From positions 1 through 47,238 of the forward strand of contig CALGDE010000161.1 in NCBI GenBank assembly GCA_937883785.1: a DNA stretch of 47,238 nt, in the 5' to 3' direction. Every line of letters starts with the position of its first letter. Position 1 is the first letter of the stretch. Positions 1 through 47,238 of the stretch are shown here, one piece after another. The notes below the pieces were generated by a model that saw only the letters and a list, made by a program, of their open reading frames with translations, was not told where the DNA came from and searched no databases. The position numbers and the translations under genes are program-made. The stretch comes from an uncultured cyanobacterium (GTDB taxonomy: Bacteria; Cyanobacteriota; Cyanobacteriia; CACIAM-69d).

Positions 1-260
1 CTCTTACTCAAGCGGCTGGCGTCATAAATTAGACTTTTCAGACGTCCTCTTAGGGACTACCCATCATTTGAACTTCAAAGCGTTTAAAGACAAGGATCTC
101 AGCCCTGAGCGGTTTTGTTTTAAAAAGGCGCGTACTTCCCTCTGCACAGAGCTTCTGGCGCTTAATGAATGACACGCCCTGGGCAACTTTAGAAAAGTTG
201 CCTTAAATATCCCTGAAACACTGTTGCTCTGACTGTGGTTTGGCTCTAAGCAAGCCGAAT
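1..260. other. Gene-free left edge with repeat copy and hairpin
   Basis: No convincing gene lies here. The stretch holds one copy of the interspersed repeat described separately (about 47-163). It also has a perfect 9-bp inverted repeat, GGCAACTTT and AAAGTTGCC with a 3-nt loop, at 182-202. That hairpin lies 3' of the small minus-strand gene that ends at 261, so it may be its terminator, but no T-run follows it on that strand. Confidence 0.5.
47..163 (-). repeat. Interspersed repeat, copy 1
   Basis: This stretch aligns by eye with 10225-10345 over its whole length. Shared blocks on the plus strand are a CATCATTT..a..TTCAAAGC block at 62-81, a TCT.AGCCC block near 97-105, and a GTACT-C-CT block followed by GCTTcTGG-GCT near 131-162. 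Part of the same block structure recurs at 8099-8376 and, inverted, at 1003-1116. It contains a short perfect hairpin, CTCTGCACAGAG, at about 140-151. No protein is encoded. Function is unknown. Confidence 0.5.
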
Positions 261-476
261 TCAGCCGAGTCGAATAATGTAGCGAGTGCCGGATCCTTCC
301 GTATCAGCCGGAGCGCCGCGGTCTCCGCGGGGAATAGTTGACTTCGCTTCAACTATTTCAGCGGTGTCACTGTTGAAGCTACTTCCCGATGCGCGACTAG
401 AAGCCTCGCCCAACGGCATACTTGCTCCGACAACAACGATGGTTATCAAATTTAGGAGTAGAGTTGCCCGGTTCAT
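261..476 (-). CDS. Small secreted peptide with RGAP...GSGTR motif
   Basis: The product is 71 residues. I place the start at the ATG at 476 because GGAAAG lies 7 nt upstream of it; a TTG five codons earlier is also open. The N-terminus looks like a signal peptide: one Arg, then a hydrophobic run (LLLNLITIVVVG), then small residues at a likely cleavage site near GEASS. The mature part would be about 45 residues and ends in RGDRGAPADTEGSGTR plus a few residues. From memory, similar RGAPxxxxGxGTR motifs occur near the N-terminus of cyanobacterial secreted proteins such as the DUF928 family, so this may be a stand-alone relative or a remnant of one. A signalling peptide is only a speculation. The gene has its own spacers on both sides. 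Confidence 0.5.
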   Translation of the reverse strand: MNRATLLLNLITIVVVGASMPLGEASSRASGSSFNSDTAEIVEAKSTIPRGDRGAPADTEGSGTRYIIRLG

Positions 477-1117
477 CTCTCTGCTTTCCAAATGCTAGTT
501 ACTAAGCCCCCCAGTAAACTGGCAAATTACGCCGCGTCCACCAACACTTTCTTCGACTTTAATCGTGATAGGGGACAAGACCTAAATGCGCTCAATTGTC
601 TTGAAGAATTTCATCAAAACTAGTTCCTAGGAAGCCGATCCACGGAATAGTTCAAACAACTGCACTTACCTTTAGAACGCTAAAAATAGCTTTTACAGCG
701 TTCGTATCAACGGATAGGGAAACTGTAAACCACCGTTATTGTTGTAGAGCAACCAGTTTTAAGCACCTTAGCAAAACTGTAAACAATACTTTAATAAAGA
801 TATTTTTCTTTACTTCCGAAAAAGCGTGCATTGATGGATCAAATGTGCTGATCGTGTCATGTATTGCGATACAAACTCACTGCAAGATTTAGATGAGAAG
901 CGCCAAATCGCTATAAATAAGGATAAATCGGCTGATCGTTAATGTTTGTGATGCTCACTACACTAGGGCGTGTGCTCGGTTAGAGGTGCCAGAAACTTTA
1001 CACAGTGGGGAGTCCACGCTCTCTCAAGCTAGACAGGCTGGGGGCTATAACCCTCATTGTTGTTGGGTCTGAATGATTGGGACTGAATGATTGGGACTGA
1101 ATGATTAGGACTGAAGT
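477..1117. other. Gene-free stretch with hairpin and repeats
   Basis: No credible gene. It holds a hairpin at 675-703 (GAACGCT and AGCGTTC arms with AAAA/TTTT able to pair inside), two direct copies of AAACTGTAAAC at 720-730 and 774-784, and an inverted copy of the interspersed repeat ending in a 14-bp tandem duplication at the right end. The promoter of the small minus-strand gene should lie in the left half. Confidence 0.5.
1003..1116 (+). repeat. Interspersed repeat, copy 2, ending in a 14-bp tandem repeat
   Basis: In plus orientation this matches the reverse complement of 10225-10345. The correspondences are ACTTTACACAGTGGGGAG at the head, GGCTGGGGGCTATAACCC in the middle, and GGGTCTGAATGATT at the tail. 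The tail unit CTGAATGATTGGGA is repeated three times (1069-1082, 1083-1096, and 1097-1110 with one change) plus a partial fourth. The array ends at the stop codon of the sulfate-binding gene. Confidence 0.5.
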
Positions 1118-2245
1118 TTAACGGGGCGCAGTCCCTAGCGATCGCAGCTCATCGAACAGAGCGCCGCTGTCGAAAAATTGCCCTTGAATTTGTGACCAGG
1201 TACCAAATTCTGACGCCTCTACCCAGTTAGTTATCGGCGGATGTTCGTTGGTAAATTCTGCCTGAATACTGGGCTCCACGGCGCGAAAGCCCACCTTGGC
1301 AAACTCCCGTTGGGCGTCGGGCAAAAATAAAAACTTGGCGAACGCCTCGGTAACGGCGCGATTTTTATGTTTGCTTACGTTGCGACTCACTAGGGCAACG
1401 GGATTTTCAATGCGGATATTGTCGTCGGGAACAATGTAGGGCAGCTTTTCACCGTTTTGGGCTGCCAATATGGCCTCGTTTTCATAGTTAATTAGCACGT
1501 CCCCTCGCGACTGCTTATAGAAAATTCCCGTCGCTTCCCGAGAGTCGCGGGGGAGGATGGGAGCGTTGCCGTACACTTTGCCGGTGAAGGTTTTGGCAGC
1601 GGCTTCGGTGTTTCCCTGGCGCAATCCAGCCTGCCACAGGGCTAGAAAGTTCCAGCGGGCGGCGCCGGAGGTTTTAGGATCCGCTGTTAATACTGAAATG
1701 TCGGGACGGGTGAGGTCGTCCCAGTTTTGGATACTTTTGGGGTTGCCCTCTCGGAAAATCAGGGCAACGGCGGATTCAGTGGGCACGCTGTTATTGGGCA
1801 GCGTTTTTTCCCAACCGCTGGCAACGAGCTGTTCCTGCTCTAGCTTTTGAATATCCAGCGGCAGGGATAGGTGCACAATATCGGCGTCGAGTCCATCAAG
1901 AACTGCGCGGGTTTGGCTGCCCGAGGGGCCATAGCTTTGGGTGACAATAACGTTCTGTTTATGGTCCCGTCGCCATTGATCGGCGAATTGGGGAATGATG
2001 TTGCGGTAGGCGGCTTTGGTGGTGTTGACGGAGACGAGGGTGATTTCGACGCTGGGGAGTCCATTGCCTTGAAAGGGGAGTCCGGCGCAGGCGATTAGCC
2101 CGAGGGTCATGGCGATCGCCCCAAGAAACATCCCAGCAAACTGTCCAGAGCGTCCAATTGTTCTAACCCAGCCCTGTCTTTTTGCCCTCAGGGCACTTTG
2201 CCAAACCCCTTGGGCGATCGCTCGATTTTTCCTACGCCTAGCCAT
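1118..2245 (-). CDS. sbpA: Sulfate/thiosulfate ABC transporter binding lipoprotein
   Basis: This 375-residue protein is the extracytoplasmic receptor that delivers sulfate or thiosulfate to a CysTWA-type permease. It matches the SbpA/CysP family: the mature part opens VEITLVSVNTTKAAY, followed by the SYGPSGSQTRAVLDGLDADI region that in the family contacts the oxyanion, then a PKTSGAARWNFLALW segment. The N-terminus is long and basic (MARRRKNR and further Arg/Lys), then a hydrophobic segment ends in LIAC, a plausible lipobox, so the protein is probably lipid-anchored. The basic stretch before the signal (about 35 residues) is longer than usual, and the true start could be the internal Met before FLGAIAM. 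No cysT, cysW or cysA lies beside it, so it is either an extra receptor or its permease is elsewhere. Confidence 0.85.
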   Translation of the reverse strand: MARRRKNRAIAQGVWQSALRAKRQGWVRTIGRSGQFAGMFLGAIAMTLGLIACAGLPFQGNGLPSVEITLVSVNTTKAAYRNIIPQFADQWRRDHKQNVIVTQSYGPSGSQTRAVLDGLDADIVHLSLPLDIQKLEQEQLVASGWEKTLPNNSVPTESAVALIFREGNPKSIQNWDDLTRPDISVLTADPKTSGAARWNFLALWQAGLRQGNTEAAAKTFTGKVYGNAPILPRDSREATGIFYKQSRGDVLINYENEAILAAQNGEKLPYIVPDDNIRIENPVALVSRNVSKHKNRAVTEAFAKFLFLPDAQREFAKVGFRAVEPSIQAEFTNEHPPITNWVEASEFGTWSQIQGQFFDSGALFDELRSLGTAPR

Positions 2246-2406
2246 GTATGTTGTCGCCTATCTTTCGCAGCCTGTATACTTTCTAGTCCGATCCGTTGGG
2301 TGTAGCTTGAAACGGTGACCCGCACCGACCTCCTCGCAGGAATTGATGATACCGCGATGGCGATTGCTACACCGTCGGGAGCTAAGCAGGATGCTAAGAT
2401 TCAGTG

Positions 2407-2421
2407 TGAGAATGATTCTCA
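2407..2421. promoter_or_regulatory. Zur/Fur-like palindromic operator
   Basis: TGAGAATGATTCTCA is a perfect 7-1-7 inverted repeat. It fits the pattern of Zur boxes (TGAnAATnATTnTCA) known in cyanobacteria and other bacteria. It lies 98 bp upstream of the metal ABC ATPase gene, in the divergent spacer shared with the sulfate-binding gene. This suggests zinc-dependent repression of the metal transporter. A Fur site is the alternative. Confidence 0.65.
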
Positions 2422-2519
2422 GTCTTTGATTTTCTAACCCTATTTTTTGAAACAGTTCTGGCTAGCGTACCTGGGATGGCAAAAGCGCAAGGCAGAGCTG
2501 ATTTTAGTGACAGAACCCT

Positions 2520-3278
2520 ATGCTAGAAGTGCAGAATTTGACGGCAGTGTATCGGGACCGGATCGCCCTGTCAGATATTTCAATAACGGTGCGCGATGGT
2601 GAGCTGGTGGGGATCTTGGGACCCAACGGCGCCGGAAAAAGCACTTTATTTAAAGGCATTCTGGGATTAATTCCGCTGCAGACAGGGCAGGTTCGGTATG
2701 GTCAGCAATCCTTAAAATGCCAGCGCCATTGTGTTGCCTACGTGCCCCAGCGGGCGGCGATCGACTGGACCTATCCCATTTCTGTGGAACAGGCGGTGCT
2801 GACGGGGCGAACGGTGCAGCGGGGATGGTGGCGTTTTTTAAAACGGGACGACAAGGCCGCAGCACAAGCCGCAATGGAACGGCTGGGGGTTTGGCAGTGG
2901 CGACGGCGTCCGGTGGGGGAGCTGTCGGGGGGGCAGCAGCAGCGGGTTTTCCTGGCTCGGGCGATCGCCCAGGATGCCCAGGTGTTTCTCTTAGACGAGC
3001 CCTTAACCGGGGTGGATCGTGATAGCGAAGTTTTGTTGTGGGACGTGGTGAGCGAGTTGCGCCAGGCGGGCAAGGTGTTGGTGGTGTCGGGGCATGAGTG
3101 GGGGCGATCGCTGGATCGTTACGACCAGCTTGTGCTGCTTAATCGCTCGTTGGTGGCTATGGGTAGTCCGGGAGTGGTGTTGAACCCAGAAAATTTGGAA
3201 CGCACCTACGGCAGCGCAGCCGATGATCGATCCCACTGCACCAGCCGTCGTTTTTACGCCACAAACCCCTGTTGCTAA
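2520..3278 (+). CDS. Zinc/manganese ABC transporter ATP-binding protein
   Basis: This 252-residue ABC ATPase powers metal import across the plasma membrane. Walker A is GPNGAGKST (about 35-43), the Q-loop region is YVPQRAAIDWTYPISVEQAV, the signature is LSGGQQQR, Walker B is VFLLDEP, and the switch His is in VVSGHEWG. The WTYPISVEQAVLTGR segment is typical of the Mn/Zn (MntA/ZnuC) subfamily. The metal-type permease follows after 64 bp and a Zur-like box precedes the gene, so zinc is my first choice and manganese the second. The C-terminus is an Arg- and Cys-containing tail with no clear role. No binding protein (ZnuA/MntC) lies nearby. Confidence 0.85.
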   Translation: MLEVQNLTAVYRDRIALSDISITVRDGELVGILGPNGAGKSTLFKGILGLIPLQTGQVRYGQQSLKCQRHCVAYVPQRAAIDWTYPISVEQAVLTGRTVQRGWWRFLKRDDKAAAQAAMERLGVWQWRRRPVGELSGGQQQRVFLARAIAQDAQVFLLDEPLTGVDRDSEVLLWDVVSELRQAGKVLVVSGHEWGRSLDRYDQLVLLNRSLVAMGSPGVVLNPENLERTYGSAADDRSHCTSRRFYATNPCC

Positions 3279-3342
3279 TGAACCATCGGACGCATAGTCT
3301 CGAAATGGTTTTTATTGAAATAGTTTTTATTAAGTACTGCTG

Positions 3343-4158
3343 ATGGAATGGCTTTGGGAGCCGTGGGGCTACGAATTTTTTGTGAATGCCCTGGTAACCG
3401 GGTGGATTATTGGCGTGCTGTGTCCCGTGGTGGGCACGTTTTTAGTGGTGCTGCGCCTGTCGTTGCTGGGGGACGCGATCGCCCATGCGGTGATTCCAGG
3501 GGTGGCGATCGCCAATAGTCTGGGCTGGGATTTGACCATTGGCGCGTTTGGGGCGGGAATGACCAGTGCCTGCGTTGCTAGCTGGCTAGAGCGTCAGGGA
3601 CGGGTGCGGGCAGATTCGGCGGTGGCGCTATCCTTCGCCAGTTTTTTCAGCCTGGGGATTATTTTGATTTCCCTACTGAAAACCAGGGTGGATTTAGAGG
3701 GACTGCTGTTTGGGGATGTGCTGAGCGTGACCTATTGGGATATGGGGCAGGCGGCGATCGCCACGATCTTGATTTTGAGTTTGCTCACGCTCCACTACAA
3801 AGAAATTTTGTTCTTTACCTTTGACCCAGTGGGGGCGGCGGCGGCGGGATTACCAACGGAAGTGTTGCAGTATGCGCTGATGGCGGCGGTGACTTTGGCG
3901 GTGGTGACAGCGATGAAAATTGCCGGGACGATTCTGGTGGTGGCGTTGCTGGTGGGACCGGCGGTGACGGCGTCCTTATGGGTGCAATCCCTCGGTCGCA
4001 CTCTGGCCCTGGCCTCGGTCTTCGGCGTTATTGGCTGCACCGTGGGCATTCACCTTAGCTACTATTTTGATCTTCCCTCCGGTCCTGCGATTTCCTTAAC
4101 CCTATTTGTGCAGTTTTTCCTGAGCTGGATTGCCACCACCCGCCCCGGATGCGCCTGA
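3343..4158 (+). CDS. Zinc/manganese ABC transporter permease (ABC-3 family)
   Basis: This 271-residue polytopic protein belongs to the ZnuB/MntB family, whose dimer forms the metal channel. It opens with MEWLWEPWGYEFFVNAL and continues with the family signature region LLGDAIAHAVIPGVAIA around residues 40-58, where the His residues are typical of the family. About eight hydrophobic segments follow, including the well-conserved MKIAGTILVVALLVGPAVTA stretch. It pairs with the ATPase just upstream, very likely in one transcript, and lies downstream of the same Zur-like palindrome. Zinc versus manganese cannot be settled from the permease alone. Confidence 0.85.
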   Translation: MEWLWEPWGYEFFVNALVTGWIIGVLCPVVGTFLVVLRLSLLGDAIAHAVIPGVAIANSLGWDLTIGAFGAGMTSACVASWLERQGRVRADSAVALSFASFFSLGIILISLLKTRVDLEGLLFGDVLSVTYWDMGQAAIATILILSLLTLHYKEILFFTFDPVGAAAAGLPTEVLQYALMAAVTLAVVTAMKIAGTILVVALLVGPAVTASLWVQSLGRTLALASVFGVIGCTVGIHLSYYFDLPSGPAISLTLFVQFFLSWIATTRPGCA

Positions 4159-4256
4159 ACTTGTGCCTAAAATTCGCGCCTAAAACGGGGGACAGCAGCG
4201 TGCCATCATAAGTCCGGTATTCGATAGGCTTATTGGGCAAATTTTGGGCGCAAACA

Positions 4257-5156
4257 ATGGCAGCATCTGAGAACGGAAAAACCGTAACCGTATTGGGCAT
4301 GGGGTTAATGGGGGCTCCCATGGCGGTGAGGTTGGCGGAGGTGGGCTACGACGTTACCGTGTGGAATCGCACCGTGGAAAAATCTCAGGCGGTTCAAGGT
4401 GGCAATGCGAATATTGCGATCGCCTCCAGCGCTGCCGAGGCGATCGCTGCCAGCCCCGTTACTCTCACAATGCTTAGCGACTATTCGGCCTTACGGGACA
4501 GCGCGTTAACCGACGAAGCCAAAGCAGCTCTTAAGGGCAAAACGATAATTCAAATGGGCACGATCGCCCCCCAGGAAACCCAGGCGATCGCCCAAGGCAT
4601 CACCGACGCAGGGGGCAGCTATCTAGAGGCCACGGTGCTGGGTAGCATTCCCCAAGTAAAAACCGGCACCTTGCTGGTGATGGTGGGCGGAACCCCTGAG
4701 CAATTTGATGAACATTTACCGCTGCTGAAGGTTCTTGGTCCTGAGCCACAGTTGGTGGGACCCGTTGGCAGTTCCGCCGCCCTCAAGCTTGCCCTAAATC
4801 AACTGATTGCCAGCCTCACCAGTGGTTTCGCCGCCAGCCTGGGATTAGTGCAACAGGCAGGCGTTGATCTGGAAATCTTTATGACCATTCTGCGGGACAG
4901 CGCCCTGTACGCTCCCACCTTCGATAAAAAGCTCCAGCGTATGGTGGACCGCAACTTCGCCGACCCCAACTTCCCCACCAAGCACCTTCTTAAAGACACC
5001 CGCCTATTTGCCCAAGCCGCCGAAGCCTACGGACTCAACACTACCGTTGTGGAGGCGATCGCCCAGGTCGTGGAACAAGCGGTCGACTCCGCCCTACAAA
5101 ACGAAGACTACTCCGCCATTTACAACACCGTCTCTCCAGACTCAGCCAGCGACTAA
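4257..5156 (+). CDS. NAD(P)-dependent beta-hydroxyacid dehydrogenase
   Basis: The product is 299 residues and belongs to the 3-hydroxyisobutyrate/6-phosphogluconate-type dehydrogenase superfamily, which oxidises beta-hydroxyacids or reduces the semialdehydes. The N-terminal Rossmann motif is VLGMGLMGAPMA (12-23), followed by YDVTVWNRT. Here the Asn-Arg after the second strand favours NADP(H). The catalytic Lys is K177 in GSSAALKLALNQ. I use the ATG at 4257; an in-frame TTG at 4233 would add eight unlikely residues before the Rossmann strand. The gene stands alone and meets the convergent DUF218 gene with a 2-bp gap. The true substrate is unknown; succinic semialdehyde or glyoxylate reductase activity is possible. 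Confidence 0.85.
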   Translation: MAASENGKTVTVLGMGLMGAPMAVRLAEVGYDVTVWNRTVEKSQAVQGGNANIAIASSAAEAIAASPVTLTMLSDYSALRDSALTDEAKAALKGKTIIQMGTIAPQETQAIAQGITDAGGSYLEATVLGSIPQVKTGTLLVMVGGTPEQFDEHLPLLKVLGPEPQLVGPVGSSAALKLALNQLIASLTSGFAASLGLVQQAGVDLEIFMTILRDSALYAPTFDKKLQRMVDRNFADPNFPTKHLLKDTRLFAQAAEAYGLNTTVVEAIAQVVEQAVDSALQNEDYSAIYNTVSPDSASD

Positions 5157-5158
5157 CC

Positions 5159-5989
5159 CTACAGCCAGCCCCGGATCCAATACACCAGCGTGCCCACGTA
5201 CTCCTTTAGGGCACGGGTTAAGCCCCGCAAATTATCCGCGTCGGGCATGAGGTTTAGGGCGATCGCTGCCGCCGTATTTCCCCGCTCCGCATTGTCCGCA
5301 TCAGTAATCAAAAAATCCGTTGGTGCGGCGATGGGCTCAAATCCAGCCCGCTTGAAAATCGCCCAGGATCGGGGCATGTGCATCGCCGACGTCACCAGCA
5401 AAATTCGCTTAACGTCCATACCATCCAACACCTGCGCCGTATAAATCGCATTTTGTCGAGTGTTAAGGGACGCTGTCTCCATCACAATCTTGTCTGCGGG
5501 AACGCCTAGTGCCGCCGCTAGCTCTGCCATATCTCCCGCCTCCCCAGCCTTGGAATTCCCAGTACCCCGCCACTGAATTCGCCCACCGGTCATCACCACC
5601 ATCGGCGCTTTCCCCGCCTTCCAAAGCCGCGCCCCGTACAAAACCCGATCGCCTTCCTCCGCCAAATCCATCTGCTGGCGAGGATACAGCGGCGCCTTAA
5701 TGCCACCCCCCAAAACTACGATCGCATCCGCCACCGGCAGCTGTGGATAGGGCAACCCGCTAGTGGATTCCTGGAGCGCGATCGCCCGATCCTCCAGGCT
5801 TTTCACCAGCGCCGCCGATACCCAACCATTGCTTGCTCCCAGAATTATTACTAGAGCTAGGGCGATCGCCACCATTGCCCACCGCACCTGCCGCCACGCC
5901 AAAAGGATCAACGCCGCCACGAGCAACAAACAAGCCAGTCCCAAAGGGTAAATAAAGAGGGGCAGCAGCTTCGACAGAAAAACAAACAT
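5159..5989 (-). CDS. DUF218 (YdcF/ElyC-like) membrane protein
   Basis: This 276-residue protein has two N-terminal hydrophobic segments (about 1-50), then a soluble DUF218 domain that should face the periplasm. The domain starts at ADAIVVLGGG and has APMVVMTGG, a SLNTRQNAIYTA segment and RILLVTSAMHMPRSWAIFKRAGF, all typical of YdcF/SanA/ElyC proteins. Members in other bacteria affect the cell envelope and lipid-carrier metabolism, but no reaction is established here. I start at the ATG at 5989; a TTG two codons earlier is open. It converges on the dehydrogenase gene, so the two genes share almost no spacer. Confidence 0.8.
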   Translation of the reverse strand: MFVFLSKLLPLFIYPLGLACLLLVAALILLAWRQVRWAMVAIALALVIILGASNGWVSAALVKSLEDRAIALQESTSGLPYPQLPVADAIVVLGGGIKAPLYPRQQMDLAEEGDRVLYGARLWKAGKAPMVVMTGGRIQWRGTGNSKAGEAGDMAELAAALGVPADKIVMETASLNTRQNAIYTAQVLDGMDVKRILLVTSAMHMPRSWAIFKRAGFEPIAAPTDFLITDADNAERGNTAAAIALNLMPDADNLRGLTRALKEYVGTLVYWIRGWL

Positions 5990-6579
5990 AAACAATAGCT
6001 AGCGACAATTCAAAAGATTGCTTAAGGCAATTTAATGGGCAACTGGGAAAAGTAATTAAAGGATAATTAAGAATATTAACTGGGCAAATGGAGCATCGGT
6101 ATATCGTTAGAGATAGGTTTAAATCAACGTGAATTTAAGTTAATTTGAATCCGTTACTACCAAAATTCAAATTTTCTTCTGTAAGCTTCTCTATAAAGTC
6201 ACTGCCCCATAAACCAAGGCTGTGACCGCTTATAAATCTGTTTGAACAGGAAACTTCGTGTCCATGGCAGCGGCTGCGCCAACCTATGTGTTCTTATGTC
6301 TAAAAAAGTTCTCAAATCTAATTTAGACCGCACAGCATATTAATTTGTTCTAGGGGTTTGTTCTAGAAAATTCAATTTAGATTTGTCAATTTTCCCGGCA
6401 GCTATCGGATATCCCCCTAAGAATGTAGTTATTAATCCATTTAGTATTTGTCCATTTGATTTCGCCCTTTAATTCAGCTTTATTACTAGACATTGAGATT
6501 AGACACTGGGATTAGATATTGAAAATAAGCAAATGCTTACCAACACTGGTCCGCTTTAGCGGAGCCCCTTAGGTCAACC
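5990..6579. other. Gene-free AT-rich divergent spacer
   Basis: No credible gene. This spacer separates two divergently transcribed genes and should hold both promoters. I see two direct copies of TTTGTTCTAG (6344-6353 and 6357-6366) and a perfect small hairpin CCGCTTTAGCGG at 6551-6562. The hairpin ends 17 nt before the start codon at 6580 and could affect translation of that gene. Confidence 0.5.
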
Positions 6580-6930
6580 ATGAACCACAAAGTATCGCCT
6601 TCCCCTATCAAGCTATCCCCCTTCGATTGGCTCTTGCGCTTTAGTCAGTCCCTAATGCTGACGGCAATTATTAGCTTTACGTTGTCCACCTGTTTGATGG
6701 CCACGCTGATTTTGCTTTTGATGGGGCTGTTTTTCTTGCCTGGGCTATCAGACTTTGCGACAGGGGTTACCGACACCATCCTTCATGTGTTGGCGGTCTT
6801 TGGAAACGGAGAATGGTGGCGGGGAATTTTGGCGATCGCCATTCCCATCACCTGCGTAGGCGTCCTATTTGACGGATTTGTGTTTGTCCAAAACCACGGA
6901 CAAGAAGCCCAGAATCCCTGGAAAGCCTAG
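6580..6930 (+). CDS. Small membrane protein of unknown function
   Basis: The product is 116 residues. I do not recognise a family. It has a short polar N-terminus (SPSPIKLSPFDW), a first long hydrophobic region (about 27-60, SLMLTAIISFTLSTCLMATLILLLMG in outline), a polar link containing FGNGEWWRG, and a second membrane segment (ILAIAIPITCVGVLFDGFVFV) with a short polar tail. Two or three membrane segments are likely. The reading frame is open and coherent from the ATG to the stop, and codon use resembles neighbouring genes. A small hairpin lies just upstream. It is monocistronic, with convergent prmA 106 bp downstream. Confidence 0.65.
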   Translation: MNHKVSPSPIKLSPFDWLLRFSQSLMLTAIISFTLSTCLMATLILLLMGLFFLPGLSDFATGVTDTILHVLAVFGNGEWWRGILAIAIPITCVGVLFDGFVFVQNHGQEAQNPWKA

Positions 6931-7036
6931 GGGCAGAATCCAGTAAAAACGACGGCTGTAGAGTTATGAGCCCCACCGCAACGCACTGTAGGCAGCTTTA
7001 GCAGCACAAAAAGAAGACCCGACGAAATTCGGAAAC

Positions 7037-7924
7037 TTAGGAACGACGAATATTAAAACAGCACCATTCTTGCCGTCGCCACAGGGTCGCAATAATCCAA
7101 TCGTGGTGCTCTAGTAAGTCAGCGATCGGCTTAGCCTGCTCCAGCAAAATGCCGCTCAAAATCCCCCAAGTTTGAGGTTGAGAAATCTTCTCCATTTCCG
7201 GAATCATTTCCACGATCACCTCCGCCAAAATATTGCAGAAGAAGCCATCGACGGGGCCGTTTAAGTCGTTAACCAAGCTGTCTAAGCTGCCTTGGTAGAT
7301 ATTGAGCTGATCGCCAGAAATATCATTTAAATCACGGTTCGCCTTCGCCGCTTTAACGGCCAAGGGATCGATATCAACGGCGTGGGCTTCTTTCGCCCCC
7401 AGCAACATGGCGCCGATGGACAAGATACCGGAGCCACAGCCGATATCAGCAATTTTGGCGTCGGTGGGGGTGCCATCTAGACGCATTTCCAACGCTTCTA
7501 AACAAAGCTGAGTGGTGGGATGCCCGCCGGTACCAAAAGCGACGCCTGGGTCCAGCTTCAGCAACGTACGATTTTCCTGCCCTTGGGGCTCAATCCAGGC
7601 GGGGCACACCAAAAATAAATCTCCGATCTCCTGAGGCTCCCAGTGGTCCTTCCAACTGCTGGACCAGTCCTCTTCATCAATTAATTTCCACGCAACCTGG
7701 GGCTCCGTTAGGTTGAGGGATAGGGAATCTTGCCGCAGCCAAAGGGCAAATGCTGCTAGATCTAACAGTTTCGCCTGTTCTTGGGGTAGATAGGCGGCAA
7801 TGATGGCGCTATTGCCTTTAAATTGATTCGACGTGCCGCGACAGCCCAGTTGTTCCGCCCGCCAAAACACCATTTCTTCCAGGTGTGGATGGCAATTTAT
7901 AACAATTTCCCACCAACTATTCAC
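7037..7924 (-). CDS. prmA: Ribosomal protein L11 methyltransferase
   Basis: PrmA transfers methyl groups from S-adenosylmethionine to lysines and the N-terminal amine of ribosomal protein L11. The 295-residue protein has the expected N-terminal substrate-recognition domain (WWEIVINCHPHLEEMVFWRAEQLG) and a C-terminal class I methyltransferase domain. Motif I is ADIGCGSGILSIGAMLLGA, preceded by the conserved DPGVAFGTGGHPTTQLCLEAL segment, and the substrate motif is FFCNILAEVI. These motifs are specific to PrmA. The start is GTG at 7924, which places the conserved WWEI region at the N-terminus; no ATG fits as well. The gene is alone, with a long spacer upstream. Confidence 0.93.
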   Translation of the reverse strand: MNSWWEIVINCHPHLEEMVFWRAEQLGCRGTSNQFKGNSAIIAAYLPQEQAKLLDLAAFALWLRQDSLSLNLTEPQVAWKLIDEEDWSSSWKDHWEPQEIGDLFLVCPAWIEPQGQENRTLLKLDPGVAFGTGGHPTTQLCLEALEMRLDGTPTDAKIADIGCGSGILSIGAMLLGAKEAHAVDIDPLAVKAAKANRDLNDISGDQLNIYQGSLDSLVNDLNGPVDGFFCNILAEVIVEMIPEMEKISQPQTWGILSGILLEQAKPIADLLEHHDWIIATLWRRQEWCCFNIRRS

Positions 7925-8393
7925 CGCAAGACCACCGATTCGTTAAAAACAACGGGTTGTTCTTGAAACCGGCTCAAAAAAACCGGATCAAAGCTAAGCA
8001 TGTTTGACCGTTAGGCGATCGCCCTGTCCATTGTGCCATCCCAAACTGACAAGCGCAGGAAAGTAGTTAAAGAGCGTATCAAAAAAGACTCAAGTATTTA
8101 GAGGCTGTGATGATTTGAATTTCAAAGCATTGAGAGGCCGTCACCAATTAAGTTTCAAAGTTTACCGCCGCGAGGGTTTCAGCCTCTAATATTTTTATTT
8201 TATGGCGGGCTCTCGAATTTGTAGAATAGCTGGCGATCGCTGAGGGGCATCGTTCGCAAGGGGGGCAAATCCAGGAAAGCGGATTCAACTTCATTGTGTG
8301 ACTCAAAATTGTCCTGTTTTTATTAAACGGGACCATAGAAAGGCGTGGGTTTCCCTCTATGTGGGGCCTTCTGCCACCTGCTTGGTATACACC
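7925..8393. other. Gene-free spacer carrying a long repeat copy
   Basis: Most of the stretch is the interspersed repeat copy at 8099-8376. A 62-codon minus-strand frame at 8148-8336 runs through the repeat, and I do not accept it as a gene. A HIP1-like site near 8014 lies upstream of prmA. Confidence 0.5.
8099..8376 (-). repeat. Interspersed repeat, copy 3 (long form)
   Basis: This is the largest copy. Its right end (ATAGAAAGGCGTGGGTTTCCC, split by about 200 bp from the left end) matches the GGCGCGTACTTCCC block of copy 1. Its left end is duplicated: AGAGGCTGTGATGATTTG..TTTCAAAG near 8101-8130 and AGAGGCCGTCACCAATTAAG..TTTCAAAG near 8134-8160. In the middle, 8233-8255 is a 23-nt stretch that matches the reverse complement of 14473-14495 at 22 of 23 positions. 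The unit probably expanded by internal duplication or insertion. Confidence 0.45.
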
Positions 8394-10019
8394 CTAGACT
8401 TCCTTGAGGGGCAACCAAAGGATAACGCTGGTGCCGTCAGACAAATTGATATCGGTGGGAGCTAGGGTTTGGCAGGAGTGATCGCCAATGGTGATAGAGA
8501 ACGGCTCCAGGGCGATCGCCGGACTAAATAGCTCGATGGCACCGCCGATCGCCTCAAGGGTATCCCGCACAATTGCGAGCCCCAGCCCAGTGCCGGGAAT
8601 ATCGCTGTTGGTTTTATCGCCGCGAAATCGTCGGCTGAATAACTGCTGTAAATCTTCGGGAGAGATGCCCAAGCCAGAGTCTTTAATATGAATCATGACG
8701 TGGGGCTGGAACTGGGGGCGCTGGGAATTGGGGGATCGCTGAAGTAACGCGTCTTCCACCGCACCGGGCACCGGATTGGTTAGCTCTGACCACTGCCGGT
8801 GGCAATGGGGTACCGCGACTGCCGTTTGCACCCGAACCTGTCCCCCGGCGGGGGTATATTTCAGGGCATTGTCGATAACGTTGCCGATGGTTTCGCGCAA
8901 CGTGGTGCGATCGCCGATCACCTGAGGCAGTGCTTCAATGGGGTTGTATTCGAAGTGAATGTTCCCTTCGCGAGCCAGTAATTTTGCGGTTTCTGTTAAA
9001 TCTGCCAGCAATTCTCCCAAGGCAAAAGGACCACTGCTAACGCTGGTAGGCAACAGGGCGAGAGGCTGGGGCACGTCTTGCTCTTCTTCCCGATCTGGCG
9101 CCGCTGGTAAGCCCAGGGGCGCTACGGGGCGAGATGAACCGGGCGTTGGTTGCCGGTCTGGGTCGAGGTCGATCACATCGCTGAAATTTTGCAGCATTCC
9201 CTTGAGGCGATCGCTCTCACGCAGCACTTGTCCCGCCACCGTGGTTGTTTTTTCATCCCCTTGAAAACGCTTTAGCAGCAACTTGCCAAAGGTGCGGATA
9301 GCGGTGAGGGGGCTTTTAAATTGGTGCAGCAAGTCATGGAGGCGATCGCGCTGCACCTCGTAAAACTGTTCCCGTTCCGCAAAGGATGCCTCAATCCACT
9401 GTTGTCGCCGCACCAGCAGAAAACCCGCCTCCAGGGTTTTAACCACCTGGGCTACCTGCTTTTGTTCTCCCAAGGTCCACGGACGATTAATACGCTCCAA
9501 TACCAGCAGCCCCAACATGGTGCCCTCCGATGCCAGCGGGCGCAGCAGTTGGTAGTTGTTGGGGCGCTCCTGGTGTCCCGAAAAGGTCACCATCGCCGAT
9601 AGCGATCCTTCCCTAAAAGCTTCCTGAGAGGCTTTGTTTGTTTGCGCTCCGCCGTAGTCCCCACTGAATTCGCCGCCTAAATTGTCGTCAAATTCCGAGC
9701 TATCCCATTCTTCAAACTTTGGTATTTCTGCTTCTTTCTTGATTCTCCCTCTCTCGCCACTTTCAAATCTAGCCAATGCATTTTGGGCATCAATGGGAAC
9801 ACTGGTCCCTGATGAAATAACTGGCGCTTCGGGAGATAGGGCAGGTAACTCATTATCCCAAACGTGCTCCGGATGAACCAAAATTGGCACCCACTGGGGC
9901 GATCGCTCGGCCTCGCCAGACTCTGCCCAATACACGCCCCCTGCCGTCACGCCCAAACTTTGGATCAATAGATCCATTTGAGCCTGACAAAGTTGGTGAA
10001 GAACGGGATTGACAATCAT
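8394..10019 (-). CDS. Soluble GAF-like sensor histidine kinase
   Basis: This 541-residue cytoplasmic kinase has no membrane segment. Residues 1-200 look like a GAF-type sensor region, interrupted by an acidic, polar, probably disordered insert (about 80-140). The HisKA helix carries H232 in LHQFKSPLTAIRTFGKLLL, the expected phosphorylation site. The ATPase domain has an N-box (NVIDNALKYTP), G1 (DSGLGIS) and G2 (GTGLGLAI), so it should be active. The H-box wording and the MIVNPVLHQLCQAQ opening recall the cyanobacterial Hik2-like soluble kinases, which act in redox and salt signalling, but I cannot prove orthology. No response regulator is adjacent, so it is an orphan. Confidence 0.85.
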   Translation of the reverse strand: MIVNPVLHQLCQAQMDLLIQSLGVTAGGVYWAESGEAERSPQWVPILVHPEHVWDNELPALSPEAPVISSGTSVPIDAQNALARFESGERGRIKKEAEIPKFEEWDSSEFDDNLGGEFSGDYGGAQTNKASQEAFREGSLSAMVTFSGHQERPNNYQLLRPLASEGTMLGLLVLERINRPWTLGEQKQVAQVVKTLEAGFLLVRRQQWIEASFAEREQFYEVQRDRLHDLLHQFKSPLTAIRTFGKLLLKRFQGDEKTTTVAGQVLRESDRLKGMLQNFSDVIDLDPDRQPTPGSSRPVAPLGLPAAPDREEEQDVPQPLALLPTSVSSGPFALGELLADLTETAKLLAREGNIHFEYNPIEALPQVIGDRTTLRETIGNVIDNALKYTPAGGQVRVQTAVAVPHCHRQWSELTNPVPGAVEDALLQRSPNSQRPQFQPHVMIHIKDSGLGISPEDLQQLFSRRFRGDKTNSDIPGTGLGLAIVRDTLEAIGGAIELFSPAIALEPFSITIGDHSCQTLAPTDINLSDGTSVILWLPLKEV

Positions 10020-10408
10020 AAAGCGAGGCGAAGGTCCCGAAGAAGGCCTGATATTAAAACCCTAAAGAGATATTAAGGCAGCTCCAAGGTAACAGTTAAA
10101 TTTATTTTGAATTTTTAGCCAATTAAATTTTAAGCAGTGTGAGTTATTCCAATTGATTGGAAGACATTGCCCGACTAAACAAGCCTAACTATTCAGTGGA
10201 CTCCAGTTCTGAAGACTTCTACATCACTAGAGGTTGTCATCATTTAGGTTTCAAAGCTTTTAGTTTCATGGGTCTAGCCCCTAGCACCGTTGCTTTAAAG
10301 GGGGATGTACTCTCCACTACGTAAGGCTTTTGGGGCTCAATTCATAACCCGCCCAAGGGAGGTTGTGCCGAAAAAGGTCCACGCTCAAAAGGTCCACGCT
10401 CAAAAGAC
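10020..10408. other. Gene-free spacer between histidine kinase and maf
   Basis: The left part should contain the histidine kinase promoter. The right part holds interspersed repeat copy 4 (10225-10345) and a tandem duplication of AAAAGGTCCACGCTC (10372-10386 and 10387-10401) that ends 7 bp before the maf stop codon. No gene is seen. Confidence 0.5.
10225..10345 (-). repeat. Interspersed repeat, copy 4
   Basis: This is the cleanest single copy, about 120 bp. On the plus strand it has TAGAGGTTGTCATCATTTAG, then TTTCAAAGCTTTTAG, GGGTCTAGCCCCTAG, GCTTTAAAGGGGGATG and TACTCTCCACTACGTAAGGC. It aligns with copy 1 across its length and with copies 2 and 3 in blocks. It lies 3' of the convergent-facing side of maf. 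Confidence 0.5.
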
Positions 10409-11089
10409 TTATACCCAAAAACTGGTTGCGTCGTATCCTAAGTCTGCCAATAAATGGCGCAGCAGGGGCAAGCTTAAACCAATAACGTTAGTGTGGCACC
10501 CCTCGAGTTTCTCCACAAACATTCCCCCTTTCCCTTCCAACGCAAAACATCCAGCGCACTGCAAAGGCTCCCCCGTTGCTACGTAAGCGGCAATCTGTTC
10601 GTCGCTAGGGTCGCCAAAATACACGCGGGTTACTTGCGATCGCCCCACCATTTGCTCCTCACCGCCATTGTTCTCGCCCAGAGAAACCGCTGACAAGTCC
10701 ACGTTAAACAGCACGTGACCGGTGTAAAGGCTGCCCACCTGCCCCCGCATTGCCTTCCATCGGGCGATCGCATCATCAGCGTCCCGAGGCTTGCCGCACA
10801 CCTCTCCATTGACCAACAGCACTGAGTCGCAGCCCATCACCACCGTCGGTCCCGGCATTGCTGCCCCCAGCAGCGATCGCCGTAGCTCCTCATCCCGCCG
10901 CAGCCGATTCACCACCGTCGCAGCTTTATGCTTTGCAAGCACCTGGACCAGTGCCCCCGGGTCAAACACCCTAACTTGAGACTCGTCAAAATTGCTGGGA
11001 CACACCGCCGCCTCAATGCCCACCATTGCCAGCAGTCGCCGCCGCGCTGGGGACGCCGATGCCAGCACAAACTGAGGTTTAACAGACAT
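10409..11089 (-). CDS. maf: Maf-like nucleoside triphosphate pyrophosphatase
   Basis: Maf proteins hydrolyse non-canonical or specific NTPs/dNTPs to the monophosphate plus pyrophosphate and are linked to septum control and nucleotide-pool cleaning. The 226-residue protein opens with [18 protein letters not shown], the Maf signature with its conserved SxR. It continues with the SNFDES motif, the acidic metal-binding GCDSV motif, and the C-terminal [11 protein letters not shown]. The segment [15 protein letters not shown] stands where the family has a DKAGAYAIQG-type motif, so this belongs to the subgroup with an altered motif there. Substrate preference cannot be read from sequence. It is transcribed in the same direction as the CyanoP-like gene 120 bp upstream. 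Confidence 0.88.
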
Positions 11090-11208
11090 AAGCCCTAGAA
11101 ACGATAAAGTATCAAAGGAATAAAGCCGAAAGACACGTTAAAAGACAAATTGGCGACGACAGCAAAGGCTCCGGCTGATCCAACGCCAGTCCTAGCCCCG
11201 TTTTTCTC

Positions 11209-11763
11209 TTATCCCACCTTGAAAGAAGTCACCATCACATCAAAGATGGACTGAACCTCCTCCCAACGAGACTCCCGCGTCGAAATATTTAAGGTGTAAA
11301 GCTGCCCTCGCGACACTGCCACACTAGCCACATCGTGACGCACTTGCCCGGGAAGCTGCACCAGGTACTCAAAAATGTAGTAGCTGGTCCCATCCACTTC
11401 ACGCTGGGCAGTGTTAATTAGCTCGGCGGTGCGCCCAGAATCGGGAGGAGCGATCGCACTTTTGGACAGCCGATAACCCACCTCCGTCGGTGTTCCCAGG
11501 TCCTTCAAGGATTGCCCCTCGGGAATCGGATTAATGACCACGCTGATATTTTCGGTTTCATTAATCAGATCGCGAAATACCACCACTGGACCCGATTTAA
11601 CATCAACCTGTACCCAGCCCACTGGATAAAGAAACTGAAATCCCCGTGAGGTATCTGTGTAGGCTTGAAGCCCACCCGTCGCCGAAGCACAACTTTGTAG
11701 CACCAGCGTTGCCACCAGGGCACAGGTCATCGCAAAACGCTTCCAAATTTTTCCGTGGGTCAT
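11209..11763 (-). CDS. CyanoP-like PsbP-family thylakoid lipoprotein
   Basis: PsbP-family proteins associate with the lumenal side of photosystem II and help its assembly or oxygen-evolving function. I start at the ATG at 11763, giving 184 residues. This places a basic n-region (KIWKR), a hydrophobic core and the lipobox LQSC at residues 22-25, as in lipid-anchored CyanoP. The reading frame is open for another 64 codons, which I regard as 5' leader. The mature domain has the PsbP pattern: LQAYTDTSRGFQFLYPVGWVQ, FRDLINETENISVVI, LGTPTEVGYRL and YIFEYLVQLP. The gene is separated from maf by 120 bp. It could be CyanoP itself or a close paralog. Confidence 0.88.
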   Translation of the reverse strand: MTHGKIWKRFAMTCALVATLVLQSCASATGGLQAYTDTSRGFQFLYPVGWVQVDVKSGPVVVFRDLINETENISVVINPIPEGQSLKDLGTPTEVGYRLSKSAIAPPDSGRTAELINTAQREVDGTSYYIFEYLVQLPGQVRHDVASVAVSRGQLYTLNISTRESRWEEVQSIFDVMVTSFKVG

Positions 11764-12475
11764 AACCAATGGCGATCGCTTAACGCAGTGATTCAGTAAA
11801 CGGCTCTGGAAAAAATGCAGCGGACAATCCAACAATTTCATTTTTTCGTCGTACGCAATCCGTAGTTTACCAGTGCCCTGAGGCGATGTGTGCCAAAACT
11901 TAGACGCGCTTCCCCGGAAAAAGGGACAGGAGCCCTGGAAGACACTGAAATACAAACCTTAGACTTCGCAATAATGGTGAGGCACAGTCCCACAGGCACA
12001 AGTGCATAAGTGCATAAGCCACTCGATCAGTGGCTTAATTCAGTGACTTAATATCGTTATTCTTTTGGAGACTTTAGCTCGTCAATGCACTTCCTTGGGC
12101 AAAAGAGAATCGTCTTCCTTCGATAGAGAAAAAAACGGCTTTAATAAGCGTTCCTTACCCATCAAAAACGTTGCAAATTTTACCATCCTCACTTATCGGC
12201 TTTTGATCGTGGGCTTAAATATACTTCTCGGGAAAGTCCTGGGAGCATATTAGTAAAAGTAGAACCAAGTAACTTTAAATAAGATTTAAGAGTGAGTTTT
12301 TCGAGAGTCAGGAACTTTACCTCTGGTAGCTCAACTTAGTAACCCAGCCTGACGGCCCATAAAATCCAGTTCCACGTTGAAAATTCAATGGATATTGATA
12401 GCCACCTTTATGGGATTGACTGGCTTCTTGACAGTATTCCCTACGGAAGAGGATTTAATTACGGGAACTGACATA

Positions 12476-12495
12476 CGCCATTTGGCGGAGTTTTT
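12476..12495 (+). terminator. Possible intrinsic terminator
   Basis: The sequence has CGCCA and TGGCG arms around a TT loop, then GAG, then five T. The stem is short (5 bp) but GC-rich and the T-run is close. No protein gene ends nearby on this strand, so if real it would end a non-coding transcript. Confidence 0.3.
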
Positions 12496-12586
12496 AAATT
12501 GCAATATAAAGTTTGTTTCATAATGTTAAAATGTTATAAATTGGTTCTGAAAGAAGTGACACGTAGCATGAAGATGCTGAGCCTTT

Positions 12587-12600
12587 GTACATGAATGTAC
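12587..12600. promoter_or_regulatory. NtcA-like box and adjacent palindrome
   Basis: GTACATGAATGTAC is a perfect 6-2-6 palindrome and matches the NtcA consensus GTAN8TAC. A second palindrome, GGTGATTAAGATCACC, follows at 12612-12627 and contains TAAGAT, a possible -10 element. The 17-nt gap between box and TAAGAT is shorter than the usual 22-23. The nearest plus-strand gene starts 480 bp downstream. Confidence 0.35.
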
Positions 12601-13080
12601 GGCAGGTTTTTGGTGATTAAGATCACCCAGGTTCTTTGATCCCAGTCAGTTGAAATGGAGAGTTGATGGTTAATTATAGAAACAGGAAAAGCTCCGTTTT
12701 AATGTCCGTCAGCACTTAAGTAAACATCGCAAAAGTTGCGATAAAGCTAAAGGTAATTTTAAAAATCAAAGGATGAATGGATTTTTTAAAACCTTTGGGT
12801 GATGCAAAGCAAAAGCCAGAAATGCAAAAGTTGAAGATTGGATTAAAAGTCATCTCACTTTCGATTGCCTCAGGGCATAGTAAAGGTGATGGGAAAGTAG
12901 CTTCGGGCACATTCCCAACCCTCTTCAACTAGACACTTGCCAGCCAATCATTCATCGTCTTAACTCCGTCTTCAGGCTGCTTGAGTGCAGTCTTAGTTTT
13001 GGGTAAGAAGACTGGTACATCTCCGGCTTTGTACTTCCGCCTATTTTTTTACAAGCACTCATCAGATTGGAATTTTAACG

Positions 13081-14340
13081 ATGAAAAGCTCTTCTAACAG
13101 TCTTCTGTATGTGGCTCAGCTATTAATTAAGTTGACTCAGCAGTCTGGTACGGGCGTATTGACCTTAAGTACAGGACAAAAGTCTTGGCGTTTCTATTTT
13201 GCTGATGGAATTTTGAACTATGCCGTGGATGAGCACCATCGTGTACGACGTTGGTTCCGGCTAGTTACTCGATATAACTTAAATATGGGGGTGTTGACGA
13301 ACGCCCCCATTTGCTACAGTCCTTGGGAATATGTGTTGCTGTGTCGAGGCATTCGCGATGGGCAGATTCGTATTGATCAGGCGGCCCAGGCGATCGCCCG
13401 AGTGGTTCAAGAGGTCTTATTTACGGCAGCTAGTGAGGTCAAATTGGCGGCCCGTTGGGACGGCAACAAGGAAGCGCGGTTGTCCTTGAGCAGTACCGTG
13501 ACCCAGGTGGGGTTGGACTTGGAAGGCGTGCAGAAAGTACTGAAAAGCGTTCGAGACTTGCTGCGCTCTTGGAGTGACATTGGTTTGCCCTTTGCTCACG
13601 TTAACTGTGGTATCGGATTAACCGTTGCTCCGGGGGTTGCCTCGCCCAAGGAGTCAACATTGCTGAGCTTGAGTGCCCTTCTAAACGGCACCCGAAGTTT
13701 TTGGGATGTGGCTCAAAAGTTAAACCAAACGCCCTTGGCTGCCGCGCGGATGTTGAAGCATTTTGACAGTCGCAATGTGCTGTCTTTTGAGCCTTTGCAG
13801 AATCTGCCTCAGCCGCCAGAGCTAAAGGTTATGCAGGCTACGTCGCCGGTGGTTGGCACGGGAGGGGTTGGTAAGCGCGCCCATGGGGGAATGACGATCG
13901 CCTGTATTGACGACAGCCCCAGCGTATTGAACCAAATGGATCGAATTTTGGCTGGAATGGGATGTCGTTCGGTGGGAATTCGCGAGCCGATCCAGGCTTT
14001 GCCAACCCTTCTGAATGCTCAGCCAGACTTGATTTTCCTTGACCTGATTATGCCGGTGGTTACGGGCTATGAGCTTTGTGCCCAAATTCGCCGTGCTTCT
14101 GCCCTTAAGGATGTGCCCGTGGTGGTGTTGACCAGCAATGATGGTGCCTTTGACCGGGTGCGGGCTAACTTAGCGGGGGCGACGGATTTTATGTCCAAGC
14201 CTGTCGATATTCTGCGTATCGTTAGCGTGTTGAAGAAGTACGCTAATTACAAAAATAATATTGAGTCTAGCCCCAAGATTCAGATGGAAAATCTAAAGCT
14301 CAATAAGGCTGCTCAAGCTTTTTCCAAATCAAGTAACTAG
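13081..14340 (+). CDS. PatA-like response regulator (PATAN-REC)
   Basis: The 419-residue protein has an N-terminal DUF4388/PATAN region (about 5-250; ALL-type opening LLYVAQLLIKLTQQSGTGVL, then WRFYFADGILNYAV) and a C-terminal receiver domain (about 271-392). The receiver keeps the acidic pair D277-D278, the phospho-acceptor D321 in FLDLIMP, T351 and K373, so it should be phosphorylatable. A Gly/Val linker joins the two parts, and a polar tail of about 30 residues follows. PATAN-REC proteins such as PatA, PixG and Ssl-linked regulators act in pattern formation and phototaxis in cyanobacteria through protein contacts. Here no CheW, MCP or CheA gene follows, so the partner is unknown. The gene has a long 5' spacer. 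Confidence 0.88.
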   Translation: MKSSSNSLLYVAQLLIKLTQQSGTGVLTLSTGQKSWRFYFADGILNYAVDEHHRVRRWFRLVTRYNLNMGVLTNAPICYSPWEYVLLCRGIRDGQIRIDQAAQAIARVVQEVLFTAASEVKLAARWDGNKEARLSLSSTVTQVGLDLEGVQKVLKSVRDLLRSWSDIGLPFAHVNCGIGLTVAPGVASPKESTLLSLSALLNGTRSFWDVAQKLNQTPLAAARMLKHFDSRNVLSFEPLQNLPQPPELKVMQATSPVVGTGGVGKRAHGGMTIACIDDSPSVLNQMDRILAGMGCRSVGIREPIQALPTLLNAQPDLIFLDLIMPVVTGYELCAQIRRASALKDVPVVVLTSNDGAFDRVRANLAGATDFMSKPVDILRIVSVLKKYANYKNNIESSPKIQMENLKLNKAAQAFSKSSN

Positions 14341-14631
14341 TAAGTTGCTATCGACTTGCCAAGGCGGGTTATCAATTTTGGCTGTTCGGTAAAAGGGTTC
14401 GATAAAGGACAGGACAATTTTAAGTCACTTAATGGAGCTGAATTCGCACTATGGGCTTTGCCAATGCTTCACGAACGATGCCCCTTAGCGATCGCTGACT
14501 GTGCTTCTGATTCAAGCGCCAGCCATAAGTGTCGGAAGGCTTACACAGTGGGGGAATATGTTCTGTGTTGCTAGTGCGAAAGGCTGTTGAAAGTCGTTGA
14601 TAAGGCAAAGTCGTTAATAAGGCACTGAAGG
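14341..14631. other. Convergent spacer with repeats
   Basis: This spacer lies between two convergent genes. It contains a partial relative of the interspersed repeat (14465-14560) and a near-perfect 17-bp tandem duplication of AAGTCGTTGATAAGGCA at 14591-14607 and 14608-14624 (one mismatch), ending 7 bp from the stop of the next gene. A 72-codon plus-strand frame at 14356-14574 crosses the repeat and is not accepted. Confidence 0.5.
14465..14560 (+). repeat. Interspersed repeat, partial copy 5
   Basis: The stretch 14473-14495 matches the reverse complement of 8233-8255 at 22 of 23 positions. Similarity continues weakly through GATTCAAGCGCCAGCCATAA. The following AGGCTTACACAGTGGGGG resembles the head of copy 2 (ACTTTACACAGTGGGGAG at about 1014-1031). 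Orientation is opposite to copy 3. Confidence 0.45.
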
Positions 14632-16536
14632 TTATTTGCCCGCTGCCGATAGATTAAGCACACATTGAATGTCGATAAGCTGTCCTGCATAGGTTGGCGT
14701 GGCTGGACCTACTTTGCATTGTTCTTGGTGTTTCAGCAGTAGCGGTGGGGAATTTTGCAGCGGGGCTGGAAGTTGCTCTGAGAGTTGTTGGGGGTGTTGA
14801 GATGGGGCGATCGCCTCAGAAGCGTTTAAAGCCACCAAAGTTTCAATAGCTTGATCGGTCGTTGGTTGATATTGCTTCAGCCATCCATTGTTGGCAAGAT
14901 AATCCACAGCAAAGGCATTGGGACCCAGAAGCCAGTGGGTAATGTTGTAGCGTTGAACGATTTGCAGTAGTTGATTAAGATCGGCAGTGTATTGGGCGGT
15001 GATCAGGTCCGATACGCGCCGTTGGATTTGGCTGTAGTAACCGATCTGGTAGGGGACGCTGTACTCTTTGCTGACCACAACGCTGCGGGCGGCAAATGTG
15101 GGAAGCTGGTCCGCTTCTTTGGCGATGGAACCAATACGGATGGTTTTGGGCTGCTGTTTTAGAAACTGATATAGCTCGGGGGCCGCACCGGTTTTGTAGC
15201 CAACGAGAGGAAAGTTGGAAACGGTGACCGGGTAGGTGATTAGGGCGAGGGTGAGGGCGATCGCCACCCCTTTAGCGACTTTTTGGGAAGTAACGCGCCC
15301 AATAAAATTGCGGCTTAAAAATAAACGCTGCAAGATTTGGCACCAGGCAACCCCACTGGATAGGGCAATGGCAATGCGCAGGCTGTGCCCGGTGTAGCGG
15401 CTGGGCAAATGCAAGGTAAATAAAGTGGCGTGGGCGAGGAAAAATAACACTGTGGAAGACAGCAGGAGTTTGATGACGACTCGGCTAGCTGCGGGGTTGG
15501 TGGTGGTGGAATGCTTTTGCAAGTCGCGCCTTTGCAAGCTGCGACCTATTGTCCAGAAAGGATAGAGTGCGCCGGGGATTAGGGTGACGGGGGTGAATAG
15601 GGATTTGGGAAAAAAGTTGGTACGTTTGCCCACAATCCAAAACTCCCAGAAGGGTTGATCGAATAGACTGGCCCGTCCTCCGGCGCGAAACTCCGCCATG
15701 GTGCGTCCCAGCTCCGCGCTGACGGTGGGACCGTATCCTCCGGTGGCCGCTAGGTACGGCAAAACCACCGCCAACGTGATGCCCCAACCAACGATTAACC
15801 ATTGCCAGCTTTGGCGATCGCCTCCCCCTAGAAATTTCAACACCCCCAGCCCCAGCATCCCCGCCGCAATCAGCAAATAGGGCGGTGAAATTAATCCCAG
15901 CAACGCCAAAGTGATTACCCCATAGGCAAGGGCGAGGCGGGGGCGATCGCGACGAATCAGCCAAGCATCCATAAATGCCAGCAGCAGTGGAATAGCAAAG
16001 GATCGGGGAGCAGCGGCGGCGACATCATCCTTCATCCATAGGGACTGCTGTAGCAAAAGGGATCCCAAGAATGCGGCAAGGGGGATTGGACACCAGCGGT
16101 AGGCGACTCGGTAGGCTAAAACGGCGATCGCTACCCCTAATCCCAGGGGCAAAATTTTGGCGAAGATTAGGGGCGGAATGCCCAGCAAAAACGCTCCGTA
16201 AAAAATGGCGCGGTAGCCTGCGGGGGCGACGGACGAAAAATAATCGGCAATTAGGTCGTCGGGAAATAATTCTGAATCTTGCCAGCGCTGCATCCAAAAT
16301 ACGTACTGACGAGCGTCATCCTGAACCACATAGTCGCCGTCGAAGGCTTCGCTCAGTCCCAGCCCGCCGAAAATTAGGGCAAAAATAATGGCAAGACATA
16401 AGCCCCAGAAATACGCTCGACGACGGGGGCTAAAGCAGTGAGAAATAAACGATTGCACCAAGGTTGCACGGGAAAATCTGAACGGGAAACGGCGGTGGGT
16501 GGGGCAATTAACGTCGATCAGTGGTGCAAGTGTCAC
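14632..16536 (-). CDS. Large polytopic membrane protein, GT-C-like
   Basis: This 634-residue protein has about ten or more hydrophobic segments between residues 40 and 440, then a soluble C-terminal region of about 190 residues. After the first membrane segment comes GDYVVQDDARQYVFWMQRW. An acidic pair at the first outer loop is the hallmark of GT-C glycosyltransferases that use lipid-linked sugar donors. A second loop has FPDDLIADYFSS, and DDVAAAAPRSFAIPL follows later. I infer a glycan or polyprenyl-sugar transferase role, but no family name is certain. The start is GTG at 16536; later starts are possible. The C-terminal part ends with Gln/Pro-rich sequence. It is divergent from the small membrane protein pair, with 63 bp between. 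Confidence 0.6.
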   Translation of the reverse strand: MTLAPLIDVNCPTHRRFPFRFSRATLVQSFISHCFSPRRRAYFWGLCLAIIFALIFGGLGLSEAFDGDYVVQDDARQYVFWMQRWQDSELFPDDLIADYFSSVAPAGYRAIFYGAFLLGIPPLIFAKILPLGLGVAIAVLAYRVAYRWCPIPLAAFLGSLLLQQSLWMKDDVAAAAPRSFAIPLLLAFMDAWLIRRDRPRLALAYGVITLALLGLISPPYLLIAAGMLGLGVLKFLGGGDRQSWQWLIVGWGITLAVVLPYLAATGGYGPTVSAELGRTMAEFRAGGRASLFDQPFWEFWIVGKRTNFFPKSLFTPVTLIPGALYPFWTIGRSLQRRDLQKHSTTTNPAASRVVIKLLLSSTVLFFLAHATLFTLHLPSRYTGHSLRIAIALSSGVAWCQILQRLFLSRNFIGRVTSQKVAKGVAIALTLALITYPVTVSNFPLVGYKTGAAPELYQFLKQQPKTIRIGSIAKEADQLPTFAARSVVVSKEYSVPYQIGYYSQIQRRVSDLITAQYTADLNQLLQIVQRYNITHWLLGPNAFAVDYLANNGWLKQYQPTTDQAIETLVALNASEAIAPSQHPQQLSEQLPAPLQNSPPLLLKHQEQCKVGPATPTYAGQLIDIQCVLNLSAAGK

Positions 16537-16599
16537 ACCCTAATCGGCAGCCTTAACCCGCCACTGTAGGGTAAATGTTGCCGAAAGCAAACGTCGCCC

Positions 16600-17082
16600 A
16601 TGTCCCAAAATACGCCGTCTCAAAATACGCCCCAACCTCCTCAGGAAAAACCCAAAAGTCCCCTAGAAAAAGCCACCGACCAGTTTGGTCACACCGTAGG
16701 GCTTATATATATCATTGCTGGTATCAGCGGCGTCGCGGGGGGGCTTGATCCGTTTTTCAATTTTCTGACGGAGGGGTTGGGACTAACCTGTTTGATTGGG
16801 GCGCCTGTTTACGGGGCGCTGGGATTCTGGGTGCAGAAAAAACGGTCTTCCTTCGCCTTGGGGCTGATTTTAGGGATTTATATTGTGCACTGTTCAGCCC
16901 TACTGATTGCCCGCGTTGATGCTTATATACCGGGCGATCGCCGCGTGCCTGTTTCCATTATTGTCTCTGGGCTGGCGGGAAGTTTCTTGCTGTTTGAAGG
17001 GTTTGGCAATATTAAGCGACTTAAAGTGGCAGAGAGAGCAGAAAGTTTAGATCCATCCTCAAAAGCTGATTCAAGTCCCTAG
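16600..17082 (+). CDS. Small tetraspan membrane protein, paralog 1
   Basis: The 160-residue protein has a polar N-terminus rich in Gln and Pro (SQNTPSQNTPQPPQEKPKSP), then about four hydrophobic segments, and a charged tail. Between segments two and three lies LGFWVQKKRSSFALGLILGIY. The same block (LGFWVQKKRSAIGLGLALGLY) occurs in the next gene, and both continue into a loop with VDA and end in FxGFGxIKxLK. The two are therefore tandem duplicates. I do not recognise a named family. They have the same strand as the PlsY-like fusion that follows, which makes a shared membrane-linked role possible but unproven. Confidence 0.7.
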   Translation: MSQNTPSQNTPQPPQEKPKSPLEKATDQFGHTVGLIYIIAGISGVAGGLDPFFNFLTEGLGLTCLIGAPVYGALGFWVQKKRSSFALGLILGIYIVHCSALLIARVDAYIPGDRRVPVSIIVSGLAGSFLLFEGFGNIKRLKVAERAESLDPSSKADSSP

Positions 17083-17273
17083 AACGGACAATTCAGATAC
17101 TGAGCTTTGTGAAAAATAAGCTGAGGGCTGACTTTACGATTGGTTACTAGGGTTTTCAATTTACTGCGATCGCCCCAAGTCCCTTCACCAACGGCTATAA
17201 ACAAACAACGCTAGTGACGAAAATCATCGGACTAAATAGTCAGGAATTTTGAGTGTAAGGAGGTCGATAGGCA

Positions 17274-17744
17274 ATGGGATGGTTCGGCAAAAAAAAGGAT
17301 AAGGACGGCAATGAGATTCAACTCAGTCCCCGTGAATTGGCCGAAAAGCAGTTTAAAAATGCCTTGGGCGCAATTTACGCCGTCGCTATTCTGAACGCTG
17401 TCATTGGAGCAGCCCTTGTGATCTTTCAAGTGGAACTGCCAGGGTTTGATAACTTTGGCGTGCTCGCTGTAATTGAAGGGGCAATCTTTGGCGTTTTAGG
17501 GTTCTGGGTACAGAAAAAGCGCTCTGCGATAGGTTTGGGGCTGGCGTTAGGTCTTTATATTTTTGGCAGCCTGAGTTTTATCGTGGCTAGCGTCGACGCA
17601 GGGCGGCCCCCAACCTCTGGCATCGCTATTCGTGTGGCGCTTATTTATTTTATGTTTCAGGGATTTGGCGCCATTAAGCAACTGAAATCAGCCAAAGTTG
17701 AGGATGAGTCGGCGGTGGACTCTCCAGAGGCGGACAATCCTTAG
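17274..17744 (+). CDS. Small tetraspan membrane protein, paralog 2
   Basis: The 156-residue protein is the duplicate of the gene upstream. It differs in its N-terminus, a charged Lys-rich sequence (MGWFGKKKDKDGNEIQ) followed by SPRELAEKQFKNALGAIYA. The four-helix core shares the LGFWVQKKRS block, the VDAGRPP loop and the FQGFGAIKQLK end with paralog 1. A Shine-Dalgarno sequence, AAGGAGG, lies about 10 nt before the ATG at 17274, which fixes the start. The tail is acidic. A 16-bp tandem repeat separates it from the next gene, 99 bp on. Confidence 0.72.
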   Translation: MGWFGKKKDKDGNEIQLSPRELAEKQFKNALGAIYAVAILNAVIGAALVIFQVELPGFDNFGVLAVIEGAIFGVLGFWVQKKRSAIGLGLALGLYIFGSLSFIVASVDAGRPPTSGIAIRVALIYFMFQGFGAIKQLKSAKVEDESAVDSPEADNP

Positions 17745-17770
17745 CCCTCGTTCCTCCCGCGCCATTTAAT

Positions 17771-17811
17771 TGACTCACTGACATTCTGACTCACTGATAT
17801 TCACTGAATTT
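17771..17811. repeat. 16-bp tandem repeat
   Basis: TGACTCACTGACATTC (17771-17786) is followed directly by TGACTCACTGATATTC (17787-17802) and a partial third unit. It lies in the short spacer upstream of the PlsY-like fusion gene, where a promoter or leader would be expected. Confidence 0.7.
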
Positions 17812-17843
17812 ATTAAATCTATACTCCAGTCAAACGTTAAGCC

Positions 17844-20800
17844 ATGCCTTTAACCCTAGATCAAACCTGGGGGGTTTTGCTGTTGCTGACCCTATGTCCC
17901 ACTTTGGGTGCGCTGCCGTTGGTGGGGTGGATTGTGCAGGGGCTGACGGGAATTAATTTGCGACAGGTGGGCACCGGCAACGTCAGTGTTTCGGCGGCGT
18001 TTTACCACGGTGGTAAGTGGGTGGGTGGACTGTCCGCATTGGCGGAGGCTTTGAAAGGGGTAGCAGTGGTGCTGTTAACGCGGCAGTTTTTTCCGGCGGG
18101 ATCCCCCTGGGAGTTGCTTAGCCTGGCGGCGCTGGTGATGGGGCGTTATTGGGTGGGAGGCGGCGCAGGCACCACCAATGCCATGTGGGGGGCGATGGCT
18201 TACGATCCTATTAGTTTTGCCCTGACCTGGTTTCTAAGTTTTATGGGGTGGTTGATTGTTCGCGATCGCCAGCAGGGAAAATATCTAATTTTGGTTATTT
18301 ATCCCCTAACGGTGGTGGCGCTGCCCCAGGGATCTACGACTCACTTTGGTATGGCAGTGATGCTGTGTGGGCTGTTGGGGTTTATTTATCAAAAAGTGCC
18401 CGACGATTTGGAATTGTCAGAAGCGGGTGCCAAAAAGGAGTCGCGGGGCATGTTTCGATTTTTTAGGGGCGATCGCGCCGTCAAAAGCTTGGACGATGAT
18501 TTGCAGGAGTCCATGGTGGGTGGCAAGGCCGCCACTTTATCCCAGCTACGGCGGCGGGGTTATCCGGTACCGCCAGGCTGGGTGCTTCATCCGGGGGATG
18601 ATCCCATGTTGCTGGCGGCTTACTGGTCTGGACGCGACGACGAAGGACCTAACGACGGGTCCGTGGGGTGCATGATTAAAAGCGCTATTGGTCCAGATAT
18701 TAAGCAGGACTTTGACCCGCCATTGATTGCCCGCTCGTCCGCCGTTGGGGAAGATGGCGATCGCGCTTCGGCGGCGGGAATGTACGAGTCCATCGGCAAT
18801 ATTCGCAGCTCTGAACAGTTGGTCAATGCGATCGCCCAGGTATTCGACTCTTACGATGCCCCAGCGGCTCGGCAATATCGCCAGGATTTAACCCTTGAGG
18901 ACGCCCCCATGGCGGTGCTGGTGCAGCCCCAAATTGAGGGCGTGTTTTCCGGCGTAGCTTTTAGTCGAGATCCCGTGCACCGATGTGGCGATGGGGTCGT
19001 GGTGGAGGCGCTTCCCGGCGATGCGTCGAAAGTAGTGTCCGGACGTATTACCCCCGAGGCCTATCGGGTACAGGTGAGTGACGACAGCTTGAGCACCTGG
19101 CGACAAAGCTGGGGGTTGACCACAGAGCAGGGGAACAATGGAAACGAGAAAACAGGTAAGAGCTCCTCGCCCACATTTCAACTTAATTTAAATCGCTCCA
19201 ACACCATTACCACGCCCATTGAAACGGTGACGGGGGCTGGCAATGTGCCCCTGTGGTTGGTGCAGGAGGTGGCGTGTTTGGCGCGGGATATTGAGCAGCG
19301 CTTCGGGGGCATTCCCCAGGATATGGAGTGGACTTTCGATGGGAGCCGCCTGTGGGTCTTGCAAGCGCGATCTGTCACCACCTTGCTGCCCATCTGGACC
19401 CGAAAAATCGCGGCGGAGGTGATTCCCGGTACGATCCGCCCTCTGACCTGGTCCATCAACCGTCCTCTCACCTGCGGCGTATGGGGTGACTTATTCCAGG
19501 TGGTTATAGGCGATACGCCGGATATCGATTACTTGGAAACGGCAACTCTCCACCACAGTCGCGCCTATTTCAACGTCACTCTCCTGGGAGAACTCTTTGG
19601 ACGGGCAGGGTTGCCGCCCGATAGTTTGACTTTTCTCACCCAAGGGGGAAAGCCAGGAAAGGTGCCCGTTTTGGCGATGGTTCGTGCGGTTCCGGGGCTG
19701 TTGCGACTTATCGGTCGGGAACGGGCATTAATCAAAAACTTTTTAAATGACGATCGCCATTATTTCAGCCCCGCCCTGTCCGATTTGCGATCGCACCCGG
19801 TGCTAAATCAGGATCCTGCTAATCCGAAACTAACGGTGCCGCAGATTATTAAGCGCATCAAAACCATCTTAGAACTGTTAGAAAAAGCCACTTACTACAG
19901 TATTTTGGCTCCCCTAAGCGTTGCTGTGCGCCAAAAAATCAGCCGCGTTTCGTCTGTCCAATTAGACACTAGCGATACCCCAGAGATTGCGTCAGCAAAA
20001 TATTTAGAAACCCTGGGGATGCGTATTAATCAACAATTACAAGGTGACGCAAGCGAAAGTTTAGACCATATAGATTCCATTGAGAAACTATTCGACGTTT
20101 TAGGGGAAACGCCAACGGGAAAGGACCTGATAAAAGACTTTGATCAATTTCTAACGCGCTATGGGTATCTCAGCGATGTGGGCACTGATATCGCTGTTCC
20201 TACTTGGGTTGAGGATCCCAGCGCACCCCAAAGTGCCCTGTTAAACTTTGCGCGAAACCCTGTTTCTAAAGCCTCTGAATCCTCCAAAAAAGCCCCTAAA
20301 TCTCTACAAAACCGGGTGCAGTTACGGGGGCGGGTTACGGTGGTTTACAGTCAGCTTTTGGCGGAATTACGGTGGCATTTTGTGGCGATCGCCCGACAGT
20401 GGCATCATCAAAATTTCATTAACAATCCCGACGATATTTTTATGCTGACCTGGGATGAAGTACAGGCAATTTCTAACAATTCTCCCCAGCAGCCTAAGGA
20501 TTTGAAGCAGCATATTAGCGATCGCCACGGCGCCTTTAATCAAGATTGCCAACATTCCGCCGCACCGCTAGTTTATGGCAATACTGCGCCGCCTTATCTT
20601 GCTGAGCAGCCCGTTGATGGGAGCCAATTAACGGGGATTGGCAGCAGCGCCGGCACCGTTCAGGGAGAGGTGCTGATTTTGGATAAATTGCGAGGTACCG
20701 TGACCATTAATCGGGACACGATTTTAGTGGTGCCCTACACCGATTCGGCGTGGGCTCCGCTGTTAGCTCAGGCGGGGGGGCTAGTGTGTGAGGTGGGGGG

Positions 20801-20939
20801 ACAGCTTTCCCATGGGGCGATCGTGGCGCGGGAGTATGGCATTCCGTCGGTGATGAATGTTAGCGATGCGACCCGACGGCTGCGTACGGGACAGCGGGTT
20901 AAGATCGATGGCGATCGCGGCACTGTCGAACCGTTGTAA
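17844..20939 (+). CDS. PlsY-like membrane domain fused to PEP-synthase-like phosphotransferase
   Basis: The 1031-residue protein has two parts. Residues 1-185 are a polytopic domain like the glycerol-3-phosphate acyltransferase PlsY: VGTGNVSVSAAFYHGGKW (42-59) stands at motif 1 (normally SGNxGxTNxxR) and VGGGAGTTNAMWG (104-116) at motif 2 (normally GGKGVAT). Both are altered, including loss of the motif 2 Lys. Residues 224-520 resemble the PEP synthase/PPDK ATP-binding domain: VGGKAATLSQLRRRGYPVPPG, ARSSAVGEDGDRASAAGMYES, FSGVAFSRDP, DMEWTFDG and LWVLQARSV. A poorly conserved middle follows. The C-terminus is a swivelling domain with the phospho-acceptor H990 in GGQLSHGAIVAREYGIPSV. The PEP/pyruvate barrel is absent, as in rifampin phosphotransferase. 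An ATP-dependent phosphoryl transfer to a membrane-held acceptor is my inference. Confidence 0.8.
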   Translation: MPLTLDQTWGVLLLLTLCPTLGALPLVGWIVQGLTGINLRQVGTGNVSVSAAFYHGGKWVGGLSALAEALKGVAVVLLTRQFFPAGSPWELLSLAALVMGRYWVGGGAGTTNAMWGAMAYDPISFALTWFLSFMGWLIVRDRQQGKYLILVIYPLTVVALPQGSTTHFGMAVMLCGLLGFIYQKVPDDLELSEAGAKKESRGMFRFFRGDRAVKSLDDDLQESMVGGKAATLSQLRRRGYPVPPGWVLHPGDDPMLLAAYWSGRDDEGPNDGSVGCMIKSAIGPDIKQDFDPPLIARSSAVGEDGDRASAAGMYESIGNIRSSEQLVNAIAQVFDSYDAPAARQYRQDLTLEDAPMAVLVQPQIEGVFSGVAFSRDPVHRCGDGVVVEALPGDASKVVSGRITPEAYRVQVSDDSLSTWRQSWGLTTEQGNNGNEKTGKSSSPTFQLNLNRSNTITTPIETVTGAGNVPLWLVQEVACLARDIEQRFGGIPQDMEWTFDGSRLWVLQARSVTTLLPIWTRKIAAEVIPGTIRPLTWSINRPLTCGVWGDLFQVVIGDTPDIDYLETATLHHSRAYFNVTLLGELFGRAGLPPDSLTFLTQGGKPGKVPVLAMVRAVPGLLRLIGRERALIKNFLNDDRHYFSPALSDLRSHPVLNQDPANPKLTVPQIIKRIKTILELLEKATYYSILAPLSVAVRQKISRVSSVQLDTSDTPEIASAKYLETLGMRINQQLQGDASESLDHIDSIEKLFDVLGETPTGKDLIKDFDQFLTRYGYLSDVGTDIAVPTWVEDPSAPQSALLNFARNPVSKASESSKKAPKSLQNRVQLRGRVTVVYSQLLAELRWHFVAIARQWHHQNFINNPDDIFMLTWDEVQAISNNSPQQPKDLKQHISDRHGAFNQDCQHSAAPLVYGNTAPPYLAEQPVDGSQLTGIGSSAGTVQGEVLILDKLRGTVTINRDTILVVPYTDSAWAPLLAQAGGLVCEVGGQLSHGAIVAREYGIPSVMNVSDATRRLRTGQRVKIDGDRGTVEPL

Positions 20940-20979
20940 TCCCAAGCTTACATTTTCGACCCTGGGGAAAGAGCGGTCC

Positions 20980-21879
20980 CTAATAGGACACTCCGGTTAA
21001 TTCTTCGGAGCGCTTCCACAGTTCTTCGGCCGCCTCAGTGTCCTGCGATCGCTCGTTTGACGTCACCTTGACCGGGGTGCCACGCATTTCCATAAATCCC
21101 GACGGGCCGAAGTAATCTCCAGACTGGGCATCGCCGTCAAACCCAGCGCGAAGGGTGGGCAATGCCCCAATTTCAACCCCCTGGGCAAAAAATCGATTTA
21201 AAAAGTCCGATGATCCAGAATGGCGCTGCAATTCGGTCGCCGTCCATCCGGGATGGGCAGCCGTAACCATAAGGCTGTTGTCCCTATCCTCCAACTTCCG
21301 CGCTAGTTCATAGGTGAAATATAGATTTGCCAACTTGCTATCTCCGTAGGCGCGCCAAGTATTGTACTTGCGAGACTCCCAGCTCAAATCAGAGAAATCA
21401 ATATTGCCCATGGCGTGGGCCATGCTGGAGACGTTAACCACCCGTGAGTTGTCTGTCGATTGCAAAAGCGGGAGAAGCTGCCCCGTCAACGCAAAGTGAC
21501 TGAAGTGGTTGGTGCCCATTTGAATTTCAAAACCGTCAGCCGTTTTGGAATAGGGACACGCCATAATGCCGGCGTTATTAATCAGCACATCAAGCTGGTC
21601 AAACTCCGCCAGGATGGATTGGGAAAAGGCGGCGATCGACTCTAGTTCCGATAAATCCAACTCCCGTACGGTTACGTCAGCGTTGGGAAATTCCTGGCGA
21701 ATTTCATCGGCAACTTTTTCGCCTTTTTGGACATTGCGTGCAGCAATAATCACTGACGCATTTTTGCCCGCCAGCACCCGAGCTGCTTCTTTGCCGATAC
21801 CGCTGGTTGACCCGGTCACAATCACCCGCCGTCCAGTTTGATCTGGAATATTGTCGGCGGTCCACCTTGTTTTAGCCAT
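20980..21879 (-). CDS. Short-chain dehydrogenase/reductase
   Basis: The 299-residue protein is a classical-type SDR of the retinol dehydrogenase/protochlorophyllide reductase-like group. The cofactor motif is VTGSTSGIGKEAARVLA, with AARN after the second strand, which favours NADP(H). NNAGIM follows, then the catalytic Ser in VVNVSSMAH and the YxxxK motif in YGDSKLANLYFTYELA. It is too divergent at the substrate end (YFGPSGFMEMRGTP) to call protochlorophyllide reductase. I start at the ATG at 21879; a TTG 39 bp earlier is open but adds a weak N-terminus. GGGGAT lies upstream of the chosen start. It converges on the fusion gene with a 40-bp gap. Confidence 0.85.
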   Translation of the reverse strand: MAKTRWTADNIPDQTGRRVIVTGSTSGIGKEAARVLAGKNASVIIAARNVQKGEKVADEIRQEFPNADVTVRELDLSELESIAAFSQSILAEFDQLDVLINNAGIMACPYSKTADGFEIQMGTNHFSHFALTGQLLPLLQSTDNSRVVNVSSMAHAMGNIDFSDLSWESRKYNTWRAYGDSKLANLYFTYELARKLEDRDNSLMVTAAHPGWTATELQRHSGSSDFLNRFFAQGVEIGALPTLRAGFDGDAQSGDYFGPSGFMEMRGTPVKVTSNERSQDTEAAEELWKRSEELTGVSY

Positions 21880-22298
21880 GGCAAATCGATCCCCTTTTGC
21901 TTGCAGGTCTGTTTTCAAGATAGGTCATACCATCTCTGCTTTCGTGGCCAAGGCTAAACACCATGGAGCGCAACGATTGGGGCTGCTATCAGATCGCAGC
22001 GACACTGATGCCCAAGCTTGGGAAGGTATTAGACCTCTTGCATGAACACTAGCCCTCGCCCTCAATCCCTCTCCCCAGGGAGAGGAACTTCAGAAAGTCC
22101 AGTTTTTTCGCCATTCTCGCTCTTATTATCCCCAAGGAGAAGGTTATCCCCAAGGAGAAGGGGCTGGGGGATGATGAAGGCTTTCAGTGACTTTTGGTTC
22201 ATGCAAGAGGTCTGTTGTCTGATATCGGTAAAGGCTTTTTCATTTTCATTGCGATTTTAGTGGGTGGCTATCTAGCCCGGCGCCCTTAAAAAATATGG
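21880..22298. other. Spacer containing a MITE
   Basis: The stretch separates the SDR start from the GNAT stop. It is dominated by the 183-bp element at 22031-22213. The remaining sequence shows no gene or clear regulatory site. Confidence 0.5.
22031..22213. mobile_element. MITE-like element with 17-bp perfect terminal inverted repeats
   Basis: The ends are AGACCTCTTGCATGAAC (22031-22047) and its exact reverse complement (22197-22213). The 183-bp interior encodes no transposase, so it would need one in trans. It contains a hairpin CCTCTCCCCAGGGAGAGG (22068-22085) and an 18-bp tandem duplication TTATCCCCAAGGAGAAGG (22126-22143 and 22144-22161). I see no obvious target duplication at the flanks. 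The termini look like those of small cyanobacterial insertion sequences, but I cannot name the family. Confidence 0.8.
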
Positions 22299-22925
22299 CT
22301 ATAAATCTTGAGCCATTAACCAATATTGATGCCCGCTGACCGCAGGCGTTGCAGTCAACACCTGCTGAAATCCAAAATGTTGGTACATCCCCACGTTATT
22401 GGGATTTTCCGTCCGCAAAAAGCAAGAGGAATACCCCCGGCGGCGCATCGCTTCCATCGCCGATCGCAAAACCCGCTTACCCAACCCTTGCCCTTTGGCT
22501 TCGGGGTGCACCCCCAAAACCCACAGGTAGGCAAAATTTTCAGGGGCGTGACTTTGCAAGGTTTGCTCGCAAGCCATGTCATGTCCATAAAAGCGTTTAA
22601 ATGCTGACCAGCCGATGGTTCCAGGCAGCCAAATTGCCCCTTCCTGAATTAATTGCAACGGATTGAAATGCACCGCATCCCCCGGCACCCAAAGGGCTAA
22701 AGCTTTGCCATCGGCAGTCATCTCAATGCCGTCATGGTGCAGGCTATGGCGAACTGCAGGCAGAAAAAGAGCCGTTAAATGCTGTACGCGGGTTGAAGGA
22801 TCGGGAAAGACGTGGGCCATAAACGGATCCTTCGCAAAAGCTTGACCTAGAACTTGGGCCGCAGCGGTTTGCTCTGACACGGTCAAATCAACGGCGGTTA
22901 ACGCGGTGTGGGTTGGAGGCAACAT
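22299..22925 (-). CDS. GNAT-family N-acetyltransferase
   Basis: The 208-residue protein should transfer an acetyl group from acetyl-CoA to an amine. The acetyl-CoA motif A is AYLWVLGVHPEAKGQGLGKRVLRSAMEAM, where the QGLGKR loop binds the pyrophosphate (it spans roughly residues 130-158). Motif B is FLRTENPNNVGMYQHFGFQ. The N-terminal part has FAKDPFMAHVFPD and WVPGDAVHFNPLQL, typical of the Puromycin-acetyltransferase-like group of GNATs. I start at the ATG at 22925, with GGGAT just upstream; the frame is open 39 codons further. It is divergent from tetR and shares its control region, so it may be induced with the efflux pump. The substrate is unknown. Confidence 0.82.
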   Translation of the reverse strand: MLPPTHTALTAVDLTVSEQTAAAQVLGQAFAKDPFMAHVFPDPSTRVQHLTALFLPAVRHSLHHDGIEMTADGKALALWVPGDAVHFNPLQLIQEGAIWLPGTIGWSAFKRFYGHDMACEQTLQSHAPENFAYLWVLGVHPEAKGQGLGKRVLRSAMEAMRRRGYSSCFLRTENPNNVGMYQHFGFQQVLTATPAVSGHQYWLMAQDL

Positions 22926-23072
22926 TTTTCTATCCCAAAGTTGAGTACGGCGTTGCGATTGGAAATTTTCAACAGTTGAATTCGCTGACCTAACAGCTCC
23001 CCTGGCGAAGCCTGCGGCGATCGCAACGGGAAAATCAGGCAAAGTTCATCGTGTCCGTTGAAACGTGAACTT

Positions 23073-23108
23073 TACTCATGTTATAAATATGCGAGTAACC
23101 CTCATGTT
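23073..23108. promoter_or_regulatory. Putative TetR operators between GNAT and tetR
   Basis: TACTCATGTT (23073-23082) and CCCTCATGTT (23099-23108) lie just before the tetR start. The first is also the left end of a wider dyad, TTACTC (23072-23077) and GAGTAA (23093-23098). The same core occurs on the opposite strand at 23817-23826 (TACATGAGTA), upstream of the RND genes. This distribution is what one expects of binding sites for the encoded TetR protein. Confidence 0.45.
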
Positions 23109-23129
23109 TTGTCAAGGAAATTTAGAAGC

Positions 23130-23789
23130 ATGGTTGAATCGACCCCTGGAAAAACATCTGATGGCCTGGTTCGACGCTGGCGCAAGCCGAAACAGGCGCG
23201 CAGTTGGGCACGGGTGAATCGCATGCTGGATGTGGCGGAAAAAAATTTTATGGAGCAAGGATACGCCGCTGCGACTACAAAGCAGATTGCGGCGGATGCG
23301 GAGGTTCCCATTGGATCGCTATATCAGTTTTTTCCTGATAAGGCGGCGATTTTGCAGGCTTTGGCAGAGCGTTACACGGACTTATTTAAGGAACGGCTGC
23401 GGCTATTCCAGTCTGACGAAGTGTTGGCACTGCCCCTGCCGGACTATGTGGTGCGTCTGACCCAGGAAGCTGATTGTTTTTTTCGAGAGCATCCCGCCTA
23501 TCGCGCCATTTTTGTGGAGGTTATGGCGACCATGCCGGAAACCGATGAGGCGATGGACGACCAGATTATCCAGACGTGCATAGAAATTTTGCCCAAATTG
23601 AACGACTCCTTGGAACCGACGGAGTACGAAATTATTGCCTTTGTCTTGGTGAAGGCGATCGGGCATTTGCATTGGGTTTCATCAGGGCAAGCTCCAGAGT
23701 TGCGGGAACGACTTTTGCTGGAAATCCAACGCCTGGCCTTCAATTACTTAAACAGTTATTTTCATGATGAGGGCTCGGAAAATAACTGA
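23130..23789 (+). CDS. TetR/AcrR-family transcriptional regulator
   Basis: The 219-residue protein has an N-terminal helix-turn-helix: RVNRMLDVAEKNFMEQGYAAATTKQIAADAEVPIGSLYQFFPDKAAILQAL in outline (residues 27-80), the TetR pattern. The C-terminal ligand-binding domain is helical and variable. A basic, Arg/Lys-rich arm precedes the domain. I start at the ATG at 23130, which has AAGGAA 11 nt upstream; the frame is open 24 codons further. The gene lies between a divergent acetyltransferase and an RND pump operon, and putative operators occur at both sides. It most likely represses itself and the pump until an inducer binds. Confidence 0.88.
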   Translation: MVESTPGKTSDGLVRRWRKPKQARSWARVNRMLDVAEKNFMEQGYAAATTKQIAADAEVPIGSLYQFFPDKAAILQALAERYTDLFKERLRLFQSDEVLALPLPDYVVRLTQEADCFFREHPAYRAIFVEVMATMPETDEAMDDQIIQTCIEILPKLNDSLEPTEYEIIAFVLVKAIGHLHWVSSGQAPELRERLLLEIQRLAFNYLNSYFHDEGSENN

Positions 23790-24252
23790 AGTTAAAGTGA
23801 GTGAGTAAAGTTTAAATACATGAGTATTTGACTATATTTTTCATATAATCAGCATTTTAAGTCTCTACTTTTTTTGAGTAAATCAACTTTATAGAATTAT
23901 TGATGACGTATAAAGCTTGAGATTATTTTATTTTTATATTCGCTACACAGACTTGAGCAATTAATTTTAGGTGAATTTAAGCCATTTTTCAGTGAATTTA
24001 AGACTGATTTTTGTGAATTGCCTGTGATTTCGTCCTTGGCGACTAAATTCTGATTTTTGTGGCTCTATTCAGTTTTTACGGAGATTTTCCCTCAGTTCAT
24101 TACTTTTGATTTAGTTTTCCATGAATTGAATTGTCGAAATTTCTTTTGGGCTAAGATAGCCGAACAAATCACTTATTTCCAACGCAATTGAGTGATTGAC
24201 ACTACTTTTCTCCACGATCGCCTTCGTCGTCAATTTAAAAGAACTTTTTGCC
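23790..24252. other. AT-rich control region of the RND operon
   Basis: No gene is present. At 23814-23829 is AAATACATGAGTATTT, a perfect 6-4-6 palindrome carrying the putative TetR motif; TATAAT follows at 23844-23849. Farther down, GTGAATT recurs at exactly 21-bp steps at 23971, 23992 and 24013, the first two as GTGAATTTAAG. The spacer reads into the membrane-fusion protein gene, whose reading frame is open from a TTG at 24196. Confidence 0.6.
23814..23829. promoter_or_regulatory. Palindromic operator candidate before RND operon
   Basis: AAATACATGAGTATTT is a perfect inverted repeat with a 4-bp centre. Its reverse strand core TACTCATGTA matches the motif at the tetR start. A TATAAT -10-like hexamer lies 14 bp downstream, so bound repressor would block that promoter. 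Confidence 0.45.
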
Positions 24253-25890
24253 ATGTCCTCAGAGTTAGATCGGTCAGTGGTGCCGATGGATGCCGATGAT
24301 GCTGTGTCCCTCTCTCAAGGGGGTGGTAATGGCGCCAGTGCCCAGGAAACAGGGGCAGCGATCGCCCCAGCGTCTCAAGATCTAGCTCCTGATCCTGACG
24401 CCAAGGAAGCCCAGCTTGCTGGACCGAATCAAGGTGCGGAAGAAGAGCTGGCTGTTGCGGAGACATCCACTGAATCCCGGCGCACGTTGACCAATCCCCG
24501 GGGCAGCGGGCTGAAGTTTGGTCCGCTGATTTGGCTGGGGATGGTGGCGATCGCCGGTTTCGTGGGCTGGCGAGTTTTTGAGCGGTTAAATCAGACCGAT
24601 GCCCAACCCGTCGCCGAGGAAGCGGCGCCTCAACAGCCCACTCGACGGCTAGCGGTGCGGGTGGTGACGGCGGAACGGGGGCTAGCGGAACAGTGGCTCT
24701 TTGATGAGGGGGTGGTGTGGCCCGTGAATCGGCGGGTGCTGAATTTCCAGGCGGACGGGGATATTACCTATGTGGCTAATATCAACGGGATTCCGCTACG
24801 AGAGGGCGATCGCGTTGCCCGGGGACAGCTTCTCGCCACCATCGATAGCCGTCGCCAAGCGTCCCAAATCACCACAGCCAACGCAGATATTCAGGTGGCA
24901 GTTAATCAGCGGCGACAGTCCCAAGCCAGCCTTCGAAAGAGGCAAGCAGCCATTGCCAAAGCGGAGTCGGATTTGGAACTGGCTCGCTCTGAGCTGCGGC
25001 GAAATCAAGAGCTATTTGAACAGGGTGTGATTTCCGCTAGCGAGATTGACGTTAAGCGCAACCAGGTGGATCAAGCTCAGGCGGCGCTGACAACGGCGAA
25101 GCAAGATTTACGCACTTCTTTGGAGGAAGTAAAGTCAGCAGATGCCCAGGTGACGGCGGCGCGGGCACGGCTGACCCAAGATGCAGTGGATTTTGAGGAT
25201 ACCCGTCTGGTGTCTCCCATAAATGGAATTGTGGCGTATATCAATATTCGCAAGGGGGAGTACTGGAGCACGCGATATCTCGACACCAGCAGCGCCCAAC
25301 GGGTAACGGAAACTGCGCCCATTGTGCTGATGGATGCCAATTCCTTTGAGGCGGTGCTGGAGGTGCAAAGTGTGGCGGCGGAGGCGATTCGACCGGGACA
25401 GCAGGTTTATGCGGTGCTGGAGGACGAGGTAAGTTCAGCCCAGGCGGCGGGGGTGCAGCAGGCGGGGCTCTTGAAACTGGCCCAGCAAAGGGGCAGCATT
25501 GGGCGGATCTTTTCCGTGAGTCCGTCCCAGTCGCCGGGCGATCGCGGCACTCGGGTATCCATTCGAGGATTCCAGCAGCCGGAGCGGTTGAAGGTGGGCG
25601 GTCGAGTTTACGCCTGGGTGTCTACGGCATCGAAACCAGGGGCGGTGATGGTGCCATTGGGGGCTTTGCTGGTGCGAGACCAGAACCATTTTGCATTTGT
25701 GTTGAATCCGGCGGACGGCACCGTGGAACGTCGCCAGGTGCAGTTGGGCATTGAGGGATTATCTGGCGTTGAAATTTTGTCAGGGATTAACCCTGGCGAG
25801 CAGGTGGTGATTGAAGGTCAAAACCGTTTAGTGGACGGCACTCCGGTGCAAGTGATTGAGCGTACTGCCGGTAATCAGGGGGGGCGCTAA
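24253..25890 (+). CDS. RND efflux membrane-fusion (adaptor) protein
   Basis: The 545-residue HlyD/AcrA-like adaptor links the RND pump to an outer-membrane channel. After a long acidic, Ala/Gln-rich cytoplasmic N-terminus (about 1-75), a single membrane segment follows (FGPLIWLGMVAIAGFVGW, about 89-106). The lipoyl-like half motif, VANINGIPLREGDRVARGQLLATID, precedes a coiled-coil hairpin rich in Gln, Ala and Arg, and VSPINGIVAYINIRKGEYW returns to the lipoyl domain. The C-terminal barrel ends in VQLGIEGLSGVEILSGINPGEQVVIEGQ. The long soluble N-terminus is unusual for the family. The ATG at 24253 is chosen; a TTG 57 bp upstream is open. The permease starts 2 bp after its stop. Confidence 0.87.
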   Translation: MSSELDRSVVPMDADDAVSLSQGGGNGASAQETGAAIAPASQDLAPDPDAKEAQLAGPNQGAEEELAVAETSTESRRTLTNPRGSGLKFGPLIWLGMVAIAGFVGWRVFERLNQTDAQPVAEEAAPQQPTRRLAVRVVTAERGLAEQWLFDEGVVWPVNRRVLNFQADGDITYVANINGIPLREGDRVARGQLLATIDSRRQASQITTANADIQVAVNQRRQSQASLRKRQAAIAKAESDLELARSELRRNQELFEQGVISASEIDVKRNQVDQAQAALTTAKQDLRTSLEEVKSADAQVTAARARLTQDAVDFEDTRLVSPINGIVAYINIRKGEYWSTRYLDTSSAQRVTETAPIVLMDANSFEAVLEVQSVAAEAIRPGQQVYAVLEDEVSSAQAAGVQQAGLLKLAQQRGSIGRIFSVSPSQSPGDRGTRVSIRGFQQPERLKVGGRVYAWVSTASKPGAVMVPLGALLVRDQNHFAFVLNPADGTVERRQVQLGIEGLSGVEILSGINPGEQVVIEGQNRLVDGTPVQVIERTAGNQGGR

Positions 25891-25892
25891 TC

Positions 25893-28800
25893 ATGAAAAC
25901 GGATGATCGGCAGGTGGGGGATTTTGATGATCAGCGAACTAATGAAAGCCCGAGTAATGGTAATGGGCAGCAGCAGGTGGAGGGGCGGCGATCTCCCTCC
26001 CCTGACGACTTAACAGCTGCGGATGACGCCAGCTCTGAAGCTGCTGACCATGAGCCTATGGAGCCAATTCCGGGCTGGATGAGCTTCTTTTTTACACGGC
26101 AAATTTTCGCAATTCTGCTGTGCTTTCTGATGACCATGGGCGGCATTATGGGCTATTTCTCCATGGTGAAAGAGGGGGAGCCGGAGATTAATATTGCCCG
26201 CGCTTCCATCACCACCACCTGGGGAGGCACCGACGCGGAGACCATTGAAAATCAGGTCACCGACAAGCTGGAGGAGGAAATTAAAAGCCTGCAAGGGCTG
26301 GACGACTTCACCAGCGCTACCTTTAACTCGTTTTCCATTATTAATGTTGCGTTCAAAGCCGAAGCCCCCGTTGCCGAGTCCATCCAACAGCTACGCAGCA
26401 AAGTAGACAACGCTGATTCAGAGATGCCGCCGGAGTCTACGGGGCGGGAACAAACGGAATTTGAACAGGTGTCCCAGCAGGATGCGCCGATTTTATCCAT
26501 GGCGCTGGCGGGGGATGGCTTAGATATGGCGCTGTTTAGTAAGGCAGCAGAGGCGATTCAGGAGGACTTGGAGTCGGTCAAAAATGTGCGGGAAGTGAAC
26601 CTCGCGGGCGATCGCGAGGAAGTGGTGCACGTACAGATGATCCCCAGCCGCCTCACCAGTTTGGGGATTTCGGCCACCCAGGTGGCTAACGCTATTCAGG
26701 GGGGGAATAGCGATCGCTCCTGGGACCTAGTGCGAGATGACGAAATCGGTGCCCAGGTGCGTCTATACGGACGATTTCGCACCTTGGAAGATTTGCGCAG
26801 TTTACCGGTGGCTCGCCTAACCGATAGCCGCGTGGTGCGATTGCGGGAAGTGGCAGAAGTGTTTCGTGGGCTGGAGCGGGAGGAAAAGAGGGCGGCATTG
26901 AGCTGGCAGGGAGACCCCTTTAAACCCACCATCAGCGTGGACGTGGTGAAGGTGGCGGGCAGCGACACCATCCAGGTTATCGACGATGTGCTGCTGCGTA
27001 TGGAGGAGCTGAAGCAGGACCCCGATGTGTGGCCCTTTGGTATGGAATACGAGGTGCTCACCAGCAATGCGGACACCATTAACGATGAGCTCAATAATCT
27101 CGGCTCCAATGTGTTGCAAGCGTCCCTATGCGTATTTGCCATTTTGTTTGTGGCGCTCACCTGGCGGGAGGCGTTGGTGGCAGGGCTGGCCATTCCTCTT
27201 ACCTTCGCGGGCGCAATTTTTATCCTATGGATGATGGGCTACACCCTGAACACCATGGTGATGGTGGGGATGATCCTGGCTCTGGGGTTACTGGTGGATG
27301 TGTTTATCCTCATGCTGGAGGGCATCCACGAGGGGATGTTTGTGGAGGGGCTGGCGTTCAATTCGGCGGCCATTAAAACCGTACGCACCTACGCGGTTCC
27401 TGCTTTTGCGGGACAGTTGACCACCATTTTGGCGATGGCTCCGTTAATGGCGATCGCCGGAACCTTGGGCAAATTTATCCGCCTAATTCCCATCAGCGCT
27501 ATCACCTGTCTGATTATGAGCTACGTGCTGGCGTTGTTTGTGGTGGTGCCCCTGTCAAAAGTGGTGATGGGCAATAAGCACGAGGGGGGCGAGTCCAAAA
27601 CCTGGATCGATAAGCTCACTGAGGTGGTTTCGGCACAGTTTGCGGAGTGGAGCTTGCGGTTTACAGTACCCAATCGCTGGATAGCGCGGCTGTGGACGTT
27701 GGGAGCCCTGAGTCTATTTGTGTGCGCCATTATTTTGGCGGGGCAATTATCTGGTTCGCTATTCCCCGATGCGGACGGTCGCAAGCTCAGCATTAATGTG
27801 GAACTGCCCCCGGCGGCAACCCTGGAGCGATCGCAGGAAGTGGCAGATCGTCTTGGGGAAATCGTGCGGAATTATCAGGATCCTAGCGGCACAAAAGTCT
27901 TTGAAAGCGTCGTTAAGCTGACGGGACAGCGCAGCAGCTTAGTGGCTTCCAGCGAGCTTAAGCCCGGCAACGGCGACTATTTTGTGGGTCTATCGGCGAT
28001 ATTTATTCCCCTAGAAGACCGAGAAAAAGTTTCCTACGAATATATTGCTGATCTGCGGGAGACCTTGGATCGTGAAGTGGTGCGGGATTATCCCGGTGCA
28101 GTGCTGACTACCCAATTTGAGCGGTCCGGCGGCGGTGAAGATCCGGTTCAGGTGGAAATCTATGGCGACGATCTGCTGGTGCTGCGGGAAATTTCCAGCC
28201 AGGTGCAACAGGCGTTGCGAGAGATTCCCGGCACCATGGATGTGCGCGACGATTTGGGGAACCTGCGCAGTGATTACAAGCTGGTGCCGAAGCGAGAGGC
28301 GCTGGATTTCTACGGCATTACCCAGGACGACTTGGGCAGCCAGGGTCGCTACATGATGATCGATAACGATGTGGGCGACTATCCCGTCGGCAGTGGCGAA
28401 GAGGATTTGGATATTCAGCTCAGTACCCGTTGGCCGTCTCAGGAAGGAGCGATCGGTGGTCCGTCGAGGCTGGATGAATTTGCAACCATTCGCTTTATCA
28501 CCCCCGAAGGCGAAGTGCTGCCTAGCGAAGCCTTGGTGGAGCCCGTGGAGGGCGTGGTGCCCCTATCCATTACCCACCGGGATACGGAGCGCAGCGTCAC
28601 AGTGTTCTCCAAACTGATTCCTGGCGAGGATTATTTCGACAGCGCGATTTTAGCGGAGCTGACCCCCAAACTAGACGCCCTGGTCTATGACCCTAAGAAT
28701 CCGAATAAGGCAAATACCTGGCCCCCCGGTTACCGCTACCGATTCGGTGGCGACGCGGACACCAGCAGTGAAACCTTTGGCTCGGCGGGACAAATGCTAG

Positions 28801-29276
28801 TGGTGGCAATCTTCCTGGTATTTGCCGTCTTGGTACTGCAATTCGGCTCCTACACCCAGCCGCTAATTATTATCCTCACCATTCCCTTCGCCTTAATTGG
28901 CACCCTATTTGGCTTCTTTATCCTCGACTTATCCCTGTCCTTCCCGGCAGTTATCGGCATCATCGCCTTGATTGGCATTGTGGTGAACGATGCGATCGTG
29001 ATGGTGGACACGATGAATGAACGAATGCGCCAGGGATTTGATGTGCGTCACGCAGCGGCGATCGGAGCAAGCTCTCGACTGCGCCCCATCTTGACCACGT
29101 CGATTACCACCATCGTGGGTTTAATTCCCCTAGCCTTCAGCGATGAACAGTGGTTCCCCCTGTGTATGGCAATTATTTTTGGCTTAATGTCCGCCACCAT
29201 CATTGCCCTATTTGTGATCCCCGGCTTGTATCTGCAACTAACTCGCGATCGCCCCTCGGATCCAGAAACCACCTAA
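25893..29276 (+). CDS. RND efflux transporter permease
   Basis: The 1127-residue inner-membrane protein is the proton-driven pump of a tripartite exporter. A polar N-terminal tail of about 60 residues precedes TM1 (IFAILLCFLMTMGGIMGYFSM). Two large periplasmic domains and twelve membrane segments follow the usual pattern, with porter motifs such as GGTDAETIENQVTDKLEEEI. In TM4 the AcrB D407-D408 pair reads D469-V470 (LGLLVDVFILMLEG), and the TM10 Lys940 equivalent is N1032 (VVNDAIVMVD). So only one canonical Asp remains, as in some non-AcrB subfamilies. It is translationally linked to the adaptor. The substrate is not deducible, though the TetR context suggests a toxic compound. Its stop overlaps that of the convergent MFS gene. 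Confidence 0.9.
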   Translation: MKTDDRQVGDFDDQRTNESPSNGNGQQQVEGRRSPSPDDLTAADDASSEAADHEPMEPIPGWMSFFFTRQIFAILLCFLMTMGGIMGYFSMVKEGEPEINIARASITTTWGGTDAETIENQVTDKLEEEIKSLQGLDDFTSATFNSFSIINVAFKAEAPVAESIQQLRSKVDNADSEMPPESTGREQTEFEQVSQQDAPILSMALAGDGLDMALFSKAAEAIQEDLESVKNVREVNLAGDREEVVHVQMIPSRLTSLGISATQVANAIQGGNSDRSWDLVRDDEIGAQVRLYGRFRTLEDLRSLPVARLTDSRVVRLREVAEVFRGLEREEKRAALSWQGDPFKPTISVDVVKVAGSDTIQVIDDVLLRMEELKQDPDVWPFGMEYEVLTSNADTINDELNNLGSNVLQASLCVFAILFVALTWREALVAGLAIPLTFAGAIFILWMMGYTLNTMVMVGMILALGLLVDVFILMLEGIHEGMFVEGLAFNSAAIKTVRTYAVPAFAGQLTTILAMAPLMAIAGTLGKFIRLIPISAITCLIMSYVLALFVVVPLSKVVMGNKHEGGESKTWIDKLTEVVSAQFAEWSLRFTVPNRWIARLWTLGALSLFVCAIILAGQLSGSLFPDADGRKLSINVELPPAATLERSQEVADRLGEIVRNYQDPSGTKVFESVVKLTGQRSSLVASSELKPGNGDYFVGLSAIFIPLEDREKVSYEYIADLRETLDREVVRDYPGAVLTTQFERSGGGEDPVQVEIYGDDLLVLREISSQVQQALREIPGTMDVRDDLGNLRSDYKLVPKREALDFYGITQDDLGSQGRYMMIDNDVGDYPVGSGEEDLDIQLSTRWPSQEGAIGGPSRLDEFATIRFITPEGEVLPSEALVEPVEGVVPLSITHRDTERSVTVFSKLIPGEDYFDSAILAELTPKLDALVYDPKNPNKANTWPPGYRYRFGGDADTSSETFGSAGQMLVVAIFLVFAVLVLQFGSYTQPLIIILTIPFALIGTLFGFFILDLSLSFPAVIGIIALIGIVVNDAIVMVDTMNERMRQGFDVRHAAAIGASSRLRPILTTSITTIVGLIPLAFSDEQWFPLCMAIIFGLMSATIIALFVIPGLYLQLTRDRPSDPETT

Positions 29277-30502
29277 CTTTCCACCACCTGCGAAGACGGG
29301 TTTACAAGTCGAGTGATTTGCTTTTGATAAATCCAGGCGATCGCGCTAATCACAATCAAAAAAACGCCGTACAAACCATAGCTGGCGGATAAGCTGGCGA
29401 TATTTCTCAAAAGCTGGGTTGCGATGGGGGACAAAAATCGCCCCAGGAAAAAACACGTTGTCAGTCCCCCCAAAGCTCGACCTCTTAACGAAGCCGAAAC
29501 AGCGGTAGTGGTCCAAAAATTCAGATTGGGCATTAGCAATCCAAGCCCCAAGCCAGTGGGAATAAGTGCCAATAAAATCAAAGCGTAACTGTTGGCAAAA
29601 CTAATTCCTACGTAGCCTATTCCCATCAACAAGAAAGCAATGGCTAGGATTTCAATAAAGCTAAATTTCTGTTTGATTTTGCCGTAACCAATTGATGGAA
29701 TTGCACCAAATAATGTCGCCAGGGCGATCGCCAATCCACTCTGAGACGCACTGGCTTGGGATAACTCCCTCAGGTAAAAGGGTAGATGAACGGGCACCAT
29801 ATAAAAGATTAATTGCAGGAGAAATGCAGCGCCATAAATCAACCCCAATAACTTGAAGGAAATTTTGTTGTTAACCAGTTCTACCTGCGGTGAAGCTTCA
29901 GGCTCCAAACTCTTTTTCAATGGGTCAGAATTCGGCTCATGTAGTGCTCCGATCATGCCGGGAATTAATACCAATGAAAAAAGATAGATCAGAAAGGGAA
30001 AGCGCCAGTTGATATCGGCTACCAATCCCCCCATCGATAGGAAAGCTACACCCCCCAAGGACATAAACGCAGCCTGTAAGCCCATAAAATGGGAGCGGCG
30101 ATCGCCTTGGTAATAATCAGCAATTAAAGTGGTTACGCTGACCATAATTCCAGCCACACCTATGCCTAAAAATCCCCGTCCAATTAACATTTGAAACAGG
30201 GAATCGAGTACAAACCCAGCACTGCCTGCCAATCCATAAAGGACCGCAGAACCAATTAGCAATGGTTTACGCCCAACGGTATCCACCAACTGCCCCGCCA
30301 GCGGCGCACCACAGGCAATAAATATCGCAGGCATTGTTAACAACAACTGCACCCAAAACTCCGCATTTTCTTCCACGTTGGCGAAATGGACTTCCATTGC
30401 TGGCAAAGAGGGGGCGATCGTTGTTCCCGCCATCACCGTCAGGGTGCTAGTCATCAGCAAGGTCAATTTAATCAACCGAGAGTCGGAGCGATGGGAGGTC
30501 AT
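29273..30502 (-). CDS. MFS drug/solute exporter
   Basis: The product is about 409 residues with twelve predicted membrane segments. Loop 2-3 has GAPLAGQLVDTVGRKPLLIG, the MFS motif A (GxLxDrxGrkxxl), and IGRGFLGIGVAGIMVSVTTLIADYY follows as motif B/C-type sequence. The segment TMPAIFIACGA occupies TM2. This fits the drug:proton antiporter group. I use the ATG at 30502; the frame is open 24 codons more, and another Met lies in between. The stop (TAG) overlaps the stop (TAA) of the RND permease gene on the other strand by 2 bp. It may belong to the same efflux neighbourhood, but I see no shared operator upstream of it. Confidence 0.85.
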   Translation of the reverse strand: MTSHRSDSRLIKLTLLMTSTLTVMAGTTIAPSLPAMEVHFANVEENAEFWVQLLLTMPAIFIACGAPLAGQLVDTVGRKPLLIGSAVLYGLAGSAGFVLDSLFQMLIGRGFLGIGVAGIMVSVTTLIADYYQGDRRSHFMGLQAAFMSLGGVAFLSMGGLVADINWRFPFLIYLFSLVLIPGMIGALHEPNSDPLKKSLEPEASPQVELVNNKISFKLLGLIYGAAFLLQLIFYMVPVHLPFYLRELSQASASQSGLAIALATLFGAIPSIGYGKIKQKFSFIEILAIAFLLMGIGYVGISFANSYALILLALIPTGLGLGLLMPNLNFWTTTAVSASLRGRALGGLTTCFFLGRFLSPIATQLLRNIASLSASYGLYGVFLIVISAIAWIYQKQITRLVNPSSQVVES

Positions 30503-31138
30503 AGGCGGCGATGCTCTCTGTTGGTGGTGGCGCATTGGCGAAAGGCGATCGAATCCAAAGGGAAACCGGAGCATGGCAGGGTTCCAAAACGCTGCTTCAG
30601 TGCTCCTTTTGTTACCTATTTGTTTTTCTGGGGCGATTTTACGGGCGATCGCCCCCTACCGCCCTTAAAAATTCGGTCTTTACCCATCGGTTATTGATAA
30701 AGACATTGCTAATTTCAAAATAAGTGGTTGACGGATCTAGGGGGATGTGGGCTAGAGTCCAAACAAACGTAAAACCTTAACCGCAACCTTCGAAAAGATT
30801 AACTACTCTATATTTAAGACCTTGAGTTCAAAATTTAAGACCTTGAGTTCAAAATTTAAGACCTTGAGTTCAAAATTTAAGACCTTGAATTCAAAGCCCC
30901 GGAACTTGTTTACTTTCCCCTCTCAGGACCTGAAAACACTGATCTATATTGCCTAAGTCCTTGGCTCTGACTTGACATTTACGATTTTTTCCCTGATCTT
31001 TGGCAACTAGTCTTTTCGGTTTTTTTGAAACGACTTTTCTGAATTTTTTTTCACTCTCTTTTCTCACTCGCTAGTTCCCCCGCGAACGTTTCCCAGACTG
31101 CTCTCATTACCCGGTTACCTCTTACCAGCCACGGCTCC
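30503..31138. other. Divergent spacer between MFS gene and topA
   Basis: No convincing gene. The spacer holds the 21-bp tandem array (30812-30895). A TTGACA hexamer at 30972-30977 could be a -35 element for topA, but the hexamer 17 bp later (GATCTT) is a poor -10. Long T and A runs lie between 30980 and 31060. No strong ribosome-binding site precedes the topA ATG. Confidence 0.5.
30812..30895 (+). repeat. Four tandem copies of a 21-bp unit upstream of topA
   Basis: The unit begins ATTTAAGACCTTGAG and ends TTCAAA. Copies lie at 30812-30832, 30833-30853, 30854-30874 and 30875-30895; the first three are identical and the last has one change. Twenty-one bp is two helical turns, so bound proteins would lie on one face of the DNA. 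The array ends 243 bp before the topA start. Confidence 0.95.
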
Positions 31139-34009
31139 ATGACCACTCTTGTTATCGTTGAATCCCCGACCAAAGCGAAAACAATCAAAAATTTTCTTCC
31201 CCGTGGCTACAAAGTGACGGCATCCATGGGGCACGTTCGAGATTTGCCTCGATCCGCTAGCGAGATTCCAGCGAAGGTTAAAAAGGAATCGTGGGCACAG
31301 CTTGGGGTGAACGTGGAGGAAAGTTTTGATCCCCTTTACGTGGTGCCCAAAGATAAAAAAAAGGTGGTGAAAGAGCTGAAGGAAGCCCTGAAAACTGCCG
31401 ATGAATTGGTACTGGCCACTGACGAAGACCGGGAAGGGGAAAGTATCAGCTGGCACTTGCTAGAGGTGCTGAAGCCTAAGGTTCCTGTGAAGCGGATGGT
31501 GTTTCACGAGATTACTGAGGAAGCTATCCAGTCAGCGATCGCCAACTGCCGGGAAGTGGATACAAACCTGGTGCACGCCCAGGAAACTCGACGGATTTTG
31601 GATCGGCTGGTAGGTTACACGCTGTCGCCGCTGCTGTGGAAGAAAATTGCGGCGGGCTTGTCGGCGGGACGGGTACAGTCCGTGGCCGTGCGGCTGTTGG
31701 TGATGCGGGAACGGGAGCGACGAGCTTTTGTGCGCGGTAGCTATTGGGATTTGAAGGCGGCGCTGATGTGCGATCCCGCCAAAGACAAAACCTTCGAAGC
31801 CAAGCTGGTGGCGCTGGACGGGAAGAAACTGGCCACCGGTAGTGATTTTGATGAGGCTACCGGAAAGGTGGCTAAGGGTAAGAAGGTGGTGCTGCTGGGA
31901 CAGGAGGAGGCGGAAACCCTGCGCGATCGCCTGAGCGCCCATAAGCCTTGGACGGTGACGGCTCTGGATGAGCGTCCCAATACCCGTCGCCCATCGCCGC
32001 CCTTTACCACCTCTACCCTGCAACAGGAATCTAACCGTAAGCTGCGGCTGTCGGCGCGAGACACCATGCGCACGGCCCAGCGTTTATACGAGCAGGGCTA
32101 TATCACCTACATGCGGACGGACTCCACCCACCTGTCCAGCCAGGCGATCGCGGCGTCTCGGGAATGTGTGGAGAAAAAATACGGCAAGGAATATCTCAGT
32201 CCCAAGCCCCGTCAGTACGCCACTAAATCCAAGGGTGCCCAGGAGGCCCACGAAGCGATTCGTCCGGCGGGCAGCACCTTCCGCACGCCCCAGGAGACGG
32301 GGTTGAGCGATCGCGAATTTAAACTGTACGACCTGATTTGGAAGCGGACGGTGGCCTGCCAAATGGCTGATGCCCGCCAAACCAATATCACCATGACCAT
32401 CACGGCGGATAACGCTGAATTTCGGTCCACCGGTAAGCGCATCGATTTCCCGGGCTTTTTCCGCGCCTATGTGGAAGGGTCTGATGATCCCGATGCAGCG
32501 CTGGAAAACCAGGAGGTGTTGCTGCCTAATTTAAAGGTGGGTGATGAGGCTCCCTGTAAGACTTTGGAGGCGATCGGGCACGAAACCCAGCCCCCGGCAC
32601 GATTTACGGAAGCGGCACTGGTGAAGCAGCTGGAAAAAGAAGGCATTGGTCGTCCCAGCACCTACGCCAGCATTATCAGCACCATTATTGACCGCGGCTA
32701 TGCCAACCTGGACCGCAATGCGCTGATCCCGTCTTTCACGGCTTTTGCGGTGACGGGGCTGTTGGAAAACCACTTCTCCGATTTGGTGGATCTGCAATTT
32801 ACCGCTCGCATGGAGCAAACCCTGGACGATATCGCTGTGGGTAAAACCCAGTGGCTGCCTTATTTGGGAAGTTTCTATCGCGGTGATGACGGCTTAGCGA
32901 ACCAGGTACAGGTGCGTCAGGACAATATTGATCCCTCTGAGGCGCGAACCCTAGAGTTTGATGACCTGGGAGCGAAAATCCGCATCGGGCGCTACGGAGC
33001 CTATGCGGAGGTGGAACATGAAGGTGAAATGGTGCGGGCGTCGTTGCCGGTGACCCTGAATCCGGCGGACGTGACCGTTGAGCAAATTCAAGAGGTGATT
33101 CGCCAAAAAACTGAAGGTCCAGACGCTCTGGGATTGCATCCGGAGAGCGGCGAGGCAATTTATGTGCTGACCGGTCAGTATGGCCCTTACGTGCAGCTCG
33201 GGGAAGTGACCGAGGAGGTGCCGAAGCCGAAGCGGGCGTCGTTACCGAGGGGAGTGACCCCGGATAAGGTAACAGTGGAGCTGGCGGTTGGCCTGCTGGC
33301 ACTGCCGCGATTGCTCGGTGAGCACCCCGAAACCGGTAAGCCGGTAAAGGCAAGTCTGGGACGATTTGGTCCCTATGTGGTTCACGACCAGGGCAAGGAC
33401 GGAAAGGACTATCGGTCCATCAAGGGCGATGACGATGTGACCACTATTACCTTCGAGCGGGCGCTGGAATTATTAGCGCAGCCTAAAGCCGGTCGGGGTC
33501 GCAAGAAGACTCCGCTGCGGGAGTTGGGACCGCATCCGGAAGATGAAGCTCCGGTGAACATTTACAAGGGTCCCTACGGCATTTATGTTCAGCACAACAA
33601 GATTAATGCGGGGCTAGCGGGGGATCAGACGCCGGAAGATTTGACTATGGAGCAGGCGATCGCCCTGCTGGACGCTAAAGCTGCCACCAAGAAAGGGGGG
33701 CGCAAGAAAACCACGGCGAAAAAGAAAGCCACCCCTAAAAAATCAACAGCGAAGAAAACCGCCGCTAAGAAGACAACGGCGAAAAAGTCCACGACCACCA
33801 AGACTGCAGCTAAATCAACGGCGAAGTCCACAAGTAAAACGGCGGCTAAGTCCACGACCAAGAAAACTGCGGCCAAAGCAGCCACCACTAAGGCAACCGC
33901 TGCCAAAACAACCACTGCGGCTAAAGCCACCAAAACCGCTACAAAGCGATCGCCCGCCACAAAAAGCGCCAAAGCCGAACCGGCCACGGCAGAAACCGCA
34001 GCATCCTAG
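31139..34009 (+). CDS. topA: DNA topoisomerase I
   Basis: TopA relaxes negatively supercoiled DNA by cutting one strand through a 5'-phosphotyrosine. The 956-residue protein opens [16 protein letters not shown], the start of the Toprim domain. The metal-binding acidic motif is D95-E-D-R-E-G-E101, and the catalytic Tyr is Y324 in [15 protein letters not shown]. TopA C-terminal repeat domains with [34 protein letters not shown] and [11 protein letters not shown] follow, in place of classical Cys zinc fingers. The last 110 residues are Lys/Ala/Thr-rich ([17 protein letters not shown] style), a basic disordered tail seen in many cyanobacterial TopA proteins. The rsmA gene follows in 33 bp. A 21-bp tandem array lies upstream. 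Confidence 0.96.
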
Positions 34010-34042
34010 ACTGTGGACGTGGGGGCATATTAGGCAGAGATT

Positions 34043-34930
34043 ATGGCGCGAGCGCGGAAACGATTTGGGCAACATTGGCTGAAAAGTGACACGGTCCTAA
34101 AGCGTATTGCCGACGCCGCTGACCTATCGCGAGGGGATCGCGTCCTGGAAATTGGTCCGGGGCAGGGAGCGCTCACCCATCAGCTATTGCCGAAAGCGGG
34201 AGCCGTGGTGGCGGTAGAGCTGGATCGGGATTTATGCCCTCGCCTGGTGAAGAAGTTTGGCGATCGCGATAACTTCTTACTGCTCCAGGGGGATATTTTG
34301 AAGCTGGACTGGCCTCAGATGATTGAGGACTTTCCCAATCCCGCTTTTCGCGAACCAAACAAAGTCGTTGCCAATATTCCCTACAACATTACCGGTCCAA
34401 TTTTGGAGCATTTGTTGGGGCGTATCAGCACGCCGCGATCGCACCCCTTTGAGTCCATCGTGCTGCTGGTACAACAGGAGGTAGGGCGGCGACTGTGCGC
34501 CAAGCCAGGGCATAAAGCCTATGGAGCCCTGTCCATTCGCGTGGGATTTTTAGCGGACTGTGAATACCTATTCGATGTACCCGCCAAAGCCTTTTCACCG
34601 CCGCCCAAAGTGATGTCAGCGGTGATTCGCATCACGCCACGTCCCTATCCCGAGCAGCCGAAGGATCACGACGCCTTAGAAAAACTGGTAAAGCAAGGTT
34701 TTTCCACTCGACGCAAAATGCTGCGAAATAATTTGAAATCCTGGATTGAAAGCGATCCCTTGACGAAAATCCTGACCGCCATCGACGTTAGACCTGACGC
34801 CCGCGCTGAAAACTTAAGCATTGGCGACTGGATTCATTTGAGCGATCGCCTGAGCATAAATGCTAGTGGCAGGGACACAGGCAATGACGATGCAGACACA
34901 GATGTAGACGCAGATATAGACGGCAGCTAA
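34043..34930 (+). CDS. rsmA: 16S rRNA dimethyladenosine transferase
   Basis: RsmA (KsgA) dimethylates two adjacent adenosines in helix 45 of 16S rRNA, a late ribosome-assembly step. The 295-residue protein begins with RKRFGQHWL and has the SAM motif VLEIGPGQGALTHQLL, the acidic VVAVELDRDL, and the NIPYNITGPILEHLL target motif. The end of the core is LVKQGFSTRRKMLRNNLK. A poorly conserved, Asp-rich tail (DDADTDVDADIDGS) closes the protein. It is probably cotranscribed with topA. Stress-specific or ribosomal roles beyond methylation cannot be inferred. The tail is encoded by a GA(T/C)-rich stretch that looks like a small repeat expansion. Confidence 0.94.
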   Translation: MARARKRFGQHWLKSDTVLKRIADAADLSRGDRVLEIGPGQGALTHQLLPKAGAVVAVELDRDLCPRLVKKFGDRDNFLLLQGDILKLDWPQMIEDFPNPAFREPNKVVANIPYNITGPILEHLLGRISTPRSHPFESIVLLVQQEVGRRLCAKPGHKAYGALSIRVGFLADCEYLFDVPAKAFSPPPKVMSAVIRITPRPYPEQPKDHDALEKLVKQGFSTRRKMLRNNLKSWIESDPLTKILTAIDVRPDARAENLSIGDWIHLSDRLSINASGRDTGNDDADTDVDADIDGS

Positions 34931-35153
34931 ATGTTAGGTAATGCAGTGCTGGCAGCTATTTCTGTTTAGGTTGATTAAAGACTTAATAGATTTACCTTGA
35001 GCAATGTCAATCAATATTAAGTTGACGCAATAAAGAATTGTCAGTTTGTATCAACCCCCCTTTTTTCTAGGGCAAGGTCTCCTTGAAATGAGTAGAAGTG
35101 CGTAGAATAGTTTGAGATTCGCAGGAACGATAGCCTGTAGCATCGCCCGCTTT

Positions 35154-35171
35154 AAGGAGAAAAACTGAATG
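35154..35171 (+). promoter_or_regulatory. chlH ribosome-binding site
   Basis: AAGGAG at 35154-35159 lies 9 nt before the ATG at 35169 and fixes the chlH start. A TAGAAT hexamer at 35103-35108 is a possible -10 element, but the nearest TTGAAA (35083-35088) is only 14 bp upstream, so the promoter is unsettled. Confidence 0.65.
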
Positions 35172-38100
35172 TTCACCTACGTTAAGCCCGAGATTCGTCA
35201 CGTACAGCCGGAAAACTTAAATGGGCGGTCTCTGGTCAAGGTGGTTTACATAGTTCTCGAAGCGCAGTATCAAAGCTCGTTAACGGCCGCAGCGAAGGCT
35301 ATTAACAACAGCAACCCTAACGTTGCCATTGAGCTTAGTGGTTACTTAATTGAGGAGCTGCGCAGCCCTGAGAACTACGAAGCGTTTCAGAAAGATGTTT
35401 CAGAAGCCAATATTTTTATTGCGTCGTTGATCTTCATCGAAGACTTGGCAGCCAAGGTGGTGGAGGCGGTTAAGCCTCACCGGGACAACTTGGATGCGGC
35501 GGTGGTGTTCCCGTCCATGCCCGATGTGATGAAGCTGAACAAGCTGGGCAAGTTCTCCATGGCGCAGCTTGGGCAATCCAAGAGCATCATCGGCGAATTT
35601 ATGAAGAAGCGCCGTCAAAAGGATCCCACTAGCTTCGAAGAATCGATGCTGAAGCTACTGCGGACCTTGCCGACGATTCTGAAGTATTTGCCCTCCGACA
35701 AAGCGCAGGATGCTCGCAGCTTTATTATGAGCTTCCAGTACTGGCTAGGCGGCTCTCCGGAGAACCTGGAAAACTTCCTGCTGATGTTGAGCGATCGCTA
35801 CGTGTTCAACAAGCAGGTAGAAGCTCTGGATCAAGGGGCGGAGGACGCTCCCAGTGTTGAGCTGAAGTACGACGACCCGGTGGTATTCCCCGACATTGGC
35901 ATTTGGCACCCCCTTGCGCCGAAGACTTTTGAGGACGTGGAATCTTATTTAGATTGGTACGTCACCTCGCCTTTAATGCCTGATGAGCTGCGTAAACCCA
36001 ATGCTCCCTGTGTGGGGCTGGTGCTTCAGCGCAGTCACATAGTGAGCGGTGATGATGCTCACTATGTTGGTATGGTGCAGGAGCTAGAAGCTAAGGGCGC
36101 CCGCGTAGTTCCCGTCTTTGCCGGCGGTTTGGACTTTTCCAAGCCGGTGGATGAGTATTTCTATCGTCCCGGCGCTGGCGTTGATTCTGCTAAGCCCGAC
36201 TCCATTGTGGATGCGGTGGTGTCCCTGACCGGTTTTGCATTGGTGGGTGGTCCGGCACGTCAGGATCATCCTCGGGCGATCGCCTCTTTGAAGCGCCTAA
36301 ACCGTCCCTACATGGTGGCGCTGCCCCTAGTATTCCAAACCACGGAGGAGTGGGAAGAGAGCGAGCTTGGTTTGCACCCTATTCAGGTGGCGTTGCAAAT
36401 TGCCATTCCTGAGCTGGATGGGGCGATCGAACCGATTATTGCTTCCGGTCGTGATGGAAATACTGGTAGGGCGATCGCGCTTCAAGATCGTTTAGAGGCT
36501 GTGGCTGAGCGGGCCATCAAGTGGGCTAACCTACGCCGCAAGCCCAAGTTTGCCAAGAAAGTAGCAATTACCGTCTTTAGCTTCCCTCCTGATAAAGGCA
36601 ACGTGGGAACGGCGGCATACTTAGACGTATTTGGCTCCATTTATGAAGCTCTGAAGTCCCTGAAGGCTGAGGGTTACGACGTGGGTCCCATCCCGTCTAA
36701 CCCCAAGGCGCTGATGGATGAGGTGATTCACGATATTCAGGCGCAGTATTCTAGCCCTGACCTAAATGTTGCCTATCGGATGCCAGTCAAGGAGTATCAA
36801 TCTTTGACTCCCTACGCTAAGCGTTTGGAAGAGAACTGGGGACCGGCTCCTGGTGAATTGAACAGCGACGGTCAGAACCTGCTGGTATTTGGTAAGCACT
36901 TCGGCAACGTATTTATCGGTGTGCAGCCCACCTTTGGCTACGAAGGTGATCCGATGTTGCTGCTGTTCTCCAAGTCTGCAAGCCCTCACCACGGCTTTGC
37001 GGCTTACTACACCTATCTAGAGAAAATCTGGGGTGCGGATGCGGTGCTGCACTTTGGTACCCACGGCTCCCTGGAATTTATGCCCGGTAAGCAAATCGGT
37101 ATGTCCGGCGAATGCTATCCCGACAGCTTAATTGGCAGCATTCCCAACCTGTACTATTACGCTGCTAACAACCCCAGCGAGGCGACGATCGCCAAGCGCC
37201 GCAGCTACGCCGAGATTATTTCCTACCTGACCCCTCCTGCTGAGAACGCTGGGCTGTACAAGGGGTTGAAGGAGTTGGGCGAGCTAATTGGCTCCTATCA
37301 AACCTTGAAAGATAGCGGACGCGGTCCCTCCATCGTTGACGCGGTGATTGAGCAGGCGAAGGCGGTCAACCTGGATAAGGACGTGAACCTGCCCGAGAAA
37401 GACGGCAAGGATTTGACCGCTGAGGAGCGGGATAACCTGATTGGTTCGGTCTATCGCAAGTTGATGGACATTGAGTCTCGCTTGTTGCCCTGCGGTTTGC
37501 ACGTAGTGGGTCGTCCGCCCACGGCTGAAGAAGCGGTGGCTACTTTGGTCAATATTGCTAGCCTAGATCGCCCCGAGGATGGCATTCAGGGATTGCCCCG
37601 GCTGCTGGCGGAGAGCAAGGATCGCGATATTGATGAGGTTTACAGCAACGCTAACCTCGGCATTTTGGATGATGTGCAGCTTTTGCAAGACATCACCCTA
37701 GCAACGCGGGCAGCGGTGTCGGCGGCAGTAAAGATGCGCACCGGTAAAGATGGTCGCCTGTTGCGTAAGCCTCCCTTTGACTTTATTGAGTTTGCGCGGA
37801 ATCTTCGGTGGCTTCAGTTTGCTAAGCGCTATTTTGATTATTTGGCTTCCTTGAGCGATCGCCGCCCCTGGCTACGGGCAATGGCTGATGCCGGCTTCCC
37901 TAATGTGGGAGTGGACGGCGCCCAGACCCTGTTTGAGTACGTGGACTTCTGCCTAGAGCAGGTAATTGCTGATAAGGAAATGGAGTCGTTGCTGCGAGCG
38001 CTGGATGGCGAATACATTCTGCCTGGACCTGGCGGCGACCCGGTGCGTAATCCGATGGTGCTGCCCACCGGCAAGAATATGCACGCGCTGGATCCCCAGT

Positions 38101-39257
38101 CGATTCCCACCACGGCGGCGGTTAAGTCAGCAAAAGGCGTTGTGGATCGTTTGATTGAGCGTCAGCGTCAGGAAGATGGTGGCAAATATCCCGAAACTAT
38201 CGCCATCACCCTATGGGGAACGGACAATATCAAAACCTACGGTGAGTCACTGGCTCAGGTTTTGTGGTTGGTGGGTGTGCGCCCGGTGCCTGACGCTTTG
38301 GGTCGGATTAACAAGCTGGAGCTGATTGAGCTGGAAGAGCTGGGTCGTCCTCGGGTTGATGTGGTGGTTACCTGTTCTGGTGTGTTCCGCGACCTGTTTG
38401 TGAACCAGATGGCGCTGTTGGACCGGGCGATCAAGATGGCTGCGGAAGCGGATGAGCCCCTGGAGATGAACTTTGTTCGCGCTCATGCCACTGAGCAGGC
38501 GGATGATTTGGGAATTAACTTACGCCAGGCGGCGACTCGGGTATTTACCAATGCGTCCGGTTCCTACTCAACCAACGTTGGTTTGGCGGTTGAGAACGCA
38601 ACCTGGGAAGAGGAGCAAGATTTGCAGGATATGTTCCTGTCCCGTAAGTCTTTCGCGTTCTCTTCTGATAATCCTGGGGAAATGAACCAGTCTCGGGAGG
38701 TGTTTGAGAAGACCCTGTCTACGGTGGATGTGACATTCCAGAACTTGGATTCGTCGGAAATTTCCCTGTCGGATGTGTCCCACTACTACGACTCTGACCC
38801 CACTAAGGTCGTAGCCGGTCTGCGTAAAGATGGTCGCAAGCCCAGCGCTTACATGGCGGATACGACCACGGCAAATGCTCAGGTGCGGACGCTGTCGGAG
38901 ACCGTGCGCTTGGATGCTCGCACGAAGCTGTTGAATCCCAAGTGGTACGAGGGCATGTTGTCCCATGGCTACGAGGGTGTTCGTGAGGTGGCAAAGCGCC
39001 TGAATAACACCATGGGCTGGAGTGCAACGGCGGGTGCTGTTGATAACTGGGTCTACGAGGATGCCAACGACACTTTCATCGCTGATGAAGATATGGCGAA
39101 GCGCCTAATGGATTTGAATCCCCACTCTTTCCGCCGAATGCTGGGAACGTTGTTGGAAGCCAATGGTCGCGGCTATTGGGAAACCAGCGATGAAAACTTA
39201 GATCGCCTGCAAGAGCTGTATCAGCAAGTCGAAGACCGCATCGAAGGTATTGAGTAA
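35169..39257 (+). CDS. chlH: Magnesium chelatase subunit H
   Basis: ChlH is the large porphyrin-binding subunit that, with ChlI and ChlD and ATP, inserts Mg2+ into protoporphyrin IX, the first committed step of chlorophyll synthesis. The product is 1362 residues, slightly over the usual length of about 1330. The N-terminus [20 protein letters not shown] is typical of cyanobacterial ChlH, and the CobN/BchH domain runs through [20 protein letters not shown], a strongly conserved catalytic-core segment. The rest aligns in order with known family blocks ([36 protein letters not shown]). It is monocistronic with a 238-bp spacer upstream. No chlI or chlD is in this window. Confidence 0.97.
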
Positions 39258-39347
39258 CTAGCTGGTATTTTGATAGGCTGCTTTGCTTAAGTGCAAGGTG
39301 CACAAGTGCCTTAAAAGTTAGTTGGAGCTCTGACAAGTTAATCTTTC

Positions 39348-40130
39348 TCAGAGTTCCCAATGCTCAGGCGGTGGCATTGTATTGCGACCGCTTTTTTGTG
39401 TGGATTCATCAACCCAGATTTCAAACGGCGCCTCCTTTCGCTCACGCTCGATTCTTCCCTTTGTCATCCAGGAGTACCATTGCCTGCTGCCAGGATCCCA
39501 CCGGTAGCCACGTTTTTTTGCAAGGTCTCTTTTGTCTTTTGAAACTTTAGCGATGGTACGAAGCTTGGGAGAAAAGGAATGTAATATTGCATCTGCCAAT
39601 ATTTGCTCAAAGCTGTCAACACGATCAAATAGTGCTGAAATGAGTTGGCAGTCGATAAGTGCACGGTGTGCGTTGCTCACGCCGATGCCGTGGTTAAGGG
39701 CCGTAACAATTAAACTTTCTGGTTTGATATTTTTAGGCCAAACAAAATCATTGTAAGTACACAGCCAAAATTGCTCTTTACACCAATCAGGATCAATCTC
39801 TTCGATTTTCGGAAGCCACTGAACGTCAAAATCTGCGTTGTGTGCGACAACGTATTCTGCCTCTTGTAGCCAATCGACCAGCATTGCCTGAAAGCCTGCA
39901 CTCGACGGAGTATTTTGCGAGGCAACCACACTGATTCGGTTGATTTTCTCCGCTGGGTTCCGTTCTACAGGTAATAAGCTCGAAAATTGTTGTAAGACAC
40001 AACGATCAGCAACAGAATACAGGATGGCTCCAAGCTCAATAATGTTGTCACTTTCTGGGCTCAGCCCAGTGGTTTCAAAATCTAGTATTAAAAGCTTTTG
40101 AGGGGTTGGATATCTTTCGTCGTAGTCCAT
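39348..40130 (-). CDS. DnaQ-like 3'-5' exonuclease with C-terminal extension
   Basis: The 260-residue protein has a DEDDh exonuclease domain (about 10-175). Exo I is DFETTGL (D17, E19), Exo II is HNADFD (D100/D102), and Exo III is H155 and D160 in AHRALIDC, so the catalytic set is complete. The remaining 85 residues end with KKRGYRWDPGSRQWYSWM and a charged tail; a WDP/W-type C-terminal module of this kind occurs in other stand-alone DnaQ-like exonucleases. The role may be DNA repair, RNA processing or proofreading. The polymerase subunits are not nearby. It lies two genes from a PD-(D/E)XK-like protein and shares its strand. Confidence 0.85.
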   Translation of the reverse strand: MDYDERYPTPQKLLILDFETTGLSPESDNIIELGAILYSVADRCVLQQFSSLLPVERNPAEKINRISVVASQNTPSSAGFQAMLVDWLQEAEYVVAHNADFDVQWLPKIEEIDPDWCKEQFWLCTYNDFVWPKNIKPESLIVTALNHGIGVSNAHRALIDCQLISALFDRVDSFEQILADAILHSFSPKLRTIAKVSKDKRDLAKKRGYRWDPGSRQWYSWMTKGRIERERKEAPFEIWVDESTQKSGRNTMPPPEHWEL

Positions 40131-40271
40131 GATTCAAGAGTTTGGACAATTAGCCCTACTGATACGGCTCAACTAAAGACTTAGCCGGCTTGCGATCGCG
40201 AGTTACCCATCTTGGAACAGTCTCACAGAAACCTTGTTCTGATTATGACAAATGGCTATTGGGCGATCGCA

Positions 40272-40871
40272 TTAAATAACGCAAGCTTTGAAAATATAGT
40301 TGATCGCCCCCAACAAAATCTCCAGTTCATAGATTCCATAGCCACGAAAATTCTGTTCAAATTGAGTACCTGTGAGCCGTCCAAACTCCCACATGCTTCC
40401 GTTTGAAACGATGCCAAACACAGTGTGGTTATCTCCCCATTGGTTCGCCTTTTGGATTGCCACCATTTCTGCCAAACACTGCCCCCAACCTTTTATAAAA
40501 TCATCGCGCTTTGCCTCAATTGCAACAAAATAAGGGGTGTCAAAAACACTTTTTCCTAGAGGTGATCGCGACGCAACAATATAGTCCGGTACGCCGCATA
40601 ATTTTGCATCGTAGTTAAGGGGCTTGTGGCTCCAGAGAGTGAGGTGATCATGATGGTAACGGTAAACTTCTTTTAAAACTGGAAAAATAAGAGTTTCGCA
40701 AACACCATACTCTGAGCCTTCAAAACTAAACTCCCGTAAGGAGAACTCCAGATCTTCTTTGAAACTAGGGCGTACAGCAAACTCCTGAACTTCGATAAAA
40801 TCAGTTTTTGTTTCTTGGATTTGATAGTCTTGCAGAACTTGGGCAAGATTTTCGTAAGCGTTGAAAGACAT
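40272..40871 (-). CDS. PD-(D/E)XK nuclease-like protein
   Basis: The 199-residue protein has a nuclease-fold pattern: E59, then D96 in GVPDYIVA, then E119 and K121 in FVAIEAKRDDF, followed by Q131 on the next helix. This is the PD...(D/E)xK arrangement of restriction-endonuclease-like proteins. No other domain is seen, and no methyltransferase or specificity gene is adjacent, so an active restriction role is not supported. Whether it cuts DNA is unproven. The exonuclease gene is downstream on the same strand, 141 bp away. The secreted protein gene is upstream on the same strand. Confidence 0.6.
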   Translation of the reverse strand: MSFNAYENLAQVLQDYQIQETKTDFIEVQEFAVRPSFKEDLEFSLREFSFEGSEYGVCETLIFPVLKEVYRYHHDHLTLWSHKPLNYDAKLCGVPDYIVASRSPLGKSVFDTPYFVAIEAKRDDFIKGWGQCLAEMVAIQKANQWGDNHTVFGIVSNGSMWEFGRLTGTQFEQNFRGYGIYELEILLGAINYIFKACVI

Positions 40872-40982
40872 AACTGTTATTTAGATCCAAGCTATCTAAG
40901 TCAAAGCATCAATTAAATTTCTGTTGAAGTCATCCATACTGGAACCGTCTCACAAAAATCTTATTTCGATTATGGCAAATAA

Positions 40983-41453
40983 CTACTGGGCGATCGCCTC
41001 TGGAGAACTGATCCGATTAAGCGAGCCTTCCCCATCTGCCCTGCCGTCTGGATGAAACCATTTATAGGTCAGCTTATTATCGGCAGTGGGGGATAGTGAA
41101 ATGGTTCCCCCGGCAGCGCATACTCCTGCGTGGGTTAGGTCTTCTGAAAGTTTGATTTCGTTGCGCTCTTTCTTTTCGAATAAGAGTTTTCCATTGCAAG
41201 GTATTGAGGGATAGGCAATCGTTCCAACAACGGAATCTTTAGGACCAGGTGTAAGGGCAATAAGAATTGACCATCCAACTCCGTTATCTTGAGTGCCTAT
41301 TCCTTCCCAAACGCCTACGTATTGTTTGGGTAAATCAGGTTCTTTCGCAGTCGCAATTGGTTGACCAACGGAAATAGTGCTCCCCAAAATAACAACAAAA
41401 GCTATAAATGCTGCTAGCAACCATCTCTGTTTGAAAAGCTTAGTTTGACTCAT
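40983..41453 (-). CDS. Secreted protein of unknown function
   Basis: The 156-residue protein has a typical signal peptide: MSQTKLFKQR, a hydrophobic core (WLLAAFIAFVVILGST), and an A-x-A cleavage site near IATAKE. The mature part, about 120 residues, has a beta-rich look with YVGVWEGIGTQDNG, VVGTIAYPSIPCNGKLLFEKK and YKWFHPDGRADGEGSLNRI. Two Cys could pair. The G-x-W-x-G pattern in the first strand and the later repeats resemble small lipocalin-like or DUF-type beta-barrel proteins, but I cannot assign a family. It is divergent from the YdjM-like gene, with 76 bp between. Confidence 0.7.
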   Translation of the reverse strand: MSQTKLFKQRWLLAAFIAFVVILGSTISVGQPIATAKEPDLPKQYVGVWEGIGTQDNGVGWSILIALTPGPKDSVVGTIAYPSIPCNGKLLFEKKERNEIKLSEDLTHAGVCAAGGTISLSPTADNKLTYKWFHPDGRADGEGSLNRISSPEAIAQ

Positions 41454-41529
41454 GTTTTTATTGGTCCCATCCCTTAGAGGCTATGGTTTTACTATTGCAA
41501 GATACTCGTCAATAAATGTTCGTAAATAA

Positions 41530-42138
41530 ATGTCTTCCTTTATTGGTCATGGCTTAGCAGCGGTCACGATTTCTGAGGCGATCGCCCCAAACCGCCGTCC
41601 TTTTCTGAGCCGCGGGCGATCGCTGATTTGGCTCGGCTGGCTAATTATCATCGCCTGGGCGCCGGACATCGATTATGCTGTGCCTGCTTTGACAATGGCA
41701 CAAAACGAAGGGGCAAGAATTACCCACGGAATTCCCAGCAGTTTGCTGTTGCCCAGCGTTACCGTTGTGGGACTATTTTTAGCTGGCTTGAGGGGGCAAA
41801 AATCCTGTATCTGTGCTTGGCAGGCAATCCTTGCAGGACTGTCCCACCCGGTAATGGATTGGTTTGTGGGGGTGATAGCTTTGCCACTGTTTTGGCCCTT
41901 AAACTCTGTGCTGGTTAAATCTCCTATTGGCTTATTACCTAGCGCGGGAAAACCTCACTGGCAAAACTACTTTTTCTATAAAAACTTATTAATTGAGTTG
42001 GGAATTCTCGTGCCGTTAGTGATTCTCTTTCTCCGAAATTTGGCTTGGCAGAAGAATAAATTAAGCCGATGGAAAACGATGATGCTGATCGCAATCTTGA
42101 CTTACTCTTTAAATATTTCAGTTGGCCTTTCACGCTGA
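41530..42138 (+). CDS. YdjM-like (DUF457) membrane-bound metal-dependent hydrolase
   Basis: The 202-residue protein has four or five membrane segments and a set of residues that likely bind metal: H7 near the start (SSFIGHGLAA), APDIDY after the second segment, RITHGIPSS, and SHPVMDW. That HG...PDxDY...TH...SHxxxD order is the hallmark of the YdjM family. The enzyme activity of the family is not established. The 3' end overlaps the convergent DUF4127 gene by 37 bp. Confidence 0.8.
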   Translation: MSSFIGHGLAAVTISEAIAPNRRPFLSRGRSLIWLGWLIIIAWAPDIDYAVPALTMAQNEGARITHGIPSSLLLPSVTVVGLFLAGLRGQKSCICAWQAILAGLSHPVMDWFVGVIALPLFWPLNSVLVKSPIGLLPSAGKPHWQNYFFYKNLLIELGILVPLVILFLRNLAWQKNKLSRWKTMMLIAILTYSLNISVGLSR

Positions 42139-43658
42139 TCTCTCACGCCAAGGTCAATTTCAAACATCCTATGCCATGGAAATTCTAGTTGGTAAATATA
42201 AGGATCAACGTCCTTAAAGGTGGTAAGAATGGTGTCTCTCCACTGTTGGATTAGACGTTCCTCCACCGCGGTTTGAATATCTCCCTCGCGATCGCCAAAA
42301 TTGTAATAGCTAGCGCCGACAGTGGGTAAGTAGGTATCAATAACTTCGGAGCGAACAACGCCTTGGTAAAAGGCATCCTCTAGCAAATGCTGAATAATGT
42401 TTATCTTTATCGCCCGTTGATTATCCGAATTTAAACTGAATATCCCCGTGGCGATCGCCGTCCCCAAAGTATTGCAATTAGTATTCCATCCTGCGTAGGC
42501 AACAACTTTATCTAAAGTGCCATTGTCGTCCAGCATTTCAATTAGTTCAATTTCCCCGCCATTAGCAAAGGCAACATCGGCGATCGCCACGGATTTCCCC
42601 TGTTGAATACATTGGGCGATCGCTGCCGAAAAATACCGTAAATTACGACAGGTTGAATAGGTAATATCTTTCTTATTCTGATCCCAAGCTTCCTGCATCA
42701 CTTGCCCGGCAGTGTTGATGGCAAGTATAAAGTCTGCCTTCTCTGGATCGGCGACCAAACAACCTCCAGCGGCAAGAATATGGGCTTTTAAACTTTCTCC
42801 GAGGGGGCGATCTTCGTAAAGAGGAATAATTGTTTCACTATGAGTTGAACTAAATAATGGATAGATTTTTATCGGCGACTTATTAAGCTGGCAGTAGTTA
42901 ACGTAGGCGCGACTGAGGAGAGTACATCCTACTTCGTCTGCGCCGGGATAGACGTGGATTTTATGCTGTAGTCTTTCACGGGCGATCACCCCATAAATTT
43001 CCCGCTGATCCATCGCCGTAAAACCATACTCGGCGCTATCGTCCTGGGGAATACTTAGAAAATCAATAATGCCGTCTTTAACTAACTGAATGACTGCCTG
43101 GTTAATCTTTCGATTATTGAGGCGACGTTGACGATAATCCTGTAAATTTTTTGACGGAATAGAGCGATCTAAAGCTTCTAATTCCAACTGCTCTGAAAGG
43201 GATAATTCTTGACGGCTTTGCTTGTCTGTTAGCCAACCCCAGCGAAAGATTGATGCGCCCCAATCAGCGTAATAATCTGGCTCCTCCTCGCTGCTGTCAT
43301 AGCTAGGCGATCGCATGATCAAGTTACTGGCCAGGATAAATATGTTGGGGTTCTGCTCCCTTAATTTATGAATTTTATTGACTCGACTCAGTAAACTTTC
43401 AACGGAGTTCTGATGGATTCTTGACGGTAAGAGTCCGCCATAAATGAGCATTTCAATGGATAGAATAGCGCCGTCACAGTACTGAATTTCATCCTCTAGC
43501 CACTGCCAGAGCTTATCAATAGGAGCGGCTATTTTCTTTCCACTTAGACACTCCTTTGGAGGCACCTTGAGCTGGATTTCGCTTTGTAAGCTGGCGATCG
43601 CCTGGGGGTAATTAACATTACAAGGACGTTCGTCTAAGGGGATATAGACAAGTTTCAT
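42102..43658 (-). CDS. DUF4127 family protein
   Basis: The 518-residue protein matches the DUF4127 family: MKLVYIPLDERPCNVNYPQAIA at the N-terminus (PLDERP being the family hallmark), SIEMLIYGGLLPSR, DFLSIPQDDSAEYGFTA, VYPGADEVGC and VAYAGWNTNCNTLGTAIATG. No signal peptide is seen. Function is not known to me. The acidic and His/Asp motifs (DERP, QDDS, GADE) could bind metal, as in an alkaline-phosphatase-like or chelatase-like fold, but that is only a guess. It overlaps the YdjM-like gene at the 3' end by 37 bp and is monocistronic. Confidence 0.85.
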   Translation of the reverse strand: MKLVYIPLDERPCNVNYPQAIASLQSEIQLKVPPKECLSGKKIAAPIDKLWQWLEDEIQYCDGAILSIEMLIYGGLLPSRIHQNSVESLLSRVNKIHKLREQNPNIFILASNLIMRSPSYDSSEEEPDYYADWGASIFRWGWLTDKQSRQELSLSEQLELEALDRSIPSKNLQDYRQRRLNNRKINQAVIQLVKDGIIDFLSIPQDDSAEYGFTAMDQREIYGVIARERLQHKIHVYPGADEVGCTLLSRAYVNYCQLNKSPIKIYPLFSSTHSETIIPLYEDRPLGESLKAHILAAGGCLVADPEKADFILAINTAGQVMQEAWDQNKKDITYSTCRNLRYFSAAIAQCIQQGKSVAIADVAFANGGEIELIEMLDDNGTLDKVVAYAGWNTNCNTLGTAIATGIFSLNSDNQRAIKINIIQHLLEDAFYQGVVRSEVIDTYLPTVGASYYNFGDREGDIQTAVEERLIQQWRDTILTTFKDVDPYIYQLEFPWHRMFEIDLGVRDQRERPTEIFKE

Positions 43659-43945
43659 CGGCGCTTAAATAGTCTCTAAACAGGCTAAAAATCTAAACTA
43701 AATCTAAATTCTGCCACTGGAGGATGGTTCATCTAGCCCGTGGAATATATCAAAAAGTAAGGCTTTTCCCGTTGAAATGTTTTGCAAGCCATAATGGGTT
43801 TAAGTCGTCTTAATCTTTCTTGTTAAGTGTCCAAGGCTTGACTAAGAAACGGCACACTCTTGCGTCACCCAGAATCCAAGTTTCTTTACGAATAACCTGC
43901 CAATTTTTGCCCAATTTGAATATTTAAGTATCAGGATTTAGCACG

Positions 43946-44923
43946 ATGAATGAGTTGGTTATGGCGATCGCATTCGCCTTTGGAGCAACAGCCCTGTCCG
44001 GCATTCGCATTGTGAATCAGGGAAATGAGGCTTTGGTGGAAAACCTGGGTAAGTATCAGGGGAAAAAGCTGGAGCCGGGGCTCAATTATTTGATTCCGGT
44101 GATGGAGCGGGTGGTGTGTCAGCAAACGGTGCGGGAGCGGGTAATTGACGTGCCGCCCCAGCAGTGTGTGACCCGCGATAACGTGATGATTACGGCTGAT
44201 GCGGTGGTGTACTGGCGCATTGTGGATCTGGAGAAGTCCTATTACAAGGTGGAGAATTTGCAGTCGGCGATGACCAATTTGGTGTTGACCCAGATTCGGT
44301 CCGAGATGGGCAAGCTGGAGCTGGATGAGACATTTACGGCACGGGAGCGGGTGAATGAGGTGTTGCTGCGGGATTTGGATGTGGCGACAGATCCGTGGGG
44401 CGTGAAGGTGACTCGCGTTGAGCTGCGGGATATTATTCCGTCCAAGGCGGTGCAGGAGTCGATGGAATTGCAGATGTCGGCGGAACGGCAAAAGCGGGCG
44501 GCGATTCTGACATCGGAAGGGCAGCGGGAGTCGGCAGTGAATGCGGCTCAGGGTAAGGCGGAGGCTCAGGTGCTGGCGGCGGAGTCTGAGAAGAAGGCGG
44601 CGATTTTGGATGCGGAAGCCCATCAGCAGGCGATCGTGCTGGAGGCCCAGGCGAATCAAAAGCAGCAGGTGCTTCAGGCTCAGGCGATCGCCCAGGCGGT
44701 AAAAATCGTAGGTCAGTCCCTGGAAGAGGATCCCCAGTCGGCAGAGGCTTTGCAGTTCCTGATGGCGCAACAGTATCTCACCACCAGCGCCACCATCGGC
44801 ACCAGTGACAGCAGCAAGGTGATGTTTATGGATCCGCAGAGTATCCTCGCCACCTTGGAAAGCGCTAAGGCGTTGACTGGTGATATGAAGGGCAAGATTC
44901 CCACCAACGGTAACGTGAGCTAA
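43946..44923 (+). CDS. SPFH/stomatin-like membrane-anchored protein
   Basis: The 325-residue protein has one N-terminal membrane segment ([16 protein letters not shown]), then the SPFH/Band 7 domain: [81 protein letters not shown], and [19 protein letters not shown] long Ala/Glu/Gln coiled coil follows, and the C-terminus keeps the SSKVMFMDP block of the stomatin group. It most resembles the cyanobacterial stomatin (Slr1128-type) proteins. Such proteins form large rings or membrane microdomains. There is no NfeD-like partner here. A bidirectional terminator ends the gene. Confidence 0.88.
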
Positions 44924-44961
44924 CGGCACTTTTTCAACTGTTTCTTAAATTACCGATATGG

Positions 44962-45000
44962 TGCACCGGGTGGGGAACGATTCCTAACCGGTGCATTTTT
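44962..45000. terminator. Bidirectional intrinsic terminator
   Basis: TGCACCGG (44962-44969) and CCGGTGCA (44988-44995) form an 8-bp stem, with GGAA and TTCC able to extend it within the loop. Five T follow directly (44996-45000). It lies between the stop codons of the convergent stomatin-like and glycosyltransferase genes and can serve the stomatin gene best; the opposite strand lacks a clear T-run. Confidence 0.8.
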
Positions 45001-45003
45001 CGT

Positions 45004-46257
45004 TTACTGACAAAGCTTTTTAAATAGGGCTTCGTAGGCGTTGAGGGCGCTTTCAAAGCTGTAGGTTTTTTCGGCGTAGGCGCGTCCGTGTTTGCCCAAG
45101 GTGGTGGTGCGATCGCGATTTTCCGCCAAGGTCAATACTGCGTCTAACAAAGCCTGAGGAGATTCCGGTTCCACCACTAGCCCGCCTTCGCTGGAGCGCA
45201 CCGCCCGCGCTGCCGTTCCCGAGCCGGGTACCGATGCAATAATTGCTCGACCGCTTGCCAAGAGCACCTGGGTTTTGGACGGCATATTGAAGGCGACCAC
45301 GTTGGATTTTTGGACGATTAACCCCACGTCTGCCGCTGCCAACATCTCCGGTAGTCGTTCTCGCGGCTGGAAAGGAAGCAGGAGAACGTAGTCGAGCACC
45401 TGGCGATCGCGACAGTAGTCTTCTAACTTTTTCAGAGCTTTCTCTTCGCCCACAATCACAAATTTGATGCTGTTTTGTCGCTGAATATTGTCCACATCGG
45501 GATGGTCTTTCAACAATGCCGCCGTATTTACCACCGTTTCCAATCCCTGGGTTAGGGCGATATTGCCGGAATACATCACCACGAAATTATTTTGCAAGCC
45601 ATGCTCTTCGCGGAAACTATTGTGCTTTGCCATGGGGTGAATAAAGTTAGTATTCACCCAGTTTGGAATTAGTGAAATCTTATTTTCAGGGACGTTTTTG
45701 CCGATTAAATTATCAACGAATCCTTCGGCGATTACGCTGACGTGGGTGGCACGCTTGTAAGCAAAGTTTTCCAGCTTTTCGAAGATTTTGATGGCTTTTT
45801 CGTTGCGAATTAAGCCGGTGTGCACCGCCGCGTCGGGCAAAATATCTTGCAGATTTAGCACCACGGGGCAGCGTTTCAGTTTGCCTAGCAGCCAGGCGGG
45901 AATGGATACGGGCAACGGCGGTGAGGCAAACAAAATAATATCCGGTCGCCAGCCGAATAGCGATCGCGCAAAACTGGTAAATACAAAACTGCCGTCCAGC
46001 GCCATCCGGGTGACCAAACCGGGCTTGGGGCGAACCCATACGTAGCAGCGATCCACGCGCACCCCGTTACGATGCTCGGTCATATAGGCTTTGCCGCGAT
46101 AGCCTTCGTAAATTCGCCGCTGGGGATAGTTGGGCATTCCCGTCAGCACGCGAACCTCGTGCCCCCGCGCTGCCAATCCTTCTGCCAACTCGGTCATTAG
46201 GGGCGCAATGCCAATGGGTTCGGGATGGTAGTTATAGGAATAGATCAGGATTTTCAT
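45004..46257 (-). CDS. WcaI-like GT4 glycosyltransferase
   Basis: The 417-residue protein is a GT-B-fold, retaining glycosyltransferase of family 4, close to WcaI of colanic acid synthesis. The N-terminal domain has MKILIYSYNYHPEPIGIAPLM, GMPNYPQRRIYEGYRG and FASPPLPVSIPAWLLGK. The C-terminal domain has VVMYSGNIALTQGLETVV, FVIVGEEKALKKLE, PFQPRERLPEMLAAADVGLI and NMPSKTQVLLASGRAIIASV. The last two bind the nucleotide-sugar donor in the family. It probably adds a sugar during exopolysaccharide or glycolipid synthesis. It stands alone: no other polysaccharide genes are adjacent. Confidence 0.88.
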   Translation of the reverse strand: MKILIYSYNYHPEPIGIAPLMTELAEGLAARGHEVRVLTGMPNYPQRRIYEGYRGKAYMTEHRNGVRVDRCYVWVRPKPGLVTRMALDGSFVFTSFARSLFGWRPDIILFASPPLPVSIPAWLLGKLKRCPVVLNLQDILPDAAVHTGLIRNEKAIKIFEKLENFAYKRATHVSVIAEGFVDNLIGKNVPENKISLIPNWVNTNFIHPMAKHNSFREEHGLQNNFVVMYSGNIALTQGLETVVNTAALLKDHPDVDNIQRQNSIKFVIVGEEKALKKLEDYCRDRQVLDYVLLLPFQPRERLPEMLAAADVGLIVQKSNVVAFNMPSKTQVLLASGRAIIASVPGSGTAARAVRSSEGGLVVEPESPQALLDAVLTLAENRDRTTTLGKHGRAYAEKTYSFESALNAYEALFKKLCQ

Positions 46258-46427
46258 AGTGTTCTTGATGCCGCCGTTTAGTATCCCAGTGGTGCTAAAT
46301 TTCCAAAACTATTGCTGAAGCTGGACGCCCCTCCAGCACTTTAATCCAAGATTTGTGATGGGGCATCAGGGCGATCGCCCAGCCCTTATGATTATTTCCA
46401 GTCAAATCGCCGCAAAAAAACTTCTCT

Positions 46428-47048
46428 ATGGCTGCGGATGCCGCCCCTTCCGAGATCAAGAATTTAGAAATATACCGACTGCGGGAGTTAATGCCCACGT
46501 CGGGGCAGATGGTGGTGAAAATTGTGGGCACGTCAGAGACATTGGAGACGATCGCCAGTGAATTTCCCTATCCGTGGCAGAGAAATCGGGCGATCGCCAT
46601 CGACTTTGAGCGTTGGCTACAGCTTTCGGAACCACAGCGAGATTTATTGTTTTTGCGAGAAGTGTGTTGGCTGACGGGGATGCGGTGGTTTGAACCCCAG
46701 TGGCAGCAGGGAGTGGCGTTGTTAGCCGCGGCGGTAACGGCGTTTGAGTTAGCCCAGGGAGATGGGGTGGGGGCGATCGCTGCTGGTTCCTTGGGGGGCG
46801 GCGCAGGCTGGCAATGGTGGCAGCAACGGCGCAGTCCCGAGCAGCAGGTGAATGCGGACCGGAGGGGAATCGCGGTGGCTCAGCGGCGGGGCTATGACAC
46901 GGTGGCAGCGGCGGGGGCATTGCTGGGGGGAATTGAGGCGATCGCCGTGCTCGATGGTAATAGTGGTCTAAGTTTCATCGACCAAGTACGCTGCCAAACC
47001 CTGCGCGGTATTTTGAATCCCCTGAACCAAGCTCGTAAATCAAGCTAA
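46428..47048 (+). CDS. DUF3318 cyanobacterial protein
   Basis: The 206-residue protein matches the DUF3318 family, found in cyanobacteria and of unknown function. The opening EIKNLEIYRLRELMPTSGQM, then PYPWQRNRAIAIDFERW, QRDLLFLREVCWLTG and RWFEPQWQQG are family blocks. The middle has a Gly/Ala-rich hydrophobic stretch (GVGAIAAGSLGGGAGWQWW) that may form one or two membrane segments, and the last third (RRGYDTVAAAGALLGGIEAI) is helix-like. The start is the ATG at 46428. The gene is divergent from the WcaI-like gene, with 170 bp between, and ends at the repeat at the right edge. Confidence 0.85.
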   Translation: MAADAAPSEIKNLEIYRLRELMPTSGQMVVKIVGTSETLETIASEFPYPWQRNRAIAIDFERWLQLSEPQRDLLFLREVCWLTGMRWFEPQWQQGVALLAAAVTAFELAQGDGVGAIAAGSLGGGAGWQWWQQRRSPEQQVNADRRGIAVAQRRGYDTVAAAGALLGGIEAIAVLDGNSGLSFIDQVRCQTLRGILNPLNQARKSS

Positions 47049-47070
47049 TGCCCAGTCCCATTAAAAGAAA

Positions 47071-47193
47071 CGACCTCCCCCCTTACCAAGGGGGGACCGA
47101 GGGGGGATTCTCAGTGCCTCAATCTTTTTACAAAAGACTAGGCTGGGGCTGGAGTGGGATGGGATCCCCCCACCCCCCCTTGATAAGCTATCC
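47071..47193. repeat. C/G-tract inverted repeat element
   Basis: CCCCCCTT and AAGGGGGG (47078-47085 and 47089-47096) form a hairpin, followed by GAGGGGGGATT. About 60 bp farther, GGGATCCCCCCACCC and CCCCTTGATAAG form the inverted counterpart, so the whole stretch folds back on itself. Elements with such C-tract/G-tract ends are common in cyanobacterial genomes. It lies 22 bp past the DUF3318 stop codon and may act as its terminator. The right end of the window follows. Confidence 0.6.
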
Positions 47194-47238
47194 ATTAGGC
47201 ACAAGTCTGTGAAGGGTAGCCATAGAGCGGCTTTTAGA

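Follow-up and report, generated by a model that had tools for sequence, protein, structure and literature searches.

Arg666 and Glu667 of rifampin phosphotransferase (RPH) are required for transfer to rifampin. Changes to Lys22, Arg117 or Thr136 of RPH abolish rifampin resistance (PMC4844700), and the catalytic histidine is likewise essential, both HpeH H581Q and a B. cereus RPH with the histidine replaced being inactive (PMC12167813). In the acyltransferase PlsY, numbered throughout according to the A. aeolicus enzyme (aaPlsY), single alanine substitutions of R45, K104, N180 or H177 leave approximately 1 to 7% of activity, with values of ~7% for K104A and ~17% for H92A (PMC5700162). Here we describe a cyanobacterial gene that joins a PlsY-like membrane domain to a kinase half of RPH type.

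The gene occupies positions 17844..20939 (+) of the window (i.e. the whole 47,238-nucleotide stretch of DNA that was analysed) and encodes 1031 amino acids in a single uninterrupted open frame; the frame, the coordinates, both PlsY motif strings and the phosphohistidine residue H990 are as given in the original prediction. An N-terminal PlsY-like membrane domain (residues 8-209, 17865..18470 (+)), recognised by Pfam PF02660 (G3P_acyltransf, residues 18-175, 52.5 bits against a cut-off of 24.1), is followed by an ATP-grasp domain (residues 210-513, 18471..19382 (+); PF01326, PPDK_N, residues 288-513, 137.7 bits), an RPH-type acceptor-binding domain (residues 514-908, 19383..20567 (+)) and a swivelling phosphohistidine domain (residues 926-1031, 20619..20936 (+); PF00391, PEP-utilizers, residues 956-1026, 80 bits, and structure comparison), with the PF01326 and PF00391 scores also above their curated cut-offs. 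No PEP/pyruvate barrel domain was found among the Pfam matches of the 1031-residue protein. An AlphaFold model of the whole protein, built from a 65-sequence alignment, has a mean pLDDT of 81 and a pTM of 0.62, values at which the single domains are reliable and their relative placement is not to be trusted; AlphaFold models were compared with the PDB using Foldseek and VIA-align.

Residues 211-1031 match RPH with a best Z of 25.7 over 598 residues, the accompanying rmsd of 12.8 Å probably reflecting domain movement, and the ATP-grasp domain superposes on the ATP-binding domain of RPH (5hv6) with Z 20.3 and rmsd 2.5. The middle domain, when modelled alone (residues 514-908; pLDDT 86.8, pTM 0.89), matches the rifampin-binding domain of RPH (5hv3) with Z 20.2 and rmsd 3.5 over 317 aligned residues; the best unrelated PDB chain reached Z 6.4, and no fold ranked above RPH. 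Long helical bundles gave weak matches (Z 4-6.4) that we judged to be common arrangements. The protein therefore has no PEP/pyruvate barrel, the rifampin-binding domain of RPH being the one counterpart of its middle domain, and in these models the kinase half has the complete RPH-type layout, in agreement with the barrel-less architecture first proposed and extending to the acceptor domain. By sequence, the family profile aligns with RPH (E about 1e-80) from the C-terminal part of the ATP-grasp domain through the acceptor and swivel domains.

The ATP-grasp motifs and the histidine loop, which had appeared intact in the single sequence, are so across the family. The residues mapped to the ATP-grasp domain are K228, R297, S316, Q361, E388, E495, Q507 and R509, and all are identical in 65/65 homologs, together with Y314, D376 and H990, save position 316, which is Ser or Thr in every case; K228, R297 and Ser/Thr316 are the equivalents of RPH Lys22, Arg117 and Thr136. 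H990 (codon 20811..20813 (+), in GGxLSHGAIVAREY) falls in the region aligned with the RPH swivel domain, which carries His825, and the invariant E525 aligns with RPH Gln337, which in RPH touches the transferred phosphate. RPH Arg666 and Glu667 align with residues 833 and 834, which vary, although a slip of one residue in the local alignment is possible; within this limitation, the second half-reaction would have to rely on different residues and the acceptor side would differ from that of RPH. R824, Y835 and R843, close by, do not vary.

The membrane domain proved PlsY-like, as had been proposed, residues 8-209 matching PlsY (5xj7) with Z 18.9 and rmsd 3.0 over 180 aligned residues. Its motif 1 (residues 43-57, GTGNVSVSAAFYHGG, 17970..18014 (+)) and motif 2 (residues 100-112, GRYWVGGGAGTTN, 18141..18179 (+)) are both altered, and the motif 2 lysine is lost, as originally predicted; this requires refinement only for motif 1, which retains N46 and a hydroxyl at positions 44 and 50. 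Relative to PlsY, the motif 1 correspondences are S35 to T44, N37 to N46, T41 to S50 and R45 to Y54. Elsewhere, H92 is replaced by R101 in 65/65 fusions, K104 by G109 (A108 in another alignment; Gly or Ala in 65/65), S142 by K/R146 and H177 by Y182 (Tyr in 58/65), and N180 has no clear counterpart. The residues that clamp the phosphate of glycerol-3-phosphate (G3P), Ser35, Arg45, Lys104 and Asn180, are therefore not kept in the fusions (Thr44 and Tyr54, like Gly109/Ala108, in 65/65), whereas the clamp is intact in 30/30 canonical enzymes (29 cyanobacterial PlsY plus aaPlsY), which keep all compared positions except N37 (Ser in 28/30). Given the loss of the R45, K104, N180 and H177 positions, and the activities of the corresponding alanine mutants, the G3P site is very probably gone. 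The bundle nevertheless retains the fold of PlsY and, in modified form, parts of its acyl-phosphate pocket. In a tree with canonical PlsY the fused domains form one clade (support 100/100) on a long stem, within which T44, N46, Y54, H55, E68, K71, R80, R101, T111 and N112 are without variation; as judged from the alignment, this new invariant set is the pattern of changed function and not of decay.

The same domain order was found in other cyanobacteria, as anticipated. Among 59 sampled genomes of cyanobacteria related to that of the window, 39 contain the fusion, counted where both ends, or most of the length, were strongly matched (some cut by contig ends), and a stricter scan gave strong matches in 105/386 genomes of the phylum. 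The best 80 named loci all come from cyanobacteria (Nostoc, Fischerella, Microcystis, Leptolyngbya, Oscillatoria, Crocosphaera and others), each consisting of one open frame that matches the query at E below 1e-100 and, in 78/80, exceeds 900 amino acids; with an open frame in a same-genus genome that spans residues 52-1031 at 87% identity, this shows that the fusion is not the assembly error that the original prediction had named as refuting it. To its question whether the two parts also occur as adjacent separate genes the answer was negative, none being found in the sampled cyanobacterial genomes. Canonical PlsY is present besides in 59/59 genomes, and the divergent form was seen only inside the fused gene, leaving aside breaks in frame or contig and a single short paralog; a DNA pattern for motif 2 matched solely the fused gene (19/19 cases). 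That paralog (L113:2829-4604 (-), genome G017) has 591 amino acids, comprising PlsY-like, ATP-grasp and swivel domains without the acceptor domain, with PlsY motif 1 and the Gln507 position altered and the His loop kept, and is possibly a regulatory or decaying copy. In genome G036 (L114:318-3310) the fused gene lies in two frames, with the break near the PDD motif that ends the PlsY-like part, reflecting either a frameshift or a sequencing error.

Estimates of dN/dS were 0.14 for the PlsY-like part, 0.07 for the ATP-grasp and acceptor domains, 0.04 for the swivel domain and 0.08 overall, by which measure the fused gene is under purifying selection. Mean p-distances within the family are 0.39 for the PlsY-like and 0.40 for the ATP-grasp part, and the pairwise distances of the PlsY-like and kinase parts correlate (r 0.70-0.80), as expected had the two travelled together. 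Relatives of the kinase half (residues 212-1031) that stand alone, lacking a PlsY part, occur in other phyla and are common among haloarchaea, actinobacteria and others. Plasmid records contained no single place covering at least 80% of the query and only stand-alone kinase relatives, some in prodigiosin-type clusters and others in unrelated contexts without a shared substrate clue; none of the viral contigs searched encodes a relative, and PADLOC gave no match.

The genes around the fusion in the window are not common to other homologs, and across loci the neighbours are not conserved outside Nostocales and give no substrate clue. Two small membrane proteins upstream (16600-17082 and 17274-17744 (+)), which the original prediction had put forward as possible partners, match no family above cut-off. 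They are 40% identical to each other, arranged as tandem paralogs, and neither has a copy beside any other homolog, so they were rejected as partners. The window also contains a 634-residue protein (14632-16536 (-)) that has many hydrophobic segments and likewise matches no family above cut-off. A GDSL/SGNH hydrolase with an N-terminal hydrophobic segment stands divergently upstream of the fused gene in ~25 Nostocales loci (e.g. L065:6189-7152 (-)) and, in one Leptolyngbyaceae locus, directly downstream in an overlapping, operon-like arrangement (L089:3170-4102 (+)), so that it adjoins the fusion in two lineages in differing arrangements. In many Nostocales the start of a single-domain cupin gene overlaps the stop codon of the fused gene (e.g. 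L057:7406-7750 (+)). Co-occurrence across the 59 genomes, from lists compiled by hand in which single entries could be off, gave p = 3e-5 for the hydrolase and p = 0.02 for the cupin; these became 0.31 once small genomes were removed and 0.65 after the genome-size cut, respectively, i.e. neither survives a simple control for genome size, and we treat the hydrolase link as a hint only and set the cupin aside.

We propose that the fusion is a membrane-integral RPH-type dikinase whose PlsY-like bundle most likely binds and presents a membrane amphiphile, a reading to which we would give an even chance. By analogy with RPH, HpeHI and PpsAB, we infer that ATP would be bound in the ATP-grasp domain and its beta-phosphate passed to His990, yielding AMP and Pi, after which the swivel domain would carry the phosphate from His990 to an acceptor in the helical middle domain. 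The most likely overall reaction would be ATP + membrane amphiphile -> phospho-amphiphile + AMP + Pi, in which the amphiphile (a lipid-like acceptor or product, e.g. acyl or prenyl) would be presented by the N-terminal bundle and would pass from the membrane to the kinase by way of that domain or with its aid. The ATP-binding part follows the last transmembrane helix and would lie in the cytosol, and the acceptor would be lipid in nature. What the analysis shows directly is the architecture, the predicted folds, the conserved residues and the wide distribution; taken as a whole the proposal is evenly poised, its phosphotransfer chemistry being well supported and its acceptor not.

Points against it are the gene neighbours, which give no substrate clue, the variable positions aligned with Arg666/Glu667 of RPH, and the possibility that the PlsY-like part does no more than anchor the protein. 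In the last case the domain would be only a membrane anchor or sensor and the kinase would act on a soluble small molecule (e.g. a sugar, phenol or cofactor), as might be suggested by the many stand-alone relatives of the kinase half and by the small aromatic substrates of HpeHI, RPH and PpsAB (PMC12167813). However, were the domain a pure anchor, more drift would be expected than the matched p-distances of the two parts indicate, and the PlsY-like motif positions are invariant in 65/65 homologs; we consider this reading unlikely. The new invariant residues around the PlsY-like site, being more than an anchor needs, are instead compatible with a bifunctional enzyme, in which the RPH-like module would convert a free fatty acid to acyl-phosphate, or produce a phosphorylated acceptor, for use by the PlsY-like domain in acylating an acceptor other than G3P. 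This would fit the loss of the G3P half of the site with partial retention of the acyl-phosphate half (T41 to S50, the motif 2 loop glycines and a cation at H92 as R101), but substitutions of H92 and K104 damage PlsY (K104A ~7%, H92A ~17%; PMC5700162), PlsX supplies the acyl-phosphate in bacteria with PlsY, which have no obvious need of a second route, and the neighbours suggest no acceptor, so that we rate it a doubtful alternative. Of a similarly low probability is a two-site membrane enzyme, in which a phosphorylated lipid intermediate formed by the RPH-type dikinase would be passed on to the repurposed PlsY site; were this true, many cyanobacteria would possess a lipid-modifying pathway not yet described.

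That the protein is a true G3P acyltransferase, i.e. a second PlsY to which a regulatory phosphorelay module is joined, would accord with the PlsY fold and the above-threshold PF02660 match. Against this stand the replacement of Arg45 by Tyr and of Lys104 by Gly/Ala in every fusion, that of His177 by Tyr in most and the absent counterpart of Asn180, at positions which the 29 cyanobacterial canonical enzymes keep and where alanine at any one of the four costs PlsY more than 90% of its activity (PMC5700162). The G3P reaction is, moreover, already covered by the canonical PlsY of all sampled genomes; the fusion is very probably not a G3P acyltransferase, and we hold a second PlsY to be highly improbable. 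An annotation artefact (a frameshift, chimeric contig or decayed gene) could draw on the two-frame relative in G036, but is scarcely credible beside the single frames of the best 80 named loci, the strong matches across the phylum and the low overall dN/dS.

A search of the openly accessible literature returned no description of such a PlsY fusion in cyanobacteria. What appears new is the combination of domains, the disappearance of the substrate site of PlsY and the lack of a described function; the domains themselves may already stand in public annotation. If our preferred reading, a membrane-integral dikinase, is correct, this would be to our knowledge the first RPH-type dikinase built into a membrane. 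The protein is a large and strongly conserved enzyme, found in about two thirds of the sampled related cyanobacteria and without a described function in the literature searched, and a clear case of the PlsY fold reused without its substrate site, for which an automated name, be it 'glycerol-3-phosphate acyltransferase' or 'PEP synthase', would be misleading. Since its parts suggest both a chemistry (ATP to AMP and Pi, via phosphohistidine, onto an acceptor) and a place (the membrane), the acceptor can be sought directly.

Set beside the described systems, the fusion shares with PlsY (PF02660; PDB 5XJ5-5XJ9) its fold, N37 and the hydroxyls at positions 35 and 41, but has lost clamp residues R45, K104 and N180 as well as H177, has a deletion of about five residues in the motif 2 loop and carries, in place of motif 3, PDDLxL and a linker to the kinase. 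It has the ATP-grasp and swivel domains of PEP synthase and PPDK, but lacks their PEP/pyruvate barrel, has its His domain at the C-terminus and scores 143 bits against TIGR01418 (PEP synthase; cut-off 739.75). The prodigiosin ligases PigC and RedH have the same barrel-less architecture of ATP-grasp and PEP-utilizers domains, in contrast without a PlsY domain and in a different genomic context, and the scores against their NCBIfam equivalogs (190.5 against 1300 and 191.7 against 1350 bits, respectively) fall far below the cut-offs. With RPH (Listeria, PDB 5FBS/5HV1) it shares the order of ATP-grasp, helical acceptor and C-terminal swivelling His domains and the equivalents of Lys22, Arg117, Thr136 (as Ser/Thr) and His825; unlike RPH, it adds an N-terminal membrane domain and does not conserve Arg666/Glu667 at the aligned positions (where the alignment may slip by one residue), and it scores 186.5 bits against RIF_Ptrans_rph of NCBIfam (cut-off 999). 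The phenolic dikinases HpeHI, PpsAB and CreHI are likewise barrel-less and the same two-site swivelling mechanism would be expected of the fusion, but these consist of two separate polypeptides without a PlsY-like domain, whereas the fusion is one membrane protein.
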